From Priestia megaterium NBRC 15308 = ATCC 14581 (GTDB taxonomy: Bacteria; Bacillota; Bacilli; Bacillales; Bacillaceae_H), in contig NZ_CP009920.1 of the NCBI RefSeq assembly GCF_000832985.1, positions 62,001 to 126,000 of the forward strand: DNA of 64,000 bases, written 5' to 3'. Below, one piece after another: positions 1 to 64,000 of this stretch; position 1 is the first letter of the stretch, and every line of letters begins with the position of its first letter. The notes beneath the pieces are model-generated. The model was not told where the DNA came from. It searched no databases and saw only the letters and a program-made list of their open reading frames with translations. A program made the position numbers and the translations under genes.

Positions 1-29
1 AGTATGATGCTTCAGTATAAAAATCAGTA

Positions 30-64
30 AAAGACTTTGATTTCTTTATTCAAAGTCTTTTTTG
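30..64 (+). terminator. Intrinsic terminator of an upstream gene outside the window
   Basis: Arms AAAGACTTTGA and TCAAAGTCTTT pair across a short loop and are followed by a run of T. The gene it serves lies left of the window. Confidence 0.8.
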
Positions 65-225
65 TCATTTTATTATTAGTTGATAAAACCTTATTTGACC
101 TCACCTTTTTAAGTCCTTCTAAAACGCCATAATATAAAAATAACACATTTGGACGTTTATTTACTGAACCCTCAGGGAATATGCTTTCTAACACCCAAAT
201 ATAACCATGAGAGGAGAAAAAAACT

Positions 226-543
226 ATGAGTAATTCTGTAGAAACAAATCATTCAGCAAAAGTTGAAGGAGCAATTAATTCTATGAGCGAGGAGAAAAAA
301 GAGGATATTCTCTCTAGCTTCGAAGGATTTAAAAGTTATCTAGGGAACAAGGTCTCAAAAGGTGAAAAGTTAGGGATGAACGAAGAACAGCTGGCTAAAA
401 CCGCTCAGAAAGTAGCTGATTACCTTGCTAAGCATGAAGAGCCGCGCAATCGAGAGGAAAACCTGCTTCACGAACTGTGGAAGGTTGGAGACAAAGAACA
501 GCAGCATCATCTTGCCCATATGCTTGTAAGATTGGTTCAATAA
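226..543 (+). CDS. DUF3243 family small protein
   Basis: Codes for 105 residues. The sequence (motifs EGFKSYLGNKV and ADYLAKHEEPRN) matches my memory of the DUF3243 family of short, soluble, helical proteins found across Bacillus. No catalytic motif, signal peptide or membrane segment is visible, so no function is assigned. The start follows GAGAGGAG with normal spacing. The gene stands alone: a perfect hairpin terminator follows at once, and the next gene is convergent. Confidence 0.8.
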   Translation: MSNSVETNHSAKVEGAINSMSEEKKEDILSSFEGFKSYLGNKVSKGEKLGMNEEQLAKTAQKVADYLAKHEEPRNREENLLHELWKVGDKEQQHHLAHMLVRLVQ

Positions 544-545
544 AT

Positions 546-579
546 AAAAAAGATGACACGCTGCCGTGTCATCTTTTTT
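546..579. terminator. Bidirectional intrinsic terminator
   Basis: AAAAAGATGACACG pairs perfectly with CGTGTCATCTTTTT around a CTGC loop. It lies between two convergent genes, with an A run on one side and a T run on the other. Confidence 0.9.
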
Positions 580-590
580 ATTTACAGATA

Positions 591-1436
591 TTAAACAGCT
601 GGAATGATAATTTGCTGGCCAATTTGTAATTTTGCAGGATCTACGCCGGGGTTTGCATCCTGCAGCTGCTGAACGGTCATGCTATATTTTTTCGCAATGC
701 TATAGAACGTATCTCCTGCTTGTACAGTATACGTAGTGACAGGAAGAACAATTTGCTGACCAATTTGCAGTTTTGCAGGATCTACGCCAGGGTTTGCATC
801 TTGCAGCTGCTGAACGGTGATATTATACTTCTTTGCAATGCTATAAAATGTGTCTCCAGATTGAATGGTATAGAATGTAACTTGATTAGAAGGTAAGTTT
901 AAATACTTAGCAATTCCACGCGCGTGCGCTTCTCCCACTTCCCGAAGAAACGTAGCGTTTTTTAATTTTTCAGCGTCGGCTGTCGTATCGATAAACAAGT
1001 TTTCTGTTAAAACAGCTGGCATATTTGTTTCACGCAGTACAGCGTAATTAGCCGTTTTTAAACCGCGATCTGCAATCGTTCCAAATTTCCGCATGATTGT
1101 TAAAATTTCCGTGTGCAGCTCTTTTTGTAAAAGAGAAGATTGACTTCCCTCTTGTGATGGATACCGATACGTTTCAAATCCAGTACCGCTGCCAGCATTA
1201 ATGTGCATAGAAACAAAAATATCCGCTCCCCATGCATTAGCCCGGTTCGCTCGATCTGATAATGAAACAAACACATCGGTTGAACGAGTTACTTGCACAT
1301 CTACGGAATAGTTATGTTCTAAATACGCCCGCGCGTGTAGTACAAGCTGCAGCGTAATATCTTTCTCACGCAAATTATTTCCTAAAGCGCCTGAATCTGT
1401 ACCGCCGTGTCCTGCATCTAGCCATACTTTTTTCAT
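591..1436 (-). CDS. N-acetylmuramoyl-L-alanine amidase with two LysM domains
   Basis: Codes for 281 residues. Residues 1-180 form an Amidase_3 domain: DAGHGG near residue 7 carries the first zinc ligand, REKD near 25 the glutamate, and SMHINA near 76 the second histidine. Two nearly identical LysM modules fill the C-terminus (about 186-281), each with GDTFYSIAKKY and a PGVDPAKLQIGQQI end. It should cleave the amide between muramic acid and the stem peptide. No signal peptide is visible, so it probably leaves the cell by lysis, acts in the mother cell, or uses another route. A TTG six codons upstream is possible, but ATG at 1436 has GGAAAGG at good distance. Confidence 0.88.
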   Translation of the reverse strand: MKKVWLDAGHGGTDSGALGNNLREKDITLQLVLHARAYLEHNYSVDVQVTRSTDVFVSLSDRANRANAWGADIFVSMHINAGSGTGFETYRYPSQEGSQSSLLQKELHTEILTIMRKFGTIADRGLKTANYAVLRETNMPAVLTENLFIDTTADAEKLKNATFLREVGEAHARGIAKYLNLPSNQVTFYTIQSGDTFYSIAKKYNITVQQLQDANPGVDPAKLQIGQQIVLPVTTYTVQAGDTFYSIAKKYSMTVQQLQDANPGVDPAKLQIGQQIIIPAV

Positions 1437-1626
1437 GTGAACCTTTCCTTTCAATCATAATATGAAAGAACTTGTGATTAACACCGGCTTTGCCTGATGT
1501 TTTATCTCTCATTCTATATATATATGTGATTGGACAAGAAGGGTTCGTCCCCTTAAAACATTCAAAAAAATTCACACAAGAAAGCAGGATTTTGCTAGGT
1601 ATTCTCCGCTGTTTTAAAGCACAAAA

Positions 1627-1815
1627 TAAAGACGGATAAATGAGCTAGCGTGAATCTCGTTACTCCGCTGTTGATTTCTGTGCAAGACTTCGCTTTCCGC
1701 GGGAGTCTTCGCCTTGCCCTCCAATCACCAGCTAGAAGCAACTGCATACATGAAACTTACTTTTACCATAGACATAAAAAAATCCGAGCGAATTGGATTT
1801 ATCGTTCGGATCTCC
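1627..1815 (-). repeat. Dispersed 3' element, copy R1 (GC-rich core form)
   Basis: This fills most of the gap from 1437 to 1877. It holds a GC-rich core (GCTTTCCGCGGGAGTCTTC), the phrase AGCTAGAAGCAACTGCATAC, then an A run and a hairpin TCCGAGCGA/TCGTTCGGA at about 1782-1810. Related copies lie at 9.6, 29.2, 36.8 and 40.8 kb. The hairpin is followed by a T run on the minus strand, so it can end transcription of the gene at 1878-2501. A 63-codon ORF inside it on the plus strand is not credible. Confidence 0.75.
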
Positions 1816-1877
1816 CTTTAACTAACGTCCACGCCTTTTAATGGAGATAAAAAGCAGGTTCGCCATCTTATCTTCTG

Positions 1878-2501
1878 CTATTTCTCACTAAAAGCAATTT
1901 TTAAGCCAATAAGCGTAAAGATAGAGCCTTGCACGAGATTAAGCCGCTTAGACAGAGCTGGAGATTTTCGCAAAAACTCTCCTACTTTCCCTGCAAATAG
2001 ACTAATTAACGTAAAAATAATCAGCGCTTGAACTAAAAATACGGCGCCATAAACAAGCATTTGCTGTGTGGCGTGTCCGGTTGAATGATTAACAAACTGA
2101 GGTAAAAGAGCAAGAAAAAAGAGCGAAACTTTTGGATTTAGCAGATTCATAATCACTCCTTTTTTATATAGCGCCTTGTACTCAACGGCTTCTTTGTTGT
2201 CAACAGCGAGAGCGGAATCTTTTGCTGTAAACGTCTTATAAGCCAGATATAATAAATAAGCTGCTCCAGCGTATTTTACAATAGCAAACGCTAAAGCCGA
2301 TTGATAGATAACAGCCGATAGACCCAATGTTGCTGCAGCTATATGACCAAGCAAGCCCGTACAAAGCCCTAATGAAGTCGAGATTCCTGCATATCTACCG
2401 TTTGATATGCTTTGTGCTAAAACAAATAAGTTATCAGGTCCAGGCATAACCGTAAGCAAAGCGGCTACGCCTAAAAAAGAAGTGATTGATACGATATCCA
2501 T
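1878..2501 (-). CDS. LysE/RhtB family amino-acid exporter
   Basis: Codes for 207 residues with about six membrane segments. The N-terminal motif PGPDNLFVLAQSISNGRYAG (residues 21-40) is the signature of LysE/RhtB translocators, which export amino acids or similar small molecules across the cytoplasmic membrane by proton exchange. Substrate cannot be read from sequence. The start has AGGGGGAG upstream. It is a single gene; the repeat hairpin R1 lies beyond its stop and probably ends the transcript. Confidence 0.9.
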   Translation of the reverse strand: MDIVSITSFLGVAALLTVMPGPDNLFVLAQSISNGRYAGISTSLGLCTGLLGHIAAATLGLSAVIYQSALAFAIVKYAGAAYLLYLAYKTFTAKDSALAVDNKEAVEYKALYKKGVIMNLLNPKVSLFFLALLPQFVNHSTGHATQQMLVYGAVFLVQALIIFTLISLFAGKVGEFLRKSPALSKRLNLVQGSIFTLIGLKIAFSEK

Positions 2502-2585
2502 AAGTCGTTCTCCCCCTGCATGATTTTGCCCACCATTATAGCATTTTTTACTATCTAGTATTCAAAAAAAATAAAATCCATTCCT

Positions 2586-2620
2586 AAAAAAGCAGCCTCA
2601 ACTATTCAGGCTGCTTTTTT
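2586..2620 (-). terminator. Intrinsic terminator of the permease gene
   Basis: AAAAAGCAGCCT pairs with AGGCTGCTTTTT. It sits just beyond the stop of the permease at 2626. Confidence 0.88.
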
Positions 2621-2625
2621 ACTAC

Positions 2626-4269
2626 TTATTTAATTTGTTTTTCTATGATCTGTTCTTTAGCTGAGGCAGTCTGTGCTTCCGCTGCTTTCATTTCATTATT
2701 AACATTGATTGCTTCTTTTAAATACTCGGTTTTGTATCCGCTTTTAAGTGCCCAAGCATAAAAGAAAAGTGCAACAATTGCAATAAGACCCATATCCCAG
2801 CCGTATTTAATAATATTGAGTCCCCCGAACTTTTCACTTCCTATCCAAGAGATTGTCATCATACATAATAAGTAGACAATCATCCAAACGCCGGCTCGGA
2901 AGTTTTGACCAAAGCCTTTCCATTTTGATTTTGCTTGGTAATAAAAATAAATTGGCAAACCAATTAAAATAATAAATAATACCTGTCCAGTTAACGGCCA
3001 TCTTGCCCAGTAAAGAGTAAGTGAAGCAAAAATAAATCCAAGAGGCGCTATTACGTTTAACCCTTTTATACGTAAAGGTCTATAAAGCTCGGTCCCCGTT
3101 TTCCTTAACGTCATAGCGGTAATAGGACCGGTAAGATATGAAATTAATGTAGCTACAGAAATAATTTCGGCTAAAATTCCCCAGCCTCTAAATAAAAATA
3201 AAAAGATGAATGAGACAAATAAATTAAAGAACATGGCTTGACGAGGAACTCCATAAAGCGGATGAACTCGTCCCAGTATATTCGGCAAATATTTATTTTT
3301 TTCCATACCATAAATCATGCGTGACGTGGTAGCTGTATACGTAATACCTGTTCCTGATGGCGATACAAAAGCATCGGCATATAACACAATAACAAGCCAG
3401 TTAATATTTAACGCAATCGCTAGATCGGCAAACGGCGAATTAAAGTTAAGATGACTCCATCCTTTTACGATTTCTGAAGGATTTACCGCTCCAATAAACG
3501 CAATTTGAAGCAATACATAGATCACGGTTGCAATTAAAATTGAGCCTACTACTGCAATCGGAATAGAGCGAGCTGGATTTTTTGCTTCTCCCGCCATATT
3601 AATAGGGCTTTGAAAACCGTTAAAAGCAAACACAATCCCAGACGTAGCAACCGCTGTCAAAACGCTTGCCCATCCATTTGGAGCAACGCCTCCTGCAGGG
3701 GAGAAGTTTCCTCCGTGAAACCCTGCAAATAAAAGAGCACCAATTGTAAGCCCTGGAATTACAATCTTAAAAACAGTAATAAGTGAATTAGCCTTCGAAA
3801 ATAAGCCTACGGTCCAATAATTTAGAAGAAAATAAATGATTAATAGTCCTGTAGCAATAGCCAAGCCTTTTCCAGTAAGAATCCCGTTTTCTACTAAACT
3901 GCCTGTCCATTTCGCCCACTCCCACGGCCATGAACTCATATACTGAACAGAAGCAACCGCTTCAACAGGGATAACCGATACGATTGCAATCCAGTTTGCC
4001 CAAGCCGCAATAAAGCCAAGAAATGAGCCGTGCGAGTATTGCGTATATTTAACCATACCTCCTGCTTCTGGAAACATCGATCCTAGTTCACTGTAAGAAA
4101 GAGCTATAAATAAAATAACAACCATTCCAATAATCCAAGAAACAATTGCTGCGGGGCCTGCAATTTGAGCAGCTCTCCATGCCCCAAACAGCCATCCTGA
4201 TCCAATAATAGATCCAAGACCAACCATCATGAGAGAAAACGTTCCCATTTTTCTATGTAAGTTATTCAT
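2626..4269 (-). CDS. APC family permease, probable aspartate/glutamate:proton symporter (YveA-like)
   Basis: Codes for 547 residues with about 12-14 hydrophobic segments. The first helix carries GLGSIIGSGWLFG (17-29), the unwound glycine stretch of APC transporters. Motifs such as PVEAVASVQYMSSWPW and FAFNGFQSPINMAGEAKNP closely recall B. subtilis YveA, an L-aspartate:proton symporter; that similarity is from memory. The C-terminal 40 residues are charged and cytoplasmic. The start has AAAGGTG upstream. A cre-like site lies 42-55 bp before the start and a striking direct repeat further upstream, so carbon catabolite control and a second regulator are plausible. Confidence 0.8.
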   Translation of the reverse strand: MNNLHRKMGTFSLMMVGLGSIIGSGWLFGAWRAAQIAGPAAIVSWIIGMVVILFIALSYSELGSMFPEAGGMVKYTQYSHGSFLGFIAAWANWIAIVSVIPVEAVASVQYMSSWPWEWAKWTGSLVENGILTGKGLAIATGLLIIYFLLNYWTVGLFSKANSLITVFKIVIPGLTIGALLFAGFHGGNFSPAGGVAPNGWASVLTAVATSGIVFAFNGFQSPINMAGEAKNPARSIPIAVVGSILIATVIYVLLQIAFIGAVNPSEIVKGWSHLNFNSPFADLAIALNINWLVIVLYADAFVSPSGTGITYTATTSRMIYGMEKNKYLPNILGRVHPLYGVPRQAMFFNLFVSFIFLFLFRGWGILAEIISVATLISYLTGPITAMTLRKTGTELYRPLRIKGLNVIAPLGFIFASLTLYWARWPLTGQVLFIILIGLPIYFYYQAKSKWKGFGQNFRAGVWMIVYLLCMMTISWIGSEKFGGLNIIKYGWDMGLIAIVALFFYAWALKSGYKTEYLKEAINVNNEMKAAEAQTASAKEQIIEKQIK

Positions 4270-4310
4270 GTATCTAACACCTTTCTTCTATATTTTCTGA
4301 GAAGTGAGTT

Positions 4311-4324
4311 ATTAAGCGCTTTCA
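4311..4324 (-). promoter_or_regulatory. cre-like CcpA site upstream of the permease
   Basis: The minus strand reads TGAAAGCGCTTAAT. It matches the TGWAANCGNTNWCA consensus at all but the last two defined positions, with a perfect TGAAAGCGCTT core. Its position between promoter region and start would suit repression by CcpA. Confidence 0.5.
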
Positions 4325-4455
4325 TTAAATTTAAAAAATAAAATTCATTTTGAACTTTAAAAATGCTGCTTAAAAATACTAACCAAAAGCTTTTCCGTTC
4401 ATTTACGCGTCCCCTTTCTTCATTTATTATTTGTTATTATATCATCATCAAGGTA

Positions 4456-4535
4456 AAAAGTACGCGTTTTGAATAAAAAATATTTTTATTTTTAGAATTT
4501 TGTGCTTTTTTTCAATTAAAAGTACGCGTTTTGAA
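4456..4535 (-). repeat. Pair of identical 18-bp direct repeats, possible operator
   Basis: AAAAGTACGCGTTTTGAA occurs at 4456-4473 and again at 4518-4535, start to start 62 bp (about six helical turns). Each copy is roughly palindromic about ACGCGT. The pair lies 190-270 bp upstream of the permease start in an otherwise featureless A+T-rich gap (4270-4607), so it looks like a binding site for an unidentified regulator. Confidence 0.55.
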
Positions 4536-4609
4536 CACTAACATTCATAAGAGTTGCCTTTCCATTAAAGTGATATACAAATGATCTTGTTGCGATAACC
4601 AGAAAAAAA

Positions 4610-4647
4610 CAGGATAAAATGAGCGCTTCATTTTATCCTGCTTTTTT
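4610..4647 (-). terminator. Intrinsic terminator of the thioredoxin-like gene
   Basis: CAGGATAAAATGA pairs perfectly with TCATTTTATCCTG around GCGCT. The hairpin ends about 10 bp from the stop of the gene at 4651. Confidence 0.88.
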
Positions 4648-4650
4648 AAG

Positions 4651-5208
4651 TTATTTCACAACTGCTAATACCGTTTCTTTAAAGCTGTTATAAACATGCG
4701 ACCAAAGAGCTGGTTCTTCTTTATATCTTGTTTGTAACGAAGAAAAAACTTCTTTTTGTTTTTCTTCAAACGAAGGATCTTCTTTTGAAGGAAGCGTGGC
4801 ACGAAGCTCATCGACGATTTGCTGAACTTCGGGAGCACGGGGGCCCCACTTCCCAAGTAGCGTCCCTTCATTATTAAAAATTAAAATAATCGGAATGGCA
4901 CGTCCTCCGTTTGTTAAGTGACGGTCAATTAATTCGGTGTCCGCATCTCGCAGTGCAACGCGCACATCGATACCGGCAGCTTCAGCTACTTTACGAATGA
5001 TTGGGTTAATCATCATCGCATCTCCGCACCAATCTTCAGTAATCGCTAAGAAATGAAGCTTGTGAGCCTTTAATTTGTCAGCCAGTTCATCTTTAGGAAG
5101 CTGAAATTGTTCATAAACAGCTAAACTTTCCTCTTTTAATGTACTCATGTCGTTCATATATGTTTGAATTGATTTTCCTTCTTCAAAATACTGCTGTTCT
5201 GTTTTCAT
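4651..5208 (-). CDS. Thioredoxin-fold protein with a single active-site cysteine
   Basis: Codes for 185 residues. The central part has a thioredoxin fold (Thioredoxin_9-like): strand LHFLAITEDWCGDA (51-64), then a strand with the expected cis-proline in RAIPIILIF near 106. The usual CxxC is reduced to CGDA, with only Cys61, so a dithiol oxidoreductase role is unlikely. It may bind thiols or act as a thiol carrier; I do not know its function. ATG at 5208 has AGAGGG six bases upstream; a TTG directly before it would leave poor spacing. Confidence 0.8.
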   Translation of the reverse strand: MKTEQQYFEEGKSIQTYMNDMSTLKEESLAVYEQFQLPKDELADKLKAHKLHFLAITEDWCGDAMMINPIIRKVAEAAGIDVRVALRDADTELIDRHLTNGGRAIPIILIFNNEGTLLGKWGPRAPEVQQIVDELRATLPSKEDPSFEEKQKEVFSSLQTRYKEEPALWSHVYNSFKETVLAVVK

Positions 5209-5469
5209 CAAAATCCCTCTTTCTTTTTTGTATACGAATAGATGAGATGTAAAAATTCGGTTTACTCTTTTCTACACGCACTACTAGTATAGCTTTTAAG
5301 CACAGTGAATCAAAATATAAAAGTCAGCGCGTTTTTTAGCCTGCGACAGGATTTACAAAACTTCGATTTAAAAACAGCACATTGAGATGTTATAAAAAAA
5401 GAGAATGGGGTACATGTACACTATCAATGTAACAAATTTTAAATCTTTGTGAATATTTGAGAATGTTTA

Positions 5470-5503
5470 TTGTGTAACCGTCATCTTTTGATTATGATAA
5501 TGA
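5470..5503 (+). promoter_or_regulatory. Sigma-A promoter overlapped by a Fur-like box
   Basis: TTGTGT (5470-5475), a 17-bp spacer and TATGAT (5493-5498) form a good vegetative promoter. The -10 lies in TGATTATGATAATGA (5489-5503), which agrees with the Bacillus Fur box TGATAATNATTATCA at 11 of 14 defined positions and reads as tandem GATWAT-like hexamers. The rest of the gap from 5209 holds nothing I recognise. Confidence 0.5.
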
Positions 5504-5543
5504 TATGTTAGCTACTTGACTAAATATGGAGGATGAGGCAAAT

Positions 5544-5675
5544 ATGAATCAATCCCCGCATGAGAAGCGAAAAAAACGCAAACAGTTTGTAGAACGTTTA
5601 AGGCTAAAAGGAATCAAAATAGAGCTGACAAAACCGCGCTCTCACTTTTCTTCACTATCCTTATTAAAATCATAA
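5544..5675 (+). CDS. Small basic protein, 43 residues, possibly iron-regulated
   Basis: An ORF of 43 codons with an excellent ribosome site (GGAGGATGAGGCAAAT before ATG), its own promoter 45 bp upstream and its own terminator. The product is very basic at the N-terminus (EKRKKRKQFVERLRLK) and ends in a serine-rich tail, with no membrane segment. B. subtilis makes Fur-regulated small basic proteins (FbpA, FbpB, FbpC) that work with the sRNA FsrA; the size, charge, an N-terminal arrangement loosely like FbpA, and the Fur-like box make this a candidate for that class. I cannot show homology by eye. Confidence 0.6.
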   Translation: MNQSPHEKRKKRKQFVERLRLKGIKIELTKPRSHFSSLSLLKS

Positions 5676-6018
5676 CTCGTAACCACCTTTTTCTAAAGCG
5701 GAACGGTATCGAATTTCAACTATCTATGCTAAGGCTTACATATCATTTCAAAAAGAACAGCTTCTAAGTGCTGTTCTTTTTTGATACTTTTTTATATTTC
5801 TGCCTCTGTTAAAAAAAATTATAAACCTTTTTCTTTAATTCCTCCTTTTTCTATCTAGGGCTTTCCACTCCCTTTCTTACGGTGTTCTCAAGATATATAG
5901 TTCTATAAATCCCTTAAATTACCACTATATTCAAGGTATATATAATATAAGTATATATTGTAAATTTATAACTCTTCCTATATAATCTTGTAGAAAACGT
6001 AAAAAAAGGAGAAAATTG
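5676..6018 (+). other. Intergenic region with terminator
   Basis: Apart from the terminator at 5751-5782, this stretch is A+T-rich leader for the surface-protein gene. Several TATA-like boxes near 5935-5960 could be its -10, but none has a convincing -35. I see no other element. Confidence 0.5.
5751..5782 (+). terminator. Intrinsic terminator
   Basis: AAAAGAACAGC pairs with GCTGTTCTTTT and is followed by T. It ends the transcript of the small basic gene. Confidence 0.85.
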
Positions 6019-7152
6019 ATGAAAAAACTGGGGGCAATACTATTATCATTTCTGCTGTTTGTTGGCGTATTTCCAACGTCTTCATTCGCAGCAGTGTCAA
6101 CATTTGACGCAGATTTCAACAAGTATTTAAAATCGGTAAGCCAAACGCGAGGCTTTGAAGTAACCAAAGACGACGTTGAATATTCGCTTTCACTGTACGA
6201 TGAAAGTCTTAAAAACTTCGATACAATCGCAGATTTAGAAGATTTTTTAGGTGAACCAATTGCAGCTGACTTACATAACGTGCAAGATGTGTATGCAGAT
6301 TTTGACTTAGACAAAACAAGCTTAAATGCGTTATTAAAAGAGAACGGCCAAAGCTTAGACGATTATGTATACCTAGATGATTTATACGATGATGTCGGCT
6401 TCTATCTAGAGGGCGACGACTGGTATGAAGATGACGAGTCATATGACGAAGAAGACACTTCTTACGATGATGAATTAAGCGAGGAAGATTTAAGCGGCTT
6501 ACTATCATTTATGCAGTCTGAATTAGGCTTAACTTCAGAAGAGTTAAATCGAATTGAAGCACATTTTACATCGTTAGAAGATGAGCTTTCAAATGAAGCA
6601 ACGCTTAACCGCTTAGATCAATTAGGCGAGCGCTTAGCGGCATTCGAAGATTTTGATACAGCAACAGAATTATCTGCTGATCAAATCGCTGAATTAATGT
6701 CTATTTATAAAGAAATGCTATCAATCTTCCATTTAGACGCTAAATTTTCACTTGTACAAGGCGGAAATGAAAGACCGCTTTCTCTTACTGATTTAATCAA
6801 CTTAGAAGAAGTAAAAAATGCAAGTCTAAAAATTTCTCTTTATACGACAGACGGTAAATTTTTAGCAGACATGGTGATCACAGGCGATATGTTTAATTCT
6901 GATATCATCACAGACACAGGAAAAGAAGTAGAAAAATCTGCTGAAGCTGTAGCAAAACCAGCTCAAGCACAAAAACCAGCAGTAGAAAAGACACAAGAAC
7001 CTGTGAAGAAACAAACGAATGGCGCTGTACAAAAAACCGTTAAAGGCGGAAAACTTCCGGAAACGGCTTCTAATTATGTAACAAATACATTAATTGGATT
7101 AGTGCTTGTAGCCGCTGGCTTTGTTCTTTTCCGCAAAGTGAGACGCGCATAA
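6019..7152 (+). CDS. Processed acidic surface protein with LPxTA sorting signal
   Basis: Codes for 377 residues. A signal peptide (MKKLGAILLSFLLF, cleavage after SFA near 24) leads to a very acidic body; residues 115-165 are dense in Asp, Glu and Tyr. The C-terminus has a classical wall-sorting signal: LPETA at 346-350, a hydrophobic helix and the tail RKVRRA. This matches the family I know as processed acidic surface protein (TIGR04383), whose members carry LPxTA and neighbour a class D sortase, as here. The likely role is display on the peptidoglycan; its ligand is unknown. ATG at 6019 follows AAAAAAGGAG; a TTG one codon earlier is less likely. Confidence 0.88.
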   Translation: MKKLGAILLSFLLFVGVFPTSSFAAVSTFDADFNKYLKSVSQTRGFEVTKDDVEYSLSLYDESLKNFDTIADLEDFLGEPIAADLHNVQDVYADFDLDKTSLNALLKENGQSLDDYVYLDDLYDDVGFYLEGDDWYEDDESYDEEDTSYDDELSEEDLSGLLSFMQSELGLTSEELNRIEAHFTSLEDELSNEATLNRLDQLGERLAAFEDFDTATELSADQIAELMSIYKEMLSIFHLDAKFSLVQGGNERPLSLTDLINLEEVKNASLKISLYTTDGKFLADMVITGDMFNSDIITDTGKEVEKSAEAVAKPAQAQKPAVEKTQEPVKKQTNGAVQKTVKGGKLPETASNYVTNTLIGLVLVAAGFVLFRKVRRA

Positions 7153-7153
7153 A

Positions 7154-7879
7154 ATGGAACCAAGAAAAACAAGAAGAACAATCAATCGCAAAAAGCGGTT
7201 GATTGTTCTTTCCCTTTTAGCCGCTGTCATCTGCTTTGGTCTTTGGTTTACAACAACAAACGCCTATAAATTTGCAAGAGGCTATTTGGCATTTAAAACA
7301 ATGGATACAGAAGAACCAGCCGCAGCTTCAGTTTCTAAAAGCAAGGACGCTTCAACAGCAGACTCTTCTGCTGAAGCTTCTGCTGTGGAAGCTAAAAAAA
7401 CGGTACACTCTCGTACTGCTAGCCCGGAAAAAAAGCCGAAAGTGTCAAATGTGTCTTACCCGAAACAGCCAAAAATCGGTGATTTAATGGGAGAATTATA
7501 TATTCCTAAATTAAACGCTAAGCTGCCGATCTATCACGGTACGAACGAAGATGAATTAGAAAAAGGCGTCGGTCATTTTGCGGGAAGCGTGCTGCCTGGT
7601 CAAAACGACAATTCTGTTCTATCAGGACATCGCGATACGGTCTTTCGTAAGCTTGGCGACGTGGGTGAAGGCGATTCGCTCGTGGTGGACACGGCAGCAG
7701 GCACCTTCACATACAAAGTGAACAAAGTACGAATCGTTGATGCGGATGACCGGACTGTTATTGTGCCAAAGCCTAGAGCCACTTTAACCGTCAGCACCTG
7801 TTATCCGTTTAACTACGTTGGTTCAGCACCTGAACGCTATATTTTAGTCGCTCACCTTGTGTCATCAACAACAAAATAA
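7154..7879 (+). CDS. Class D sortase
   Basis: Codes for 241 residues. An N-terminal membrane anchor (15-35), a Ser/Ala-rich linker and the sortase barrel follow in order. Catalytic residues are visible: His159 in LSGHRD, Cys216 in TVSTCYP and Arg228 in APERY. It should cut between Thr and Ala of LPxTA and join the protein to peptidoglycan. The gene starts one base after the stop of its probable substrate, with no clear ribosome site of its own, so translation is probably coupled. This pairing suggests a dedicated sortase-substrate system. Confidence 0.92.
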   Translation: MEPRKTRRTINRKKRLIVLSLLAAVICFGLWFTTTNAYKFARGYLAFKTMDTEEPAAASVSKSKDASTADSSAEASAVEAKKTVHSRTASPEKKPKVSNVSYPKQPKIGDLMGELYIPKLNAKLPIYHGTNEDELEKGVGHFAGSVLPGQNDNSVLSGHRDTVFRKLGDVGEGDSLVVDTAAGTFTYKVNKVRIVDADDRTVIVPKPRATLTVSTCYPFNYVGSAPERYILVAHLVSSTTK

Positions 7880-7910
7880 AAAAGCTGTCCTTAAAAAGGC
7901 AGCTTTTTTT
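7878..7910. terminator. Intrinsic terminator between convergent genes
   Basis: AAAGCTG pairs with CAGCTTT, with an inner CCTT/AAGG stem, and a T run follows on the plus strand. It touches the stop codons of both convergent genes. Confidence 0.8.
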
Positions 7911-8700
7911 AATGAATAGATTTCATTAGTAAATCAAACCATATTTTCAGCGAAGTCGCCGTAATAACGATCGCTAAGATAACTTGCAGCGACGCTACCT
8001 TCGTCTTTTGCCCAACAAAAGCGCCGATTGGAGCTGCTAGTAAGCTTGCTCCAATAATCATAAGCGCCGGAAGCAAAAGGACTTGATGCGTCATTACTTT
8101 ACCGAATGTTGTTCCCATAGATGAAATAAACGTCACGGCTAATGAGCTTGCAATCGTTACGCGCACAGGAATTTTTAACACGGTAATCATAATAGGAACA
8201 AGTAAAAATGCGCCCCCTGCTCCGACAATCCCCCCGCAAATTCCAACTAAAAACGCCAGAGCTGCTGCCAAAGGTTTTGAAAACGTCACTTCGAATGAAT
8301 CGGCCGCTGGATTATTTTTTTTGGGCATAAACATTAATCCTGCAGCAATTGTTGCCATCACGCCGTAAATGAAATTGATCATTCCTTCTGAAAACGAGTT
8401 TGATAGCGTTGAACCAATGAGACTGCCAACTAAGACGCTGATACCCATATATAAAATTAACGGTTTATTCAAATAGCCGCCCTTTTTGTAAGCAAGAGCT
8501 CCTGAAACAGACGCAAACAGCGACTGTACGGCTCCTATACCAGCTACTTCGTGCGCGCTGAACATTCCCACTCCTACAAGAGGCGGAACAAATAGCAACA
8601 GCGGGTACAAAACAACTGATCCTCCAATTCCAAGCATACCTGCTAAAAATGACCCGAAAAACCCGAGTGCAAATACCGTTATTAATAGTTGTACATCCAT
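7909..8700 (-). CDS. TauE/SafE family membrane transporter
   Basis: Codes for 263 residues with about eight membrane segments in two similar halves, each carrying a glycine-rich helix (GSFLAGMLGIGGSVVLYPLL; GICGGIVGAGGAFLLVPIM). These are the signature of the TauE/SafE (DUF81) family, which exports or imports sulfur anions and organosulfonates. The substrate is not evident. ATG at 8700 has AGGTGG at seven bases; an upstream ATG would add 21 polar residues without a ribosome site. Confidence 0.88.
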   Translation of the reverse strand: MDVQLLITVFALGFFGSFLAGMLGIGGSVVLYPLLLFVPPLVGVGMFSAHEVAGIGAVQSLFASVSGALAYKKGGYLNKPLILYMGISVLVGSLIGSTLSNSFSEGMINFIYGVMATIAAGLMFMPKKNNPAADSFEVTFSKPLAAALAFLVGICGGIVGAGGAFLLVPIMITVLKIPVRVTIASSLAVTFISSMGTTFGKVMTHQVLLLPALMIIGASLLAAPIGAFVGQKTKVASLQVILAIVITATSLKIWFDLLMKSIH

Positions 8701-9012
8701 GTTTTTACCACCTGCTTTTATCAATCCAATATCATGTTTGTTATAAAGTATGTATACATACAACGCCTTATCTCTTCTTCCATTGTATCACTGTATATGC
8801 TTCTTTTCTGTAAAAATATTGATAAAAGTGCTTTCAATTATTAATTTTTTTAATCATTAAAATCCTATCGACTTTATGTGTTATTTACTTGTAGCCTAAA
8901 CTTCCTCGCTCTCCTCTCTGTTACTTGTGGTAGAATAAAGAAAAACTAGATGTTAGAACTGCCTACACGCTACGCTTATCTCAGCAGGCCCATCATCACA
9001 GGAGGCTTTCGT
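8701..9012 (+). other. Divergent intergenic region
   Basis: This A+T-rich gap separates divergent genes. TGG-TAGAAT (8928-8936) is a plausible extended -10 for the acetyltransferase. I see no repeat or structured RNA. Confidence 0.4.
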
Positions 9013-9582
9013 ATGTTTGAATACAAAATTGATGACGAAGTTAGTTTGCATTTGATTGAATCAACTGACGCTTTCCCCTTGCTTTCTCTTATTAACGAGT
9101 CAAGACCTTACCTAAAAGAATGGCTCCCATGGGTAGATAGCATGCAAAGTATTGCTGACTACGATGAACTCATCCCTGAATGGAGAGCTCAATATTATAA
9201 TAACCAAGGATTCCAGGCCATCATTCGGTACTACGGAGAAATCGCCGGGATGATTGGTTTTCACGGAATTAATTGGGGAAACAAAAGTACAAGTCTCGGC
9301 TATTGGATTGGACATGATTTTCAAGGAAAAGGTATTATGACAAGAGCCGTACACGGATGCCTGAATTATGCATTTAATACGTTAAACCTTCATCGAGTCG
9401 AAATACGCTGCGGTGTTAATAACGAAAAAAGTAAAGCCATCCCTACGCGTCTAGGTTTTACAGAAGAAGGTATTTGCAGAGAAGGTGAATACCTATATGA
9501 TCACTACCATGACCTTGTGATTTATGGCATGTTAAAACACGAGTGGAAGCAAGCTCCTTATGCTCCTTGGCTTCTTTCTTAA
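9013..9582 (+). CDS. GNAT acetyltransferase, RimJ/RimL type
   Basis: Codes for 189 residues. The acetyl-CoA loop is visible in GYWIGHDFQGKGIMTRAV (the Q/RxxGxG/A motif, here QGKGIM), preceded by IAGMIGFHGI and followed by NLHRVEIRC and KSKAIPTRLGF. These are the motifs of the RimJ/RimL ribosomal-protein acetyltransferase group; B. subtilis YdaF looks closest. The substrate could be a ribosomal protein N-terminus or a small amine. ATG at 9013 has a perfect AGGAGG; an ORF opening 21 codons earlier lacks one. Confidence 0.87.
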   Translation: MFEYKIDDEVSLHLIESTDAFPLLSLINESRPYLKEWLPWVDSMQSIADYDELIPEWRAQYYNNQGFQAIIRYYGEIAGMIGFHGINWGNKSTSLGYWIGHDFQGKGIMTRAVHGCLNYAFNTLNLHRVEIRCGVNNEKSKAIPTRLGFTEEGICREGEYLYDHYHDLVIYGMLKHEWKQAPYAPWLLS

Positions 9583-9640
9583 AAAGCAGGATCATTTGGA
9601 CAAGCTATCGTTTGAACTGACTATATTGGAAAAATTAAAA

Positions 9641-9971
9641 AGAGGTTGAAGACATAACGAAATGAATCCAGCCTAAAGACGAACAAATGAGATACTTGAA
9701 CTGAACCGCTTATGACACCGCAGTTGATTTCCGCGCAAGGCTTCGCTTTCCGCGGGCGGCCGCTGAGCCTCCTCGTCGCTTGCGCTTCTGCGGGGTCTCA
9801 CCTGTTCCGCTTTTCCCGCAGGAGTCTTAACCTTGCCCTCCAATCACCTGCTAGAAGGAACAAGACAGATGAAACTATATTCACCATAACAAAAAAACGA
9901 ACGGTTGATCACATGCTGATCAATCGTTCGTTTTTCACTTGGGTTAAAACCCTTTTGTCCCAGCCTCTTTT
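9641..9971 (-). repeat. Dispersed 3' element, copy R2 (full-length, GC-rich core)
   Basis: The longest copy. Its outer ends are imperfect inverted repeats (AGAGGTTGAAGACATAA on the left; AGAGGCTGGGACAAAA on the other strand on the right). Inside are a GC-rich core with GCTTTCCGCGGGCGGCCGC and CTCCTCGTCGCTTGCGCTTC, the phrase CTGCTAGAAGGAAC, and a hairpin CGAACGGTTGATCA/TGATCAATCGTTCG. Core sequences of this kind are, from memory, common in Bacillaceae genomes. The element begins 3 bases after the stop of the phosphatase gene at 9974 and gives it a terminator. An 89-codon ORF inside is not credible. Confidence 0.8.
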
Positions 9972-9973
9972 TT

Positions 9974-10798
9974 TTAGTTGAAATACTGAAGCTGTTCGCG
10001 GCGAAGCTTATCTTTTTGTTTGTCCGAAATTGAGTAGTCGTAGTTATAAATAGCTCCTTCCCAGTCTCCATACATTGGATTTGGAAATACGATTAGCTTT
10101 TGGCCAAACGTTTCTTTTTGCTCTTCTACAAGCTTATTTCGATCAGTAATGGACTTTTTATCAAAGCCGCTAAAATCAGATAAGTTATCACCAAACAGCA
10201 GGACTACATTATGATTTGTCGCTACTTTTTGACGGCGCGTTTCTTTTCCTTCATCTTTTGGACCCGTTAATAGCACATGGTCTTTGGTTGCTTGAGGAAT
10301 ATGTAAATTCTTTAGGTTTTTAATTGTTGCCTCAAGCTGAGAAGTTGTACGGCCCGAAATATAGTAAATATCTACACCTTTTTGATCCGCATACGTCAAG
10401 AATTCAACAGCACCTGGTACTGCTTTCGCTTTTGCTGCTTGCACCCACTCATCCCATTTATAAGGAAATCCTTTTCCGGTTTTGATTGCTGAAGCTTGAA
10501 ATGGGCTATTATCAAGCACGGTCTCATCTAAATCCAAAATAATGGCAGGCTTTTTATCGGTACTTTTTGCAAGCGCCTCCTCTAAACGAAGCTTTCCAGT
10601 ATTATAGCCTTGGTAATACAAAGCTTTCATTTCGCCGGATTTTTGGTACCAAGCATCGGCCATGATTTGCTGATCAGCTAGGTGTTGAGCGGGTTCTTTT
10701 TTCTCAGCAGACACTTCTTTTTCCTGCTGAGGGGCACATGCCGTCAGTGAAAAAGCAAGTACACCCACCCCTGTCAACGCTGATAATTTCTTATTCAT
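9974..10798 (-). CDS. Acid phosphatase / 5'-nucleotidase, lipoprotein e(P4) family (HAD)
   Basis: Codes for 274 residues. A lipoprotein signal ends in LTAC with Cys21, so the protein should be anchored on the outer face of the membrane. The HAD nucleophile motif is DLDETVLDNS (Asp89 nucleophile, Asp91 acid/base); YYISGRTT gives motif II and LLFGDNLSDFSGFD the metal-binding acidic pair. e(P4)-type enzymes dephosphorylate nucleotides such as NMN outside the cell to allow nucleoside uptake. ATG at 10798 follows GGAAGTGGATG. Its stop lies 3 bp from repeat R2. Confidence 0.9.
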   Translation of the reverse strand: MNKKLSALTGVGVLAFSLTACAPQQEKEVSAEKKEPAQHLADQQIMADAWYQKSGEMKALYYQGYNTGKLRLEEALAKSTDKKPAIILDLDETVLDNSPFQASAIKTGKGFPYKWDEWVQAAKAKAVPGAVEFLTYADQKGVDIYYISGRTTSQLEATIKNLKNLHIPQATKDHVLLTGPKDEGKETRRQKVATNHNVVLLFGDNLSDFSGFDKKSITDRNKLVEEQKETFGQKLIVFPNPMYGDWEGAIYNYDYSISDKQKDKLRREQLQYFN

Positions 10799-11212
10799 TT
10801 CGCATCCACTTCCATCTCTACATATTTTTATGCTAATAATGTTATATATTACCTCAATTAAACATAAAATCAATAAAAATCCGAATTATATTTTAATTTT
10901 AGTTAAAAATGTTCGTTTTAATTATTTTTTCTCCCTTTTTTTAACCATTATCCAAATATTTGTTTATACATTTTCCAAAATCCGTTTTTCTCATTCTTTC
11001 TTTGTAATCTTTTTTTAGAAACATATTGGTTTATCGCTCATTCGCTTCAAAAAACTTAATAAATCTGAATTATCTAACTTTTAATCTTGTGTTAGATTCT
11101 CTCACAAAAGTGCTTTTTTTTGAAAAGATATATAGTAAAATAGATTTTGTGAATTAAAAGACGGTGTTTTCTATCGAAAGTATTGTATAAATATACAAAA
11201 GGGGATGGAGAT
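10799..11212 (+). other. A+T-rich divergent intergenic region
   Basis: More than 400 bp of A+T-rich DNA between divergent genes. A 62-codon ORF across 10830-11018 is low-complexity Ile/Phe/Ser and has no ribosome site. I see no confident promoter, repeat or structure. Confidence 0.4.
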
Positions 11213-11845
11213 ATGAATCACGTAAAACAATGGGGATGGATTACCTTTGGCTGTTTGTGCGTTGCCATCGGGATTCAATTTTTAACCGCTTCTAACCTCG
11301 TTATCGGCGGAACAGCAGGACTTGGAATCGTCCTGCAGCATTTAACCGGTATTTCATTTGGGGTATTGTTCTTTATCATCAATTTACCATTTTATTTTAT
11401 GGCTCTTACGCAAATTGGTCTGCAATTTACCATAAAAAGCTTCATCAGCGTTAGCCTGATGTCAGTGATGTCGGATTTATTAGCTGCCAACTTTTCGTTT
11501 GCGCTTCCGCATCCGCTTGTAGCTGCGATTGTGGGCGGCATTATCGTCGGCATTGGACTGATCTTTTTGTTTCGCCACGGCTCTTCTCTTGGCGGAATCA
11601 ACATGCTATGCGTGTTTCTTGATAAACGCTTTGGCATTAATCCAGGTAAAACAATGCTTTTGACAGATGTGTTGATTGTAGGCTCTGCAACAGTGGTATT
11701 CGGCGTAGTTCAAGTTCTTTATTCGTTAATCGGTATCTTCATCATGACAGGACTGCTTGGACGCTATCACAAACGCTCGCCAATCGAACGAACTGGTGAA
11801 CATATGGAAGAAGAAGCGAAACAACAAACGGCTTCAACTATGTAA
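11213..11845 (+). CDS. YitT family membrane protein (short form)
   Basis: Codes for 210 residues with about five membrane helices. The phrases ASNLVIGGTAGLGIVLQHLTG and GSSLGGINMLCVFL are typical of the YitT (DUF161) family. Unlike the paralogue at 14972 it lacks the C-terminal soluble DUF2179 domain and ends in a short charged tail. The role of the family is not established. The start has GGGGATGGAG upstream. It is followed by a strong terminator. Confidence 0.85.
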   Translation: MNHVKQWGWITFGCLCVAIGIQFLTASNLVIGGTAGLGIVLQHLTGISFGVLFFIINLPFYFMALTQIGLQFTIKSFISVSLMSVMSDLLAANFSFALPHPLVAAIVGGIIVGIGLIFLFRHGSSLGGINMLCVFLDKRFGINPGKTMLLTDVLIVGSATVVFGVVQVLYSLIGIFIMTGLLGRYHKRSPIERTGEHMEEEAKQQTASTM

Positions 11846-11880
11846 AAAAACCGTGCGGGAATAATCCTGCACGGTTTTTT
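11846..11880. terminator. Bidirectional intrinsic terminator
   Basis: AAAAAACCGTGC(G)GG pairs with CCTGCACGGTTTTTT between two convergent genes. Confidence 0.88.
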
Positions 11881-11884
11881 ACGC

Positions 11885-12883
11885 TTATTCTGCTACTTTT
11901 ACAAGCTGTTTTCCTAAGTTTGCTCCTTCAAATAAACCAAGGAACGCTTCAGGTACATTTTCAAAACCTTCTACAATGTTTTCGCTGTACTTGATTTTTC
12001 CTTGCTGCACCCATTCCCCTAACTGCTTAATGCCTTCAGGGAATTTGTCTGCATAGTCGGCTACGATAAAGCCTTTCATTAACGCACTGTTAATTAATAA
12101 AGGTGTTTGAACACGCGGTCCAACATCTTGTTTTTCTAAGTTATACAGTGAAATTTGGCCGCAAAGCGGTATGCGCGCAAATTTATTTAATAAGCTGACA
12201 ACTGCATCTGAAATCTCTCCACCGACGTTTTCAAAGTAAACATCAACGCCATTAGGACACGCCTCTTTCAACGCTTCTTTTACATTTCCTTTTTTATAAT
12301 TAATCACTTCATCAAATCCGAGCTCATCTTTTAAATAAGCAATTTTATCTTCAGAACCTGCGATGCCGACAACACGTGCGCCTTTAATTTTAGCGATTTG
12401 ACCAACAACAGATCCAACAGCACCTGCTGCACCGGAAACGACTACTGTTTCGCCTTCTTTTGGCTGACCAATTTCAAGCAGTCCAAAGTAAGCTGTGAGA
12501 CCAGGCATACCAAGAACGCCGATAGCCGTTGTAATTGGCGCTAGCTCTGGATCAACTTTCTGTAAGTTTTTTGCTTCTGCAGCTGAATAGCGTTTCCAAG
12601 GAAGCATACCCGTCACGATATCGCCTTCTTTAAAGCGATCTGATTTTGATTCCGTTACGCGTGCTACAATGCCGCCTGCAAGCGGTGCGTTTAGCTCAAA
12701 TGGAGGAACATATGATTTTGTATCGTTCATGCGTCCTCTCATATACGGATCAACAGAAAGGTACAGTGTTTGAACAAGTACCTCGCCTTCTTTCGCTGTA
12801 GGCATTTCAATTTTTTCGTATTTAAACGTATCTTTTGTTGGCATTCCCTTTGGGCGTTCTGCTAATAAAATTTGTTCATTCAT
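11885..12883 (-). CDS. yfmJ: NADP-dependent MDR oxidoreductase, YfmJ/prostaglandin-reductase-like
   Basis: Codes for 332 residues of the zinc-independent medium-chain dehydrogenase group. The N-terminal GroES-like domain has YMRGRMNDTKSY; the Rossmann fold shows VVVSGAAGAVGSVVGQIAK (the AxxGxxG loop), followed by VGIAGSEDK. These match leukotriene B4 12-hydroxydehydrogenase-type alkenal reductases; B. subtilis YfmJ is the likely equivalent. It should reduce the double bond of alpha,beta-unsaturated carbonyls with NADPH. No zinc-binding cysteines are present, as expected. The start has AAAGGAG upstream. Confidence 0.9.
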   Translation of the reverse strand: MNEQILLAERPKGMPTKDTFKYEKIEMPTAKEGEVLVQTLYLSVDPYMRGRMNDTKSYVPPFELNAPLAGGIVARVTESKSDRFKEGDIVTGMLPWKRYSAAEAKNLQKVDPELAPITTAIGVLGMPGLTAYFGLLEIGQPKEGETVVVSGAAGAVGSVVGQIAKIKGARVVGIAGSEDKIAYLKDELGFDEVINYKKGNVKEALKEACPNGVDVYFENVGGEISDAVVSLLNKFARIPLCGQISLYNLEKQDVGPRVQTPLLINSALMKGFIVADYADKFPEGIKQLGEWVQQGKIKYSENIVEGFENVPEAFLGLFEGANLGKQLVKVAE

Positions 12884-12957
12884 CGATATTGCTCCTTTTT
12901 ATTTCTCTGTTTTTTGTAAAATGTGCTAAACTTACCTTTGTTATTTTAAATTATATA

Positions 12958-12992
12958 TTGTGCACAACGCCAAAAATATGATTGTGCAATAA
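12958..12992. promoter_or_regulatory. TTGTGCACAA palindrome and half repeat, possible operator
   Basis: A perfect 10-bp palindrome TTGTGCACAA (12958-12967) is followed 24 bp downstream by TTGTGCAATAA. They lie between the divergent reductase and a small gene and could bind one regulator for both. No regulator gene adjoins. Confidence 0.35.
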
Positions 12993-13011
12993 CACCGAAG
13001 GAGAAAAAGAC

Positions 13012-13239
13012 ATGGAGCTAATTCGCTGTAAAGAAGATGTTGTTAAAAAACTAAACGAGTTTGTTGAAGTAACTCCCCCCGTTATTTTGTTTAAAAAAGG
13101 CAATATGTATCCGATTAAAATGGATATCAACTACAACTGGATTGCCACGGACGAACAAGGGCATGAGCATATTGTCGCTTCAAACACAAAGAATGTGCAG
13201 GACGACTACTGGTTTAGCTACCATTTTGACTTATATTAA
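13012..13239 (+). CDS. Hypothetical protein, 75 residues
   Basis: A short soluble protein with the pattern MELIRCKEDVVKKL and VTPPVILFKKGNMYPI, rich in aromatic residues at the C-terminus (DDYWFSYHFDLY). I do not recognise a family. The ribosome site is good (GAAGGAGAAAAAGAC before ATG at 13012). It is a single gene, divergent from the YfmJ-like reductase, and is followed by hairpins at 13240-13260 and 13294-13330. Confidence 0.65.
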   Translation: MELIRCKEDVVKKLNEFVEVTPPVILFKKGNMYPIKMDINYNWIATDEQGHEHIVASNTKNVQDDYWFSYHFDLY

Positions 13240-13293
13240 GGAGTTTCCCGGATTTACTCCTCGTAAACGTTATATAAATAAAGTGTTGCATTC

Positions 13294-13330
13294 GTAAAAA
13301 CAGCGTGCGAATTCCCGCGCTGTTTTTATG
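13294..13330 (+). terminator. Intrinsic terminator
   Basis: AAAAACAGCG pairs with CGCTGTTTTT around a GC-containing loop, about 55 bp beyond the 75-residue gene. Confidence 0.75.
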
Positions 13331-13481
13331 TAATAATTAGAGTATCCCAAGCGTGTGTTTGAAGCTTTGATCATGTTCCATTTTCTGCATCGATATCTAC
13401 TTAAGATTATGTTACAATCACGGTAAAGTAATTTATGATTGATAGAATAAAAGCTAGAGCTTGAAAAATTCGAGGTGGATT

Positions 13482-13940
13482 ATGCAAGGTAAAGTTGTAT
13501 ATAAAGAAGGATTTTCAGTGATAGGCATAGCAAAAAACGGAGAGTATCAAAAAGAGAATCTTTTGAAGCAAATACTTAAAGAAAAAGAAATGATTAGCTC
13601 TTCAAAAGAACCTCATATGGTTACAGGCATTTGCATGGCTCCGAAAAAAGAAAATTATTTTTATATTGCAGGGACAGAAGTGGCTGATACGGCTTTTATT
13701 CCAAACGGTATGAGCGTTCATACGTTTCCTTCGTTTACATACCTGCAGTTTAAACACAGAGGTCCCATTACATCGCTCGGGTCGACGTACAACAGCATCT
13801 GGAATGAATGGCTGCCGAACTCTCCTTACAGCATGATTGAAGGTCCTGCTCTTGAAATTGTAAATACAGCTATACACAGCAATTTATATAGTGATACATA
13901 TGAAATGGATATTTATATTCCCATAAAGCTGGGACAATAA
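13482..13940 (+). CDS. GyrI-like / effector-binding domain protein
   Basis: Codes for 152 residues. The pattern matches stand-alone effector-binding domains (GyrI-like, AraC_E_bind): an initial strand VVYKEGFSVIGIAKNGEY, a central CMAPKKENYFYIAGTEVAD strand pair, and the end YEMDIYIPI that closes such domains. They bind small lipophilic molecules or, in some cases, protect DNA gyrase. No DNA-binding domain is attached. ATG at 13482 follows GAGGTGG; a TTG seven codons earlier is less likely. Confidence 0.8.
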   Translation: MQGKVVYKEGFSVIGIAKNGEYQKENLLKQILKEKEMISSSKEPHMVTGICMAPKKENYFYIAGTEVADTAFIPNGMSVHTFPSFTYLQFKHRGPITSLGSTYNSIWNEWLPNSPYSMIEGPALEIVNTAIHSNLYSDTYEMDIYIPIKLGQ

Positions 13941-13969
13941 AAAAGGTGAACTTACGTTCACCTTTTTCC
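13940..13969. terminator. Bidirectional intrinsic terminator
   Basis: AAAAAGGTGAAC pairs with GTTCACCTTTTT between convergent genes. Confidence 0.85.
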
Positions 13970-14442
13970 TATTTTTGCAGCTGTTTATATAAATGATAAA
14001 GAGCAAAAACGCACTCTGGATGACGCTCTTTATGGTTAAAAAATCCGTGAGGAAACATGAGTGAAAGATTCCCTTTTTCAATTCCGGTCACATACTTGTT
14101 TTCCATAAGCGGATATTCTTTCACAACCCAGCGCGCTTCGTCAATAGTTGACGTAACCATTTCACCAAAGTATACGCCCATACACTCTTCGAATTCTTCT
14201 TTTGTCATTGAAAAATAGTCAAAGCAGTTGCTGTCTTCTAGATCATAGTAAAGAAGCTCTAATATTTTCAAACTTTCATCTGTAAAATCAACGGTGAATT
14301 CATCTACCGCTTTGCTTATTTCATGAATACGATTCATGCACTGTTCACGCACTTGATGATAGTAATAGCTAGCTTCAAACTGATGTTCACACGTCACTAA
14401 CGATTCTCCGTATGATGCTGTTAGATCATGATGCTTGCTCAT
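13969..14442 (-). CDS. Conserved-type hypothetical protein, 157 residues
   Basis: A soluble acidic protein with several Cys and His residues (TCEHQFEASYYYHQV, DSNCFDYFSM, EECMGVYFGEM, HPECVFALYHLY). I do not recognise a family. The ribosome site GGAGGTGTCAGC is strong, and the gene is a single transcription unit convergent with the GyrI-like gene. The scattered His/Cys/Glu content could suggest metal binding but no standard motif is present. Confidence 0.65.
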   Translation of the reverse strand: MSKHHDLTASYGESLVTCEHQFEASYYYHQVREQCMNRIHEISKAVDEFTVDFTDESLKILELLYYDLEDSNCFDYFSMTKEEFEECMGVYFGEMVTSTIDEARWVVKEYPLMENKYVTGIEKGNLSLMFPHGFFNHKERHPECVFALYHLYKQLQK

Positions 14443-14540
14443 GCTGACACCTCCACGCTAAGCTTATGGAGCAAGTATAACATTAACCAAGCAGCTATTG
14501 AGCATCTTCCATTAACAACCTATCCGTGGCAATATTAGGT

Positions 14541-14666
14541 TCACTTTTTGCTCATTATTCTGCCGTACACAAATCCTCCGCTAACAAGAAGAATACCGCT
14601 AATTAATACGCTGCTTAAAAAGGTTTGCGAATGCATCAAGTGGTTATACACCATCCACACGCTCAT
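14541..14666 (-). CDS. Small single-pass membrane protein, 41 residues
   Basis: An ORF of 41 codons with the ribosome site AAAGGAGATGACGAA directly before ATG. Residues 12-34 (HSQTFLSSVLISGILLVSGG) are hydrophobic, and the end GRIMSKK is positive, as in a small inner-membrane peptide. I know no homologue. It lies head-to-head with the sRNA-like unit that begins at 14731. Confidence 0.6.
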   Translation of the reverse strand: MSVWMVYNHLMHSQTFLSSVLISGILLVSGGFVYGRIMSKK

Positions 14667-14730
14667 TTCGTCATCTCCTTTTGGCCTTTTTTAACTAGTA
14701 TCCCCGATTTTCTTACCGCACATGCCGGCT

Positions 14731-14848
14731 TTTTCATCATTTTTTCATCAAGCCTCTATATAGTGAAAACTGTGAAGCCAATCATACTTTTTTTCATCGT
14801 TTTACTCCTTAAAAAGCCTGCTTATGACTCTAAAGCAGGCTTTTTTTT
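14731..14848 (+). ncRNA. Solitary sRNA-like unit U0, relative of the 17-kb array
   Basis: It has the same order as the array units: paired TTTTCATC octamers (14731 and 10-11 bp on), a -10-like TATAGT (14759-14764), a body with GAAGCCAATC, TTTTTTTCATCGTTTTACTCC, and an intrinsic terminator GCCTGC/GCAGGC with eight T (14816-14848). The body is the reverse complement of AAGGAGTAAAACG-ATG-AAAAAA. Predicted RNA about 75-80 nt. A minus-strand reading would give a 13-codon peptide MKKSMIGFTVFTI, but the T run fixes the plus strand as the transcribed one. Confidence 0.6.
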
Positions 14849-14971
14849 ATATGGTGAAACGAGTAATTAAGCCGTCTATCCCCACTAATTGTGCATAGTA
14901 AGGTATAATTAAAGATAGTTTCACTTTTCTAAAGTGAGAAATACATATGAGGCATCAAAGGAGACATGCAA

Positions 14972-15856
14972 ATGACAGAACTCGAAAAAGCGAAAATTCA
15001 GCACCGAAAGCTGTCCAAGGGACAGGTATTTGGTAGGGCCATCGCCATTGCGATCGGTGCCCTGCTCATGGCCACAGGACTTGAAATTTTTCTTGTCCCA
15101 AACCACGTTGTCGACGGGGGAATTACCGGTATTTCGATCATGCTTTCGCATATTACTGGCGTAAATCTAGGAATCTTTCTTTTTGTACTAAATCTTCCGT
15201 TTGTATTTATCGGGTACAAGCAAATGGGAAAAACATTTGCCCTTTCCACTATTTTTGGCATACTGGTTGTATCCATCTTAACTTCTATGTTTCATGATGT
15301 CCCCGCGTTTACCGCAGACGTTCTTCTTGCTACCGTTTTTGGAGGGATTATTCTCGGAATTGGAATTGGACTCGTAATTCGCTACGGCGGAGCGCTTGAC
15401 GGTACGGAGATACTTGCCATTTTAATCAGTAAAAAAATTCCGTTTTCCGTAGGAGAAATTGTGATGTTTTTCAACTTCTTCATTTTAGGAGCAGCGGGAT
15501 TTGTGTTCACGTGGGACCGCGCCATGTATTCTATCCTTGCTTACATCATTGCAGCTAAAGCCATTGATACGGTTGTAGAAGGATTGGAAGAATCAAAATC
15601 AGCTTGGATTATTAGTGATCATTCTGATGACATTGGCGATGCGATTAATGCGCGTCTAGGTCGAGGCGTTACTTATTTGCACGGTGAAGGTGCTTATACG
15701 GGCGATGATAAAAAAGTGATTTTCTGCATCATTACGCGCCTTGAAGAATCAAAGCTAAAAACCATTGTTGAAGATTTTGATCCTACTGCCTTTTTAGCCG
15801 TTGCAGATATTACCGAAGTCCGCGGCGGACGCTTTAAAAAACGAAACATTCACTAA
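14972..15856 (+). CDS. YitT family membrane protein with DUF2179 domain
   Basis: Codes for 294 residues. Five or six membrane helices with the family phrases FLVPNHVVDGGITGISIML and IRYGGALDGTEILAIL are followed by a soluble DUF2179 domain from about 215 (SAWIISDHSDDIGDAI ... VADITEVRGGRFKK). B. subtilis has several such proteins (YitT, YqfU, YpjC, YvjA types); their role is not settled. ATG at 14972 is preferred over ATG at 14966 because AAAGGAG is only two bases from the latter. Confidence 0.88.
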   Translation: MTELEKAKIQHRKLSKGQVFGRAIAIAIGALLMATGLEIFLVPNHVVDGGITGISIMLSHITGVNLGIFLFVLNLPFVFIGYKQMGKTFALSTIFGILVVSILTSMFHDVPAFTADVLLATVFGGIILGIGIGLVIRYGGALDGTEILAILISKKIPFSVGEIVMFFNFFILGAAGFVFTWDRAMYSILAYIIAAKAIDTVVEGLEESKSAWIISDHSDDIGDAINARLGRGVTYLHGEGAYTGDDKKVIFCIITRLEESKLKTIVEDFDPTAFLAVADITEVRGGRFKKRNIH

Positions 15857-15893
15857 AAAAACGCGCAGAAAGCACCATGCTTTCTGCGCGTTT
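15857..15893. terminator. Bidirectional intrinsic terminator
   Basis: AACGCGCAGAAAGCA pairs with TGCTTTCTGCGCGTT between convergent genes. Confidence 0.9.
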
Positions 15894-15894
15894 T

Positions 15895-16653
15895 TTATGT
15901 AAGAGATACTTTTTGAACCCGCTTAAACCATTCATAACAAAGAAGCACAATTAAACATAAGTCGATTAAATCGCCTCCGTAATACATCAGCATAGCCCCT
16001 TGCTGCGCCCCTTCCGCCGAGACGTGCATAGGCGGGTGAGCATACACATATTTTGATAAAATACCGTGAGCAGCAAGAGCAAGAACCAATACGGATGCCC
16101 GGTGCGTAAAAGTTTTTTGATGCGGCGAAGGATCGATTGAAATCATCGATACGGTGAATAAATAGCCGGCTAAAAACACGTGAATATGTACAGCGACATG
16201 CACGAAAAAAGAGTGATGCATCATGCCATACAGACTTGTTGTATAAAGAATCCAAAGTCCTCCTACGTTAAGAACAGAAGCTGTCACCGGACTGCTGATG
16301 AACCGAACAAACCGCCCTTTTAAAAGTTTTGACACTTTTCTGGCTGCATGAACCGGAAGCGTGCGAAGCAGCAGCGTAAGAGGTGCTCCTACCGCCATTA
16401 AAAGCGGAGCTAGCATACCTAAAAGCAAATGCCCCGTCATATGCGCAGTAAAGTCCATATGAGCACGGGCTGCGAGCGGTCCGGCTACAGAAGATACGGC
16501 GCATAAAATACCAAGTGTCCAGCTGGACGTCCTATATAATGACCATTTTCTATACGTTGCATTCGAAGACGCTGCAGCCCACATGTATAAAAAAAAGGCA
16601 GCGACAAAAGGCAGGGCTAATAAAAGCTGAGACAATATTTCATATTTAATCAT
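15895..16653 (-). CDS. ctaG: CtaG, cytochrome c oxidase assembly membrane protein
   Basis: Codes for 252 residues with about seven membrane segments. The pattern fits the Caa3_CtaG family: HMTGHLLLGMLAPLLMAVGAPLTLLLR with its conserved His, HSFFVHVAVHIHVFLAGYLF, and SIDPSP. CtaG helps assemble caa3-type cytochrome oxidase, probably in copper delivery. ATG at 16653 lies inside the last codons of the DUF2243 gene (8-bp overlap) with AAGGTG upstream, so the two are translated together. An ATG 8 codons earlier has no ribosome site. Confidence 0.88.
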   Translation of the reverse strand: MIKYEILSQLLLALPFVAAFFLYMWAAASSNATYRKWSLYRTSSWTLGILCAVSSVAGPLAARAHMDFTAHMTGHLLLGMLAPLLMAVGAPLTLLLRTLPVHAARKVSKLLKGRFVRFISSPVTASVLNVGGLWILYTTSLYGMMHHSFFVHVAVHIHVFLAGYLFTVSMISIDPSPHQKTFTHRASVLVLALAAHGILSKYVYAHPPMHVSAEGAQQGAMLMYYGGDLIDLCLIVLLCYEWFKRVQKVSLT

Positions 16654-17128
16654 GATGTGCACCTTGTTTACGTGCAAACCATGTTAAAATGATGCCAATA
16701 AGCAGCATTAAACATGCAAGTACATTCCACGTAATGTCGTAAGGTGCAATCTTCACTCCGTACCGGATTTGATGAAGTCCCATAAGCTTGTGCTGCACGA
16801 TCCCGTCATAAAGCTGAAACGCCCCGGCTCCAAGCAATACTCCTCCTATCCACCTTTTCACCCACCAGCCGCCTCGGCGCCTTAGATCTGCCACTATAAA
16901 AAGTGATGCAATCGTAGCGAACCAGCTGAATGCATGAAACAAACCGTCCGACACTAAACCAGCGGCCGTTGAGGACTTATCATAAAAATGATGCCAATGA
17001 AGCAGCTGATGAAACACTGCTTCATCAATAAAGGCAACTAACCCTACGCCAAACAAAAAGCCTGACCAGCTATTTCGAGTGCGATGAACCACGCGCTGAT
17101 TTGCAGTTGCTTCGTGTTTCTTTTCCAT
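16646..17128 (-). CDS. DUF2243 family membrane protein
   Basis: Codes for 160 residues with four membrane segments and many histidines (FHQLLHWHHFYDK, FHAFSWF, QHKLMGLHQIRYGV). This is the DUF2243 family; members usually sit next to ctaG, as here, and the His-rich faces suggest a metal or heme-related role in oxidase biogenesis. That is inference from context. It is the first gene of the two-gene operon and has GGGAGG upstream. Confidence 0.85.
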   Translation of the reverse strand: MEKKHEATANQRVVHRTRNSWSGFLFGVGLVAFIDEAVFHQLLHWHHFYDKSSTAAGLVSDGLFHAFSWFATIASLFIVADLRRRGGWWVKRWIGGVLLGAGAFQLYDGIVQHKLMGLHQIRYGVKIAPYDITWNVLACLMLLIGIILTWFARKQGAHHD

Positions 17129-17241
17129 ATATATACCTCCCTGGCAGCTCTTTAAGTTTATATCGATTCTAATGTACGTATACCCTATTAAAGAGAAATG
17201 AATCTATAATATGGAAAAATAGGAACTATATCCTAATATCG

Positions 17242-17360
17242 TTTTCACCATCTTTTCACCATAAAGGTATAGGATAGTACTTACGAAGCCAATTAGCATA
17301 TTTTTTTCATAGTTTTACTCCCTTTCTAAAGACCTGTTTCCCCAAAGCAGGTCTTTTTTA
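17242..17360 (+). ncRNA. sRNA-like unit U1
   Basis: Octamers TTTTCACC at 17242 and 17253, -10-like GATAGT in AGGATAGTAC, body with CGAAGCCAATTAGCATA and TTTTACTCCCTTTCT, terminator GACCTG/CAGGTC around a TTTCCCCAAAG loop, then T. The body is complementary to AAAGGGAGTAAAACT-ATG-AAAAAA. Confidence 0.65.
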
Positions 17361-17373
17361 TATCCCGCTTCTC

Positions 17374-17491
17374 TTTTCACCATTTTTTCACCATAAAGGT
17401 ATAGGATAATACTTGCGAAGCCAATTAGCATATTTTTTTCATAGTTTTACTCCCTTTCTAAAGACCTGTTTCCCCAAAGCAGGTCTTTTTT
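17374..17491 (+). ncRNA. sRNA-like unit U2
   Basis: Same structure as U1, with the better -10 GATAAT. Anti-ribosome-site segment ACTCCCTTTC; terminator GACCTG/CAGGTC. Confidence 0.65.
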
Positions 17492-17505
17492 ATATCCCGC
17501 TTCTC

Positions 17506-17623
17506 TTTTCACCATTTTTTCACCATAAAGGTATAGGATAATACTTGCGAAGCCAATTAGCATATTTTTTTCATAGTTTTACTCCTTTGTGAAGACCTGC
17601 TTCCCCAGAGCAGGTCTTTTTTT
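17506..17623 (+). ncRNA. sRNA-like unit U3
   Basis: -10-like GATAAT; anti-ribosome-site segment is ACTCCTTT, the exact complement of AAAGGAGT; terminator GACCTGC/GCAGGTC with seven T. Confidence 0.65.
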
Positions 17624-17637
17624 ATATCCCGCTTCTT

Positions 17638-17753
17638 TTTTCATCATTTTTTCACCATAAAGGTATAGGATAGTACTTGCGAAGCCAATTAGCATATTTT
17701 TTTCATAGTTTTACTCCTTTTGAAGATCTGCTTCCCCAGAGCAGGTCTTTTTT
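17638..17753 (+). ncRNA. sRNA-like unit U4
   Basis: First octamer changed to TTTTCATC; -10-like GATAGT; anti-ribosome-site segment ACTCCTTTT; terminator GATCTGC/GCAGGTC keeps pairing through a G-U pair. Confidence 0.65.
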
Positions 17754-17767
17754 ATATCCCGCTTCTC

Positions 17768-17884
17768 TTTTCATCATTTTTTCACCATAAAGGTATAGGA
17801 TAGTACTTGCGAAGCCAATTAGCATATTTTTTTCATAGTTTTACTCCTTTTGAAGATCTGCTTCCCCAGAGCAGGTCTTTTTTT
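17768..17884 (+). ncRNA. sRNA-like unit U5
   Basis: Nearly identical to U4, including the TTTTCATC octamer and the GATCTGC/GCAGGTC terminator. Confidence 0.65.
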
Positions 17885-17898
17885 ATATCCCGCTTCTC

Positions 17899-18018
17899 TT
17901 TTCATCATTTTTTCACCATAAAGGTATAGGATAGTACTTACGAAGCCAATTAGCATATTTTTTTCATAGTTTTACTCCCTTTCTAGTGACCTGTTTCCCC
18001 AAAACAGGTCTTTTTTTA
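17899..18018 (+). ncRNA. sRNA-like unit U6
   Basis: TTTTCATC octamer, -10-like GATAGT, anti-ribosome-site ACTCCCTTTCT as in U1; terminator arms GACCTGTTT and AAACAGGTC around a CCCCA loop, then T. Confidence 0.65.
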
Positions 18019-18039
18019 TTTTTTCTAAAAGCTTCCATC

Positions 18040-18152
18040 TTTTCACCGTTTTTTCACTTTTCTTTTGTATACTAAGTTTGTCAAAGCAATTTCATCATTT
18101 TTCATAAATGACCCCTATTTATTCCCCGCTTTTTGTGAGCGGGGCTTTTTTT
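18040..18152 (+). ncRNA. sRNA-like unit U7 (second subfamily)
   Basis: Octamers TTTTCACC and TTTTCACT, a TATACT -10 (18068-18073), and a different body, TCATCATTTTTCATAAATGACCCCT. Its complement is AGGGGTCATTT-ATG-AAAAATGATG, again a ribosome site and start codon. Terminator CCCCGC/GCGGGG at 18124-18144 with seven T. Confidence 0.6.
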
Positions 18153-18198
18153 GTAAGAAAAGCATCTTTTCACCTTATTTTTTAAAAAAGCTTTTCTC

Positions 18199-18310
18199 TT
18201 TTCACCGTTTTTTCACTTTTCTTTTATATACTGTTCTTGTCAAAACAATTTCATCATTTTTCATAGATGTACCCTATTTGCACCCGCTTCTTGGAAGCGG
18301 GACTTTTTTT
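18199..18310 (+). ncRNA. sRNA-like unit U8 (second subfamily)
   Basis: Octamers TTTTCACC and TTTTCACT, TATACT -10, body TCATCATTTTTCATAGATGTACCCT, complementary to AGGGTACATCT-ATG-AAAAATGATG. Terminator CCCGCTTC/GAAGCGGG at 18283-18301 with seven T. Confidence 0.6.
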
Positions 18311-18320
18311 GTTTCCATAC

Positions 18321-18352
18321 AAAAAAGCTTAACCCGGAGGTTAAGCTTTTTT
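18321..18352. terminator. Intrinsic terminator of the bdbC operon
   Basis: AAAAAAGCTTAACC pairs with GGTTAAGCTTTTTT around CGGA. The right arm includes the bdbC stop codon. Confidence 0.88.
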
Positions 18353-18751
18353 CGCCTGCTTGCGAAGAACAAGCATCATAATTGTAATGATAGTAAACGC
18401 AATAAACGCTAAAAAAGGAATGGTGATAAATCCAAGCCAGTTAATATATTGACCTGAGCAAGGAACACCGCTTGTACACGTTTCAAATGCTTTAAGAGCC
18501 GGTATCTTCTGCAGGCAATAATGATAGCCTGAAAGCGTCATACCAATCACTGAAAACGGCAGGACGTATTTGTAGATGAACGTATCATTCCGATACACGG
18601 CTACACCTAGCACAATCGCGAGCGGATACATTAAAATTCGCTGATACCAGCAAAGTTCACACGGAATAAAGTGAAGAACTTCACTAAACGTCAAGCTTCC
18701 AAGCATCGCGATAAGCGCTGTAATCCACCCGAAGACCAAAGACTTGTTCAT
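18341..18751 (-). CDS. bdbC: BdbC, DsbB-type thiol-disulfide oxidoreductase
   Basis: Codes for 136 residues with four membrane helices. The first extracellular loop holds CELC (Cys31, Cys34) followed by WYQR, the second holds Cys92 and Cys98 (TCTSGVPCSG). These two pairs pass electrons from BdbD to quinone, re-oxidising BdbD. The start codon shares a base with the stop of bdbD (TAATG), with AAGGAG upstream, so the two proteins are made together. Confidence 0.93.
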   Translation of the reverse strand: MNKSLVFGWITALIAMLGSLTFSEVLHFIPCELCWYQRILMYPLAIVLGVAVYRNDTFIYKYVLPFSVIGMTLSGYHYCLQKIPALKAFETCTSGVPCSGQYINWLGFITIPFLAFIAFTIITIMMLVLRKQAKKA

Positions 18752-19458
18752 TATTTGTTCTCCTTAGCCGCATCTTTGACCATTTGATCAAAGTCATCGA
18801 TTGTTTTTCCTTCGAATTTTTTGCCGCCTACATAAATGGTTGGTGTACCTGTGATGCCTAAATGATTGGCTGTCTTCATATCTTGATCAAACGCATCTTT
18901 TCCTTTTCCATCTTTAAAAGCACTCGCTACTTTTTTCGCATCGGCATCGCTAGATACTTCTTTCAGCGTATCTTCTAAGTAAGATTCCGTTAAGACATCT
19001 TTCTTTTCATCCGCTGCGTTTTGCTTTTTATAAAGAAGTTCATGGAATTTCCAAAATGTATCGTTCCCAAGCTCTTTATATACCGTCTCGGCAAACTCTG
19101 CTGCACGAGATGAGTCATTGTTGATAAACGCATAGTTCATAAAGTAGAATTTGACTTTGCCTGTATCTACATAATCTTTTTGAATCAGCGGGAAAAAGGA
19201 TTCCGTGAAGTTTTTACAAGCCGGACATTTGTAATCTCCAAACTCTACCACTTCTACCGGAGCTGACTCTTTTCCAAGATACGGCTGATTATCATATGTA
19301 AGAGCGGCCTTTTCATCTCCTCCGCCCTTTGACATATTAGAAAGGACGATTAACCCTAAAATACAGACCGCAATAATTCCAATCACCCAAAAAATCCACT
19401 TGCTCGAGGACGTTTGCTGATTGGGCGTTACTTTTTTCTTTTTCTTTGCTTTTGACAC
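18751..19458 (-). CDS. bdbD: BdbD, membrane-anchored DsbA-type thiol oxidase
   Basis: Codes for 235 residues. A lysine-rich N-terminus and one membrane helix (20-40) anchor an external thioredoxin-fold domain with CPAC (Cys78-Cys81) and a cis-proline in GITGTPTIYVGG. It should oxidise cysteine pairs in exported proteins and be recycled by BdbC. The start is GTG, with AAGGAG upstream. It lies 36 bp after the M56 peptidase gene, so it is probably cotranscribed with the BlaI-type regulator. Confidence 0.92.
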   Translation of the reverse strand: MSKAKKKKKVTPNQQTSSSKWIFWVIGIIAVCILGLIVLSNMSKGGGDEKAALTYDNQPYLGKESAPVEVVEFGDYKCPACKNFTESFFPLIQKDYVDTGKVKFYFMNYAFINNDSSRAAEFAETVYKELGNDTFWKFHELLYKKQNAADEKKDVLTESYLEDTLKEVSSDADAKKVASAFKDGKGKDAFDQDMKTANHLGITGTPTIYVGGKKFEGKTIDDFDQMVKDAAKENK

Positions 19459-19494
19459 AATCTCATCTCCTTCTTTTCTTTCTCTCTTACAAAC

Positions 19495-20346
19495 TTACAA
19501 AGCTGTTAGAGCGGTAAAAATTAGCGCACACAAAATAAAAAACACGTATAGCGACGTCAGCGTTAAAATGACAGGAGGCTGCATCGGCATTTTCGTTTCC
19601 GGATTTAAAATATATTGAATGCGATAATTAACCGACGTATCAGCAAACGATACGTGCGCACACGAAAGACTTGTCTGTCCCGTTTTAACCATTTTTAAAA
19701 GGGCGCTGCCGATGTGAGCAGACGTGCCATTTTTCACAATGGCATCTTGATCAGCCAGCACTTCACGCATGACTTTGAAACGTTTATGGCTCCATTTAAT
19801 AAACGGAATATACCATAATGCAGAAGCAAGCGTGCTTAGTAAAAATGTTTTGAGCGGATCTTTGTTTGCAACGTGTGACTGCTCGTGGTAAATAACAGCT
19901 TCTAGTTCATTTTCATCAAGCACCGAGAGCAACCCTGTAGACAGAACGATATGCGGTGTAAACAACCCCATTGTTAATGCAATGGGCTGATCTGTTGTTA
20001 AAACTGTTAAATTCTTTCCGTACGCTTTTTGCAGGTGAGCCGTTGTTGTTTCATTTCGCAGCTTCGTAATCATTTTACGGACTTTCCGCATTTGAATCAC
20101 TTGCTTTACAGCTTTAATGAACAGTACAAACATCGTATGAAAAATAACCGCATTCAGCATGTATTCAATAAAAAACAAGCCAAAAAAGTGGGCTACTTTG
20201 TTACAAAGTAAAATTAAGTTAAACGATAAATTCCATCCAAACAGCAAATGCAGCACATACATGCCCATTTGCATAAGCAACGTCACGGCAATAAAAAAGC
20301 ACAGGTTAAAAATAAGCTTAGAACGCTTTAGTATTCCTTGATTCAT
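19495..20346 (-). CDS. M56 family membrane metallopeptidase (BlaR1/MecR1-like, no sensor domain)
   Basis: Codes for 283 residues: N-terminal membrane helices, a cytosolic zinc-peptidase domain with HEQSH (His154, Glu155, His158) and a further C-terminal helix. It resembles the peptidase part of BlaR1/MecR1 but ends where the penicillin-binding sensor domain would begin. Such short M56 proteins pair with BlaI-type repressors and may cleave them on an unknown signal. It starts 3 bp after the BlaI stop with AAGGATG upstream. The downstream BdbDC genes suggest an envelope or oxidative-folding signal; that is inference. Confidence 0.88.
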   Translation of the reverse strand: MNQGILKRSKLIFNLCFFIAVTLLMQMGMYVLHLLFGWNLSFNLILLCNKVAHFFGLFFIEYMLNAVIFHTMFVLFIKAVKQVIQMRKVRKMITKLRNETTTAHLQKAYGKNLTVLTTDQPIALTMGLFTPHIVLSTGLLSVLDENELEAVIYHEQSHVANKDPLKTFLLSTLASALWYIPFIKWSHKRFKVMREVLADQDAIVKNGTSAHIGSALLKMVKTGQTSLSCAHVSFADTSVNYRIQYILNPETKMPMQPPVILTLTSLYVFFILCALIFTALTAL

Positions 20347-20349
20347 TGA

Positions 20350-20763
20350 TTATTCATCCTTTTTTAACTGTTTGACTTTTGATTCGAGCATGCTTAACAG
20401 TGAATCATCAACTTCTTCTAACGCATCAAGCATATGAGTAACAGCAAGCGAGCCAAATTCGTCGATCAATTCGTGCGTTAACTCTTTCGACTGAGCGTCG
20501 ATAAATTCCTCTTTAGAAAGAATCGGCTGATACATCGACGTACGTCCTTTTAAACGCTTTTGCAACACGCCTTTTTCCACCAATCGATTCATAACGGTCA
20601 TAACGGTGTTGAAGTTCACTGCTTTTTCTTTCTCAAGCACGTGCTGCACATCTTTAATGGACATTTCACTTCCGTTCCATAAAGCCGTCATAATTTTTGC
20701 TTCAAGCGGGCCAAAAAAGCGATTAAGGCCGGTTTCGTTAAATTTGAATTTTTCAATTTTCAT
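20350..20763 (-). CDS. BlaI/MecI/CopY family repressor
   Basis: Codes for 137 residues. The winged-helix motif runs GPLEAKIMTALWNGSEMSIKDV then NFNTVMTVMNRLVEKGVL, typical of BlaI/MecI. The C-terminal half should dimerise and be the cleavage target of the M56 partner. The gene lies behind a 35-bp palindrome covering its promoter, so it should repress its own operon. ATG at 20763 has GAGGTG at six bases; a GTG three codons earlier overlaps that ribosome site. Confidence 0.9.
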   Translation of the reverse strand: MKIEKFKFNETGLNRFFGPLEAKIMTALWNGSEMSIKDVQHVLEKEKAVNFNTVMTVMNRLVEKGVLQKRLKGRTSMYQPILSKEEFIDAQSKELTHELIDEFGSLAVTHMLDALEEVDDSLLSMLESKVKQLKKDE

Positions 20764-20767
20764 ATTC

Positions 20768-20802
20768 GACACCTCACACTACCAATTGTAGTGTGAGGTG
20801 TC
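20768..20802 (-). promoter_or_regulatory. 35-bp palindromic operator of the BlaI-M56-BdbDC operon
   Basis: Perfect 15-bp arms GACACCTCACACTAC and GTAGTGTGAGGTGTC flank CAATT. The core ACTAC-N5-GTAGT is close to known BlaI/MecI operators (ACTACA-TGTAGT). The -10 (TACAAT, 20785-20790) lies in its centre and the -35 (TTGACG, 20808-20813) 17 bp upstream. One arm also contains the ribosome site of the repressor gene. Confidence 0.8.
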
Positions 20803-20813
20803 AAATCCGTCAA
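20785..20813 (-). promoter_or_regulatory. Sigma-A promoter of the BlaI operon
   Basis: TTGACG, a 17-bp spacer and TACAAT on the minus strand, with the -10 buried in the palindrome. Confidence 0.75.
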
Positions 20814-20847
20814 CTTTTCCATGACAACTGCCTTACAATTGTCATAA

Positions 20848-20985
20848 TCACTTTTTTACTTCATCGGTTAAATGCTGAATGGATAGCACAACTGTATCGA
20901 GCTTGGCTTCAATTCGGTGAAGTAAATAAAGCGTCACCACAACGGGAAAACCAACGTCTGAGACAAGCGTAAACCACTCTGTCAT
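20848..20985 (-). CDS. YvrJ family small protein
   Basis: An ORF of 45 codons, below usual cutoffs, with GGAGAGAGGAAG before ATG. The sequence MTEWFTLVSDVGFPVVVTLY followed by LLHRIEAKLD is the YvrJ family pattern: one membrane helix, then an amphipathic tail. YvrJ genes typically travel with DUF2922 and DUF1659 genes, as here. Function unknown. Confidence 0.85.
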   Translation of the reverse strand: MTEWFTLVSDVGFPVVVTLYLLHRIEAKLDTVVLSIQHLTDEVKK

Positions 20986-20999
20986 CTTCCTCTCTCCTT

Positions 21000-21035
21000 T
21001 TAAAAAAGCCCTTCGCACCGAAGTGGAAGGACTTT
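21000..21035 (-). terminator. Intrinsic terminator inside the trio
   Basis: On the minus strand AGTCCTTC pairs with GAAGGGCT (one G-U) and six T follow. It lies between the DUF2922 gene and yvrJ and may reduce yvrJ expression. Confidence 0.65.
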
Positions 21036-21040
21036 CATTT

Positions 21041-21253
21041 TTAAATCGTAAATTCGGTTACATTTCGCTCGACGATTTGAGCGCCTTTTCTGGAAACGAG
21101 CGCTCCGCCGCTTGAAGTAAAGACATCGCTTGCGATCAGCGCGTTCATTGCTGCTGTAATGGCTGCCGCGTCTAACGTATCTTTAGGTGATTCAATCGAT
21201 AGGCTTACTGCTTTTTGTGACTCATTCAAAAACTGCATCGTTAAAGTTTTCAT
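21041..21253 (-). CDS. DUF2922 family protein
   Basis: Codes for 70 residues. The beginning KTLTMQFLNESQKAVSLSIE and the ending VSRKGAQIVERNVTEF are typical of DUF2922, short beta-rich proteins of unknown function. It is the second gene of the DUF1659-DUF2922-YvrJ trio, 15 bp after the first, and starts with AAGAGGTAG upstream. Confidence 0.85.
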   Translation of the reverse strand: MKTLTMQFLNESQKAVSLSIESPKDTLDAAAITAAMNALIASDVFTSSGGALVSRKGAQIVERNVTEFTI

Positions 21254-21268
21254 ACTCTACCTCTTTTC

Positions 21269-21487
21269 TTATTTTAAAAGTGAAAACGTGACAACTTCGT
21301 TGATTTCAACAAGCGGCAGTGACTGCAGGCTGGCAATGGTTTCACTTGCTGTAATGAGTGCATCTGCAGAACTTCCAGGCTGAATGTTCATATAGGATTT
21401 TGTCTTTAAATCGGGTTTTCCATCCTCTTTTATTCCTTGTTCTAATACTAAGCGAAGCTGGCTTGAATGCTGAATTTTTTCTGCCAT
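21269..21487 (-). CDS. DUF1659 family protein
   Basis: Codes for 72 residues. The body SQLRLVLEQGIKEDGKPDLK and the central AIT-type helix (ADALITASETIASLQSLP) match DUF1659, a short family of unknown function. It opens the trio and has a strong AAAGGGGGAATAAAAG ribosome site. DUF1659 and DUF2922 look like distant paralogues: both pair a beta-hairpin start with an Ala/Ser-rich helix. Confidence 0.85.
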   Translation of the reverse strand: MAEKIQHSSQLRLVLEQGIKEDGKPDLKTKSYMNIQPGSSADALITASETIASLQSLPLVEINEVVTFSLLK

Positions 21488-21605
21488 CTTTTATTCCCCC
21501 TTTCACTTTATATATAGAAATGGAAATAGGAAAGAGGGATGATGGAAACATAAAATTTTTTGGTTTATAATGGGAGATAGTCTGAGTTAGAAAGAGGCTT
21601 TGGTA

Positions 21606-22049
21606 ATGAGAAAGTGGAGCTTTTTATTTTTTGTTTTAGCATTCATGCACCCAGCTTCAGCACTTGCTGACGACGGTGCAGATGAAAAAAAGCTTGGTCC
21701 GTTTTACTACACGGTTTCTCATGATTATAGTCGAGAAAAATGGGATGTAGGGGTGTTAAATCAGCAAGACAAAACGAACATTCCTGAGACTGATTTGAAC
21801 GATGAAACGCTAAAATTGTTTCAGCGTACGGTTGATGATTTAGCAGACCTCGCGATTCGATTTGCTGCTATGAGCGTACTGCTTGTATGTTCACTCGTTG
21901 TTTTTACGTACTTTCGTATTCAAAGAAAACGCCCTTTTCTCCGCTTGTTTTTTGTTTTTTCAAGCGTTGGCTTTCTATTTTGCGTCTATACATCATTGGA
22001 GTTATTTAAAAAAACTGAACAAGCAAAATCTTTATTTTACTTACTATGA
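21606..22049 (+). CDS. Predicted membrane protein with signal peptide, unknown function
   Basis: Codes for 147 residues. A signal peptide (cleavage near ASALA, residue 21) is followed by a polar external domain (DEKKLGPFYYTVSHDYSREK), then two membrane helices (about 84-105 and 113-131) and a short tail. I do not recognise a family. ATG at 21606 with AGAGGC upstream is chosen over TTG at 21600. It faces the trio divergently. Confidence 0.65.
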   Translation: MRKWSFLFFVLAFMHPASALADDGADEKKLGPFYYTVSHDYSREKWDVGVLNQQDKTNIPETDLNDETLKLFQRTVDDLADLAIRFAAMSVLLVCSLVVFTYFRIQRKRPFLRLFFVFSSVGFLFCVYTSLELFKKTEQAKSLFYLL

Positions 22050-22057
22050 CTTGAAAC

Positions 22058-22090
22058 CCCAAAAAAACCAGCCGATCGGCTGGTTTTTTC
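22058..22090. terminator. Bidirectional intrinsic terminator
   Basis: AAAAACCAGCCGAT pairs with ATCGGCTGGTTTTT, self-complementary at its centre, between convergent genes. Confidence 0.85.
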
Positions 22091-22235
22091 ATGCATTTCT
22101 TACGGTTATGTACTTCTGTTCATACGTCATTTCTTCCGTTTGCTTTTGCTGCTCCAAATGGTAATAAGCAGCGCATACTCCTCCTAACCCAGCCAGTGCT
22201 AGGACAATTAGAAGTATGGATGTCGCTTTTTTCAT
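22089..22235 (-). CDS. Small membrane-anchored protein, 48 residues
   Basis: An ORF of 48 codons preceded by GGGGAGAAAAGGCA. MKKATSILLIVLALAGLGGV forms a membrane anchor or signal, followed by CAAYYHLEQQ and a charged tail. Cys21 follows a GGV, which is not a good lipobox, so a plain membrane anchor is likelier. No family recognised. Confidence 0.6.
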   Translation of the reverse strand: MKKATSILLIVLALAGLGGVCAAYYHLEQQKQTEEMTYEQKYITVRNA

Positions 22236-22392
22236 TGCCTTTTCTCCCCTTATGTTTAACCCTACCTAGCAACGGCATCCGTAAAAAAGAGTCCCCTTTC
22301 TCTTCTTTACTTGCTCATTACTTACGAAAGATATTATCATACTTTTTTTCACTTTTGTCATTTTTTTAGTTATTGTCAAAAAATTGTATAGT

Positions 22393-23715
22393 TTATCCTT
22401 GATTTAATGAGTGTTTAAGAAAGTCAATGGACTGATTTTTTGAAAGGCCAAACGCTGTCACGATATAATCAACGTAGGCAAGAAGCTCCAGATTCTCTCC
22501 TAATTTTGTTGTTTTAAATGATCGATTAAATCGATATTGCTTTTTATCTGAAAAGACGAGCCCTTCTTCTTCTAGAAATGTTTGAAATTGCTCATGCGGA
22601 AAGTAAAGCACATCGTTTCGAACGTTCTCTAAGTCAATCACAATAATCATATCTTCCAGCTCTGCTTTTAATTCCATCATACAATCAATGTATCCGCCGA
22701 TGCAGCTGATTAAAGATGTGAGAAAAAAGGGTCCGTTTATATATTGAAACTGCTCAAAAATCGTCTCATCGATGTAGCTTGAAATCCTTGACTTTAATAC
22801 GTCATGAATTTGTTTTGATTCTTCCATGTACGGAATAGGAATATGAAACTTAGCTGATCCGTTATAAAACTGCTCCCACGCAATTGTTTTATCATACGCA
22901 TCAATCACATCTGTGCTTCGAAAAATGATGGATTCCGCTGAATAAGAGGCTTTAACAAACGGTGTATGCAGCATCACCGTACTCTCGTCGTCCAAACGAT
23001 AGTATTTTGGCTCGCTAGACTTGCTTAAAATATATTGTTTTAACCGTTCTTCTTCCATTTGTTCAACTAAATGCAAATCATATAGTGGCAGCACGTACAT
23101 ATTACACATCCCGTAATGAATATAGCTTTTCCCGTGCATCGGCCATTTTCTGTTATAGATAGACAGTTCTTTTGTGCAAAATTCCTCTATTCGCTGCGTT
23201 TGATCCTCGGATTTTTGATAGAGTCGATCTAAATGATAGCGATCATCGATTTCCGTAACGGGAGATGTGCCGCTTCCAATTCTTCTGTAAATTTTCCCGT
23301 AAGACATGTACGGAGGGTTCGGACCTTCGGGAATCCAAATAACAAAAACACCTTGCCCGGGGTGATCTTCAGGTGATAAAAAACGCGTAACGATACGAGG
23401 AATGGGATTGGTGACATCTTTAAGCATATTATTAATAAACAGCTCATATTCTTTGCGCTCGAGCAGGTTAATGGAATGGTCGTCTTCATCTACGCCAAAA
23501 ATAAGCCACCCTCCTTTTTCATTGGCAAACGAAGCGATGATATTTGGGATTTTCCGTTTGACCGTTGAGCTTACTTCGCGCTTGAACTCAAGCTGATAGC
23601 CTTCTTCTAAATGTTTTTCCATCATGCGCTGCACATCTGAAAACTCAATTTCTCCAATTGTTTTTTTCTTTCCGTCTTCGCTTATAAATGGTGAATAAAA
23701 CGATTCTTCGTTCAC
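22393..23715 (-). CDS. AlbA_2 (Schlafen-type) domain protein
   Basis: Codes for 440 residues. Residues 20-150 form an AlbA_2 domain (PF04326): EGYQLEFKREVS, then IIASFANEKGGWLIFGVDED, IPRIVTRF, GVFVIWIPEGPNPPYMSYGK, IYRRIGSGTSP. These domains bind nucleic acid and occur in regulators, defence proteins and Schlafens. The remaining 290 residues, with no recognised domain, may sense a ligand. GTG at 23715 has AGGAGGG at good distance; GTGs seven codons earlier overlap it. A single gene with no defence neighbours. Confidence 0.8.
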   Translation of the reverse strand: MNEESFYSPFISEDGKKKTIGEIEFSDVQRMMEKHLEEGYQLEFKREVSSTVKRKIPNIIASFANEKGGWLIFGVDEDDHSINLLERKEYELFINNMLKDVTNPIPRIVTRFLSPEDHPGQGVFVIWIPEGPNPPYMSYGKIYRRIGSGTSPVTEIDDRYHLDRLYQKSEDQTQRIEEFCTKELSIYNRKWPMHGKSYIHYGMCNMYVLPLYDLHLVEQMEEERLKQYILSKSSEPKYYRLDDESTVMLHTPFVKASYSAESIIFRSTDVIDAYDKTIAWEQFYNGSAKFHIPIPYMEESKQIHDVLKSRISSYIDETIFEQFQYINGPFFLTSLISCIGGYIDCMMELKAELEDMIIVIDLENVRNDVLYFPHEQFQTFLEEEGLVFSDKKQYRFNRSFKTTKLGENLELLAYVDYIVTAFGLSKNQSIDFLKHSLNQG

Positions 23716-23863
23716 TTGTCTTTCCCTCCTCACCACTTCTATTTAACTTATCCATATGATGAGAAGTAAAAAGACAGTCATATTTCTTTGATTTTTTTCA
23801 AAAAACAAAATTTTTACCAAATTAATCCTGTTTTATATTGTGATAGAAAAAGAGGTGAAGAAT

Positions 23864-24418
23864 ATGATTGAAGCAATATTTTTAGACCGAGACGGAACGA
23901 TTGGCGGCAGTAATGAAATACAATATCCGGGTGATTTTCAGCTATTCCCCCAAGCAAAGCAAGCGATTATAGACATAAAGAAACAAAACATTCCGCTGTT
24001 TTCTTTTACGAATCAGCCCGATATTACAAAAGGAAAGGTAAAGAAATCAGACTTTATCTCTGAGCTTTTAGCTTTTGGATTTGATGATGTTTACCTTTGT
24101 CCTCATGAAGATTCAGACAATTGTTCGTGCCGCAAACCAAGGCCGGGCATGCTGTTAAAAGCAGCCGAGGAGCACAGCTTAAATTTGGCTAACTGCATCG
24201 TGATTGGCGACCGGTGGAAAGACCTCGTAGCGGCCCATGCAGCAGGAGCACAATGTATTTTAGTGTTAACAGGAGCTGGGCACGACACGTTACATGTACG
24301 GGAAAAATGGGCTGACGTACAAGCGGCCTTTATTGCAGCCAATATACAGGAAGCTGTTGAATTTATCTTTACATCACTGAGTTCACAGCCGATACTACCG
24401 CATTCACATACTCGTTAA
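23864..24418 (+). CDS. HAD-IIIA phosphatase (GmhB-like)
   Basis: Codes for 184 residues. The nucleophile motif is FLDRDGTIGG near residue 5, with later motifs FTNQPD and VIGDRWKDLVAAHAAGA. The pattern CPHEDSDNCSCRKPRPGML carries a Cys/His cluster like the zinc loop of GmhB-type sugar bisphosphate or histidinol phosphatases. The substrate is probably a small phosphorylated metabolite. ATG at 23864 has GAGGTG upstream. Its 3' end overlaps the next gene tail to tail by 50 bp. Confidence 0.87.
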   Translation: MIEAIFLDRDGTIGGSNEIQYPGDFQLFPQAKQAIIDIKKQNIPLFSFTNQPDITKGKVKKSDFISELLAFGFDDVYLCPHEDSDNCSCRKPRPGMLLKAAEEHSLNLANCIVIGDRWKDLVAAHAAGAQCILVLTGAGHDTLHVREKWADVQAAFIAANIQEAVEFIFTSLSSQPILPHSHTR

Positions 24419-24944
24419 ACAGCTCATTATCCTGTAATAATTGTTCATACTGCGGAGTGGTTATTTCAAGCTGCAGTCCTTTATGCCGCTGATTGCCGTT
24501 TGCGATATTTCGAGGTGAAACGCCTTTTAAATGCACGGGCGTTTCACTGATCGGAAAACCTGAGAGTGCATGACGCACCGCTTTTTCTAACTTTTCGTCT
24601 CTTCCTCCGATATAAGTCGTGCAGACGTCGCTGTAGGCACCGTGAAGAGAAATCGTGACCTCTGATTTTTTAACGAGGTGACGCGCCATTTCTTCATCGT
24701 AGTTTGCAGACGTAACATGCAATTCAAACGGATTTTCTGTTTTCAGTGTTTTAAATACGTACACCGTTGCGTTCAGCTTTTCTGCTATTTTTTCTGCCAC
24801 TTCTTCTGTCCCAATTTCCATCGTTCCTCCGTGAATAGCAAGCACGACAATTTCTCTCCGGCGAATGACACATTCTATTTCGTAATCAATTCCCGCTCGT
24901 TCACACTGTGATAGTTCTTGAAAACTTTGATACACATCCCTCAT
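24369..24944 (-). CDS. Poly-gamma-glutamate hydrolase family protein
   Basis: Codes for 191 residues. The motifs VLAIHGGTMEIGTEEVAEKIA, SANYDEEMARHLV, TISLHGAYSD and QRHKGLQLEIT match the poly-gamma-glutamate hydrolase family (formerly DUF867; phage PghP type), a zinc peptidase related to carboxypeptidases: His in HGG, Glu in GTE and a later His are the likely ligands. It should cut gamma-linked polyglutamate. No signal peptide is visible. ATG at 24944 is chosen; a GTG four codons earlier sits on the AAAGG motif. Confidence 0.85.
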   Translation of the reverse strand: MRDVYQSFQELSQCERAGIDYEIECVIRRREIVVLAIHGGTMEIGTEEVAEKIAEKLNATVYVFKTLKTENPFELHVTSANYDEEMARHLVKKSEVTISLHGAYSDVCTTYIGGRDEKLEKAVRHALSGFPISETPVHLKGVSPRNIANGNQRHKGLQLEITTPQYEQLLQDNELFNEYVNAVVSAVNSVM

Positions 24945-25120
24945 CGGTTTCTTCACACCTTTCTTTTATCTTTCATATACCCAGGCTTTATTTTTTCTTT
25001 TTCTTCATATAGTAAAGGTATTAACCCTTTGTTTACTCGTTTATTTTTGTTTTTATACTTTATATTTTAGTGTGCACAAAATTTTTTTTTGAAATTCGAA
25101 ATAAAAGTATTGCCAAACAA

Positions 25121-25134
25121 ACCGTCCAGACGGT
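25121..25134 (+). promoter_or_regulatory. TetR-type operator
   Basis: ACCGTC-CA-GACGGT is a perfect inverted repeat. It lies 40 bp upstream of the TetR gene, downstream of a possible -35 (TTGCCA, 25110-25115), as expected for autoregulation by a QacR/TetR-like repressor. Confidence 0.65.
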
Positions 25135-25172
25135 AAAGTATTCTAGGGAAAATCAAAAAGGAGGAAATTCGT

Positions 25173-25706
25173 GTGTCTACATTTGATGATATATTGCTTG
25201 CAGCTACGCAGGTTGTACAGCGTGACGGCGTTGGAAATTTGACGCTTGAAAAAGTAGCAAAAGAAGCCGGCGTCAGTAAAGGCGGTTTGTTGTATCACTT
25301 CTCTTCAAAAGATGAATTGATTAAGCAAATGCTGTATTCAGTCACAGAGAAATATGATGACGGACTAAACGTACAAGTTGAACGTGACAATTCTCCTGGC
25401 AAATGGAGCCGGGCTTATCTTGCTGAGACGCTTCATGACCTTCAGCGTGAACAAGTGATGAGCGCGGGGTTACTTGCAGGTATTGCAACCAACCCTGAAC
25501 TCCTGCAGCACTTTCAAAAGCAATACGAAAAGTGGCAGCAGCACATTGAACAAGACGACATTGATCCAGTCCTTGCTACCATTGTGCGCCTAGCAGCTGA
25601 CGGATTATGGTTCAGTCAAATGTTTGGGCTCGCACCCGTGAATCCAGACATGCAAAAACAGATTCAACAACAACTTCGGAAATTAACAGAGGAGGGTTTT
25701 CGATGA
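25173..25706 (+). CDS. TetR/AcrR family repressor
   Basis: Codes for 177 residues. The helix-turn-helix reads VVQRDGVGNLTLEKVAKEAG then VSKGGLLYHFSSKDELI (residues 12-48). The C-terminal ligand domain resembles TetR_C_11-type. Start is GTG after AAAGGAGGAAATTC. Its last codon overlaps the start of an SMR pump gene (ATGA), and an inverted-repeat operator lies upstream, so it probably controls both genes in response to the pump's substrate. Confidence 0.92.
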   Translation: MSTFDDILLAATQVVQRDGVGNLTLEKVAKEAGVSKGGLLYHFSSKDELIKQMLYSVTEKYDDGLNVQVERDNSPGKWSRAYLAETLHDLQREQVMSAGLLAGIATNPELLQHFQKQYEKWQQHIEQDDIDPVLATIVRLAADGLWFSQMFGLAPVNPDMQKQIQQQLRKLTEEGFR

Positions 25707-26029
25707 AAGCCTATTTATTTTTAGCGATTGCTATTAGTTCAGAGTTATTTGGTACATCTATGTTAAAAGCATCAAACGGATTTACAAAATTTTGGCCTAG
25801 TCTTGGTGTTTTATTAGGGTTTGGTCTTGCTTTCTATGCGCTTTCCACATCGCTTCAGCACATTCCACTCAGCGTTGCGTATGCCATTTGGTCTGGTGTA
25901 GGAACTGCTGTGACAGCTGTGATTGGCGTAGTTATTTGGAAAGAAAGCGGCAGTCTCACGATGGTATTTGGCATCGTATTAATCATTGCAGGAGTCATTC
26001 TTTTAAATTTAAAATCAGTGGCTCACTAA
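25703..26029 (+). CDS. Small multidrug resistance (SMR) efflux protein
   Basis: Codes for 108 residues with four membrane helices. The motif SSELFGTSMLKASNGF includes the essential Glu in helix 1 (Glu13), followed by YALSTSLQHIPLSVAYAIWSG, the SMR signature. SMR proteins export quaternary ammonium compounds or guanidinium by proton exchange. Only one SMR gene is present, so a homodimer is likely. It overlaps the TetR gene by 4 bp with GAGGAGGG upstream. Confidence 0.92.
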   Translation: MKAYLFLAIAISSELFGTSMLKASNGFTKFWPSLGVLLGFGLAFYALSTSLQHIPLSVAYAIWSGVGTAVTAVIGVVIWKESGSLTMVFGIVLIIAGVILLNLKSVAH

Positions 26030-26126
26030 AAAAAGAGCCAGTAAATACTGACTCTTAAGCAAAGGAGGAAAATCGACTGTCTACTTATGAAAGTAGTATG
26101 TATCGTTTTCCTTTTTTTATACTCTT

Positions 26127-27704
26127 TTATAGATTAAACGGGTCTAGGAATTTAACAGATGGATATTTGTCCTGGAACAAACGCCATACAAAATCGTTTT
26201 CAAACATAAGAACGGCATGTTTATCACGATCTTCTACTAGCATCACGCGAGAATCTAGCATGCGATCTTCAATTGTTGATTTGTCTACCCATTTTGCAAT
26301 GTTATGAGACATGCGCGTGAATTCAAGATCGACGTTGTACTCACCTTTCATACGGTGTTCAAACACTTGGAACTGAAGTTCACCGACTGCTCCTAAAATA
26401 TAATCTCCAAAGAACGGCGTACGGTAAAGCTGTACGGCTCCTTCTTGTACAAGCTGATTAATCCCTTTTTCAAAGTGCTTAGATTTCATTGCATTTTTCG
26501 CACGAACTTTTACAAACAGTTCAGGCGGGAACTTTGGAAGAGCATCAAATTCGAATACTTTTCCCTCTCCTACAATGGTATCGCCAATCTGATACGTACC
26601 CGAGTCATACAAGCCAATGATATCCCCAGGATACGCTGTGTCTACTGTTTCACGGCTTGATGCCAAGAACTGATGAGACTGCGCTAGCTTCATTTTACGG
26701 TTCGTTCTTGCTAACGTCACGTTCATTCCACGCTCGAATTTCCCTGAACATACGCGTACGAACGCAATGCGGTCGCGGTGAGCTGGGTTCATGTTCGCCT
26801 GAATTTTAAAGATGAAACCTGAGAAGTTTTCATCCGTAGGCTGAACGGTGCCATTCGTTGATTCACGAGGCTGCGGCGGTGATGTTAATTGTAAAAATGA
26901 ATTAAAGAAAGACTGTACACCAAAGTTTGCAATCGCACTTCCGAAGAAAACAGGGGTTAATAGGCCTTGCTTTACTTTTTCAATTGAAAAATCATTACCT
27001 GCTTCGTCTAGTAAAGATAAATCATCCACTAAGCCTGGTAAATACATTTCATCGACGTGTTTTTTAATTTCATCGTCGATATTTTCACCGTCAAAGTCTG
27101 CAAAATAGGACTCTTTGTTTCCTTGGTATACTTCAATTTGTTTTGAAAAACGGTCATACGTTCCTTGGAATCGTTTCCCCATGCCAATTGGCCACGTTAC
27201 AGGGTATGATTCAATACCGAGTACATCTTCAATTTCTTCAAGCAGCTCAAGCGGCTCTTTTCCTTCACGGTCTAATTTATTGATAAATGTTAGAATAGGA
27301 ATACCACGCATACGACAAACTTTAAAAAGTTTAAGCGTTTGTGCTTCAATCCCTTTCGTTCCGTCAATAACCATGACCGCACTGTCTACAGCCGTTAAGG
27401 TACGATACGTATCCTCACTGAAGTCTTCGTGTCCTGGTGTATCCAAGATGTTAATAAAGTGATCTTTATACTCAAACTGCATAACACTTGATGTAACCGA
27501 AATTCCACGTTGTTTTTCGATTTCCATCCAGTCAGATGTAGCAAACTTGCCTGATTTTTTTCCTTTAACCGTTCCGGCTGAACGAATCATTCCGCCCAGT
27601 AACAGCATTTTTTCTGTTAACGTTGTTTTCCCGGCATCCGGGTGAGAAATAATGGCGAATGTACGACGTGAATCGACCATCGTTTCTTGAAGTTGGTTGT
27701 TCAT
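26127..27704 (-). CDS. prfC: Peptide chain release factor 3
   Basis: Codes for 525 residues, the usual length of RF3. The GTPase motifs are present: G1 [15 protein letters not shown] near 20, switch [14 protein letters not shown]3 [15 protein letters not shown]4 FINKLDREG. Domain 2 and the C-terminal domain ([19 protein letters not shown]) follow. RF3 is a GTPase that removes RF1/RF2 from the ribosome after termination. It is a single gene. RF3 is absent from B. subtilis 168 as far as I recall, which supports assignment of the window to another Bacillaceae lineage. Confidence 0.95.
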
Positions 27705-27849
27705 ACGTTTTAAAATCCTTTCTGCTCTACAATTCCTATTTTCATCATTTCATTATACGCTTTTTTTATACTGCGTGACTAGTTTTTTTCATATTTGAAT
27801 ACTTCTACAAAGTCAAAGAAATCGTCAACAAGGTGTAAAAAGCGAACAA

Positions 27850-27885
27850 GAAAAGACCCCTTTTATAAAAGGGGCCTTCTCCCAG
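27850..27885 (-). terminator. Terminator of the cold-shock gene
   Basis: On the minus strand GGCCCCTTTTATAAAAGGGGTC is followed by a T-rich stretch. The stem is self-complementary. It lies about 65 bp after the stop. Confidence 0.65.
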
Positions 27886-27946
27886 TTTAGTTTAACGAAC
27901 GACCAGAGAAACTTTCTGCTGATCGGCTTAAACTTTATAAAAAAAA

Positions 27947-28189
<243 letters not shown>

Positions 28190-28485
28190 CTATTCCTGCT
28201 CTTACAATAAGTCAAGACGAACACTTCGAACTATCCTTACCGAACAAAAATAAGCACCTTTATTGTAACAAATCCTCCAAAAAATTTCAAAGGAATTTGC
28301 ACATTCTTTTTGTTTGCTTTGATCCCTTACCTACAGCCTTTCCGCCCCTTTTTAAGCAGCCGAATGTGAACGCATTATCCGCACTTCTTCTTGGTGTTTT
28401 TCTTGTATAACGATCCTTTAAATGGATAACGCTATAGAGATAGATACTCTTTCTATTTATGAGAAAGCAGGTGACATCACAACCT

Positions 28486-29193
28486 ATGGAAGACATTCTC
28501 ATGTCCCTTCTTAGAACCTTTGTTTCTTTCATTATCTTAAGCATTACTACTTTCCTGATTGGAAAACAAATTAACACGCATAATAATCATTTTACATTTG
28601 CGATGTCCATCATTATTGGGTCGTTCATCGCAAATATGGGATTTGATTTGAAATTAAAATTTCTGCCGATGTTCGCTTCTTTTGCTTTTCTTGTAGCCAT
28701 TCATTTTCTTTTAGCATCAACAGCTCTAAAAAGCAGGCGCTTGCGAAAATGGATTACAGGACGCCCGACGGTTATTATGGAAAAAGGAAAGCTTCTTGAA
28801 GCAAATATGAAAAAAGTCAAATATTCTATTGACGACTTGAATCAGCATTTACGAGAACTAGGAACGTTCAACATTGCTGAAGTAGAGTTTGCTGTTTTAG
28901 AAGTAAGCGGAAAACTGTCAGTATTAAAGAAAACTGCTTATCAAAACATTGCCAAACAGGACGTTTTGTCTAAGCCGTTTAAAGAAATGAGTTTACCGGT
29001 AGAACTCATCATGGACGGAGAAATTATTCATAAAAACTTAACATCTCAATATACCGAACAGTGGATCAACCTTGAGCTTTCAAATCGTCAGCTTCAGTTG
29101 AACCAAGTGCTGTATGCAGTTGTGTCAACAAACGGCATGCTCTATGTAGATCAGTATAAAGATCAGCTGTCCGCTCCTACAGACAGAGAATAA
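28486..29193 (+). CDS. DUF421 (YetF/YdfR-type) membrane protein
   Basis: Codes for 235 residues. Three N-terminal membrane helices are followed by a soluble DUF421 domain: GRPTVIMEKGKLLEANMKKVKYSIDDLNQHLRE (read as GRPTVIMEKGKLLEA then VKYSIDDLNQHLRE) and FNIAEVEFAVLE. In Bacillus these proteins are linked to spore membranes or stress; the role is unclear. The start is uncertain: ATG at 28459 has no ribosome site, 28486 has a distant AGGTGA, and 28501 is a third option. The stop adjoins repeat R3. Confidence 0.82.
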   Translation: MEDILMSLLRTFVSFIILSITTFLIGKQINTHNNHFTFAMSIIIGSFIANMGFDLKLKFLPMFASFAFLVAIHFLLASTALKSRRLRKWITGRPTVIMEKGKLLEANMKKVKYSIDDLNQHLRELGTFNIAEVEFAVLEVSGKLSVLKKTAYQNIAKQDVLSKPFKEMSLPVELIMDGEIIHKNLTSQYTEQWINLELSNRQLQLNQVLYAVVSTNGMLYVDQYKDQLSAPTDRE

Positions 29194-29428
29194 GATTGAG
29201 ACATAACTAAATTACGCCAATCTAAAGACAGACAAACGGAGTGAATGAGTTCGTATGGAGCTTGAGACATCGCTGTTAATTTCCGTGCAGGGCTTTGCTT
29301 TCCTATCAACAGCTAGAAGCAGCTACATATATAAAACCTATGTTCACGATCACCATAAAAAAATCCGAACGAGTTTGATTCTTGATAGAGAATCAAACTC
29401 GTTCGGATAAAATATGTTTGTCCCAGTT
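29193..29428 (-). repeat. Dispersed 3' element, copy R3 (partial core)
   Basis: Left end GATTGAGACATAAC and right end GTTTGTCCCAGTTTC are imperfect inverted repeats. The GC-rich core is partly deleted. The hairpin is perfect: ATCCGAACGAGTTTGATTC pairs with its complement at 29362-29408, and a T run follows on the minus strand. The element exactly fills the gap between the stops of the DUF421 gene and the gene at 29429. Confidence 0.8.
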
Positions 29429-30916
29429 TCACTGGGCCATTTCTTCAACGGTTCCTTCTTTCAAGCCATAGTAGTTCCGTTCAAATCGCTTTATTTCTTG
29501 ATCATAGCGGCGTACTTTTGCATCCGCTAGCTGACGGCTTTGTTTTGTTTCTTCAAGCAGCTCGACCTGCTGATTAATTTGAAAAATAGTCGTCGCCAGC
29601 TCGTCTTGATAATCATAAATTTCATTTTGAATATCCACGCATACGGGCAAGCGATTTGCTAAAATAAAGTCCGTCATTTGCATAAGCACTTTTTTACGCT
29701 CTACTTCTTTCACTTTGCTTTTGACGGCTCGTTCTGCAGAACGGAACGTCAGTCTTACTTTAGAGAAGAAGTCACCTTTAATCGAAAGCTTGCGCTGCAG
29801 TTCTTCTACATCTTGTTTTAATGATTCATGCTCTTCAATCATTTTTTGAAGCACAAGCCCTCCGTTTAACGATGTGAGCTCCATTTCATCAAGCTGATGG
29901 CGAATGGCTGTTTTGAGCGTTTCAATTTGCTTCACCGTCTTTTTCTCCGTAGCGCGGAGCTGCTTAACATACTGCTCTGTTTTATAAATAAAGCTGTCTA
30001 ACCGTTCACGGTCAAACAGTGACTGCTCTTTCTTTTTCATATAATCTTGATACGCTGTGTGTACAGATGACCACTTGATCAGCAGAGACTGATAATTCAA
30101 CAGCTCATCCTGATGCTCAAGCTTGTACGTCCACATCAGCTGAACAACTACCAATAACAGCGGTAAAAAAGTTCCAGCTTCTTTGCGTTTTGCAATAATT
30201 TCATGACTTTCAAAGCTCGCCATTAAAAACAGCGGCGCATTCATACTAAATAGCAGTGCTGGCGGGTAATTAACGGGAATAAAGATACTCATTACGGTTG
30301 CCATAAGGCCTGAAATAGCAGGGTATGCGTGCGGAGGAAGCTGTTTGTACAGTTCAATTGTCCCTTTTTTCTGCAGCAGTTTCACAAGTGCTTCCTGCTG
30401 ATATTCTCCTAATGCATCAATCATTCTTTCCTGATACATGGGGGGCAGCTGTTCAATCCAATTCATCAGCTGCTGCTGAAACACAGCTTGCTGACGATTT
30501 GTAGCAATCATGTATTGCGAATCAATTAGATGAAAGAACAGTCGGATTTGATGGCGCATTATGTCTTCTAGCGTATGACAGCGTGCAATTGAAAACAGCT
30601 CATTGTATTTAGATACAAGCAAATTTCCAATGTTATCGCTTAACTCGTACAGCTCGCCATTTGTTGTAGCATGAGAAACGGAAAGTTCAAAAAACTTCGC
30701 CATTTCAAGCAAAATATGCAGATGCATGTCTACTTCAGGCTGTTTTTCAAGCAATTTCATTTCTTCTACCAATGATGCTTGAAAATCCGTATGCTCCGTT
30801 TGCTGATACTGTGCTGACATTTCCGTATAAATGCGGTGGTCACATAACACATAAGCAGCTCTCAGGATATCGCCTTTAGACGTAAGCAACCCATACAATA
30901 ACTGTTGTCCGTTCAT
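29429..30916 (-). CDS. Large hypothetical protein with coiled coils
   Basis: Codes for 495 residues. An N-terminal helical part (1-190) leads to two hydrophobic segments (SGLMATVMSIFIPVNYPPAL and TFLPLLLVVVQLMW, about 205-265), then about 200 residues of heptad-rich coiled coil (EQYVKQLRATEKKTVKQIET; EEHESLKQDVEELQRKL). I do not recognise a family. It could be a membrane-associated scaffold. ATG at 30916 has AAGGACGGTG upstream; ATG at 30934 has none. Confidence 0.68.
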   Translation of the reverse strand: MNGQQLLYGLLTSKGDILRAAYVLCDHRIYTEMSAQYQQTEHTDFQASLVEEMKLLEKQPEVDMHLHILLEMAKFFELSVSHATTNGELYELSDNIGNLLVSKYNELFSIARCHTLEDIMRHQIRLFFHLIDSQYMIATNRQQAVFQQQLMNWIEQLPPMYQERMIDALGEYQQEALVKLLQKKGTIELYKQLPPHAYPAISGLMATVMSIFIPVNYPPALLFSMNAPLFLMASFESHEIIAKRKEAGTFLPLLLVVVQLMWTYKLEHQDELLNYQSLLIKWSSVHTAYQDYMKKKEQSLFDRERLDSFIYKTEQYVKQLRATEKKTVKQIETLKTAIRHQLDEMELTSLNGGLVLQKMIEEHESLKQDVEELQRKLSIKGDFFSKVRLTFRSAERAVKSKVKEVERKKVLMQMTDFILANRLPVCVDIQNEIYDYQDELATTIFQINQQVELLEETKQSRQLADAKVRRYDQEIKRFERNYYGLKEGTVEEMAQ

Positions 30917-31008
30917 CTTCACACCGTCCTTCATTAAATTTTCTTACTATAGCTTTCTATCATTTTATACTTTTTCTATAAATTCGATGCAATAGTTCAA
31001 ATTTCCTG

Positions 31009-31185
31009 TTATCTTTCTTCTTGCTTCCTTAATACAAAAAGTGCCGTCCAACATGACATCAGCGCAGGCGGAATGGTCCAAGTCATATATCGCCACTCAC
31101 CGGTCACAAGCGCCATAATAAGAAAGATGAGTGGAAAACCTATTAGTACTATGATAACACGTGCTCGGCTTACCGATTTTTTCAT
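31009..31185 (-). CDS. Small membrane protein, 58 residues
   Basis: An ORF of 58 codons with AAGGGG nine bases before ATG. After a basic start (MKKSVSRARV) come two hydrophobic segments, IIVLIGFPLIFLIMALV and TWTIPPALMSCWTALFVL, and a charged end RKQEER. It looks like a two-helix hairpin membrane protein. No family recognised. Confidence 0.6.
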   Translation of the reverse strand: MKKSVSRARVIIVLIGFPLIFLIMALVTGEWRYMTWTIPPALMSCWTALFVLRKQEER

Positions 31186-31451
31186 CGTGCATCGCCCCTT
31201 CTGTTCGTCCCTTATTCTTATAATACCCTTTCTCTTCTATAGCATTAAACACCTTTATAAACCGTTCGTACATTTCTTTGTTTTCTAGACAGTCTATGAC
31301 ATAAGTTTTAAAAAAGAACAGAGGATAGCTCTTACTTTGGTGAATCTCGTAAGCAGCTTTTATGTTTTGACAAGCTAAATCGTGAAAAATGTGTTATGGT
31401 AAAAGAAAATTTCGTTTTTACTACCTACATTGAAACGAAAGGGTTGATCGT

Positions 31452-32066
31452 ATGAACATTTTTTTAATTGGCGCAAGCGGCAGGACGGGACAGGAAGTGA
31501 TCAAGCAAGCAGTGACAAACGGACATTATGTAAAAGCTTTTGTGCGAAATCCATCTAAGCTTAAGCTAACGCATGCGAACGTACACATCATACAAGGCGA
31601 CGTGCTTGATTATTATGAAGTGTGCCAGGCTATGCGAGGGTGTGATGCAGTAATTTCTTGTCTTGGAACCGAAAATCTAGGGCATTCTACCCTTTTAGTA
31701 GAAACGACAAATCTGCTCATTCAATGTATGAACGAAAATGGAATTCAGCGTATCGCCTACACGGCTTCAGCCGGAATCGACGGAGAAATTCCAGGCATGA
31801 CGGGCTGGCTTGCTCAGCGTATTTTAAAAAATGTGCTTCGCGACCATCATGAAGCTGTGAAGCTCTTGAAGGTAAGCGGACTCGACTGGACAGTTGCTCG
31901 GCCAATGGGTCTAACGAGTGGTCCATTAACCACGTATTACCGTATAGGAGAAGCTAGCATACCAGAAAACGGACGCAACATCAGCCGTTCTGACGTCGCT
32001 CATTTTCTTCTTCAAGCCGTAGAAAACAACAGGCATATAAAAAAATCACTAAGTCTTTCGTATTAA
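31452..32066 (+). CDS. NAD(P)-binding epimerase-like protein (atypical SDR)
   Basis: Codes for 204 residues. The nucleotide loop is IGASGRTGQEV at the N-terminus (GxxGxxG pattern), followed by AFVRNPSKL, VIQGDVLDY and ISCLGTE. This is the NAD(P)H-binding (NmrA/YwnB-like) atypical short-chain dehydrogenase group. Catalytic Tyr-x3-Lys is not evident, so a redox-sensing or reductase role is open. A weak AAAGGG lies upstream. A small membrane-protein gene follows after 22 bp, probably in the same operon. Confidence 0.85.
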   Translation: MNIFLIGASGRTGQEVIKQAVTNGHYVKAFVRNPSKLKLTHANVHIIQGDVLDYYEVCQAMRGCDAVISCLGTENLGHSTLLVETTNLLIQCMNENGIQRIAYTASAGIDGEIPGMTGWLAQRILKNVLRDHHEAVKLLKVSGLDWTVARPMGLTSGPLTTYYRIGEASIPENGRNISRSDVAHFLLQAVENNRHIKKSLSLSY

Positions 32067-32088
32067 GTGTTCTAAAGGAGTGTTGATA

Positions 32089-32337
32089 GTGAACCTATCA
32101 AAAATTTTTCTGAAAATAAGTCTTGTACTTTTAATGGCATGCGTCTTTATTGAAGGTAATTTTCAGGTAGCACTTGGCATCTTTGCTGCTGTTTGCATGC
32201 TTGTTATTATTTTTGCCAAGCCTCTTTCAAAATCGCTGCTTCCTGCTAATAAAAAACCAGAAAAAAAAGACCGCGAAATATTAATGATGGTCATTGGTGT
32301 CATCGTTTTTATTTCAGGAAGCTTTTTTATTGCGTAG
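32089..32337 (+). CDS. Small membrane protein, 82 residues
   Basis: Two hydrophobic stretches at the N-terminal half (KISLVLLMACVFIEG; VALGIFAAVCMLVIIF), a polar KPEKKDRE linker and a third helix at the end (MMVIGVIVFISGSFFI). No family recognised. GTG at 32089 is eight bases after TAAAGGAG, which decides the start. It follows the SDR gene closely and a terminator comes after. Confidence 0.65.
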   Translation: MNLSKIFLKISLVLLMACVFIEGNFQVALGIFAAVCMLVIIFAKPLSKSLLPANKKPEKKDREILMMVIGVIVFISGSFFIA

Positions 32338-32385
32338 TAGCATTGTAAAGAAAACAGGCTTAAATCCACATTTTCAATCATATAA

Positions 32386-32434
32386 AGGGCTGTGCTGTAA
32401 GTCGAATGTTCGGCTTATGACGCAGCCTTTTTTG
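32386..32434 (+). terminator. Intrinsic terminator with long stem
   Basis: GGCTGTG and an inner TAAGTCGA arm pair with TCGGCTTA and CGCAGCC, followed by six T. Confidence 0.75.
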
Positions 32435-32612
32435 GTTTCATGAGTTCTCTTTTAGCAATAGCTTCTGTCTTTTATATACATACCATTCCATTATTTAAGC
32501 AAATTACCTATCAAACCCTCTTATGCTTTTTTCATCAGTTCACATAATAGATGTAGAAGATGTCATAAGACAAGCGTCAAACGATTTGTATGTAGAAAAA
32601 GGAGGAAGATAA

Positions 32613-33692
32613 ATGAAATGCCCCCATTGCGCTTATTCTAATCCGGAAGGGGTAAAATTCTGCTTAAATTGCGGCCATGAAATCGTGGACCACGACGAAA
32701 ACTACAGCATATTCTACTTGTTTGCCCATCGTGTTGATAAAATCCCAAGAAATGAACGTTCGGTTGAACCTAAATTTCGAAATATATTCTCTCGAGTCTT
32801 CCGACAACACAGTGAAATGGAAGCTGAACGGCTTTTTATTGTAGGAACAGGGCTTACGACTCCTAAAATAGAAGAAGTTGTAAATACATGGCCAAAGCCT
32901 TGGCTTTTTGCAAGAGTCTTTCTTATTGCGCTTGTCGCATACTTAGGGCTATATCTAGGCGTAAGCTTGTTCGAAAACATCAACTTCATACCCGGCCTTA
33001 TTGTAGTCGGTGCTTTTGCAGTGCCATTTACTACGCTTATTTTCTTTTGGGAAATGAACGCTCCGCAGAATATTGCTATTTACAAAATTGTGTATGTCGT
33101 TTTTATTGGCGGAATCCTCTCACTTTTATTAGCACTTGTGTTTTATGATATTCTTGGAAATAACACAAACGTGATCATGATTGGAATATGCGAGGAACTG
33201 GCTAAAGTTATCGCGGTTATTTATTTTGTGCGCAATCTTAAATATAGATATATCCTTAACGGACTCCTCTTGGGAGCTGCAATAGGAGCTGGTTTTGCTG
33301 CTTTTGAAACCGCTGGCTATGCGTTACGGGCACTTCTTTCCGGGAGCTTTCACATGCTTTATTCTACAATACTTTGGCGCAGCATTTTTGCTCCCGGAGG
33401 ACATGTAGCTTGGGCTGCCTTGACTGGAGCTGCCGTCTGCATCGTCCAAGGAAATAAGAAATTTCAGTGGAGCATGTTGATAAAACCAAAATTTCTCGGT
33501 GTATTTTTGCTTGTCGTTTTTATGCACGCTCTTTGGGACTCACCTATACTAGGTATTTTGCCCGCTGGACATACAATTTTAACGGTTATATTATGGATTT
33601 TAGTATTCAGTATGATTCGTATTGGGCTAAAAGAAATCGCAGATAAAAAGTTGGAGTTGACCTACTGCAAAGAAAAACCTACCCCCTCCTAG
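32613..33692 (+). CDS. PrsW-family glutamic intramembrane protease with N-terminal zinc ribbon
   Basis: Codes for 359 residues. A zinc ribbon opens the protein (Cys3, Cys6, Cys17, Cys20 in KCPHCAYSN and FCLNCGHE). After a polar linker come eight or so membrane helices with the PrsW/CAAX-like motifs: ICEELAK near 193 with paired Glu, GFAAFETAGY, a His in PGGHVAWAALTG and HALWDSP. In B. subtilis PrsW cuts the anti-sigma factor RsiW. The zinc ribbon suggests binding of a partner in the cytosol. Ribosome site AAAGGAGGAAGATAA. Confidence 0.87.
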   Translation: MKCPHCAYSNPEGVKFCLNCGHEIVDHDENYSIFYLFAHRVDKIPRNERSVEPKFRNIFSRVFRQHSEMEAERLFIVGTGLTTPKIEEVVNTWPKPWLFARVFLIALVAYLGLYLGVSLFENINFIPGLIVVGAFAVPFTTLIFFWEMNAPQNIAIYKIVYVVFIGGILSLLLALVFYDILGNNTNVIMIGICEELAKVIAVIYFVRNLKYRYILNGLLLGAAIGAGFAAFETAGYALRALLSGSFHMLYSTILWRSIFAPGGHVAWAALTGAAVCIVQGNKKFQWSMLIKPKFLGVFLLVVFMHALWDSPILGILPAGHTILTVILWILVFSMIRIGLKEIADKKLELTYCKEKPTPS

Positions 33693-33804
33693 GAAGTCTT
33701 CAGCTTGCGTTAAGCTGCTCGTTTTAACTTTTTATTACCTTTATGTTTCATTTTGAAAATTGTTGTTACAAATTGTAAAAAAAAGTATTCAAACTACCTG
33801 TACA

Positions 33805-33813
33805 TGGTATGAT
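33805..33813 (+). promoter_or_regulatory. Extended -10 promoter
   Basis: TGG-TATGAT fits an extended -10 (TGnTATAAT), about 33 bp before the start of the small gene that follows. The spacing to a TTCAAA further upstream is too short for a usual -35. Confidence 0.45.
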
Positions 33814-33845
33814 AAATTCAATAACATGAAAGGGTGACTTGGTGG

Positions 33846-34100
33846 ATGAACCTAACTGAAATTAAGCACATGATAGAAAATTTAGTAAATTATAGAGATA
33901 GCGACATTACTCATACTCTTGCCAATAGGTTTACACTAAGTTATTCAAAACAATTAAACAGTTTTCAAATCTGCGATATTGAAAACGATATCATTCATCG
34001 TTATGAGGAAGCAGAAACAACTGCGTTAGCTTTGTTTAACATGGTCCATAATCTTCCTGAGACTATTTATAGACATACTAATTCGTTTGAACAAGTTTAA
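33846..34100 (+). CDS. Hypothetical protein, 84 residues
   Basis: A soluble protein (NLTEIKHMIENLVNYRDSDI; NSFQICDIENDIIHRYEEAE) that I do not recognise. ATG at 33846 has AAAGGG 11 bases upstream, a somewhat long distance; GTG at 33834 overlaps that site. It has its own promoter and terminator, so it is a single-gene unit. Confidence 0.6.
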   Translation: MNLTEIKHMIENLVNYRDSDITHTLANRFTLSYSKQLNSFQICDIENDIIHRYEEAETTALALFNMVHNLPETIYRHTNSFEQV

Positions 34101-34105
34101 AGCAG

Positions 34106-34142
34106 CAAAAAAAGCTCATTTATCAACTAACATGAGCTTTTT
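34106..34142. terminator. Bidirectional intrinsic terminator
   Basis: AAAAAGCTCAT pairs with ATGAGCTTTTT between two small convergent genes. Confidence 0.82.
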
Positions 34143-34160
34143 TGCCGGTGTTTATCTATT

Positions 34161-34301
34161 TTAGTTATTTATAACCTTCTTCAAAAGAAGAATATCCTTT
34201 TTAATTGCCCGTCTAATTTCTTCAACTTTACAGCGTTTGTATTCTTGTACTAAGCGATAGAGCTCTCGTTTAAATAAAAATTCATCTTTTTGGTTACTCA
34301 T
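34161..34301 (-). CDS. Small charged protein, 46 residues
   Basis: An ORF of 46 codons rich in Lys, Arg and Glu (FKRELYRLVQEYKRCKVEEI; RRAIKKDILLLKKV), probably one long helix. AAGGGG lies 11 bases before ATG. It is convergent with the 84-residue gene and shares its terminator. No family recognised. Confidence 0.5.
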   Translation of the reverse strand: MSNQKDEFLFKRELYRLVQEYKRCKVEEIRRAIKKDILLLKKVINN

Positions 34302-34474
34302 AGCAGCATGCCCCTTATTAGCTTTCTATCACAAGCGATTAAAGAAAGTATTCCCTTTTCTTCTTGTAAAAAACAAATAAATTCACAAACAGATGTAAAA
34401 AAGCCCTTTATCATGCGCTTACAGGAATGGCGAGATGTGCTTTGCGCTAGACAAATGAAAGAATTGCGCTAAAA

Positions 34475-34527
34475 CAAATAAAAAACATTGACTACTAGCT
34501 CTCAGTCAATGTTTTTTATTTGTTTTA
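34475..34527. terminator. Very long-stemmed bidirectional terminator
   Basis: AAAACAAATAAAAAACATTG and the following ACT pair with their exact complement around an ACTAGCTCT loop, a stem of about 23 bp. It lies 30 bp after the stop of the catalase gene at 34560. Confidence 0.8.
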
Positions 34528-34559
34528 GCTTTGTTTAATTAAAGTCGATTCACATACTT

Positions 34560-35414
34560 TTATGCGTTCATATCTCCTAAACCTGGAGCATGCTCATTTG
34601 GCATTTCAGATAAATGAGGGACTGGAAAAGCTTCCGGTGGAGGTGTTACGCTCAAGTCTCCGCCATTTCTACTTGGCGTCTGTCCTTGGAATATTTCTCC
34701 CATTCGATGCGGATCTAACCTAAAATCAAATTGCGTGTTATGATACCCCATCTCGACAAATTTTCTGCATTCAGGGTATTTGTTAATATCATAATTTGGT
34801 ACAGGGAATAGTTTTCCCCAGTCCACGCCTAATGTTTCAAGAGCTTTTGCAAACGCATTTTGATGAGCATTATCTCGAACAATTAAGAAACCTAGCGTTT
34901 CTCTTAACGTTTGGTTAGAACTCATTTCGTATATTCTTGTTTTTTGTAAAACGCCGGTTGATTCTAATACGACGTTATTGAGCAAATCAGCCACTAGATT
35001 TCCGTGATTATAAACCCATGAGCCGTTCCATGGATTTCCGCCCGCATCCACTGGCAGTGAGCTTTGAGCACCCATGATATAGTGATGAGGATTAGCATGT
35101 TTTACGGCTTCATCAAGAGGAGCCTGATCTGAACCTTGACTTCCTACCCCGGCTCCGCCAGATTCATCTAACAATGCATTAATGGTATTTTGAACGAGTT
35201 CTACATGAGCAATTTCTTCTAAAAAAACACCTCTCATTAAATCGCGATACTGCGTCTCTTTCCCTCTGAAGTTAGAGCTTTGAAAGAAATATTGCATCAT
35301 CGTCCGCATTTCACCAAACTGCCCGCCTAAAGCTTCTTGCAGTACCTTCGCGGCCGCAGGATCGGGCTTATCCGGTTTAATTCCATTAATTAATCCTTCT
35401 TTGTAATAATACAT
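34560..35414 (-). CDS. Manganese catalase family protein (YdbD-like)
   Basis: Codes for 284 residues. The four-helix diiron-type core shows E in GGQFGEMRTMMQYFFQ, EEIAHVELVQ (EExxH), and later VLESTGVLQKTRIYEM and DNAHQNAF, the ligand pattern of manganese catalases. The region NPWNGSWVYNHGNLVADLL is also typical. It should break down hydrogen peroxide without heme. B. subtilis YdbD is probably the equivalent. ATG at 35414 has AAAGGAG upstream. A second paralogue lies upstream with 257 bp between. Confidence 0.88.
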   Translation of the reverse strand: MYYYKEGLINGIKPDKPDPAAAKVLQEALGGQFGEMRTMMQYFFQSSNFRGKETQYRDLMRGVFLEEIAHVELVQNTINALLDESGGAGVGSQGSDQAPLDEAVKHANPHHYIMGAQSSLPVDAGGNPWNGSWVYNHGNLVADLLNNVVLESTGVLQKTRIYEMSSNQTLRETLGFLIVRDNAHQNAFAKALETLGVDWGKLFPVPNYDINKYPECRKFVEMGYHNTQFDFRLDPHRMGEIFQGQTPSRNGGDLSVTPPPEAFPVPHLSEMPNEHAPGLGDMNA

Positions 35415-35632
35415 TTCAAACACTCCTTTTATTCTGAAGCAAAAAAGGTAGCCCATACTAAGCAGAGGTACCTTCTTTTATTTCAAATTATTCTCTTTAA
35501 CATGCTCATACTAGTGTGCCACCTTTCTAACGTATGCACATACCTACTGTTTCCATATGCGGCTTTTTTATTCTAGATATTAAAAGGTAACTTGATTGAA
35601 ACACGTGGATAACACCCTTTGTTATAGGCAAA

Positions 35633-35662
35633 AAAAAGACCTCTCGCACATATCGAGGGCCT
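35633..35662 (-). terminator. Intrinsic terminator
   Basis: AGGCCCTCGA pairs with TCGAGAGGTCT-type arm (one mismatch) and seven T follow on the minus strand, just after the catalase stop at 35672. Confidence 0.7.
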
Positions 35663-35671
35663 TTCTTTCTT

Positions 35672-36514
35672 TTATTTAGAGGAAACTTTTTTACGAGTTA
35701 AATCATGATGCAACGAAGTATCAGGAATTTCCGGATTGGGAACCTGTCCTTTTGCTACAGGGTCTTTGATATATACATATTCACCGCTTCCGTCTGGGGC
35801 ACTTCCAGTAGCCCACGGTCCCTCTTCTGATTCAGCGCCTTCTGAGAGGTTCCAAAACTCATACGCTTCTGGCTGTGATTCTTTTTCAGCCTCAGGAGGG
35901 AAAGATGCAGGAACAACCACTCCATTTTTTTCTTCTAGTTCGTTTATAGCTTCCATCCACTGATACTGGTGATAGCGATCACGCGCTAGCATTTTTCGGA
36001 ATGTCGCGCGTACACCTTCATCTTTTGTCATATGATATAACCTAGCTACTTGAAGTCTGCCTTGACTTTCTGCATGCAAGTTCGAACGCATATCTGCTAA
36101 TAAATTGCCGCTTGCTACGATATATGAACCGTTCCATGGAACTCCATTTGAATTAGTAGGCAAACCACCCAGCCCGCTCACTAATAAATGCTGAGGATTA
36201 ATCCCTCCCATGATAGCTGCTGTTGCAGGATCTTTCGCAGCTTCTGCTTGATCTTCTGGAGAGGCTCCATCAAGTAATTGACTAATAAGTGAACAAAGCA
36301 TTTCTACGTGTCCAATTTCCTCTGTACCTATATCCATCAGCATATCTTTATATTTTTCTTCTCCTCGACAGTTAAATCCTTGAAAGAGGTATTGCATCAT
36401 TACCGTCATTTCACCGAATTGTCCACCTAGTACTTCTTGAATCTGGCGAGCAAGCATCGGATCCGGGCGATCTACTTTAACTTCAAACTGCAGTTCTTTT
36501 TGATGACGAAACAT
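35672..36514 (-). CDS. Manganese catalase
   Basis: Codes for 280 residues. Ligand segments are GGQFGEMTVMMQYLFQG, TEEIGHVEMLC, LHAESQGRLQVARLYHM and RDRYHQYQW, close to true manganese catalases (KatN type). The C-terminal tail PNPEIPDTSLHHDLTRKK is the extended arm used for subunit contacts. The ribosome site AAGGAGGAATTAAC is ideal. The paralogue at 34560 is clearly diverged, so the two are not a recent duplication. Confidence 0.9.
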   Translation of the reverse strand: MFRHQKELQFEVKVDRPDPMLARQIQEVLGGQFGEMTVMMQYLFQGFNCRGEEKYKDMLMDIGTEEIGHVEMLCSLISQLLDGASPEDQAEAAKDPATAAIMGGINPQHLLVSGLGGLPTNSNGVPWNGSYIVASGNLLADMRSNLHAESQGRLQVARLYHMTKDEGVRATFRKMLARDRYHQYQWMEAINELEEKNGVVVPASFPPEAEKESQPEAYEFWNLSEGAESEEGPWATGSAPDGSGEYVYIKDPVAKGQVPNPEIPDTSLHHDLTRKKVSSK

Positions 36515-36784
36515 GTTAATTCCTCCTTTAATATACTAAATTCCTTTTAGAGATTTTTTCCTCTTTTTTCTGTTCCCTCTCCCTATTCAATTAATCGCTA
36601 AACTTGTATCTTTTTCCTGCTGGAACGAAAATGGGTAAAAAAACCTATTAAGAAATTTAATTTAATAAGTAGAAAGACACCTAAAAAGAAGGAAATACCT
36701 GCGCTTTGCTCTTTAGTATTCGTTCAGTTTATAACGTTTTATAGTCAAAACCACTGCCAGACAGAAAAATGTTCACTTAAAAAT
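36515..36784 (-). other. Intergenic region upstream of the catalase
   Basis: A+T-rich promoter region for the catalase gene. I see no confident promoter or operator. Repeat R4 fills the remainder up to 36935. Confidence 0.4.
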
Positions 36785-36935
36785 GAGATTCAGACATAAC
36801 TAATCACTTCAATAAACAGCTAGAAGCAACTACAGATATGAAACCTATATTCTCTCCACCACAATAAAAAATCCGAATGATTTGATTAATCATTCGGATC
36901 TACTTTCAATTAAAATACTTTTGTTCCAGTTTCTC
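36785..36935 (-). repeat. Dispersed 3' element, copy R4 (no GC core)
   Basis: Left end GAGATTCAGACATAAC, phrase ACAGCTAGAAGCAACTAC, A run, hairpin ATCCGAATGA/TCATTCGGAT at 36868-36898, right end TTTGTTCCAGTTTCTC. It lies 9 bp after the yclQ stop and gives that gene a terminator on the minus strand. Confidence 0.78.
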
Positions 36936-36944
36936 TTTTCTCTA

Positions 36945-37901
36945 TTACTTCTCTATCCCTGCTTTGATTTCTTTAATCATGCCAGCCATTGACTCAAGGC
37001 CTCCTCCAGATAAATACCAAAGGCCTGGATCAAGATACACAACGTGATTGTTTTTCACCGCGTTGATTTCTTTTACATACTCATTTTCAACAATTTGTTT
37101 AGCAGATGATTTTTCACCAATCGCTGCACCGCGGTCAACGACGAATAAGTAGTCTGGATTTTGCTTAACTAAATATTCGTATGAAATGCTTTGGCCATGC
37201 TTAGCCGATGGATCTAGGCTGTCGTCTGTAGCTTTAATACCGAATACGTCGTGGATTAATCCGTATTTAGAACCTGGACCAAACGCTGTCATTTTGCTGT
37301 CATTTGCCATCATTACAAGCGCTTTTTTATCTAGTTTGTCCGCTTGTTTTTTCAAATCTGCAATTTGCTTATCAATTGCTGCTAGCTCTTTTTTTGCTTG
37401 ATCTTCTTTATCAAAAATTTGTCCTAGTACTTTTGTATTTTCTTTAAATGACTTCATATAGTGCTGGGTGTCCGTATCGATATAGATCGTCGGCGCAATT
37501 TTTGAAAATTCATCGAATGAATCTGCTTGGCGGCCTTGAATAATAATTAAGTCTGGCTTTAACTCTGCAATTTTTTCGAAATCAGGTTCTTTTAAGCCAC
37601 CTACATTCGCATACTTATCATCTTGATACTTTGATAAATACTCAGGAATCGCTTGTTTTGGCAAGCCCGCTACTTCAACCCCTAGTTTATCTAGTGTATC
37701 AAGTGCACCCATGCTGAATACTACAACTTTTTTAGGGTTTTTCTTAATTTTAATTCCGTCTTTATTGAACTGATCGGTTACTGTTACCGTCTCTTTTTGC
37801 TTACTTTCTCCACCTGTTGTTTCTTTTGCTCCTTGATTACCGCAAGCAGCTACAACAATCGCAGTTAAGACTGCTACAAACATTACTAACACTTTTTTCA
37901 C
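36945..37901 (-). CDS. yclQ: Siderophore-binding lipoprotein, petrobactin type (YclQ-like)
   Basis: Codes for 318 residues. A lipoprotein signal ends in VVAAC with Cys20. The mature part is a class III (helical backbone) binding protein with VVVFSMGALDTLDKLG, LKPDLIIIQGR and SYEYLVKQNPDYLFVVDRG. It is the last gene of yclNOPQ, whose B. subtilis version imports petrobactin and related catecholates. GTG at 37901 after GAGGTG is the best start. Fur regulation is expected from the box upstream of yclN. Confidence 0.9.
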   Translation of the reverse strand: MKKVLVMFVAVLTAIVVAACGNQGAKETTGGESKQKETVTVTDQFNKDGIKIKKNPKKVVVFSMGALDTLDKLGVEVAGLPKQAIPEYLSKYQDDKYANVGGLKEPDFEKIAELKPDLIIIQGRQADSFDEFSKIAPTIYIDTDTQHYMKSFKENTKVLGQIFDKEDQAKKELAAIDKQIADLKKQADKLDKKALVMMANDSKMTAFGPGSKYGLIHDVFGIKATDDSLDPSAKHGQSISYEYLVKQNPDYLFVVDRGAAIGEKSSAKQIVENEYVKEINAVKNNHVVYLDPGLWYLSGGGLESMAGMIKEIKAGIEK

Positions 37902-37924
37902 TTTCGTCACCTCATGAATAAATT

Positions 37925-38683
37925 TTATGAAAAATACACGCAAATACGCTGTCCGCCAACCGTTTCGATTGGAATATCCATATCGTATATATCCTTTAAT
38001 ACAGACGTTTGAATGATGGTTTCTGTTGGGCCTTCACGGATCACTTCACCGTTTTTAAGTGCCACAATATAATCCGAATAAACAGACGCAAAATTAATAT
38101 CGTGAATGACAATTACAATCGTTTTGCCTAAGTCTTCTACGAGACGTTTCAACAGCTTCATAATTTCAACAGAATGCTTCATATCTAAGTTATTGAGCGG
38201 TTCATCTAAGAAAATATACTCCGTGTCCTGTGCGATGACCATGGCAATAAAAGCTCGCTGACACTGTCCCCCGCTCAGTTCATCCAAGTATTTATCTTGA
38301 ATACTTTCAAGCTTCATATAACTTAGTGCCTGATCAACCGCTTGTTCATCGCTTTTGGTTAACCGGCCTTTTGAATAAGGAAACCGCCCAAAATTGACGA
38401 GTTCACGTACGCTAAGCCTGATATTCAGCTGATTAGACTGTTTTAAAATACTCATTTTTTTGGCTAAATCTGAGCTGTCAATATTCTCTATATTTTTTCC
38501 TTCTATAGATATTGACCCTGAGTCAGCTTTAATGAGACGGCTCATAATTGAAAGCAGCGTACTTTTTCCCGCTCCGTTTGGACCGATAAATGACGTGATT
38601 TTCCCTTTTGGAATCACGACGGATGTTTTTTCTAAAACGGTTTTTTCTCCGTATGTTTTACTGACATTTGTTACTTCTACCAT
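37925..38683 (-). CDS. yclP: Siderophore ABC transporter ATPase (YclP-like)
   Basis: Codes for 252 residues. Walker A GPNGAGKST (near 34-42), signature LSGGQCQRAF, Walker B IFLDEPLNNLD and the H-loop VIHD are all intact. It powers the YclN-YclO permease. It overlaps yclO by 7 bp and has AAAGGAG upstream of its ATG. Confidence 0.93.
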   Translation of the reverse strand: MVEVTNVSKTYGEKTVLEKTSVVIPKGKITSFIGPNGAGKSTLLSIMSRLIKADSGSISIEGKNIENIDSSDLAKKMSILKQSNQLNIRLSVRELVNFGRFPYSKGRLTKSDEQAVDQALSYMKLESIQDKYLDELSGGQCQRAFIAMVIAQDTEYIFLDEPLNNLDMKHSVEIMKLLKRLVEDLGKTIVIVIHDINFASVYSDYIVALKNGEVIREGPTETIIQTSVLKDIYDMDIPIETVGGQRICVYFS

Positions 38684-39624
38684 GATTTATTCTCCTTTAG
38701 CAGCAAATAAATAAAGTAAATTCCGCCGGCAAAGTCAATGATGACGCTCAGCGTGGTGCTGAAGGTGAACACTTTTTCAACGATAAATTCTCCTCCGACG
38801 AGGGCTATAACACTAAGCAGCAGTGATCCCATCATTAAATAGGTGTGCTTGTACGTTTTGAACAGCTCTCTCGCAAGGTTCACAACAAGCAGTCCAAGAA
38901 AGGTGATCGGCCCAACTAATGCTGTAGCCACTGAGACAAAAATGGCGATCACAATCAGCATTTTTTTGACGAGCCCGTCATAATCAATACCTAAATTTAC
39001 CGCATGTTCTCTTCCGAGCGACAGTACATCAAAAATGGATGTAAAGCGCCACACGTAAATGCCAAGCAGGATAAATATGACGGCTGCTATGTATAGCAAA
39101 TCGGTATTAACATTGTTAAAGCTTGCAAATGATTTATCTTGTACAACTTGAAATTCATTCGGGTCAATCAGCATTTCCATAAATGAAGACATGCTTTTAA
39201 ATAACGTGCCGAACACAATTCCAACCAGTAAAATAAAGAAAATATTCTTACCGGCTTTTTTGAACATCAGTATGTAAAGCAAGACCGAAAAGATAATCAT
39301 CAGCGAAACGCAAAGAAGAAAGTTAAGATTTTTGTTCATGATGACAATATTCGTCGAGCCAAAGATGTACACAATAAACGTTTGCAGAAATAAATACAGT
39401 GAATCCAGTCCTAGAATACTAGGAGTTAGAATTCGATTATTAGTAATTGTTTGAAAGATAACGGATGAAAACGCAATGGCTCCTCCGGTTAAAACAATCG
39501 CAGCGACTTTTTCAATTCTTCGCGGTAGCGTGTACTGCCAGTAGCCTAAATCGTAGCTGATAAACAGCGCCACTGATAAAATGGCCAGCGCGGCGAGAAT
39601 GATGATTTTATGTTTGTTATGCAT
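38677..39624 (-). CDS. yclO: Siderophore ABC transporter permease (YclO-like)
   Basis: Codes for 315 residues with about nine membrane helices of the FecCD family (GGAIAFSSVIFQTITNNRILTP; GPITFLGLLVVNLARELF). Forms the membrane channel with YclN. It overlaps yclN by 8 bp, consistent with coupled translation. Confidence 0.92.
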   Translation of the reverse strand: MHNKHKIIILAALAILSVALFISYDLGYWQYTLPRRIEKVAAIVLTGGAIAFSSVIFQTITNNRILTPSILGLDSLYLFLQTFIVYIFGSTNIVIMNKNLNFLLCVSLMIIFSVLLYILMFKKAGKNIFFILLVGIVFGTLFKSMSSFMEMLIDPNEFQVVQDKSFASFNNVNTDLLYIAAVIFILLGIYVWRFTSIFDVLSLGREHAVNLGIDYDGLVKKMLIVIAIFVSVATALVGPITFLGLLVVNLARELFKTYKHTYLMMGSLLLSVIALVGGEFIVEKVFTFSTTLSVIIDFAGGIYFIYLLLKENKSW

Positions 39625-40567
39625 AACGACCTCTCCTTATCAGCATAAAAAGAAAGATCGCACTTCCTATTACACCGACCATTAGCCCAATAGAGATTTC
39701 ATAAGGGAAAATAATGACTCTGCCTAAAATATCGCACGCCAGTACGAACACAGCTCCAAGCAGCGCTGTATGAGGCAGGCTTTTTCGCAAATGATCTCCA
39801 CGGTAAATCGATACGATATTTGGAATGATTAATCCTAAAAAAGGCAGCATGCCAACGGTCAAAATCGTAATCGACGTAATAAGCGACACAATGACTAATC
39901 CAATGTTTACAATTTGTTTGTATTTCACGCCTAAATTGATTGAAAAGCTTTCTCCCATACCAGCAACCGTGAACTTATCTGCGTAAAGATAAGCAATTAT
40001 TAAGAGAGGTATACTCAGGTATAAAAGTTCATATCTCCCTTTGACTACTAGCGAAAAGTCGCCTTGCAGCCATGAAGAAAGGTTTTGAATCAAATCGTAT
40101 TTGTAGGCGATGAAGGTAGCTAAGGAACTTACGATACTGCCGAGCATTAAACCGACTAGCGGAATATAAATCGTATCGTTAAATTTAATTCTGTCTAGTA
40201 TTCTCATAAACAATAGATTGCCCGCCAGTGAGAAAATGAAAGCAATGCTCATTTTTAATAGAGGACTTGCTGAAGCAAATACTAGTAGAGAAATCAACAC
40301 ACCAAGTCTTGCCCAGTCCATCGTTCCTGCCGTTGTTGGAGATACAAACTTATTTCGCGTAATTTGCTGCATAATTAATCCGCAAATACTAAGGCTCATT
40401 CCCGCCATAATAATGCTCAAAAGCCTAGGAAAACGACTAAAAAACAGCGTTTGGCTTTCTTCTTTTGTTAAATGAAACAGATCCATCGCTGACAGATCTT
40501 GTACTCCTACAAAAAGAGACAAAATCGATAGTACAGCAAACACAAGAATTAACTGATAAAACTTCAA
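39617..40567 (-). CDS. yclN: Siderophore ABC transporter permease (YclN-like)
   Basis: Codes for 316 residues, FecCD family (AGMSLSICGLIMQQITRNKF; GMLPFLGLIIPNIVSI). The first gene of the import operon. The start is TTG at 40567 with AAAGGAG and AAGGAAAG upstream; no ATG nearby would give the conserved N-terminus. A strong Fur box covers its promoter. Confidence 0.92.
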   Translation of the reverse strand: MKFYQLILVFAVLSILSLFVGVQDLSAMDLFHLTKEESQTLFFSRFPRLLSIIMAGMSLSICGLIMQQITRNKFVSPTTAGTMDWARLGVLISLLVFASASPLLKMSIAFIFSLAGNLLFMRILDRIKFNDTIYIPLVGLMLGSIVSSLATFIAYKYDLIQNLSSWLQGDFSLVVKGRYELLYLSIPLLIIAYLYADKFTVAGMGESFSINLGVKYKQIVNIGLVIVSLITSITILTVGMLPFLGLIIPNIVSIYRGDHLRKSLPHTALLGAVFVLACDILGRVIIFPYEISIGLMVGVIGSAIFLFMLIRRGRYA

Positions 40568-40606
40568 CTTTCCTTACTCCTTTCTTTCATCTATAAGTCT
40601 AGTTAT

Positions 40607-40648
40607 CTCCTCCTTTATCATATGTAAATGATTATCATTATCAATTGA
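40607..40648 (-). promoter_or_regulatory. Promoter and Fur box of yclNOPQ
   Basis: On the minus strand TTGATA, a 16-bp spacer and TATGAT form the promoter. TGATTATCATTATCA (40629-40643 on the plus strand) matches the Fur box TGATAATNATTATCA at all but one position and overlaps the -35. Iron should repress the operon. Confidence 0.85.
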
Positions 40649-40710
40649 CTTTCTTTATCATATCATTATTCTCTAAATAATCAATGGTTTTCTTAAAATT
40701 TAAGCAAAAA

Positions 40711-40742
40711 AATACCTTAACAGATGGATCTGTTAAGGTATT
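40711..40742 (-). terminator. Intrinsic terminator
   Basis: AATACCTTAACAGA pairs perfectly with TCTGTTAAGGTATT around TGGA, followed by seven T on the minus strand. It is a second stop for transcripts leaving the LysM-SleB gene through R5. Confidence 0.8.
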
Positions 40743-40790
40743 TTAAGGTTTAATTAGACTTAAAAATAGCTATTTCTCTCTTCATACATA

Positions 40791-40909
40791 AGAGATTGAA
40801 ACAACTACATACATGAAATCTACATTCACCATAACAAAAAAATCCGAACCATTAATAACTATTAATGGTTTGGATTTAACTTTAAGCAAAATACTTCTGT
40901 GGCAACCTT
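40791..40909 (-). repeat. Dispersed 3' element, copy R5 (shortest)
   Basis: Left end AGAGATTGAAAC, phrase CAACTACATACATGAAATC, A run, then hairpin AATCCGAACCATTAATA with a near-perfect partner ending TGGTTTGGATT. The GC core and part of the left end are missing. It lies 56 bp after the stop of the gene at 40966. Confidence 0.72.
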
Positions 40910-40965
40910 TTTGTATCAACTTTACATATATATGAAATATATGTTTATATTTGAAAGAAATCTAC

Positions 40966-41772
40966 TTATTTTGCAAATACATGGTTTCCGATAACTGCCG
41001 TTACTTGCTGCGTTGCAACCCATTGGCTTTCAGCGATTTTGGGATTATAGAAAAACAGCGCATCGTTTTCATGCGGGTTTGATATTGCTTCGCTTACCGC
41101 TCGTTTTGATTCTTCTGATGCAGGCTGATTAATTGCGCCGTTTGCTACTGGTGAAAATTGATATACGCCGTTTCCTAGCTGCTGATAAATAACGTCGTGA
41201 ATGTTATTTGGGAATTCCGGTGAAGCTACACGGTTTAATACCACAATTGCTACCGCTACTTTTCCTTGGTACGGCTCACCTTTTGCTTCTGCCTCTACTA
41301 ATCTTGCTAGTAAATCTTGATCTTGTGCAGAAACCGATGTAGACGGAGCAGTTTGTGCCGGCGCCGGTGCTTCTCCTTGAAGTTTTAACGTTTGTCCGAT
41401 GGTAATGATATCACTTTGTAAACCGTTAACAGCTTTTAACTGATCCACAGTCATGCCGTTTTGTGTTGCAATATGATATAACGTTTCGCCTTGTGCTACT
41501 GTATGTACAGATGTTGCCGGACTAGCGGCAGGTTGTGCTTGTCCCTGGTCAGGAATCGTTAATGTTTCTCCAACGTAAATCATGTCGTTTTGGCGGTTAT
41601 TAGCACCTTTCAGCTCATCTACCGTAACCCCACTTTGTTGGCCAAGCCCCCACAAGGTATCTCCTTTTACGACTTTGTGCGAAGCTGCTGCTGATGCTGT
41701 TCCTTGACTTGCTAGAAATGCTACAGACGCTGCAGAAGCAACTGCCCATTTTTTTACACGTTTTTTACTCAC
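40966..41772 (-). CDS. Secreted cell-wall hydrolase: two LysM domains plus SleB/CwlJ domain
   Basis: Codes for 268 residues. A signal peptide (cleavage near TASAA, residue 28) precedes two LysM modules (HKVVKGDTLWGLGQQSG; HTVAQGETLYHIATQNG), a Pro/Ala linker and a Hydrolase_2 domain (LLARLVEAEAKGEPYQGKVA; VVLNRVASPEFPNNIHDVIY). The last is the SleB/CwlJ type, with the catalytic Glu in EAEAKGE. It should cut the glycan or cortex. Start is GTG after TAGGAGG. Lytic transglycosylase activity is known for relatives. Confidence 0.9.
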   Translation of the reverse strand: MSKKRVKKWAVASAASVAFLASQGTASAAASHKVVKGDTLWGLGQQSGVTVDELKGANNRQNDMIYVGETLTIPDQGQAQPAASPATSVHTVAQGETLYHIATQNGMTVDQLKAVNGLQSDIITIGQTLKLQGEAPAPAQTAPSTSVSAQDQDLLARLVEAEAKGEPYQGKVAVAIVVLNRVASPEFPNNIHDVIYQQLGNGVYQFSPVANGAINQPASEESKRAVSEAISNPHENDALFFYNPKIAESQWVATQQVTAVIGNHVFAK

Positions 41773-42134
41773 AAAAACTACCTCCTAAAATTTGAACCTG
41801 TTATTACCTTAGCACATAGATTCGCCTTTTCATTAAAAAAAACAGTAACATTTGTTCTAATTGGATTAAGTTTCTTACAGTGCCATTCATTATGTTACAA
41901 CTTTTACATGACCCTTAAAGAATATGTAGAAATATGACGATTTCATTGCGAAACAAGCTTTTTATCTGTTTACTTACATTCCTCTTTCTGTAAAAAACTT
42001 GATTTAATTATGATTAATCGCAGAGATAAAAAGGAAAACAGCAGTCAAATAGAGAAATAGTGTAACTATTGAGGAATGATTCAGCGCTTCTTTGTCAATT
42101 TACGTTTGTTTATTAATAAAGGAGGTCTATTTGG
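41773..42134. other. Divergent intergenic region
   Basis: A+T-rich and without repeats. The minus strand has TGTAAA-AGT-TGTAAC at about 41893-41907, reminiscent of WalR boxes but with 3 rather than 5 bp between the half sites, so I do not call it one. No other element seen. Confidence 0.35.
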
Positions 42135-42389
42135 ATGTGTGCAAATAAAATGTATGTGACGTATAACACGGAGAAACCGGCTATTACAATTCAAGGAGCT
42201 TTTTATCATACGGGAGGAACGCAGGAAGAGTTTTTGAGGGAATTCAAGTACTGGCTTGAATCTCACGGCTGGTCATTTATGGGCGTAACAAATGAAACAA
42301 CGATGACAACGGCGAATAAAGAGTTAAAAGAAACAATGGAACAGCATAAAATAGAAGGCAAAAAAGTTCAAAGACTAGAAGATTTATAA
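42135..42389 (+). CDS. Hypothetical protein, 84 residues
   Basis: A soluble protein with KMYVTYNTEKPAITIQGAFY, then FKYWLESHGWSFMGV and a Lys/Glu-rich helix. I do not recognise a family. The ribosome site AAAGGAGGTCTATTTGG is strong and a clear terminator follows. Confidence 0.65.
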   Translation: MCANKMYVTYNTEKPAITIQGAFYHTGGTQEEFLREFKYWLESHGWSFMGVTNETTMTTANKELKETMEQHKIEGKKVQRLEDL

Positions 42390-42436
42390 CGATTGCTTCT
42401 ATGACCCTTCACACATGTCCAAACGCCAATATGTAA

Positions 42437-42470
42437 AAAAGCCTTTAGATGAGCTAAAGGCTTTTTTACA
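42437..42470. terminator. Bidirectional intrinsic terminator
   Basis: AAAAAGCCTTTAG pairs with CTAAAGGCTTTTT between convergent genes. Confidence 0.88.
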
Positions 42471-42635
42471 TTAACGAGAAAGTGCGACCACCTTCTGATT
42501 TTCTACTCTCTCTTCAACAGGCTTTCTCATTTCTTTTTCCGTCCATACGCCAATGCGTTTTTGTCTTTTTCCAAGAGGCTGTTTTTCACATGCATAGCAA
42601 ATTTCTGAAATATCATCAAAATGAGCTAACGACAT
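42471..42635 (-). CDS. Small hypothetical protein, 54 residues
   Basis: ATG at 42635 has the strong site AAAGGAGGGATAAAG; a longer ORF reading 35 codons further upstream is unsupported. The protein has one CxxC (CYACEK), many Lys/Arg (PLGKRQKRIGVWTEKEMRK) and no membrane segment. It may bind zinc as a dimer or nucleic acid; no family recognised. Confidence 0.6.
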   Translation of the reverse strand: MSLAHFDDISEICYACEKQPLGKRQKRIGVWTEKEMRKPVEERVENQKVVALSR

Positions 42636-42952
42636 CTTTATCCCTCCTTTTCTAAATATACACAGGCAAGTTAGTATGCTTCTTCCCTTATTTTCTAAAG
42701 CTAAACTGCTTCTTCTTATATTTAAACAATTTATAAACAAACGGAATAAATAATTTCTACTTCATTATCATTTAGATTGTTTTATTTAGATATAGACGGG
42801 TAAACAAAAACTATCCCACCTCACACCCTGAAGTTTGAAACTGTCACGTAAAAAAGCTGCTTTCTATACATTACATGTATAGAAAGCAGCTTTTTTATAT
42901 AGCTAGAAAAAATGCATTGATGCATCAGCTATAAAAACAGGCAACCGGCCCT
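42636..42952 (-). other. Intergenic region
   Basis: It holds the perfect hairpin at 42850-42899 and A+T-rich promoter DNA for the 54-residue gene. Nothing else seen. Confidence 0.4.
42850..42899. terminator. Intrinsic terminator
   Basis: AAAAAAGCTGCTTTCTATAC with its exact complement around a TTACAT-type centre; T runs on both strands. It ends the transcript of the gene at 42953. Confidence 0.88.
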
Positions 42953-43297
42953 TTATTTTCTAGCAGTTCGTTTTTTGTAGCAGTGAATAGTATGCATAGA
43001 TTCGTTAAAATCTTTCATTAGACGATAAGGCTTGCTCACTAACCTTATTGGAATTCCAGTTAAAAATCTATTCATATCTTTTTTATATTCTTTTGACACT
43101 CGGTTAGGTTTCGTAGAGACGCGCTTGTAGACCTCTTTATAGAACTCTTTCAAAACATCAACTTTAAATACCATTGTACGCTTACATTCTTGACACTCTA
43201 CGCGTACAATTTTGCCGTTAATATAATAAACGTGGTGAGGAAGCTCTTCTTTGCAACTGTTACAATATAAACCTGCTTCCATTTGGGTATCTTTCAC
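42953..43297 (-). CDS. Zinc-ribbon protein with basic tail, 114 residues
   Basis: Two CxxC pairs, CNSC (near residue 12) and CQEC (near 35), form a small zinc ribbon. The rest is basic and helical (KEFYKEVYKRVSTKPNRVSK). I recall similar short 'bh' proteins in Bacillus genomes, of unknown role; binding to RNA or to a transcription complex is plausible. Start is GTG after GGGAGGGAGG. It is 43 bp from the polyol operon but ends in its own terminator. Confidence 0.65.
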   Translation of the reverse strand: MKDTQMEAGLYCNSCKEELPHHVYYINGKIVRVECQECKRTMVFKVDVLKEFYKEVYKRVSTKPNRVSKEYKKDMNRFLTGIPIRLVSKPYRLMKDFNESMHTIHCYKKRTARK

Positions 43298-43339
43298 ACT
43301 TCCTCCCTCCCTGATTTACATTATTTATATAGTTCGTTT

Positions 43340-44371
43340 CTACGATTGAATAAGCACTTTTATTTCATTACCTGATAGAACGGCTTCGAATCCTTGACGC
43401 CAATAATCAAGAGGTACAATTTTAGTGATCATTTTATCTGTATTAATTTTCTTTTCTTCAAGGAGTTTCAAAGCAATATGCCAAGAACTTGGTTTCTGAG
43501 AACGGGTTCCAATATATGTAATTTCTCTTTGGATGATAGATTCTTGATCTAAAAGGTTTAATTTTTCGGAGAAAATCCCTACTTGTACAAACGTTCCTTT
43601 TTTCTTAACCAGAGGCAACCCTTGGTTTAACGCCTGGACAGCACCTGAACACTCAAATAACTTGTCAACACCGTATCCCTTTGTATAAGTCAGCACAATT
43701 TCTTCTAAGCTTTCTTTTTGGATATCTACAGTTACGTCGATTCCTAAAGACTTAGCTAACTCTAAACGCTTCTGATCTTTTGTTATACCTGCTAATATAA
43801 CAAACGCTCCTTGTGCTTTTACGACTTGTGCTTGCAGTAAACCAATGGGACCTGGACCAAAAATTAATACTTTATCTTCTTTTTTAACAACTGTTTTTTC
43901 TAAAGCTGCATGAACGCAGCAAGCTAGAGGCTCAGTTAAAGCAGCTGCTTTTAGGTCGACTGCATCTGGCAGCACATGGACACTTTCCTCACGTGAAATA
44001 ACATATTCAGCAAAGCTGCCGTTTATTTGTGTACCTATTCCTTTTCGATGAGCGCACAGATTATAGTCTTTTTCTAAGCAATAATCACACTCTCCGCACG
44101 TCACAAATGTTGTTTCACTCGTTACTTTATCGCCAACTTTTATTTTTGTTACATCTTCCCCTACTTCAACGACTATACCGGAAAACTCATGCCCAAGCAC
44201 AACCGGCGTCTGGGAATTTTTATATTGACCTGTAAACGTGTGAATATCCGTACCGCATATTCCGGTATACGCTACTTTAATCTTCACTTGGTTTTTCTGA
44301 ACTTCTAATTCAGGGATTGTTTTTAACAGCATCTTATCGTAGCCTGGCTCTACCTTCATGACTGCCTTCAT
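43340..44371 (-). CDS. Zinc-dependent polyol (phosphate) dehydrogenase, MDR family
   Basis: Codes for 343 residues. Catalytic zinc ligands are visible in GICGTDIHTF and GHEFSG; the structural zinc loop is CGECDYCLEKDYNLC. The Rossmann motif is FGPGPIGLLQAQV. It resembles sorbitol or galactitol-1-phosphate dehydrogenases. It is the last gene of the PTS operon and overlaps its sister gene's stop region. ATG at 44371 has AAGGAG at eight bases; GTG at 44380 is too close to that site. Confidence 0.87.
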   Translation of the reverse strand: MKAVMKVEPGYDKMLLKTIPELEVQKNQVKIKVAYTGICGTDIHTFTGQYKNSQTPVVLGHEFSGIVVEVGEDVTKIKVGDKVTSETTFVTCGECDYCLEKDYNLCAHRKGIGTQINGSFAEYVISREESVHVLPDAVDLKAAALTEPLACCVHAALEKTVVKKEDKVLIFGPGPIGLLQAQVVKAQGAFVILAGITKDQKRLELAKSLGIDVTVDIQKESLEEIVLTYTKGYGVDKLFECSGAVQALNQGLPLVKKKGTFVQVGIFSEKLNLLDQESIIQREITYIGTRSQKPSSWHIALKLLEEKKINTDKMITKIVPLDYWRQGFEAVLSGNEIKVLIQS

Positions 44372-44376
44372 TTTTT

Positions 44377-45423
44377 TCACTCCTTATTTGGAATTATTAA
44401 CACTTTTCCATAAGCTTCTTCTCGATTAATAATCATATTAAATGCCTTTTGCGTGTCTTCTAACTTGAATCGATGAGAAATTAATTCTTTTAATCTAATC
44501 TTTCCATTTAAAATAAAGTCAACGCTTGTTTTCCACTCTTTCCCGGGAAACGGTGCAGAATAAGAGTTCCAGGAACCTTGCAACGTAAGCTCTTTTCTAA
44601 AAATACTCTCAAATGCTGCTTCAGATAAACAAACATCTGAATAAGCAATACCTAAATATCCAACCTTCCCTTTTTTACGAGTAACGAGCAGGCACTGCTC
44701 TTGAGTGAGAGGGGAACCTGCACATTCGAGCGCAAGATCCACTCCTCTTCCTTTTGTATATTCATTAATTTTTTCAAGGACATTTTCGTAACGGGCATGA
44801 ATCACTTTTTCACAACCCATGGCCTTCGCTTCTGCAAGCTTTTCACTAGAAATGTCGATGGCGATGATTTCTTTTACACCCGCAATTTTCAACCATTGAA
44901 TCGTCAGCATGCCAATGACTCCTGCTCCAAAGACCGCTGCGGTGTCTCCTATTTGCGGATGAATATTAAGTACTCCATGAAGCGCTACTGCTAAAGGTTC
45001 TATCATCGCTGCTTCTTCAAAGTCCATCTCTCCTACTTGTATAACATTAGAAGCTGGAATATTGACATACTGAGCAAATCCGCCAAATGCTTGAGCACCA
45101 ATCATTCCATAGTTTTCGCATAACGAATACTGTCCTTTTTGGCAATATTCACATGCGCTGCACGGTTTAAATGGAATAGCAGCTACTCTGTCCCCAACGT
45201 TCAAATCTGTTACTTTTGCCCCTATTTCGACGATATATCCAGCAAATTCATGACCCATAATGGCAGGCAGCGGATACTTCCATCTGCTTGTCATTTTGTG
45301 TGTATCCGATCCGCATATTCCTGCTGCCATTACTTTTATTTTGACTTCATTCGCTCGGCAGGAATCAATGCTAATATCTTGATAAATAATTTCATTTTTT
45401 TCATGCAGCACGGCCGCTTTCAT
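44377..45423 (-). CDS. Galactitol/arabitol-phosphate 5-dehydrogenase-like enzyme, MDR family
   Basis: Codes for 348 residues. Zinc sites: AGICGSDTHKM, GHEFAGYI and CSACEYCQKGQYSLC. Rossmann loop: VFGAGVIGMLTIQW. Among MDR enzymes it is most like galactitol-1-phosphate 5-dehydrogenase (GatD). Together with the PTS next to it, it should oxidise the incoming polyol phosphate to a keto-sugar phosphate. It has CAGGAGG upstream. Confidence 0.87.
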   Translation of the reverse strand: MKAAVLHEKNEIIYQDISIDSCRANEVKIKVMAAGICGSDTHKMTSRWKYPLPAIMGHEFAGYIVEIGAKVTDLNVGDRVAAIPFKPCSACEYCQKGQYSLCENYGMIGAQAFGGFAQYVNIPASNVIQVGEMDFEEAAMIEPLAVALHGVLNIHPQIGDTAAVFGAGVIGMLTIQWLKIAGVKEIIAIDISSEKLAEAKAMGCEKVIHARYENVLEKINEYTKGRGVDLALECAGSPLTQEQCLLVTRKKGKVGYLGIAYSDVCLSEAAFESIFRKELTLQGSWNSYSAPFPGKEWKTSVDFILNGKIRLKELISHRFKLEDTQKAFNMIINREEAYGKVLIIPNKE

Positions 45424-45449
45424 TGCCTTACCTCCTGTTTGTGTCTATT

Positions 45450-46721
45450 TTAAAAAATAGAAGCCCACAGCTGAGAGAACTTAAGAATAAGCCAGTTAAA
45501 TAAGTTTCCTCCCATGTCTAAACTTGAAATTTGTGTTGCACCTTCCGGCATAGAAAACTGGGCTCCTGATAACATTTGCGTATGCACATCTGCGAAATTC
45601 GTTGCCATATAAAGTGATAGCGCTACCATAACGGTGCCCGAAATAAGAGAGTGTATAATATTTCCTCTTAATGAGCCCACAACAAAAGCTACATAGAAAG
45701 GAATGGTAGCCAAATCCCCAAAAGGCAACACTTTATTCCCAGGCAGAATGACAGCTAAAAGTAATGTAATGGGGACAAGTAACAATGCTGTAGCCATAAC
45801 GGATGGATGTCCTACTGCAAGAGCGGCATCTAATCCAATATATATTTCACGATCACCATATCGTTTTTGAAGAAAAGAACGAGCTGCTTCAGAAATTGGA
45901 ATAAGTCCTTCCATTAAGATTTTAACCATTCTAGGCATCAAAAGCATAACCGCTCCCATTGAAATACCTACTTGAAAAACTTTACCAAGATCATAGCCTG
46001 CTAATATACCAATTACACACCCTAAGATTAACCCCATCATCATTGGTTCACCGAAAATACCAAAACGTTTTTGAATAGATTCGGGATCTGCATTCAACCT
46101 TTTAATCCCTGGAATCCTTGATACACCCATACCTACCAAAATACCAATTGGTCCAAACGCAGCTGTAGAGCCTGTAGGAAGAGAAATTCCTTCTAACCCG
46201 TAAAATTTTTGAACCATTGGCGCCGTCTTATCTGCTACAAATAAAACAGCAATTTCATACAGAACGGTACACAATATTGCAAACCACCAGCTTCCTGTGA
46301 CAACGTATCCTGTTGCACCAGCAGCGATAAAGTGCCAGTAGTTCCAAATATCAATATCAAGCGTCTTAGTCAGTTTTAATAAAAGCAAAATAATATTTAC
46401 AAACAAGCAAACAGGAATTAGTATAGCTGCAACGGGAGATGCCCAAGATATTGCAGCGGCAGAAGGCCATCCTGTATCAATAACAGTTAGGTTTAGACCA
46501 AATCGTTCAACCATTGCTTGTGCTGCTGGTCCTAAGTTTTTTACAAGTAAATCAATAACTAAGTTGATCCCGACAAAACCGATTCCTATTGTAATTCCGG
46601 ATTTAAACGCTTTTTTTGCACCTGTTTTAAATAACAGGCCTAAGATAAAAATGGCAATTGGTAAAATAACTGTAGGTCCTAGATTTAATACTGCTTGCAC
46701 ACCTGATAGAAGTTTATCCAT
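45450..46721 (-). CDS. PTS system IIC component, galactitol (GatC) type
   Basis: Codes for 423 residues with ten or more hydrophobic segments. Phrases such as GPTVILPIAIFILGLLFKTG, GWPSAAAISWASPVAAIL and the repeated glycine-rich helices are typical of EIIC of the galactitol (SGAT-like) family. It forms the sugar channel. ATG at 46721 is six bases after GAGGG; an ATG two codons earlier abuts it. Confidence 0.9.
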   Translation of the reverse strand: MDKLLSGVQAVLNLGPTVILPIAIFILGLLFKTGAKKAFKSGITIGIGFVGINLVIDLLVKNLGPAAQAMVERFGLNLTVIDTGWPSAAAISWASPVAAILIPVCLFVNIILLLLKLTKTLDIDIWNYWHFIAAGATGYVVTGSWWFAILCTVLYEIAVLFVADKTAPMVQKFYGLEGISLPTGSTAAFGPIGILVGMGVSRIPGIKRLNADPESIQKRFGIFGEPMMMGLILGCVIGILAGYDLGKVFQVGISMGAVMLLMPRMVKILMEGLIPISEAARSFLQKRYGDREIYIGLDAALAVGHPSVMATALLLVPITLLLAVILPGNKVLPFGDLATIPFYVAFVVGSLRGNIIHSLISGTVMVALSLYMATNFADVHTQMLSGAQFSMPEGATQISSLDMGGNLFNWLILKFSQLWASIF

Positions 46722-46776
46722 ATCCATCCCTCATTTTTCTTTTGTCATTTTCTAAAATGGAGGCAACGCGTGATAC

Positions 46777-47061
46777 CTATGCCTGTAAATGCGTCAGAAT
46801 TTTTTGGTCCAGTGCTTCCATGCCAATTCCCGTGATATAGGAGGTTGCGCTTAATGCCGGGATGCTGTACGTTGTGGGTAAAATCGTTGTTGATACAATT
46901 AAATCCGCTCCTTCTTGGCGAGAAGCTACTTCCGCAATTTTACACTGCACAACTTCCGCGTTAATGCCGTTGTCTTTTAATAGATTTTCCACTCGTTCAC
47001 ACACCACTGTTGATGTTGCAATTCCTGCTCCGCACGCTACTAATACCGTATATTTTTTCAT
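46777..47061 (-). CDS. PTS system IIB component, galactitol type, copy 1
   Basis: Codes for 94 residues. The phosphocysteine loop is VACGAGIATSTV with Cys10. It takes phosphate from IIA and passes it to the sugar. It is almost identical in DNA and protein to the next gene, differing mainly in the last 15 residues (SYITGIGMEALDQKILTHLQ). ATG at 47061 is preferred over 47070. Confidence 0.9.
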   Translation of the reverse strand: MKKYTVLVACGAGIATSTVVCERVENLLKDNGINAEVVQCKIAEVASRQEGADLIVSTTILPTTYSIPALSATSYITGIGMEALDQKILTHLQA

Positions 47062-47103
47062 TCTAATCATCTCCCGATTTATTATTTTTAATTTTCTGAC
47101 TAA

Positions 47104-47400
47104 TCAATTTGCAACTGGTTTATTTAAGGCATCTATTATTTTTTGGTCCACTGCTTCCATGCCAATCCCTGTGAGATAGGAGGTTGCGCTTAATGCCGGG
47201 ATGCTGTACGTTGTGGGTAAAATCGTTGTCGATACAATTAAATCTGCTCCTTCTTGGCGAGAAGCTACTTCGGCAATTTTACACTGCACAACTTCCGCGT
47301 TAATGCCGTTGTCTTTTAATAGATTTTCCACTCGTTCACACACCACTGTTGATGTTGCAATTCCCGCTCCGCACGCTACTAATACCGTATACTTTTTCAT
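47104..47400 (-). CDS. PTS system IIB component, galactitol type, copy 2
   Basis: Codes for 98 residues, with the same phosphocysteine loop (VACGAGIATSTV). It matches copy 1 through residue 74 and then diverges (SYLTGIGMEAVDQKIIDALN). The ribosome site AAAAGGGGAG is stronger than that of copy 1, and it directly follows the IIA stop. A tandem duplication of about 290 bp explains the pair. Confidence 0.9.
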   Translation of the reverse strand: MKKYTVLVACGAGIATSTVVCERVENLLKDNGINAEVVQCKIAEVASRQEGADLIVSTTILPTTYSIPALSATSYLTGIGMEAVDQKIIDALNKPVAN

Positions 47401-47401
47401 T

Positions 47402-47887
47402 TTACTTCTCCCCTTTTGTACTAATTTTTTCAACTCCATTAAAAATAGCTTGAACATTCCTTTGATTTTCAGCCTGTAATAATTGCTCTATTTTTTGCTG
47501 ATCTTGAATTGTTTGCATCAGCTCCTGAAGTACTGTTAACTGGGTGTGAGGCTGGTTTAAACCTAATAGAAGCACAATGCGCACATCCACTTTTTTTGTA
47601 TTATCATCCATTAAATAAAATGATACAGGTTTTTGTAAGGTAACCACACTAATAAATTGTTCAAAAACGTGCTCTGGATCTGTATGAGGAATTGCTACAC
47701 TGTAATCGCCTATTTGGAGGCCTGTCGGAAAAGATGCTTCTCTTTCTTTGATTTTTGCTAGAAAGTTTTCACTGACATACCCTTTGCCAAATGCCTCTTT
47801 GTACACCATTTCAAAGATATCGGCTTGGTCTTTACATACACTATTTAACTTCAGTAACTCTTCTTTTAAAAAAGGCTGTAATGTCAC
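47402..47887 (-). CDS. PTS system IIA component
   Basis: Codes for 161 residues. The phosphohistidine is His68 in DYSVAIPHTDPEH, the PTS_EIIA_2 (fructose/mannitol/galactitol) signature. It receives phosphate from HPr. Start is GTG at 47887 after AAGGAGGA; an ATG eight codons earlier lies before the ribosome site and is rejected. Confidence 0.9.
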   Translation of the reverse strand: MTLQPFLKEELLKLNSVCKDQADIFEMVYKEAFGKGYVSENFLAKIKEREASFPTGLQIGDYSVAIPHTDPEHVFEQFISVVTLQKPVSFYLMDDNTKKVDVRIVLLLGLNQPHTQLTVLQELMQTIQDQQKIEQLLQAENQRNVQAIFNGVEKISTKGEK

Positions 47888-47923
47888 GATTGTATCCTCC
47901 TTGCTATACATTCTGTACCATGA

Positions 47924-49966
47924 TTAGATAGAGTGCGTTTTAATTATTTCATAGATTTTGTATTTTTCATTTAGCTGTTTCATCTCATTTATTACCCCGT
48001 TCATTTCCGCTAACTTCATCAGCTGCAGCATAGCGTTTAAATGTTTCTTTTTATCAATAGCTGCGATAACAACAATAAAATGAACTTTTTGCTCTCCGCA
48101 TAATAAGCCTTCTTTTAACTTAAGTAAGCTCATGCCTACTGCTTGAACACCGTCCTCAGGGCTTGCGTGAGGTATGGCAACATTAAGTCTTAGTACAATA
48201 TGTGGAGACATAGACGGATATTGTTCCTGCATTTTATCAATATAAGCTTCAGTAATAACACCTTTATGTAAAAGCGGGGCAGCGGCTATTGAAATAGCTT
48301 CCTTCCAGCTTTCCACTTGATCGCGCAGCACAATTGTTTCGGGTGTAATTAAATCTGCTAAACTGTATTCTTGATTTTCACTTGTTTCGTTTAATATTTG
48401 GAGAGAAAAATAGTCTTGCAATGCTTTTTGAAGTTGAGACTTCTGCTCAACTTTTGCGTATTTTTCAATGACACTTATTAACTGTTCAATGTTTACTACG
48501 GATGTATTTAAACCGAATATGGTTTGAATGACTCGCTGCCGAAGCTGCAGCTTTTGAAAATCGGAAATAAATTGTTCCACAATAAATAAATGCTTAGAAG
48601 TCTGAACAGTAACAGGAGAAAATACCATATCAAATTCTGCTTTTGATTGCTCAAATTCTCGAATTGAAAGAGCTTCGTAGAAATAAAACTCTGGAAATAG
48701 ATCACGCAGCGTGTGCTCCATCAAATGTGAAATGGATACCCCGTTAGGACAAACAACAACCGCTCGCTTTTTCAGCTGTATCGTTTCGCCACTGTTAATT
48801 AAATGTCCGCCAATAAAAACGGTAATAAACATCACTTCGCTTTCAGGAATAGAGCAGCCAATATAAGTTTCAAAAGGCTTTAATGAGTCCTTTACAATGT
48901 AGTGAATGGCTTCGAACTCTTCACTAACTTTTTCAATTATTGAATAGTTAGTAGTTAGCTGATATTTAATGCGGTAGTAAGCTGGTTTCATATGCAGCAC
49001 TAATTTTTGAAGCAGCTTCTCTTTTTCTTTAAAAGTAATACATGCTTTTTTCTCAAATAACGCAAGGCTGTTTTTTAATGAAGATTTTAATTCAAGAGTT
49101 TCTTCCTCTCTTAAAAATTGGGAGGATAGAACGTTAGAAGTAAGCAATTGTAATGTAATAAATAAACGTTCTTCCTTTGGGATACAAGCAGCATCTTCAA
49201 TTAAAATTTCGGCAGCTTCAAACTCTTTTGTATCCGATAGTTCTTCATAGTCGATATGATAAGAATCTTTAATTAAGTTTCCTTTTTTAATTCGTTTTAA
49301 CAAAATGGCTATTGTATATGGAAGAAGTTTTATTTTTTGATCGATAAATTGAAGTGCTAAACGCTTTTCTACTTTTTCCATTTGCTCTTTTAATCTCTGA
49401 ATTTCTTCTCTTGAAATTCCTGTATATGCCTGAATATACGTCTCGCCTTGATACATGTCATATACGGTCCGCAGTACTTCAATAAGCAGCTTCCTTTTAT
49501 TCCACTCACTTCCTACGATGTCGTATCCATGCATTCGCGAATAAATAATTTCAAGATGATAACCATTTACAATTTTCTGTGTATATTTCATATCTCTTAA
49601 TACTGTATTCTTACTCACTGATAGCGAGCTGGAGAAATGAAGTAAAGATAATTCTTCTTCGCTGCCTAATAGCATAAGCAAAACCAATTGAGCTCTTTCT
49701 TTTTCAGACGGAATATAACTTCCAGCAGAGTGTTCGACTTTTTCAGCAAACAGTTCCATTAGAAGAGGATCAATAATAAATTTCCCCCCGTTCGTTCGCT
49801 GAATTTTTGGGTAGTTATTACTCTTTAACCAGTCATTAATTTTTGTAAAGCTGTAGCTAATCTGCCTCCGTGAAAGATGATACTTTCTCTCTAATTCTGC
49901 ATTGGAAATACCTGGATTACTAACCACTCGTTTTAAAATTAAATTGCTCCTTTCATCTAGATGCAT
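47924..49966 (-). CDS. PRD-containing transcriptional activator of the PTS operon (MtlR/LicR type)
   Basis: Codes for 680 residues. An N-terminal winged helix (SNAELERKYHLSRRQISYSF) and a second HTH are followed by two PRD domains (His residues in the 200-400 region), a IIB-like domain (VVVCPNGVSISHLMEHTLRD) and a C-terminal EIIA-2 domain (VAIPHASPEDG). This layout is that of DNA-binding activators controlled by PTS phosphorylation. It lies first in the operon, with GGGGGGAG upstream of ATG at 49966, so it probably activates its own transcription. Confidence 0.9.
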   Translation of the reverse strand: MHLDERSNLILKRVVSNPGISNAELERKYHLSRRQISYSFTKINDWLKSNNYPKIQRTNGGKFIIDPLLMELFAEKVEHSAGSYIPSEKERAQLVLLMLLGSEEELSLLHFSSSLSVSKNTVLRDMKYTQKIVNGYHLEIIYSRMHGYDIVGSEWNKRKLLIEVLRTVYDMYQGETYIQAYTGISREEIQRLKEQMEKVEKRLALQFIDQKIKLLPYTIAILLKRIKKGNLIKDSYHIDYEELSDTKEFEAAEILIEDAACIPKEERLFITLQLLTSNVLSSQFLREEETLELKSSLKNSLALFEKKACITFKEKEKLLQKLVLHMKPAYYRIKYQLTTNYSIIEKVSEEFEAIHYIVKDSLKPFETYIGCSIPESEVMFITVFIGGHLINSGETIQLKKRAVVVCPNGVSISHLMEHTLRDLFPEFYFYEALSIREFEQSKAEFDMVFSPVTVQTSKHLFIVEQFISDFQKLQLRQRVIQTIFGLNTSVVNIEQLISVIEKYAKVEQKSQLQKALQDYFSLQILNETSENQEYSLADLITPETIVLRDQVESWKEAISIAAAPLLHKGVITEAYIDKMQEQYPSMSPHIVLRLNVAIPHASPEDGVQAVGMSLLKLKEGLLCGEQKVHFIVVIAAIDKKKHLNAMLQLMKLAEMNGVINEMKQLNEKYKIYEIIKTHSI

Positions 49967-50017
49967 CAATTGCTCCCCCCTTGCTTAAATTTATTCTATC
50001 ACTGATCTCCACCAAAA

Positions 50018-50031
50018 TGTTTACGCTTTCA
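50018..50031 (-). promoter_or_regulatory. cre site of the polyol PTS operon
   Basis: The minus strand reads TGAAAGCGTAAACA, 13 of 14 positions against TGWAANCGNTNWCA. It lies about 50 bp upstream of the regulator gene, so CcpA should repress the operon on glucose. Confidence 0.7.
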
Positions 50032-50160
50032 TTACCACTTCTGGTCGAATTATTGTGCAACTTGATGGTTAACTCTTCCTTACCATTGTAGACATTTCGC
50101 TAGTGATTAGATAGAAAAAGAAAAACTGTTTTTGACTACGATTTTTACGTCACAGTGAAT

Positions 50161-50194
50161 AAAAAAACCTGACTGTTTAGTCAGGTTTTTTGTA
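50161..50194 (-). terminator. Intrinsic terminator
   Basis: AAAAACCTGACTG pairs with CAGTCAGGTTTTT-type arm around TTTAG, just after the mdaB stop. Confidence 0.85.
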
Positions 50195-50204
50195 GTATCG
50201 GTTT

Positions 50205-50768
50205 TTATTGATGCTCTCCTATTCCAAATACTTCTGCTACGTGATTTTTTAATTTATGCTTGTAGTGATCAATGTTTGGATGTTTAACTACATCATGAAT
50301 AGAGTAAGTTGGAAGTGGACTCATACCGACGTACTGATTCATTTTATGCAAATGCATAATGGCTTCGTCTAAACTTTTTCCTTCATAGAAAGCTTCGTCA
50401 TTGTCGAAAATAGCTTCCGGTGCATTCCATGTGAGAGAAAACATGTATTTTTTCCCTGTTAATAAGCCCCCTCGCCCGTATTGATTTGAACCTTTAAAGA
50501 AAATGTTATCCATATACACGCGATCAATATATTGCTTAAACTTTCCGGGAATGCTGAACCAGTAAATAGGCGTCTGCATAATCACAACATCAGCCCATAG
50601 CCACTTTTCAATTTCTTCTTCTACTTCGTAGCCTTTATCAACCACCGTTGTTTTAATGTCAAATTGATCAGTGAGTAAATGCTGTATTTCGTTAAAAATC
50701 GTCTGATTTAACTCTCCTTTTGACTTTTTATAATACTCGTGTCCATTAATGATTAATACGTTTTTCAT
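50205..50768 (-). CDS. mdaB: MdaB-type NADPH quinone reductase (flavodoxin fold)
   Basis: Codes for 187 residues. Flavin-binding pattern IINGHEYYKKSKGELN at the N-terminus and MQTPIYWFSIPGKFKQYIDR in the middle match MdaB/NQO-like NAD(P)H oxidoreductases. YGRGGLLTGKKYMFSLTWNAP is typical of MdaB. It should reduce quinones by two electrons, protecting against redox cycling. AGGAGCAGGT-like sites lie upstream. A single gene. Confidence 0.9.
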   Translation of the reverse strand: MKNVLIINGHEYYKKSKGELNQTIFNEIQHLLTDQFDIKTTVVDKGYEVEEEIEKWLWADVVIMQTPIYWFSIPGKFKQYIDRVYMDNIFFKGSNQYGRGGLLTGKKYMFSLTWNAPEAIFDNDEAFYEGKSLDEAIMHLHKMNQYVGMSPLPTYSIHDVVKHPNIDHYKHKLKNHVAEVFGIGEHQ

Positions 50769-51017
50769 GCTGACCTGCTCCTTTCCAAAATCCTTGCTTC
50801 TTTATCTTCATATATCTGTATACCCATAAAAACTACTTACCTATCAGTACTACCTCTTACTTTGAAGTAACATAGGTACCTAGAAGTCCCTTTTTAAACA
50901 CCCTTATAATTTCCTAAACAAAGAAAAAAACAAAGTCTAATTTACTAATTCTTTAGAAGATGTTTAACTCTCACAAAGCAAATCGTTTTTTTAAAATCAG
51001 TTCTTTTCACCCAACAA
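50769..51017 (-). other. Intergenic region
   Basis: Promoter region of mdaB. A short palindromic stretch TACCTCTTACTTTGAAGTAAC-like (50850-50872) has the inverted repeat TTACTT/AAGTAA and might be an operator; otherwise nothing seen. Confidence 0.3.
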
Positions 51018-51049
51018 AAAAAGACTGACGAATTAAATTTCGTCAGTCT
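51018..51049 (-). terminator. Intrinsic terminator of the signal peptidase gene
   Basis: AAAGACTGACGAA pairs with TTCGTCAGTCTTT around TTAAAT. Confidence 0.88.
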
Positions 51050-51060
51050 TTCTGTCTTTT

Positions 51061-51621
51061 TTATTTCGGTTCGCCTACTTCATTTAACGGATAGTAGCGA
51101 AACTGCACTTTTCCGATAACTGATTTTTGTGGAATGAAGCCAAATGCTCGTCCATCATGACTTACAGGACGGTTGTCTCCCATGACAAACAGTGAATTTT
51201 TCGGTACCTTCACTTTGCCATCAGTTGCAGGCAGCGTTTGAAGCGTAAAATCTTCCGTGAATTTCTCATCAGGTGCAAGAGATTTTTTAGATTCTTTTAA
51301 ATACGGCTCTTTATAAGCTTTGCCGTTAATGTACAGAACGTCGTTTTTCATTTCTACCGTATCTCCTGGCAGGCCAATTACACGTTTAATATAATTTTCA
51401 TCTGCATCCGGTGCATGAAATACAATCATATCAAAGCGATCAACATCACTGATTTTATTTAAAATGACGCGGTTTGAATCTTCAAACGTTGGATACATCG
51501 ATTCACCGTGAACCGTAGTTGGCGCAAATAAAAAATGGCGAACTCCCACTACAATAACCAATGCAATAACAATGGACTTAATCCATGAAAATACTTCTTT
51601 TTTTACGTTATTTTTGCTCAT
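51061..51621 (-). CDS. Type I signal peptidase
   Basis: Codes for 186 residues. One N-terminal membrane anchor (12-32) and the S26 catalytic dyad: Ser41 in GESMYPTF and Lys79 in YIKRVIGLPGD. GDNRPVSHDGRAFG is the conserved box E. Size and pattern match SipS/SipT. It removes signal peptides of exported proteins outside the membrane. It is a single gene with its own terminator. Confidence 0.94.
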   Translation of the reverse strand: MSKNNVKKEVFSWIKSIVIALVIVVGVRHFLFAPTTVHGESMYPTFEDSNRVILNKISDVDRFDMIVFHAPDADENYIKRVIGLPGDTVEMKNDVLYINGKAYKEPYLKESKKSLAPDEKFTEDFTLQTLPATDGKVKVPKNSLFVMGDNRPVSHDGRAFGFIPQKSVIGKVQFRYYPLNEVGEPK

Positions 51622-51704
51622 TTTAAAACATCCCTTACGTCAAAATATACTTTCATCATAGCATCAAATAGAGGGAAAGTATAATAATAACCGAATAATC
51701 TTAT

Positions 51705-52073
51705 TTATTGATCGCCGTTGCTCACCGTGCCTTGATGGAAAAACAAACGCCACTTTTCTTCTCTTTTTCGCCAAATAGAACTGCGAAGCGTCTTTTTTTC
51801 TGCCGTATGATTCATAAGATGATAAGTAGTTAATACGCAGTCAGGAGACAATACGTCTATATGAAAATGAGAGATTTCGAATACATCTGGCGAAAGTACA
51901 TGATTGTTATTGTAATCTTTTCGTTTCCATACCCTGCCCGAGCTGCCAAACTCCACGTAATCATCTGCAAGAATATTTAAAAGCTCTTTAGCAGAGGTGC
52001 GTATCTCAGATTTTAAGTGACTGCATTCTAAATTATAAAATGTTTGAGTGAGATTCTCTTTTTCCACTTTCAC
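51705..52073 (-). CDS. DUF4440 / NTF2-like protein
   Basis: Codes for 122 residues. The alpha+beta cone fold is suggested by LNILADDYVEFGSSGRVWKR, CVLTTYHLM and SSIWRKREEKWRLFFHQGT, the pattern of DUF4440/SnoaL-like proteins. Such domains are enzymes or ligand binders; no function is assigned. Start is GTG after GAGAGGAGACT. Confidence 0.82.
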   Translation of the reverse strand: MKVEKENLTQTFYNLECSHLKSEIRTSAKELLNILADDYVEFGSSGRVWKRKDYNNNHVLSPDVFEISHFHIDVLSPDCVLTTYHLMNHTAEKKTLRSSIWRKREEKWRLFFHQGTVSNGDQ

Positions 52074-52101
52074 AGTCTCCTCTCATTCTTTCTTACATTC
52101 A

Positions 52102-52164
52102 TTATAAAGGAATACTGCCGTTTTCACTTAAGACTTGTTGCATCATTTTGATCATTTCAAACAT
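52102..52164 (-). CDS. 20-residue peptide ORF
   Basis: A 20-codon ORF (MFEMIKMMQQVLSENGSIPL) with an unusually strong ribosome site, TAGGAGGGATTTCT, directly before ATG. The peptide could form an amphipathic helix. It might be a leader peptide or a functional micropeptide. Another AGGAGG lies at 52252-52260 upstream with only a few codons behind it. The gap from 52165 to 52464 otherwise looks empty. Confidence 0.4.
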   Translation of the reverse strand: MFEMIKMMQQVLSENGSIPL

Positions 52165-52464
52165 AGAAATCCCTCCTATCTCAGAAAGTCTGTCTCTGTC
52201 CATGAGGGTTTTACTTCATACTAAAATAAAGCATCGCACACAGTGCTTTTGCACCTCCTCTTTCTTCAAAAGTAGTTGAAAAGCAGATTGTACCTATTTA
52301 GCGATTTCTATCTGTCTAGTAAAAATTTTTCGCAAGAGGTTTGCTTTTCATCTCAGAACCTATTGACTATTATTTTCATTTCATACAAAATTAACAATTG
52401 TGCATGGTTTACATGTTAATACAAGCAAAAAGATACTGTTTTGCAACATTAAAGGAGGAACAAC

Positions 52465-53121
52465 ATGAACATCGGTACGATTAAAAGAGAAGCTAAAGCT
52501 TCTTTAAAGACTCGCTGGGGACTTGCGATTTTACTGACGGTGGTAACGTACGGAGTATATACGCTTCTGCCTATTCCATTTGAAATTGTGGCAAGCGGCG
52601 GCTATGACAATTGGCTGAAAGATGAATCTGATTCGGCCTCATGGATTTCAACTGCCTTTGCTATTGTCTTTTCGCCTCTTCTCATGGCGAACTACTGGGC
52701 ATTTTTAAGTTTGGCGCGAGGTGAATCTGTCCGGTTGGGACATTTGTTTAAAACATTCCAAGACTTCGGGCTTTATGTAAAGTCACTAGGAATTTATGTA
52801 CTTATGACTCTTTATGTGATGCTGTGGTCACTGCTTTTACTGATTCCTGGAATTATCAAAGCACTGGCATATTCACAAACGTACTATATTTGTAAAGACA
52901 ATCCTGCTTACTCTATGAATCAGGCGATTACAGAAAGCCGCAGGTTGATGAATGGTTATAAAGGACAGTACTTCCTGCTGCTGCTAAGCTTTCTGGGCTG
53001 GTTTTTATTAAGTATCATTACACTAGGAATCGGCTTTTTATGGTCTATTCCATACCTTTCTGCTTCACTTGCCCGTTTTTATGAAAATTTGTTAAATGAA
53101 CGCTCATCGCATGCTGAATAA
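52465..53121 (+). CDS. DUF975 family membrane protein
   Basis: Codes for 218 residues with about five membrane segments. The phrases IKREAKASLKTRWGLAILLT and ALAYSQTYYICKDNPAYSMNQAITESRRLMNGYKG are diagnostic of DUF975. Function unknown. The ribosome site AAAGGAGGAACAAC is ideal. Confidence 0.88.
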   Translation: MNIGTIKREAKASLKTRWGLAILLTVVTYGVYTLLPIPFEIVASGGYDNWLKDESDSASWISTAFAIVFSPLLMANYWAFLSLARGESVRLGHLFKTFQDFGLYVKSLGIYVLMTLYVMLWSLLLLIPGIIKALAYSQTYYICKDNPAYSMNQAITESRRLMNGYKGQYFLLLLSFLGWFLLSIITLGIGFLWSIPYLSASLARFYENLLNERSSHAE

Positions 53122-53123
53122 TA

Positions 53124-53157
53124 AAAAAATCCTCTTCATCGTGAAGGGGATTTTTTT
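53124..53157 (+). terminator. Intrinsic terminator
   Basis: AATCCTCTTCA pairs with TGAAGGGGATT (one G-U) around TCG, then seven T. Confidence 0.82.
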
Positions 53158-53236
53158 ATAAGAACACTGTTTGCATAAGTGAAGCTCTGATGTCATAAAG
53201 CTTACTAAGAGTTATAGAAGAAAGGCAGGAGCTTAT

Positions 53237-53650
53237 ATGTATACTACAAGTGAAATTTGTCAGCAGTTTGGCCAGATTTTAAACGCTAAAAGCAAAGTTA
53301 GTCCAACAGGATGCTCAGTGTCTCTTAAAAGAAGCTTTCAAGCTCATGTTCAAGGGCGGAAAAGCAGCTCTGTCGTTCCTGTTGGTGTATCATTTGAAGC
53401 GATAGACGCACAGGGAAACGCGTTAAACTTGGCTGAGATTGCTATTTTACAAGAAGAAATCCCCCGTTTTACAGAAGCTGCTGCGCGGCAAGGTCTTATC
53501 GTAAGCGCTTTGCATAACCATTGGCTTTTTACAGAACCGGTCCTTATGTATCTTCATATTCAATCTGTAGAGCCTCCTTTACATTTTGCAAAAAAAATGG
53601 CTTTTTGTTTTACAATGCTCAAGAGTCTTCCCGTTCCGACAAACGAATAG
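53237..53650 (+). CDS. DUF1259 family protein
   Basis: Codes for 137 residues. FGQILNAKSKVSPTGCSVSL, LQEEIPRFTEAAARQGLIVS and ALHNHWLFTEPVLMYLHIQS match DUF1259 (LppY/LpqO), usually an exported domain, but here without a signal peptide. Function unknown. A His-x-His pattern (LHNHW) may bind metal. GCAGGAGCTTAT lies before ATG. Confidence 0.84.
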   Translation: MYTTSEICQQFGQILNAKSKVSPTGCSVSLKRSFQAHVQGRKSSSVVPVGVSFEAIDAQGNALNLAEIAILQEEIPRFTEAAARQGLIVSALHNHWLFTEPVLMYLHIQSVEPPLHFAKKMAFCFTMLKSLPVPTNE

Positions 53651-53797
53651 TTTATTAAACGCGTCTCTCAGGTACATTAGAGAGATGAGAGATGTTTTTT
53701 ATACCTATAGACTACTAATATAGCTAAAGGAAACCTCCTTACCTTTTAAGTCATTAACAAAAGGGCGCTATGTATTTTTGAGAAGCTGCATAAAAAC

Positions 53798-53830
53798 GAA
53801 ACCCAGCATTTTCTTATAAGTGCTGGGTTT
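53798..53830 (-). terminator. Intrinsic terminator
   Basis: AAACCCAGCA pairs with TGCTGGGTTT, beyond the stop of the MutS2-like gene. Confidence 0.82.
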
Positions 53831-53835
53831 CTGCT

Positions 53836-55734
53836 TTATCTATTTTCGCGTATATCTTTTTCAATTTTCCGCAATGCTTTTTTTGATCCTCGCTGCAGAT
53901 CATGCTGCTCTTTTCGGTCTTTATAGCTAATAAATAACGAATCGAGATTATAGCCTTCGGGATATAATTCAGCAGCTTTGATTTCAAGGGCTACTCGCTT
54001 AACGTTTACTTCAATTAACTCATTCTGATAGAGTACGACTATATTGTTTGTGTTGTCTTTAGACTTATACACAATCGCATGATTTTCATAATCTAACAGC
54101 TTGACTCGATCTCCCATTTGGTATTCAACAAGGTCTTTTTTCTTTTCCTTCAAAACAGTTGGTTTTTTTATTTTATTTTCTCTGACAACTTCTGTATCAT
54201 ACGATTTGCTTTCCATATAGAACTTTGCTTTTTGTAAAATCTCTTCTTCTACCTTCATTTTCTTTGAAATCCAAAGCGCATTGCTTTCACCAGATGTGCC
54301 AATTAACAGCTGATACAGCGGTTCTAATGTTTTACTGTTGAACTGCATCGCGGCATTCATAAAGTCAGGATGAATTTCTGAGAAACGCTTAATTTCTCCG
54401 TAATGCGTAGTCGCGACCGTTATGCAGCCCATATGATAAAACTTTTCTAAAATCGCAATCGCAAGTGCAGCTCCTTCATTCGGTTCGGTGCCACTGCCAA
54501 TTTCATCGAATAGGAGCAGCGTATTGTTCGTTGCTTTTTGCAAAATAGCCGATATATTTTTCATGTGTGAGGAAAAGGTGCTCAGCGCATTTTCAATACT
54601 TTGGTTGTCGCCGATATCGACAAAAATATGTTCAAACAATGCAATTTCTGTTCCTTCATCAGCTGTAATATGAAAGCCTAACATTGTAGCGAGTGTCAGT
54701 AGCCCAATCGTTTTTAAGACAACGGTTTTTCCTCCTGCGTTAGGTCCGGTAATAATTAAGCTTCGATAATTCTCGCCAATTTCGAAGTGAAGCGGAACAA
54801 TTTTATCAGTTAACAGCGGGTGATATGCACCTTTTAAATGAATATATCCATAATCATTAATTTTAGGTTCGTTTCCATCAGCCTGTTTACTGTATTTTGC
54901 TTTGGCAAACACCATGTCGTATTGGCTAATTAGCTCTAAATTAATATGAATATCAGCTAGCTTCTCTAACACTAAACCTGTTAAAGACGCTAAAATTTGA
55001 TATTCTTCTACCTCTTCTTCTGCTTTCAAAATCGCTAGTTCCGCATTCAGCTTTGTAATAGATGCCGGCTCTATGAACACTGTTGACCCTTTAGAAGATG
55101 TCTCAACAATCGTTCCTCCAACATGGTTTTTATAGGATGCCTTGATCGGAATCGTATAGCGGTCTCCTTTTTTACTGATGAAGAAGTCTTGAATATACTC
55201 TTTGTTTTTACCGTTTCGTAAAAATTTCGCAAGCTGTTCTGAAATCTTAGCTTCCGTTCCTTCTATATGTCTTCTGATACGCTTGAGCTCTTTGCTTGCC
55301 GCAGCGTCTACTTTTCCGGCTTTGATCGCAAAATTAATTTCCTCTTCTATACCTGTCAGTTCTTTCATCGAATGGGCATAGGAACTTAAGAGCGAAGCAA
55401 AAAATTCTTTATCCACCATATATTGTTTTACTTTTCTGCAGCCTTTTAAAAAATCGGATACGCGCATTAGCTCTTCGGGCTCTAAAATCATGCCTTTTTC
55501 AAGCTTTTCGATAACTCTTCCTATACCTGAGACACCTGATAGCGGAAGTGATTTCTCAGCATCTAGAAGTCTTCGTGCTTCCGTTGTTTCTTTAAGTCGG
55601 TTTTTTACTGTTTTAAGAGATGTGCTCGGCTGAAGTTTATCCATTAATTGTTTTCCCAGCTCACTTATGCAGTGAGATTTTACGATTTCTTTTAATTCCT
55701 GATACTGCAATTTTTCAAATGTCATCGTATTCAT
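53836..55734 (-). CDS. MutS2-like ATPase lacking the Smr nuclease domain
   Basis: Codes for 632 residues, against about 780 for full MutS2. The N-terminus (FEKLQYQELKEIVKSHCIS) and core domains are MutS2-like. Walker A is TGPNAGGKT, Walker B LLFDEIGSGTEPNEG, and the H-loop ATTHYGEIK. The C-terminus has a KOW-like strand (MGDRVKLLDYENHAIVYKS) and a basic tail but no Smr. In B. subtilis, MutS2 splits collided ribosomes; a paralogue without Smr could act on stalled ribosomes. The attenuator-like leader upstream supports induction by translation stress. ATG at 55734 has GAGGAG. Confidence 0.85.
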   Translation of the reverse strand: MNTMTFEKLQYQELKEIVKSHCISELGKQLMDKLQPSTSLKTVKNRLKETTEARRLLDAEKSLPLSGVSGIGRVIEKLEKGMILEPEELMRVSDFLKGCRKVKQYMVDKEFFASLLSSYAHSMKELTGIEEEINFAIKAGKVDAAASKELKRIRRHIEGTEAKISEQLAKFLRNGKNKEYIQDFFISKKGDRYTIPIKASYKNHVGGTIVETSSKGSTVFIEPASITKLNAELAILKAEEEVEEYQILASLTGLVLEKLADIHINLELISQYDMVFAKAKYSKQADGNEPKINDYGYIHLKGAYHPLLTDKIVPLHFEIGENYRSLIITGPNAGGKTVVLKTIGLLTLATMLGFHITADEGTEIALFEHIFVDIGDNQSIENALSTFSSHMKNISAILQKATNNTLLLFDEIGSGTEPNEGAALAIAILEKFYHMGCITVATTHYGEIKRFSEIHPDFMNAAMQFNSKTLEPLYQLLIGTSGESNALWISKKMKVEEEILQKAKFYMESKSYDTEVVRENKIKKPTVLKEKKKDLVEYQMGDRVKLLDYENHAIVYKSKDNTNNIVVLYQNELIEVNVKRVALEIKAAELYPEGYNLDSLFISYKDRKEQHDLQRGSKKALRKIEKDIRENR

Positions 55735-55811
55735 GGTTTTTCTCCTCACTATGATTTGTCATCACATATGAAGATACCTATTCATTAGAAGGCAATAAAA
55801 AAGGTAAATAA

Positions 55812-55840
55812 AAAAAGCTGTGGTGATCCCACAGCTTTTT
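55812..55840 (-). terminator. Leader terminator of the MutS2-like gene
   Basis: AAAAAGCTGTGG pairs with CCACAGCTTTTT and a T run follows. It lies 78 bp upstream of the start codon, inside the leader. Confidence 0.8.
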
Positions 55841-56043
55841 GCGTTCATAAGGTGTCTAAACACATATCACAAAAGAAAGCTCTGTAAAAACAGACGCCTC
55901 TTTCGCGACAAATGCCGAACCCTTTATAAAGCATTGTAGGTATCTTCATAGGCAGTGAAATAAATCCATAAGCAAATAAAGGGTACCTTCATTCTCCAAA
56001 AAATACCCGTCTTGCTTATTTAATTTATTTCATTCAATTGTTC

Positions 56044-56067
56044 CTATTTAGATACTACTCCGCTCAT
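56044..56067 (-). CDS. Seven-codon leader peptide MSGVVSK
   Basis: ATG-AGC-GGA-GTA-GTA-TCT-AAA-TAG, with GAGGTG five bases upstream. It lies at the start of the leader, just before the large hairpin, where leader peptides of ribosome-mediated attenuators lie. An alternative short reading frame (MKTKI) precedes it with a weaker site. Confidence 0.45.
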   Translation of the reverse strand: MSGVVSK

Positions 56068-56119
56068 AAAAGCACCTCATCTATATTTTAGTTTTCATTG
56101 GCTTCTAATTTACACTCTT

Positions 56120-56148
56120 ATCATACTATATGAAAAAGCGTGCGTAAA
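56120..56148 (-). promoter_or_regulatory. Sigma-A promoter of the MutS2-like gene
   Basis: TTTACG, a 17-bp spacer and TATGAT on the minus strand, some 385 bp upstream of the start codon, which implies a long leader. Confidence 0.65.
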
Positions 56149-56186
56149 GGAGACAATAAAAAAGCTCAAGAGCATAACTTGAGCTT

Positions 56187-56516
56187 TCATGACAAAAGAA
56201 AAAAACGAAGCAGCGCCATCATTCCAACTCCGCTAATAACGGTGATGGATAAGCTTTTGGTTTTCAGCGCAATCAGTAAGGTTGGAATGACTACGATAAT
56301 GACGGGCCAGTTAATCTTTACGCTGTCATTTGCTTGAATGATAAAGTTTTCTACAACCAGTGCGGTTAAAATACAAATAGGAATATAGGATAGCCATTTT
56401 AATACGGGTTCTGGCAGCGCGATGTTACGCACAACTAAAAACGGAACAATGCGGGGAACTACGGTAACAAGGGCACATCCTAAAATAACGATGAGTGTTG
56501 GGTAGTGGATGCTCAT
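56187..56516 (-). CDS. azlD: AzlD, small subunit of a branched-chain amino-acid exporter
   Basis: Codes for 109 residues with four membrane helices; VPRIVPFLVVRNIALPEPVLKW is typical of AzlD. It works with AzlC to export branched-chain amino acids or their analogues. Its start overlaps the azlC stop by 4 bp. Confidence 0.9.
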   Translation of the reverse strand: MSIHYPTLIVILGCALVTVVPRIVPFLVVRNIALPEPVLKWLSYIPICILTALVVENFIIQANDSVKINWPVIIVVIPTLLIALKTKSLSITVISGVGMMALLRFFLLS

Positions 56517-57238
56517 TTATCCGTCACCACCCCGATTGTCGCTACAATAATCGTTGAAATCAATACAGCCACATGTGAAGGTACGAAAAAAGACAGCACA
56601 ATCATAATAATCGCCATATAAAGAATCAAACGTAAGTAATGATTAAGCTTTGAAGGTAACACGCTTTCGATTTGTAAAACAAGCAGAGCTAAAAACATAG
56701 CTGTTAAGGCAAAATCAAACCCAAAGGCTTCCGGGTTTGATAGCATATGGCCAAAAATAGCTCCTGCCGTACAGGCGATAATCCAGCTGACGTAAGCCGT
56801 TATATTTAATCCGTTCATCCAGCGGTCATTAATTGGCTCACCTTTTGCAATTTTACTTGAAGACACCCCGAATGATTCATCCGTTAGAAGGGCTCCGATT
56901 CCAACGTTTTTTAATAACGAATATTTTGTAAATTCAGGCGCGACCGTAGCGCTCAAAAGAAAGTGTCGTAAGTTTACAATAAATGTTGTGAGAATAATAG
57001 CTGAAATCGAACTGTTTGCAACCATCAGTGCACAAATAATAAACTGTGCTGCCCCTGCATACACGAGCGCTGATAATAAAGCAACTTCCATAACGGAAAG
57101 ATGCGAGGATACTCCAACGATCCCAGCCGCAAGCCCTATACTTATGTAACCGAGTAGCGTAGGGATACAATCCTTAGCCCCTTGTCTGAACGTTAAGTCC
57201 ACTTTTTCTCTTTGCTGTACTGCTTTTTCTGCAATCAC
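56513..57238 (-). CDS. azlC: AzlC, large subunit of a branched-chain amino-acid exporter
   Basis: Codes for 241 residues with about seven membrane segments. Motifs GISIGLAAGIVG-like start, YAGAAQFIICALMVA and NLRHFLLSATVAP are diagnostic of AzlC. It is divergent from an XRE-cupin gene 95 bp away, the normal arrangement, so that protein probably regulates it. Confidence 0.92.
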   Translation of the reverse strand: MIAEKAVQQREKVDLTFRQGAKDCIPTLLGYISIGLAAGIVGVSSHLSVMEVALLSALVYAGAAQFIICALMVANSSISAIILTTFIVNLRHFLLSATVAPEFTKYSLLKNVGIGALLTDESFGVSSSKIAKGEPINDRWMNGLNITAYVSWIIACTAGAIFGHMLSNPEAFGFDFALTAMFLALLVLQIESVLPSKLNHYLRLILYMAIIMIVLSFFVPSHVAVLISTIIVATIGVVTDK

Positions 57239-57333
57239 CGTACTCCCTCCTTTTCTGCTATATTATACATCTATACGTTATATTAAACAACGGTATGTTA
57301 TACTATCTTTATAATAATTAAAGGAGTACAACA

Positions 57334-57885
57334 ATGGACGCGATTCAAGATATTATTGCTAAAAATCTTGTTAAATTACGAAAACATCGAAATTTGACGC
57401 TTGATCAAGTTTCCGAATTAACCGGTGTTAGTAAAGCAATGCTTGCACAAATTGAAAAGGGTAAATCCAGTCCCACGGTTACCACGCTTTGGAAAATCGC
57501 CAACGGCCTTCAAGTCTCTTTTTCTGTATTTATGAAAGAAGACACCCCGGATGTGCAGAAAGTAAGCATAAAACAGCTAGATCCCATCACGGACAACAAA
57601 GGTGATTACTTAGTATATTCTTTTTTTCCTTATCATCCGGAAAAAAAGTTTGAAATTTACATCGTCACATTAAAGCCTGGATGCGTGCACGAAGCGAAAA
57701 CTCATTTAGGAGATGAATACTTACTTATTAAAGAAGGCGAATTAACGGTTCGTTTTGAAAATGAAGAACATGAATTAGTTTCAGGAGATGCTCTGCATTT
57801 TTCAGGAAATACCTCTCACAGCTATATCAATTCTTCTGAAGAAGAAGCAAGCTTTTTTTTGCTTATGCACTACCCCGAATCATAA
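57334..57885 (+). CDS. XRE-family regulator with cupin domain
   Basis: Codes for 183 residues. The helix-turn-helix is LTLDQVSELTGVSKAMLAQI (20-39), followed by EKGKSSPTVTTLWKIA. The C-terminal cupin has GCVHEAKTHLGDEYLLIKEGE and GDALHFSGNTSHSY. Such proteins sense an amino acid or related ligand and regulate an adjacent transporter, here azlCD. AAAGGAG precedes ATG. Confidence 0.92.
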   Translation: MDAIQDIIAKNLVKLRKHRNLTLDQVSELTGVSKAMLAQIEKGKSSPTVTTLWKIANGLQVSFSVFMKEDTPDVQKVSIKQLDPITDNKGDYLVYSFFPYHPEKKFEIYIVTLKPGCVHEAKTHLGDEYLLIKEGELTVRFENEEHELVSGDALHFSGNTSHSYINSSEEEASFFLLMHYPES

Positions 57886-57891
57886 CAAAAA

Positions 57892-57922
57892 GAGCGTACG
57901 GATGATCCGTACGCTCTTTTTT
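57892..57922. terminator. Bidirectional intrinsic terminator
   Basis: AAAGAGCGTACGGAT pairs with ATCCGTACGCTCTTT between convergent genes. Confidence 0.9.
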
Positions 57923-58606
57923 TTAAGCTGCGTGGGCTTGTTCTTTTTTCATTTTTTTGTTTTTCATATATCCAATGCCTACAACTGCAATAGTTAAGAT
58001 AACTTGAATAGCAAGATGTAAAGCTGTGCTCGGAACAAATCCGCCGATAATTTTATCTTCAACAATCATTTTTCCAGCAGACCATGCAAGCATCGCCGCT
58101 CCAGCGTAAATGATAATCGGAAATTTTTCCATTGCTTTCATAATAAAGCTGCTTCCCCAAATAATAATCGGAATTGAAATTAATACACCAATCATAATCG
58201 GGACAAATTCGTGAGCTACACCTGCTAGAGCTAATACATTATCTAATGACATGACCGCATCTGCGATAATGATCGTTTTAACCGCGCTCCATACCGTTGC
58301 TCCACCTTGAGGATTGTCGCCGTGATCGTGATTGTCCGCTAATAATTTATATGCAATCCACACTAGCATCAAACCGCCGACCGCTCCGATTAATGGAATT
58401 TTTAATAAAGGGACAATAATAGCCGCAAATAATAATCGAAGACCAATCGCGCCGCCTGTTCCAATTAAAATCGCTCTTTTTTGTAAATCTTTTGGTACGT
58501 TACGAGCCGCCATTGCAATAACAATTGCGTTATCCCCGCTTAAAATTAAATCAAGAAAAATAATTTGCAGCAAACCTTGCACTGATACGCCAATTAGTTC
58601 CTCCAT
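57923..58606 (-). CDS. TerC-family membrane protein, probable manganese exporter
   Basis: Codes for 227 residues with about seven membrane helices. IIFLDLILSGDNAIVIAMA and IIADAVMSLDNVLALAGVA carry the acidic residues that define TerC proteins. A manganese riboswitch lies upstream, as for B. subtilis ykoY/yceF (MeeY/MeeF), which move manganese out to load exported proteins. The assignment as exporter comes from this context. ATG at 58606 with GGAGGT upstream is chosen over GTG at 58618. Confidence 0.9.
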   Translation of the reverse strand: MEELIGVSVQGLLQIIFLDLILSGDNAIVIAMAARNVPKDLQKRAILIGTGGAIGLRLLFAAIIVPLLKIPLIGAVGGLMLVWIAYKLLADNHDHGDNPQGGATVWSAVKTIIIADAVMSLDNVLALAGVAHEFVPIMIGVLISIPIIIWGSSFIMKAMEKFPIIIYAGAAMLAWSAGKMIVEDKIIGGFVPSTALHLAIQVILTIAVVGIGYMKNKKMKKEQAHAA

Positions 58607-58687
58607 AGTTACCTCCACCTTCTCTTTTTATGTAACGTTTCTCCTCTAAATGTCCGAGTCTTTTCCTCCTTTTTTATAATTGAATAC

Positions 58688-58724
58688 AAAAAAGACCCTT
58701 ACCAAATAAGCGGTAAAGGTCTTG
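58688..58724 (-). terminator. Riboswitch expression-platform terminator
   Basis: AAGACCTTTACCG pairs with GGTAAGGGTCTT (G-U pairs) and six T follow, between aptamer and TerC gene. Confidence 0.8.
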
Positions 58725-58815
58725 CTAACAACATAATGTCGCCAACAAAGCCGAGAGATAATCTCTGTAATGACGACTTTGCTGTTAAAGCTACTCCCCT
58801 TTAGGAGATACGTTC
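58725..58815 (-). ncRNA. yybP-ykoY manganese riboswitch
   Basis: The minus strand has the conserved CCTAAAGGGGAGTAGC (58805-58790), a variable hairpin (GAGATTATCTC), then GCTTTGTTGGCGACATTATG, and returns to a terminator. The AAAGGGGAGUAGC segment is the hallmark of the yybP-ykoY family, which binds manganese and prevents termination. This fits the TerC gene downstream. Confidence 0.88.
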
Positions 58816-59028
58816 AATTATTTGTTTGTATTTACACCACTTATACTATAGCATCTCCTACATTCTGTCAATCGTTTTTTTATTCACTTTCAATTTAGTA
58901 AAATTACTGTCGCTTTTCTAGAAATGATGTCGAAAAATGAATATGAAAACCTGTAGTTGTATTCGTTTTCTTATAGTATGATAGATTCAGTTCTATAGTC
59001 TTATATTTTGAAGGAGGAAAATAAAAAC

Positions 59029-60189
59029 ATGAATAAAAAAGGTATAATGTCCCTAGTTTCTGCTGGTTTATTAGCATCAACACTATCCGTTCAGTCTGTT
59101 CAAGCAGATACCAACAAAAGTGAAAATGTTTCAAAAAAACTAATAGACCAGCATATGGACAAGCCTCTTCAAAAAAAGAATCTAAATCCACGTGTACTTA
59201 ATGATTTAAAAAACGATGCAACTCATTCTTTAGAAAAAGCTCCTTCTCTTTCTTCATCTCAGAATTCAAAACAAATGAACAGCTCCTCTTCAAACGATGA
59301 TCCGCTGTTTGAAAAAGAGCCAAATAATGATTTTAACAAAGCTAATAGTTTGCCAAATGAAAAAACAATCATCGGACAAATGCTTCCTATGTATGACGTT
59401 GATTTTTATAAAGTGAATGTCCCTGCTAAAGGCGCACTGCTTGTAGCTGGGACGACCAATTCTCCAGCAATTGACCTTGCCTTTACAGCAGCTGAAAAAG
59501 ACTTTAAAGATAACAAGAATTTAATCTACCAAGGCTCAGACTATAGCGATGGAGTCGAAGTTCAAGTCTATCAGGTAAATAAACCAGGAACATATTACAT
59601 AGGCGCCACTGATTATGAGTTTGATGATGATTACGACGATAATACCGTGGATGATCTATATGCTCTGAGCACAGCATTCGTAGACAACGTCGCTCCAGAT
59701 AAACCAGCCGTAAACAGAGTCGGTAATAATGATAAAGTGGTTAGGGGAAAAGCGGAGGCTTCTTCTACGGTAACAGTTAAGGCTGGCAGCAAAACGCTCG
59801 GATCTGCCAAAACGTCTTCTAAAGGCACATTTTCTGTTAATATAAGCGTTCAAAAAGCCGGAACAACTCTTACCTTAACGGCTAAAGACAGCGCCGGAAA
59901 CGTAAGTCCAAGTGTTTCCACGAAAGTAGCCGATGTCGTAGCGCCTAATAAGCCAACTGTCAATAAAGTCGATGATAATGATAAAGTGGTTACAGGAAAA
60001 GCGGAGGCCTCTTCTACTGTAACAGTCAAAGCGGGCAGTAAATCGCTCGGATCTGCCAAGGCTTCTTCTAAAGGAACGTACTCTGTAAAAATACCAGCGC
60101 AGAAAACAGGCACTACTCTTACCGTGACGGCCAAAGATGCTGCGGGGAATGTTAGCAGCGGAGCGACAACAAAAGTCGTGAAGCATTAA
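59029..60189 (+). CDS. Secreted protein with PPC-like domain and two Ig-like repeats
   Basis: Codes for 386 residues. Signal peptide to about residue 27 (SVQSVQADT), a polar Ser/Asn/Lys-rich linker, a PPC-like domain (EPNNDFNKANSLPNEK to GTYYIGATDYEFDDD), then two near-identical Ig-like modules (about 223-304 and 305-386) with KVVxGKAEASSTVTVKAGSK and AKDxAGNVS. They resemble the Big_6 type found in cell-surface proteins. No sorting signal is visible, so it is probably released or wall-bound by charge. The ATG follows AAGGAGG at a rather long distance (11 bases). Confidence 0.85.
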   Translation: MNKKGIMSLVSAGLLASTLSVQSVQADTNKSENVSKKLIDQHMDKPLQKKNLNPRVLNDLKNDATHSLEKAPSLSSSQNSKQMNSSSSNDDPLFEKEPNNDFNKANSLPNEKTIIGQMLPMYDVDFYKVNVPAKGALLVAGTTNSPAIDLAFTAAEKDFKDNKNLIYQGSDYSDGVEVQVYQVNKPGTYYIGATDYEFDDDYDDNTVDDLYALSTAFVDNVAPDKPAVNRVGNNDKVVRGKAEASSTVTVKAGSKTLGSAKTSSKGTFSVNISVQKAGTTLTLTAKDSAGNVSPSVSTKVADVVAPNKPTVNKVDDNDKVVTGKAEASSTVTVKAGSKSLGSAKASSKGTYSVKIPAQKTGTTLTVTAKDAAGNVSSGATTKVVKH

Positions 60190-60191
60190 TC

Positions 60192-60228
60192 AAAGAAGGA
60201 GGTGACTATGGTCACCTCCTTCTTTGAT
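60192..60228. terminator. Bidirectional intrinsic terminator
   Basis: CAAAGAAGGAGGTGAC pairs perfectly with GTCACCTCCTTCTTTG around TATG. The left arm happens to contain GGAGG, but no gene follows it. Confidence 0.88.
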
Positions 60229-60248
60229 ATAGTTAAAAAATCGTTTTT

Positions 60249-61232
60249 TTATGCAAAGCGGTTGTCAACGCTTTCTCTTTCAATCAATTCATAGTTAGAA
60301 AGTGTAAGCTTTTCAACTGCTTCTCCGTTGACTAGCTTAATAATTCGCTGTGCCCCCATTTGTCCCGCTTCTTTATAGTAATATTTTATGGTTGTTAAGC
60401 TAGGATGAATCACACCTGTAATTTCGTAGCCTCCAAAGCCGGTAATGGATACATCTTCCGGAACGCGCAGTCCGTTTAGATAAGCTGCCTTTAACGTACC
60501 AAGCGCAATGTTATCGGTAGCACATACAATGATGGACGGATTAAATTCTTTCATCACAGCCGTAGCAGCCCCGATTGCATCGCTCATGTTAAAGCTTGTT
60601 TGATAACAGCGGACCTCGCAATCTCTGTCTTTAAGACCTTGCCTTACTCCTTCTTTTCGCTTTACACCTACAGCTATGTCTTTTTCGGTTACACCTAAAA
60701 AAGCGATTTTTTTATGTCCTTTTTCTCCTATGTACCTTCCAATGTCCCATGCAGCCTCGTAGTCTTGGTGAATTAAACTGTGGACTTCTTCATGCTCCTG
60801 TCCAATTAGCAAAACGGGAATTGAAATTGTGCGGAACGCTTCCAAATGAGCTTTTGTGATTTGAACGGCAAGAAGAATAATACCTGCTACCTTCTGCTTA
60901 GCCAGCGTATAGATATTTTCAATTTCTCTTTCTAAATCTTGATTAGAATTGGAAATAATCATTTGATAGTGGTGGTCTCTAAGTTCTTGGTCAATACCAT
61001 CTAATGTGCGGGAAGTCGCAAAAGAACCCATACGCGGAACAATTACACCAATGATGTTTGTTTTTTTTGCTTTTAAGCTTTGAGCAAACGCATTTGGGCT
61101 ATAGTTTGTTTCTTTAATAATCTCTTCGATTTTTCGTTTTGTCGCATCGCTCACAGACCCTCCGTTAAGGTAGCGGGATACAGTGCTTTTTGCTACTCCT
61201 GCAAGCCGAGCGATATCTGCAATAGTTGTCAT
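60249..61232 (-). CDS. LacI-family transcriptional regulator
   Basis: Codes for 327 residues. The helix-turn-helix and hinge are TIADIARLAGVAKSTVSRYL, SYSPNAFAQSLK-type. The periplasmic-binding-like core (IGVIVPRMGSFATSRTLDGI; DVSITGFGGYEIT) binds an effector sugar. No sugar operon is adjacent, so the target is unknown; the sequence recalls sucrose-type regulators. ATG at 61232 has GGAGATGAG; a longer ORF upstream is unlikely since the family begins with this motif. Confidence 0.9.
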   Translation of the reverse strand: MTTIADIARLAGVAKSTVSRYLNGGSVSDATKRKIEEIIKETNYSPNAFAQSLKAKKTNIIGVIVPRMGSFATSRTLDGIDQELRDHHYQMIISNSNQDLEREIENIYTLAKQKVAGIILLAVQITKAHLEAFRTISIPVLLIGQEHEEVHSLIHQDYEAAWDIGRYIGEKGHKKIAFLGVTEKDIAVGVKRKEGVRQGLKDRDCEVRCYQTSFNMSDAIGAATAVMKEFNPSIIVCATDNIALGTLKAAYLNGLRVPEDVSITGFGGYEITGVIHPSLTTIKYYYKEAGQMGAQRIIKLVNGEAVEKLTLSNYELIERESVDNRFA

Positions 61233-61398
61233 TCTCTCATCTCCGTATTTTGTTGCTGTTTCTTTCACAGTATACACGAATATCGCGTGCATATTAAGTA
61301 ACTGCTTTACTTTTTGCTCCATGATCGGTATGATAACCTAAACGTGGATAACCATTATCCATATTGTACACATAAAGCAGGAGATGATATTTTTGCAT

Positions 61399-61872
61399 AT
61401 GAAAACAGGCGTTGAGCAATCGGTGTATGCCATTTTGCTGCTTACGTTTTTACCTGAAAAAGCTGTGTTGCCAGGAGATGTCATCAGCTCTCAGCTTGGG
61501 GGCTCGCCTACGTATTTTCAAAAGCTTCTTCGCAAGCTGGTTAGCGCTGATTTACTTGCTTCCGTTCCTGGTAGCAAAGGTGGATTTCGCTTAAAGAAAA
61601 CGCCGGAAGAAATTCGTATTTATGACGTATACGTAGCCATTGAAGGTAAGCAGTCTCTTTACTCATCAAGCGGTATTTTTCACGACATGCTTAACTTAAA
61701 AGACAAAGATATTTGCTTATTATCCGATTTAATGGAAGAAGCCGAATCTTCGTGGCAGTCTATCTTGAAACGGCAAACCATTGCTACGCTCACAAATGAA
61801 ATTAACAAAAAATGTCCGAAAGAAAACCTGGACATGCTAAAAACAACAGTAGAAGAAAAAATGGTGCTGTAG
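61399..61872 (+). CDS. Rrf2-family transcriptional regulator
   Basis: Codes for 157 residues. The winged helix reads VEQSVYAILLL, VLPGDVISSQLGGSPTYFQK, LLRKLVSADLLASVPGSKGG, the Rrf2 pattern. The three-cysteine cluster that holds an iron-sulfur centre in IscR or NsrR is missing, so it should sense something else, like YwnA. Start is uncertain (ATG 61399, TTG 61393 or ATG 61384). An NTF2-like gene follows 18 bp on. Confidence 0.86.
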   Translation: MKTGVEQSVYAILLLTFLPEKAVLPGDVISSQLGGSPTYFQKLLRKLVSADLLASVPGSKGGFRLKKTPEEIRIYDVYVAIEGKQSLYSSSGIFHDMLNLKDKDICLLSDLMEEAESSWQSILKRQTIATLTNEINKKCPKENLDMLKTTVEEKMVL

Positions 61873-61890
61873 CACCCAAAGGAGATCACC

Positions 61891-62274
61891 ATGGAAAACT
61901 TAAATAGATATTTTGATTTATTCGATCAATCACGTACAAGCGAACAAGCATTTGAAGAATTGGTGAGCCTTTTTTCAGACGATATCGTATTTGTCTTAAA
62001 CGGCCATGAAAAGCAAGGCATTGAAAACTGGAAGCTGTTTGTGAAAATGGTGTTTAAAGAAAATGCTGATATTAAGCATATGTTCGAAGGCTGGAAAGCA
62101 GTTGAAGGTACAGATAAGTTTGAAACGCCTTGGGCAGTATGCGGAAAACGTGCGTCTGGCAGCGTCTTTACTCAAACGGGAAAAGATATTGCTAAGTTAG
62201 ATAAAAACGGGAAGATCAGTTATTTAGAAAACGTACCTGATGACACAAACATGTTTGATACGTATAAAAATTAA
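61891..62274 (+). CDS. NTF2-like (SnoaL-type) protein
   Basis: Codes for 127 residues. The fold is suggested by FEELVSLFSDDIVFVLNGHE, IENWKLFVKMVF and the final DTNMFDTYK. It shares an operon with the Rrf2 regulator, which probably controls it. Relatives include small ligand-binding proteins and isomerases; the substrate is unknown. AAAGGAGATCACC is a very good ribosome site. Confidence 0.8.
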   Translation: MENLNRYFDLFDQSRTSEQAFEELVSLFSDDIVFVLNGHEKQGIENWKLFVKMVFKENADIKHMFEGWKAVEGTDKFETPWAVCGKRASGSVFTQTGKDIAKLDKNGKISYLENVPDDTNMFDTYKN

Positions 62275-62284
62275 TATGGAGAAA

Positions 62285-62313
62285 AGAAGGGCTATATGGG
62301 CCCTTCTTTTTTT
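62285..62313. terminator. Bidirectional intrinsic terminator
   Basis: AGAAGGGC pairs with GCCCTTCT around TATATGG, followed by T, between convergent genes. Confidence 0.82.
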
Positions 62314-63136
62314 ACGGAGCAAATCCCTCTTGAGAAAGATAAATCATCGAAGAAGGATAAAATTTTTCAAAATAACGAATGGCTTTGATATGAATGTCTT
62401 TGTCATACCAGTCTAGGAAACCGTGCTGCTCAAATAGTTCCGGCATCCCTAGCCTTTTTGAGGTTTTCCCTAAGGAACCGTCTCCTAAGTACATGGTATC
62501 AATACAAATCCGGTCCATCATTCCTTCTATTTTTTCAGGAAATTCAGGCGTGAAAGGAAGCATTGGAGCAATGGTTACTTGCGTTGAAATTCCGCTTTCT
62601 TTTACTTTTTTTAACGCGTTCATACGAAGTTTCATCCCCGGAGCATAAGGAGAAAAAATTTGTTTTACATCTTCTCGGTCTGTTTCCACAGTCATCGATA
62701 CACGAAGATCACATACGTTTTGAAGCTGTAAAAGCAAATCAATATCTCTCATCACAAGGGGCGACCTTGTTTGAATCAATAAAAAATCAGGCGGATGATT
62801 GATCATCGTTTCTAAAAGGGCACGTGTGATGCCTGCTTTGCGCTCAGCAGGCTGATAGGGATCTGTCGCTGAAGACATAAAAATGCGCACCGGCTGTTCT
62901 TTTTTTCGGAGCTTTTGTATTTCTTTTTGATAGACTTCGACTGCGTTGACTTTCAGCTCTAGCCATGTCCCCCACTCCATCTCTTTAAAACGCTGAATTG
63001 GCAGCTCTCGCACGTAGCAAAATTTGCAGGAAAATGCACATCCAGCATACGGATTTAAACTATGAGTATAACCTGATGCCAAAAAGCCGGTCGCTTTTGT
63101 TAAAATACTTCTCGAAATGACGTCTTTTTCGTTCAT
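62312..63136 (-). CDS. Radical SAM protein, spore-photoproduct-lyase family type
   Basis: Codes for 275 residues. The iron-sulfur motif is Cx3Cx2C in AGCAFSCKFCYVRELP (Cys33, Cys37, Cys40). RIFMSSATDPYQPAERKAGI, LLIQTRSPLVMRDIDLL and VSMTVETD follow, typical of the SPL/Rv2578c-like group. Full spore photoproduct lyase is longer, so the substrate may not be DNA. ATG at 63136 has AAAGAGGTG upstream. Confidence 0.87.
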   Translation of the reverse strand: MNEKDVISRSILTKATGFLASGYTHSLNPYAGCAFSCKFCYVRELPIQRFKEMEWGTWLELKVNAVEVYQKEIQKLRKKEQPVRIFMSSATDPYQPAERKAGITRALLETMINHPPDFLLIQTRSPLVMRDIDLLLQLQNVCDLRVSMTVETDREDVKQIFSPYAPGMKLRMNALKKVKESGISTQVTIAPMLPFTPEFPEKIEGMMDRICIDTMYLGDGSLGKTSKRLGMPELFEQHGFLDWYDKDIHIKAIRYFEKFYPSSMIYLSQEGFAP

Positions 63137-63183
63137 CTTTATCACCTCTTTGTTCAAAAATTATATCAAGCTTATAAATGAAA

Positions 63184-63210
63184 AAACTACTTTCCTGATG
63201 GAAAGTAGTC
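63184..63210 (-). terminator. Intrinsic terminator
   Basis: ACTACTTTCC pairs with GGAAAGTAGT around TGAT, with six T on the minus strand, 18 bp after the 39-residue gene. Confidence 0.8.
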
Positions 63211-63228
63211 CTATATGTTTTCAACTCA

Positions 63229-63348
63229 TCAACTTTGGTTTTCTTTCTTTTCGCTTGTCGTTTCAAGTAAAGAGGTTAAATATGAATTTAACTCAAATTG
63301 GTCCTTTTCAATAAAATCAGATAATACCGGCTGCTCTTCTTTTCTCAT
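63229..63348 (-). CDS. Small acidic protein, 39 residues
   Basis: An ORF of 39 codons with the site AAAGGAGTGGAGAAAG before ATG and its own terminator. The product is acidic and soluble (VLSDFIEKDQFELNSYLTSL). I do not recognise it. It faces the gas-vesicle cluster divergently, which may mean a link, but that is conjecture. Confidence 0.58.
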   Translation of the reverse strand: MRKEEQPVLSDFIEKDQFELNSYLTSLLETTSEKKENQS

Positions 63349-63572
63349 CTTTCTCCACTCCTTTTGTTTTTTATGTATGTGTTTTCATTCATCAATGGAT
63401 AAAAGTAATGTACTTAACTCTACCCGTATTAAAACAAAAATAATCATGGTATTTTATACTATTTTTTAATTTATGCACGTTTTATTTGTATATTTTTTAC
63501 AATATCACGCACATTAATAGCAAGATTAGCAAACGTATATATTTTACTATGCAACATGAGAGGAATTTCATC

Positions 63573-63851
63573 ATGACGATTAACAAATCAAACGATTGTT
63601 CTAGTCTAGCTGAAGTAGTTGACCGCATCTTAGATAAAGGCGTGGTAATTGACGTATTCGCTCGTATTTCCGTTATTGGTATTGAATTAATTACCATCGA
63701 AGCTCGAATCGTTATTGCCAGTGTGGACACTTGGCTGAGGTATGCCGAGGCAGTTCGGCTGCTTCATAATGAAAGAGAAGATTTTCTTTCTTCGAATAAC
63801 GGCGGAAAAAAACTTGAACAGCTAAACCTTTTACAAGATTTAGATTTATAA
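63573..63851 (+). CDS. gvpA: Gas vesicle structural protein GvpA
   Basis: Codes for 92 residues. The core [20 protein letters not shown], then [20 protein letters not shown], is the strongly conserved GvpA fold (helix-strand-strand-helix) that stacks into ribs of the gas-vesicle wall. An extra tail of about 25 residues ([20 protein letters not shown]) follows, as in the Bacillus GvpA/GvpB forms. ATG at 63573 has GAGAGG upstream; the ORF reaches 29 codons further without a ribosome site. It is the first gene of a cluster that runs off the window. Confidence 0.95.
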
Positions 63852-63874
63852 ACTCATAAAGGTGGATTAGAGAA

Positions 63875-64000
63875 GTGAAAGTAGCCGAAATCATGGAATC
63901 CGTGACTGATTTTTTTAAAGAACACGTTGCTCCTCCTCACCGAATTATTTCGTATGAATCGATTCAAAATGGAGGATGGAAAATAACACTTGAGGCATTT
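63875..64000 (+). CDS. Gas vesicle protein, GvpO-family (partial, runs off the window)
   Basis: The first 42 codons of a gene starting GTG after AAAGGTGG. MKVAEIMESVTDFFKEHVAP then ISYESIQNGGWKITLEAF has the DFxKE and 'GGWKITLE' pattern of GvpO-type proteins. In Bacillus megaterium the second gene of the cluster is named gvpP. It lies 23 bp after gvpA, so they are cotranscribed. The end is missing. Confidence 0.7.
   Translation, partial: MKVAEIMESVTDFFKEHVAPPHRIISYESIQNGGWKITLEAF

Follow-up and report, generated by a model that had tools for sequence, protein, structure and literature searches.

The tandem repeats at 17242-18310 of the window, by which the whole analysed stretch of 64,000 nucleotides of the Priestia megaterium NBRC 15308 genome is meant, raise the question of what they encode, what might switch them on and whether such a design has been described before. 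The sequence-only reading had considered them an array of small RNAs (sRNAs) with bodies that mimic antisense translation-start regions. Computational analysis of the array, its promoter and its relatives in other genomes indicates that this is probably a real new sRNA family, which resembles a known design. All results presented in the following are computed, and we infer from them the ends of the transcripts as well as induction, binding and repression.

Repeat comparison resolves six copies (U1-U6) of about 138 nt each at a spacing of 130-132 nt and two copies (U7, U8) of 105 nt each lying 159 nt apart. Direct reading bears out the eight units with paired octamers, -10-like box, body and plus-strand terminator that had been noted earlier, and a whole-genome BLAST with one unit as query adds a ninth, diverged unit (U0) that had been missed, located 2.5 kb upstream of U1-U8 at 14731-14849 (C6:76731-76847). 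In every unit two TTTTCAYY boxes, the starts of which are 11 bp apart, are followed 9 nt on by a -10-like hexamer; the body comes next, and a terminator with its T run on the plus strand closes the unit. In U1 (17242..17361, plus strand as all units) the octamers start at 17242 and 17253, the hexamer TAGGAT, common to U1-U6, occupies 17270-17275, the anti-start core 17301-17321 and the terminator 17328-17356 plus T run, with an RNA start estimated at ~17282 and putative transcript ends. U2 (17374..17493) follows the same plan with octamers at 17374 and 17385, the core end at 17453 and the terminator at 17460-17488. The corresponding positions are 17506 and 17517, 17585 and 17591-17619 in U3 (17506..17626), 17638 and 17649, 17717 and 17722-17750 in U4 (17638..17755), 17768 and 17779, 17847 and 17852-17880 in U5 (17768..17886), and 17899 and 17910, 17978 and 17988-18010 in U6 (17899..18020). 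U7 (18040..18154; octamers 18040 and 18051, terminator 18124-18144) and U8 (18199..18312; octamers 18199 and 18210, terminator 18283-18301) share the hexamer TATACT and a second body type, which is the complement of AGGGGTCATTTATGAAAAATG in U7 and, U7-like, of AGGGTACATCTATGAAAAATG in U8. In U0 octamers at 14731 and 14742, the hexamer TATAGT at 14759-14764 and the anti-start core TTTTTTTCATCGTTTTACTCC ending at 14808 precede the terminator.

The claim that the body of U1-U6 is the complement of a Shine-Dalgarno - spacer - ATG layout holds exactly, for AAAGGGAGTAAAACTATGAAAAAAATATG in U1, U2 and U6 and for the AAAGGAG form in U3-U5. The bodies of U7 and U8, equally anti-start-like yet of another type, are the complement of AGGGGTCATTT-ATG-AAAAATG and AGGGTACATCT-ATG-AAAAATG. 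An octamer followed after 30-58 nt by TTTTCATNNTTTTACTCC occurs 14 times in the window (two octamers in each of 7 units) versus 0 times in 100 shuffles. U1-type bodies contain one CUCC(C) each. The C-rich terminator loop (CCCC), which had been proposed as a second binding site, is present in U1-U6 and absent from U0, U7 and U8, and such a role is not family-wide. No promoter was found on the plus strand of the array by a sigma-70 scan, for which a poor -35 region is the presumed reason. The scan gave one weak minus-strand match (9 of 12) in U3, at 17593-17564, and its total of 2 matches falls short of the mean of 4.6 in shuffles.

The plus-strand array is flanked by two minus-strand gene pairs, one (DsbB-like and DsbA-like) on which it converges and one (DUF2243, then CtaG) from which it diverges; U0 precedes a YitT-family gene. 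In another Priestia genome (G006, L148) one unit with the same promoter adjoins DUF2243 and CtaG genes as well; the neighbour genes agree, but the orientation differs, as the unit points towards both genes there. A plasmid search for the array gave no match.

Nine terminator-like sites are found in 16800-18700, eight of them on the plus strand within the array, versus a mean of 1.3 in shuffles of the stretch. A stable terminator hairpin is predicted in seven of seven folded units (U0, U1, U3, U4, U6, U7 and U8, with U2 and U5 left out of the folding). In the predicted folds of U1, U4 and U6 the body is essentially unpaired, with essentially the terminator alone being formed, and in U0 and U3 a 5' helix of 6-7 pairs occupies part of the core; U7 and U8 show short pairings, with a short hairpin in U7. 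Across 16 units, 95.8% of the cells of the nine terminator pairs are paired, and 13 cells are changed on both sides versus 2.8 in shuffles. Two of the five measures of this test do not stand out: 30 of 500 shuffles have as many pairs with both sides changed (4 versus 2.2), and the further pair types (8 versus 8.1 in shuffles) show no excess.

A covariance search, the check that had been proposed, demonstrates that the family is kept across Priestia species. The model R1, run on 10 Priestia genomes, finds the family in eight and the array in five of them, with 6, 4, 3, 5 and 4 U1-type copies and single copies of U0, U7 and U8 in each; the U1-type core is nearly invariant across these five species. 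The three Priestia genomes with the family outside an array carry one (G002, G004) or two (G006) diverged relatives, and one extra diverged unit each is present in G003 and G007. Four of the six diverged loci keep the order U-run - (C/U)AU - AGAU - N3 - C-run, which is slightly changed in G007; G006a, the sixth, does not match the core. As a side observation, the UAU in diverged cores could pair with AUG through G-U wobble. With the model R2, run on 299 genomes of the order (117 genera) under filters stricter than those of R1 such that weak matches may be lost, the family was found in seven genomes of a single genus, Priestia, with one further weak locus in G009, and in none outside Priestia. 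A scan of named genomes gave nine stretches, of which two belong to P. aryabhattai B8W22 and seven (Pedobacter, Acinetobacter, metagenome bins) are taken as chance. No Rfam 15 family reaches its gathering score in the window; at E<=1, the stretch 17200-18340 yields 17 matches, all below their cut-offs, the best being anti-hemB with 34.4 of 49.5 bits. A description of this family was not found in the literature searched, which consisted largely of papers outside subscription, and a Priestia genome paper, in the part available, merely counts 115 predicted sRNAs (PMC11593290).

Do the bodies resemble translation starts beyond what base composition provides? As a measure of start preference, the duplex energy 150 nt into the gene was subtracted from that at the start, averaged over 100 sampled genes and compared with 50 dinucleotide shuffles. 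The values for U0 (-4.84 kcal/mol), U1 (-4.80), U4 (-4.99) and G003w (-3.13) are each reached by 0 of 50 shuffles, while the preference is weak elsewhere, with shuffles as low in 14 of 50 cases for U7, 4 of 50 for U8, and 6 of 50 each for G004w and G006b. Start mimicry beyond composition is well supported for the cores of U0 and the U1-type units, for which the anti-start interpretation of the body stands, whereas U7 and U8 provide weak support for both. The further suggestion that mRNAs for exported proteins are preferred receives no clear signal: among 430 genes from a simple gene caller in 464 kb (the window and 20 further stretches), 44 genes classified as exported by a crude rule were compared with 294 cytosolic ones, and the uncorrected p values of start binding are 0.11 for U1, 0.15 for U4, 0.08 for U7, 0.50 for U8 and at best 0.04 for U0.

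The promoter offers a second line of approach. In the whole genome of 5.75 Mb the box pattern TTTCAYYN4TTTCAYYN9TANNNT matches exactly at 23 sites, namely the nine sRNA units and 14 others. One of the 14 (C6:1657656) is intragenic, and the letter table was built on the remaining 13; with 0-1 mismatches there are 33 sites versus 10 for the reversed pattern. Three near-identical copies of one sequence (L043, L053, L059) with one mismatch to the promoter pattern were left out of the regulon, and the paired-octamer sites of L019 and L020 are intragenic. Downstream of the box are located an acyltransferase followed by a PrsA-type PPIase, a sulfatase-domain protein judged by eye to be LtaS-like, three TerD genes with a YceG gene, ApbE with a ferric-reductase-like membrane protein, a DUF4405, a YtxH, a YibE/F and a GT87-like protein, and a secreted protein with a sub-threshold PASTA match. 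The box marks a regulon, which we read as an envelope and redox set. A stricter site pattern, scanned over 199 genomes of 97 genera, occurs at 32 places in 17 genomes of 10 genera versus 3 places for the reversed pattern, several of the sites outside Priestia being intragenic; in G154 the box lies upstream of a YkcB - glycosyltransferase 2 - GtrA operon.

As in other genera the box adjoins one OmpR-type two-component system in seven of eight loci, along with PspA-, HtrA- or ApbE-type genes, the likely regulator of the array, with putative binding to the box, is the product of the OmpR-type response regulator gene at C6:4199107-4199781 (L108), which is followed by a histidine kinase gene. In the window's genome (G000) this pair sits behind the site-bearing acyltransferase/PrsA-like pair and is without an exact site of its own, with a separate -10-like sequence upstream of the pair. 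In G006 the site and a PrsA-like gene are followed by the same pair, with a response regulator 87% identical. In three f17 genomes the site is upstream of an operon coding for a secreted protein, a small membrane protein, ApbE, a ferric-reductase-like protein (ApbE and ferric reductase confirmed by Pfam in L223), the response regulator, the histidine kinase and a further small protein; regulator and kinase are, over nearly full length, 54% and 38% identical to the L108 pair.

A search for the response regulator over the 199 genomes at E<=1e-50 matched 41 genomes, 36 of them outside Priestia, and the surroundings of the gene were sampled in eight of these 36 (60-77% identity), three of which were already known to carry the site elsewhere. 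Seven of the eight loci have one or two exact sites upstream of the regulator gene or at genes adjoining the pair, and the eighth has a near match directly upstream of the regulator gene. Altogether these loci hold 11 exact sites in 90,336 bases. The reversed pattern has none there, and 400,000 bases taken from stretches of G000 as well as 100 Markov resamplings likewise give 0. Of the eight stretches, six contain PspA according to Pfam, one has protease domains of the HtrA type and one has ApbE. Site and regulator co-occur: at E<=1e-65, 12 of the 199 genomes have both, 5 the site alone, 20 the regulator alone and 162 neither (Fisher 1.4e-7; without Priestia 7, 5, 20 and 160, p=2.5e-4), whereby this cut-off was chosen afterwards, all five cut-offs tried gave p<=0.0084, and the tests ignore kinship, such that relatedness inflates significance. 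A close regulator is absent from 5 of the 17 genomes with the strict site. Within Priestia, the two genomes without sRNAs (G005, G008) are also without the response regulator at E<=1e-50, and five of the eight sRNA-bearing genomes were in the regulator sample, all five with the regulator. The PspA, HtrA, PrsA- and LtaS-like genes suggest envelope stress as the signal.

Alternative explanations of the array can be weighed against these data. By construction the minus strand holds a Shine-Dalgarno sequence, a 7-nt spacer and ATG, and transcription in this direction could give short peptides (MKKIC, MKKYANWL..., MKNDEI...), with which the one weak minus-strand promoter match in U3 and a 20-codon minus-strand frame of U7 and U8 kept in all five array genomes would agree. 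Opposite the U1-type core, however, the frame gives MKKIC with 7 A's and MKKYANWL... with 6 A's (other peptides in U0), and shifts between the two, with 5 or 16-17 codons, even among copies within G001, G007 and G009. As the frame flips with the A count among copies and species, the antisense-peptide alternative is weak for U1-type units, and as the paired boxes and the terminator, with its T run on the plus side, face the opposite way and are, like the -10, all consistent with the plus strand, minus-strand coding is unlikely; we consider it extremely improbable and the plus-strand sRNA array supported. On the other hand, the boxes and not the RNA might matter, soaking up the response regulator as titration decoys. 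Eighteen half-boxes in nine units within 3.6 kb and a copy number that varies between species would suit such a role, but body core and terminator are as conserved as the boxes and a decoy would need neither, which leaves this idea just as far-fetched. Hardly more credible is that CssR, the secretion-stress regulator, drives the array. The last base of the array octamer is never A, the spacer between what we take, from their position, to be the HtrA-like and CssR-like genes of the window's genome holds no exact site and two boxes 8, not 11, bp apart, and in other genera the site tracks another response regulator, the likely regulator above, to which the CssR-like paralog is 29% identical. The octamer does, though, resemble the canonical CssR box TTTTCACA, as given in the available part of the source (PMC6749698).

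More serious is a narrower form of the main explanation, in which the same stress-driven sRNAs have one or few dedicated targets, whose imprint, rather than a general anti-start design, would account for the resemblance to starts; its chance falls slightly short of even. In favour are the near invariance of the U1-type core and three start-codon matches that are found in all five array genomes, with no such match in the other five Priestia genomes. Two of these genes, read in all five genomes, code for a PTS EIIBC and a YheC/D-like ATP-grasp protein; the third, read in two, is of unassigned type. Conservation of these matches is, however, expected because the five array genomes are closely related. 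Equally, a wobble-aware target pattern with at most one mismatch gives 102 matches in the 10 genomes, 26 inside and 76 outside units, and with 49 for the reversed control there is little excess of target matches. The duplex energies with U1, -29.6 kcal/mol for PTS EIIBC and -27.6 kcal/mol for the YheC/D-like gene, are unexceptional; as 13 and 22 of the 430 sampled starts bind U1 equally well, no target is established. The proposed search for mRNAs complementary to the body, by pattern and duplex energy, has brought nothing decisive, with no target standing out, and the cores of U0, U1-U6 and U7-U8 differ from each other. At the other extreme a broad 'anti-start' brake can be imagined, whereby nine RNA genes flood the cell under envelope stress, match GGAG-N7-AUG-AAA-AAA and lower initiation on many mRNAs, tuning total protein flow; this we regard as unlikely.

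The explanation that we favour, and hold to be rather likely, is that of nine plus-strand sRNA genes that are fired by an OmpR-type regulator and the bodies of which block the starts of selected mRNAs. It joins the anatomy, the conservation, the terminator, the start preference of U0 and U1-type cores, the regulon membership and the link between box and two-component system, all observed in silico, to transcription, activation, signal, pairing in the cell, repression and targets that we infer. U0-U8 would each possess their own promoter and terminator and give RNAs of ~75-80 nt, and TTTCAYY-N4-TTTCAYY, 9 nt before the -10, would be the binding site of the response regulator. In relatives this regulator appears to control itself and envelope-protection genes (PspA, HtrA, ApbE), and in Priestia, where the box is also upstream of PrsA-like, LtaS-like and TerD genes, the kinase may sense envelope or redox trouble, upon which the regulator would fire the sRNA promoters together. 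Selected mRNAs would then be bound by the body around their Shine-Dalgarno sequence and start codon, such that ribosomes are kept from entering; the dose would rise with the tandem copies, and having three types of body (U0, U1-U6, U7-U8) would broaden the range of targets. The candidate regulator, the binding box and the 23-site regulon are directly testable in Priestia megaterium, an industrial secretion host.

With regard to known systems, the statement that no described family has this design was wrong in kind. Streptococcal csRNAs, several of which occur per genome, are multicopy sRNAs driven by the CiaR two-component system and expose an unpaired anti-Shine-Dalgarno and anti-AUG sequence (PMC3091779), and LhrC of Listeria is similar (PMC4132741). 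According to the parts of the sources available, csRNA promoters have a direct repeat TTTAAG-N5-TTTAAG with an 11-bp period, CAU is found in 53 of 61 csRNAs, as printed, tandem pairs exist in some species and htrA belongs to the CiaRH regulon (PMC3091779, PMC4211561, PMC8186281). The array shares with the csRNAs the sibling sRNAs, the two-component link (here predicted), the 11-bp box period and the anti-Shine-Dalgarno and anti-start character, a likeness of anatomy. It differs in the box (TTTCAY), the genus, the likely response regulator and the tandem arrangement of up to 8 units; furthermore, some Priestia units are without a predicted 5' hairpin. In csRNAs two stem-loops flank an unpaired stretch; of the folded Priestia units, U0 and U3 have a predicted 5' helix and U7 a short hairpin besides the terminator, and U1, U4 and U6 essentially the terminator alone. 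The CiaR repeat NTTAAG-N5-WTTAAG is absent from the nine units, all of which have TTTCAYY-N4-TTTCAYY boxes.

Listeria LhrC1-5 are near-identical copies, four of them at one locus, with a length of 111-114 nt and three CUCCC...UUUU motifs; their expression is strictly LisRK-dependent and induced by envelope stress, a responsive element is located at about -55 to -75, and a CU-rich motif blocks a Shine-Dalgarno sequence (PMC4132741). Near-identical multicopy sRNAs, the two-component link (here predicted) and Shine-Dalgarno masking are common to LhrC and the array. The length predicted for the array, ~75-80 nt, is different, as are the position of the responsive element and the anti-AUG sequence, which the available part of the source does not describe for LhrC; three CUCCC...UUUU motifs were not found in the units, of which the U1-type bodies have one CUCC(C), with the CCCC loop in U1-U6 alone. 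Judged by box and length, the array is a member of neither csRNAs nor LhrC. The B. subtilis CssRS regulon has TTTTCACA octamers and includes the envelope proteases HtrA and HtrB (PMC6749698). The array differs from it in the last base of the box, the box spacing and the likely regulator, and the part of the source available describes no sRNA there; TTTTCACA boxes common to the array and the htrA/cssR-like promoter of the same genome were not found. The YclJ consensus is TTCATANTTT, a string not found in the literature searched. A likeness to the YclJK regulon is given by the array-type box upstream of the YkcB operon in G154, as ykcBC is a YclJ target in B. subtilis (PMC7961091).

By its anatomy the array would work like csRNAs and LhrC, with the solution probably reached independently. 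While the overall design is known, both the Priestia family and the circuit likely to control it appear to be new. If true, this would be a further case, apparently independent of csRNAs and LhrC, of two-component-wired multicopy start-masking RNAs in Gram-positives, which suggests a general solution.

The single-copy units U7 and U8 (window positions 18040-18312) are nearly invariant across all five Priestia genomes that carry the array, whereas the copy number of the U1-type units ranges from 3 to 6 among the same genomes, as if the two kinds of predicted small RNA evolved under different rules. In three further Priestia genomes (G002, G004 and G006; loci L146, L147 and L149), a diverged unit adjoins a small gene in convergent orientation, which in L146 encodes a DUF6376 protein. 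The starts of these small genes read GGAGG-N-ATGAAAAAATGG, or ATGATGAAAAAATGG in G006, and, judged by their sequence, are of the type with which the core of the small RNAs could pair.

Elsewhere in the window's genome, a site with one mismatch to the promoter pattern (L052 / L091; C6:3785614-3785647, minus strand) is followed on its 3' side, within about 80 nt and with no intervening gene call, by a hairpin with a T run, perhaps marking one more small RNA of the putative regulon, lacking the anti-start core. The near-identical copies of the sequence TTTTCATGTTTTTTACATAATGnCTTTTTAA at C6:262669, 3949299 and 4730094 (L043, L053 and L059) seem, despite their likeness to the promoter pattern, to be a separate repeat family. 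Three small, similar proteins, all starting with MILKAL and ending with IY, are encoded either on both sides of an LtaS-like gene or 3' of a promoter site (L101, 7195-7395 and 9776-9976; L105, 4938-5120).

Beyond Priestia, in another genus (L229, 8026-10397), two genes that each carry a site come after the regulator genes: one is of the HtrA type, and the other encodes a secreted protein that shares 34% identity with the one from the window's genome (L112) whose gene also bears a site. In genome G154, the promoter box precedes an operon of YkcB, glycosyltransferase 2 and GtrA (L225, 7986-11387). Since the targets described for YclJ in B. subtilis include ykcBC and yngABC (PMC7961091), the candidate regulator may be YclJ or a protein close to it.
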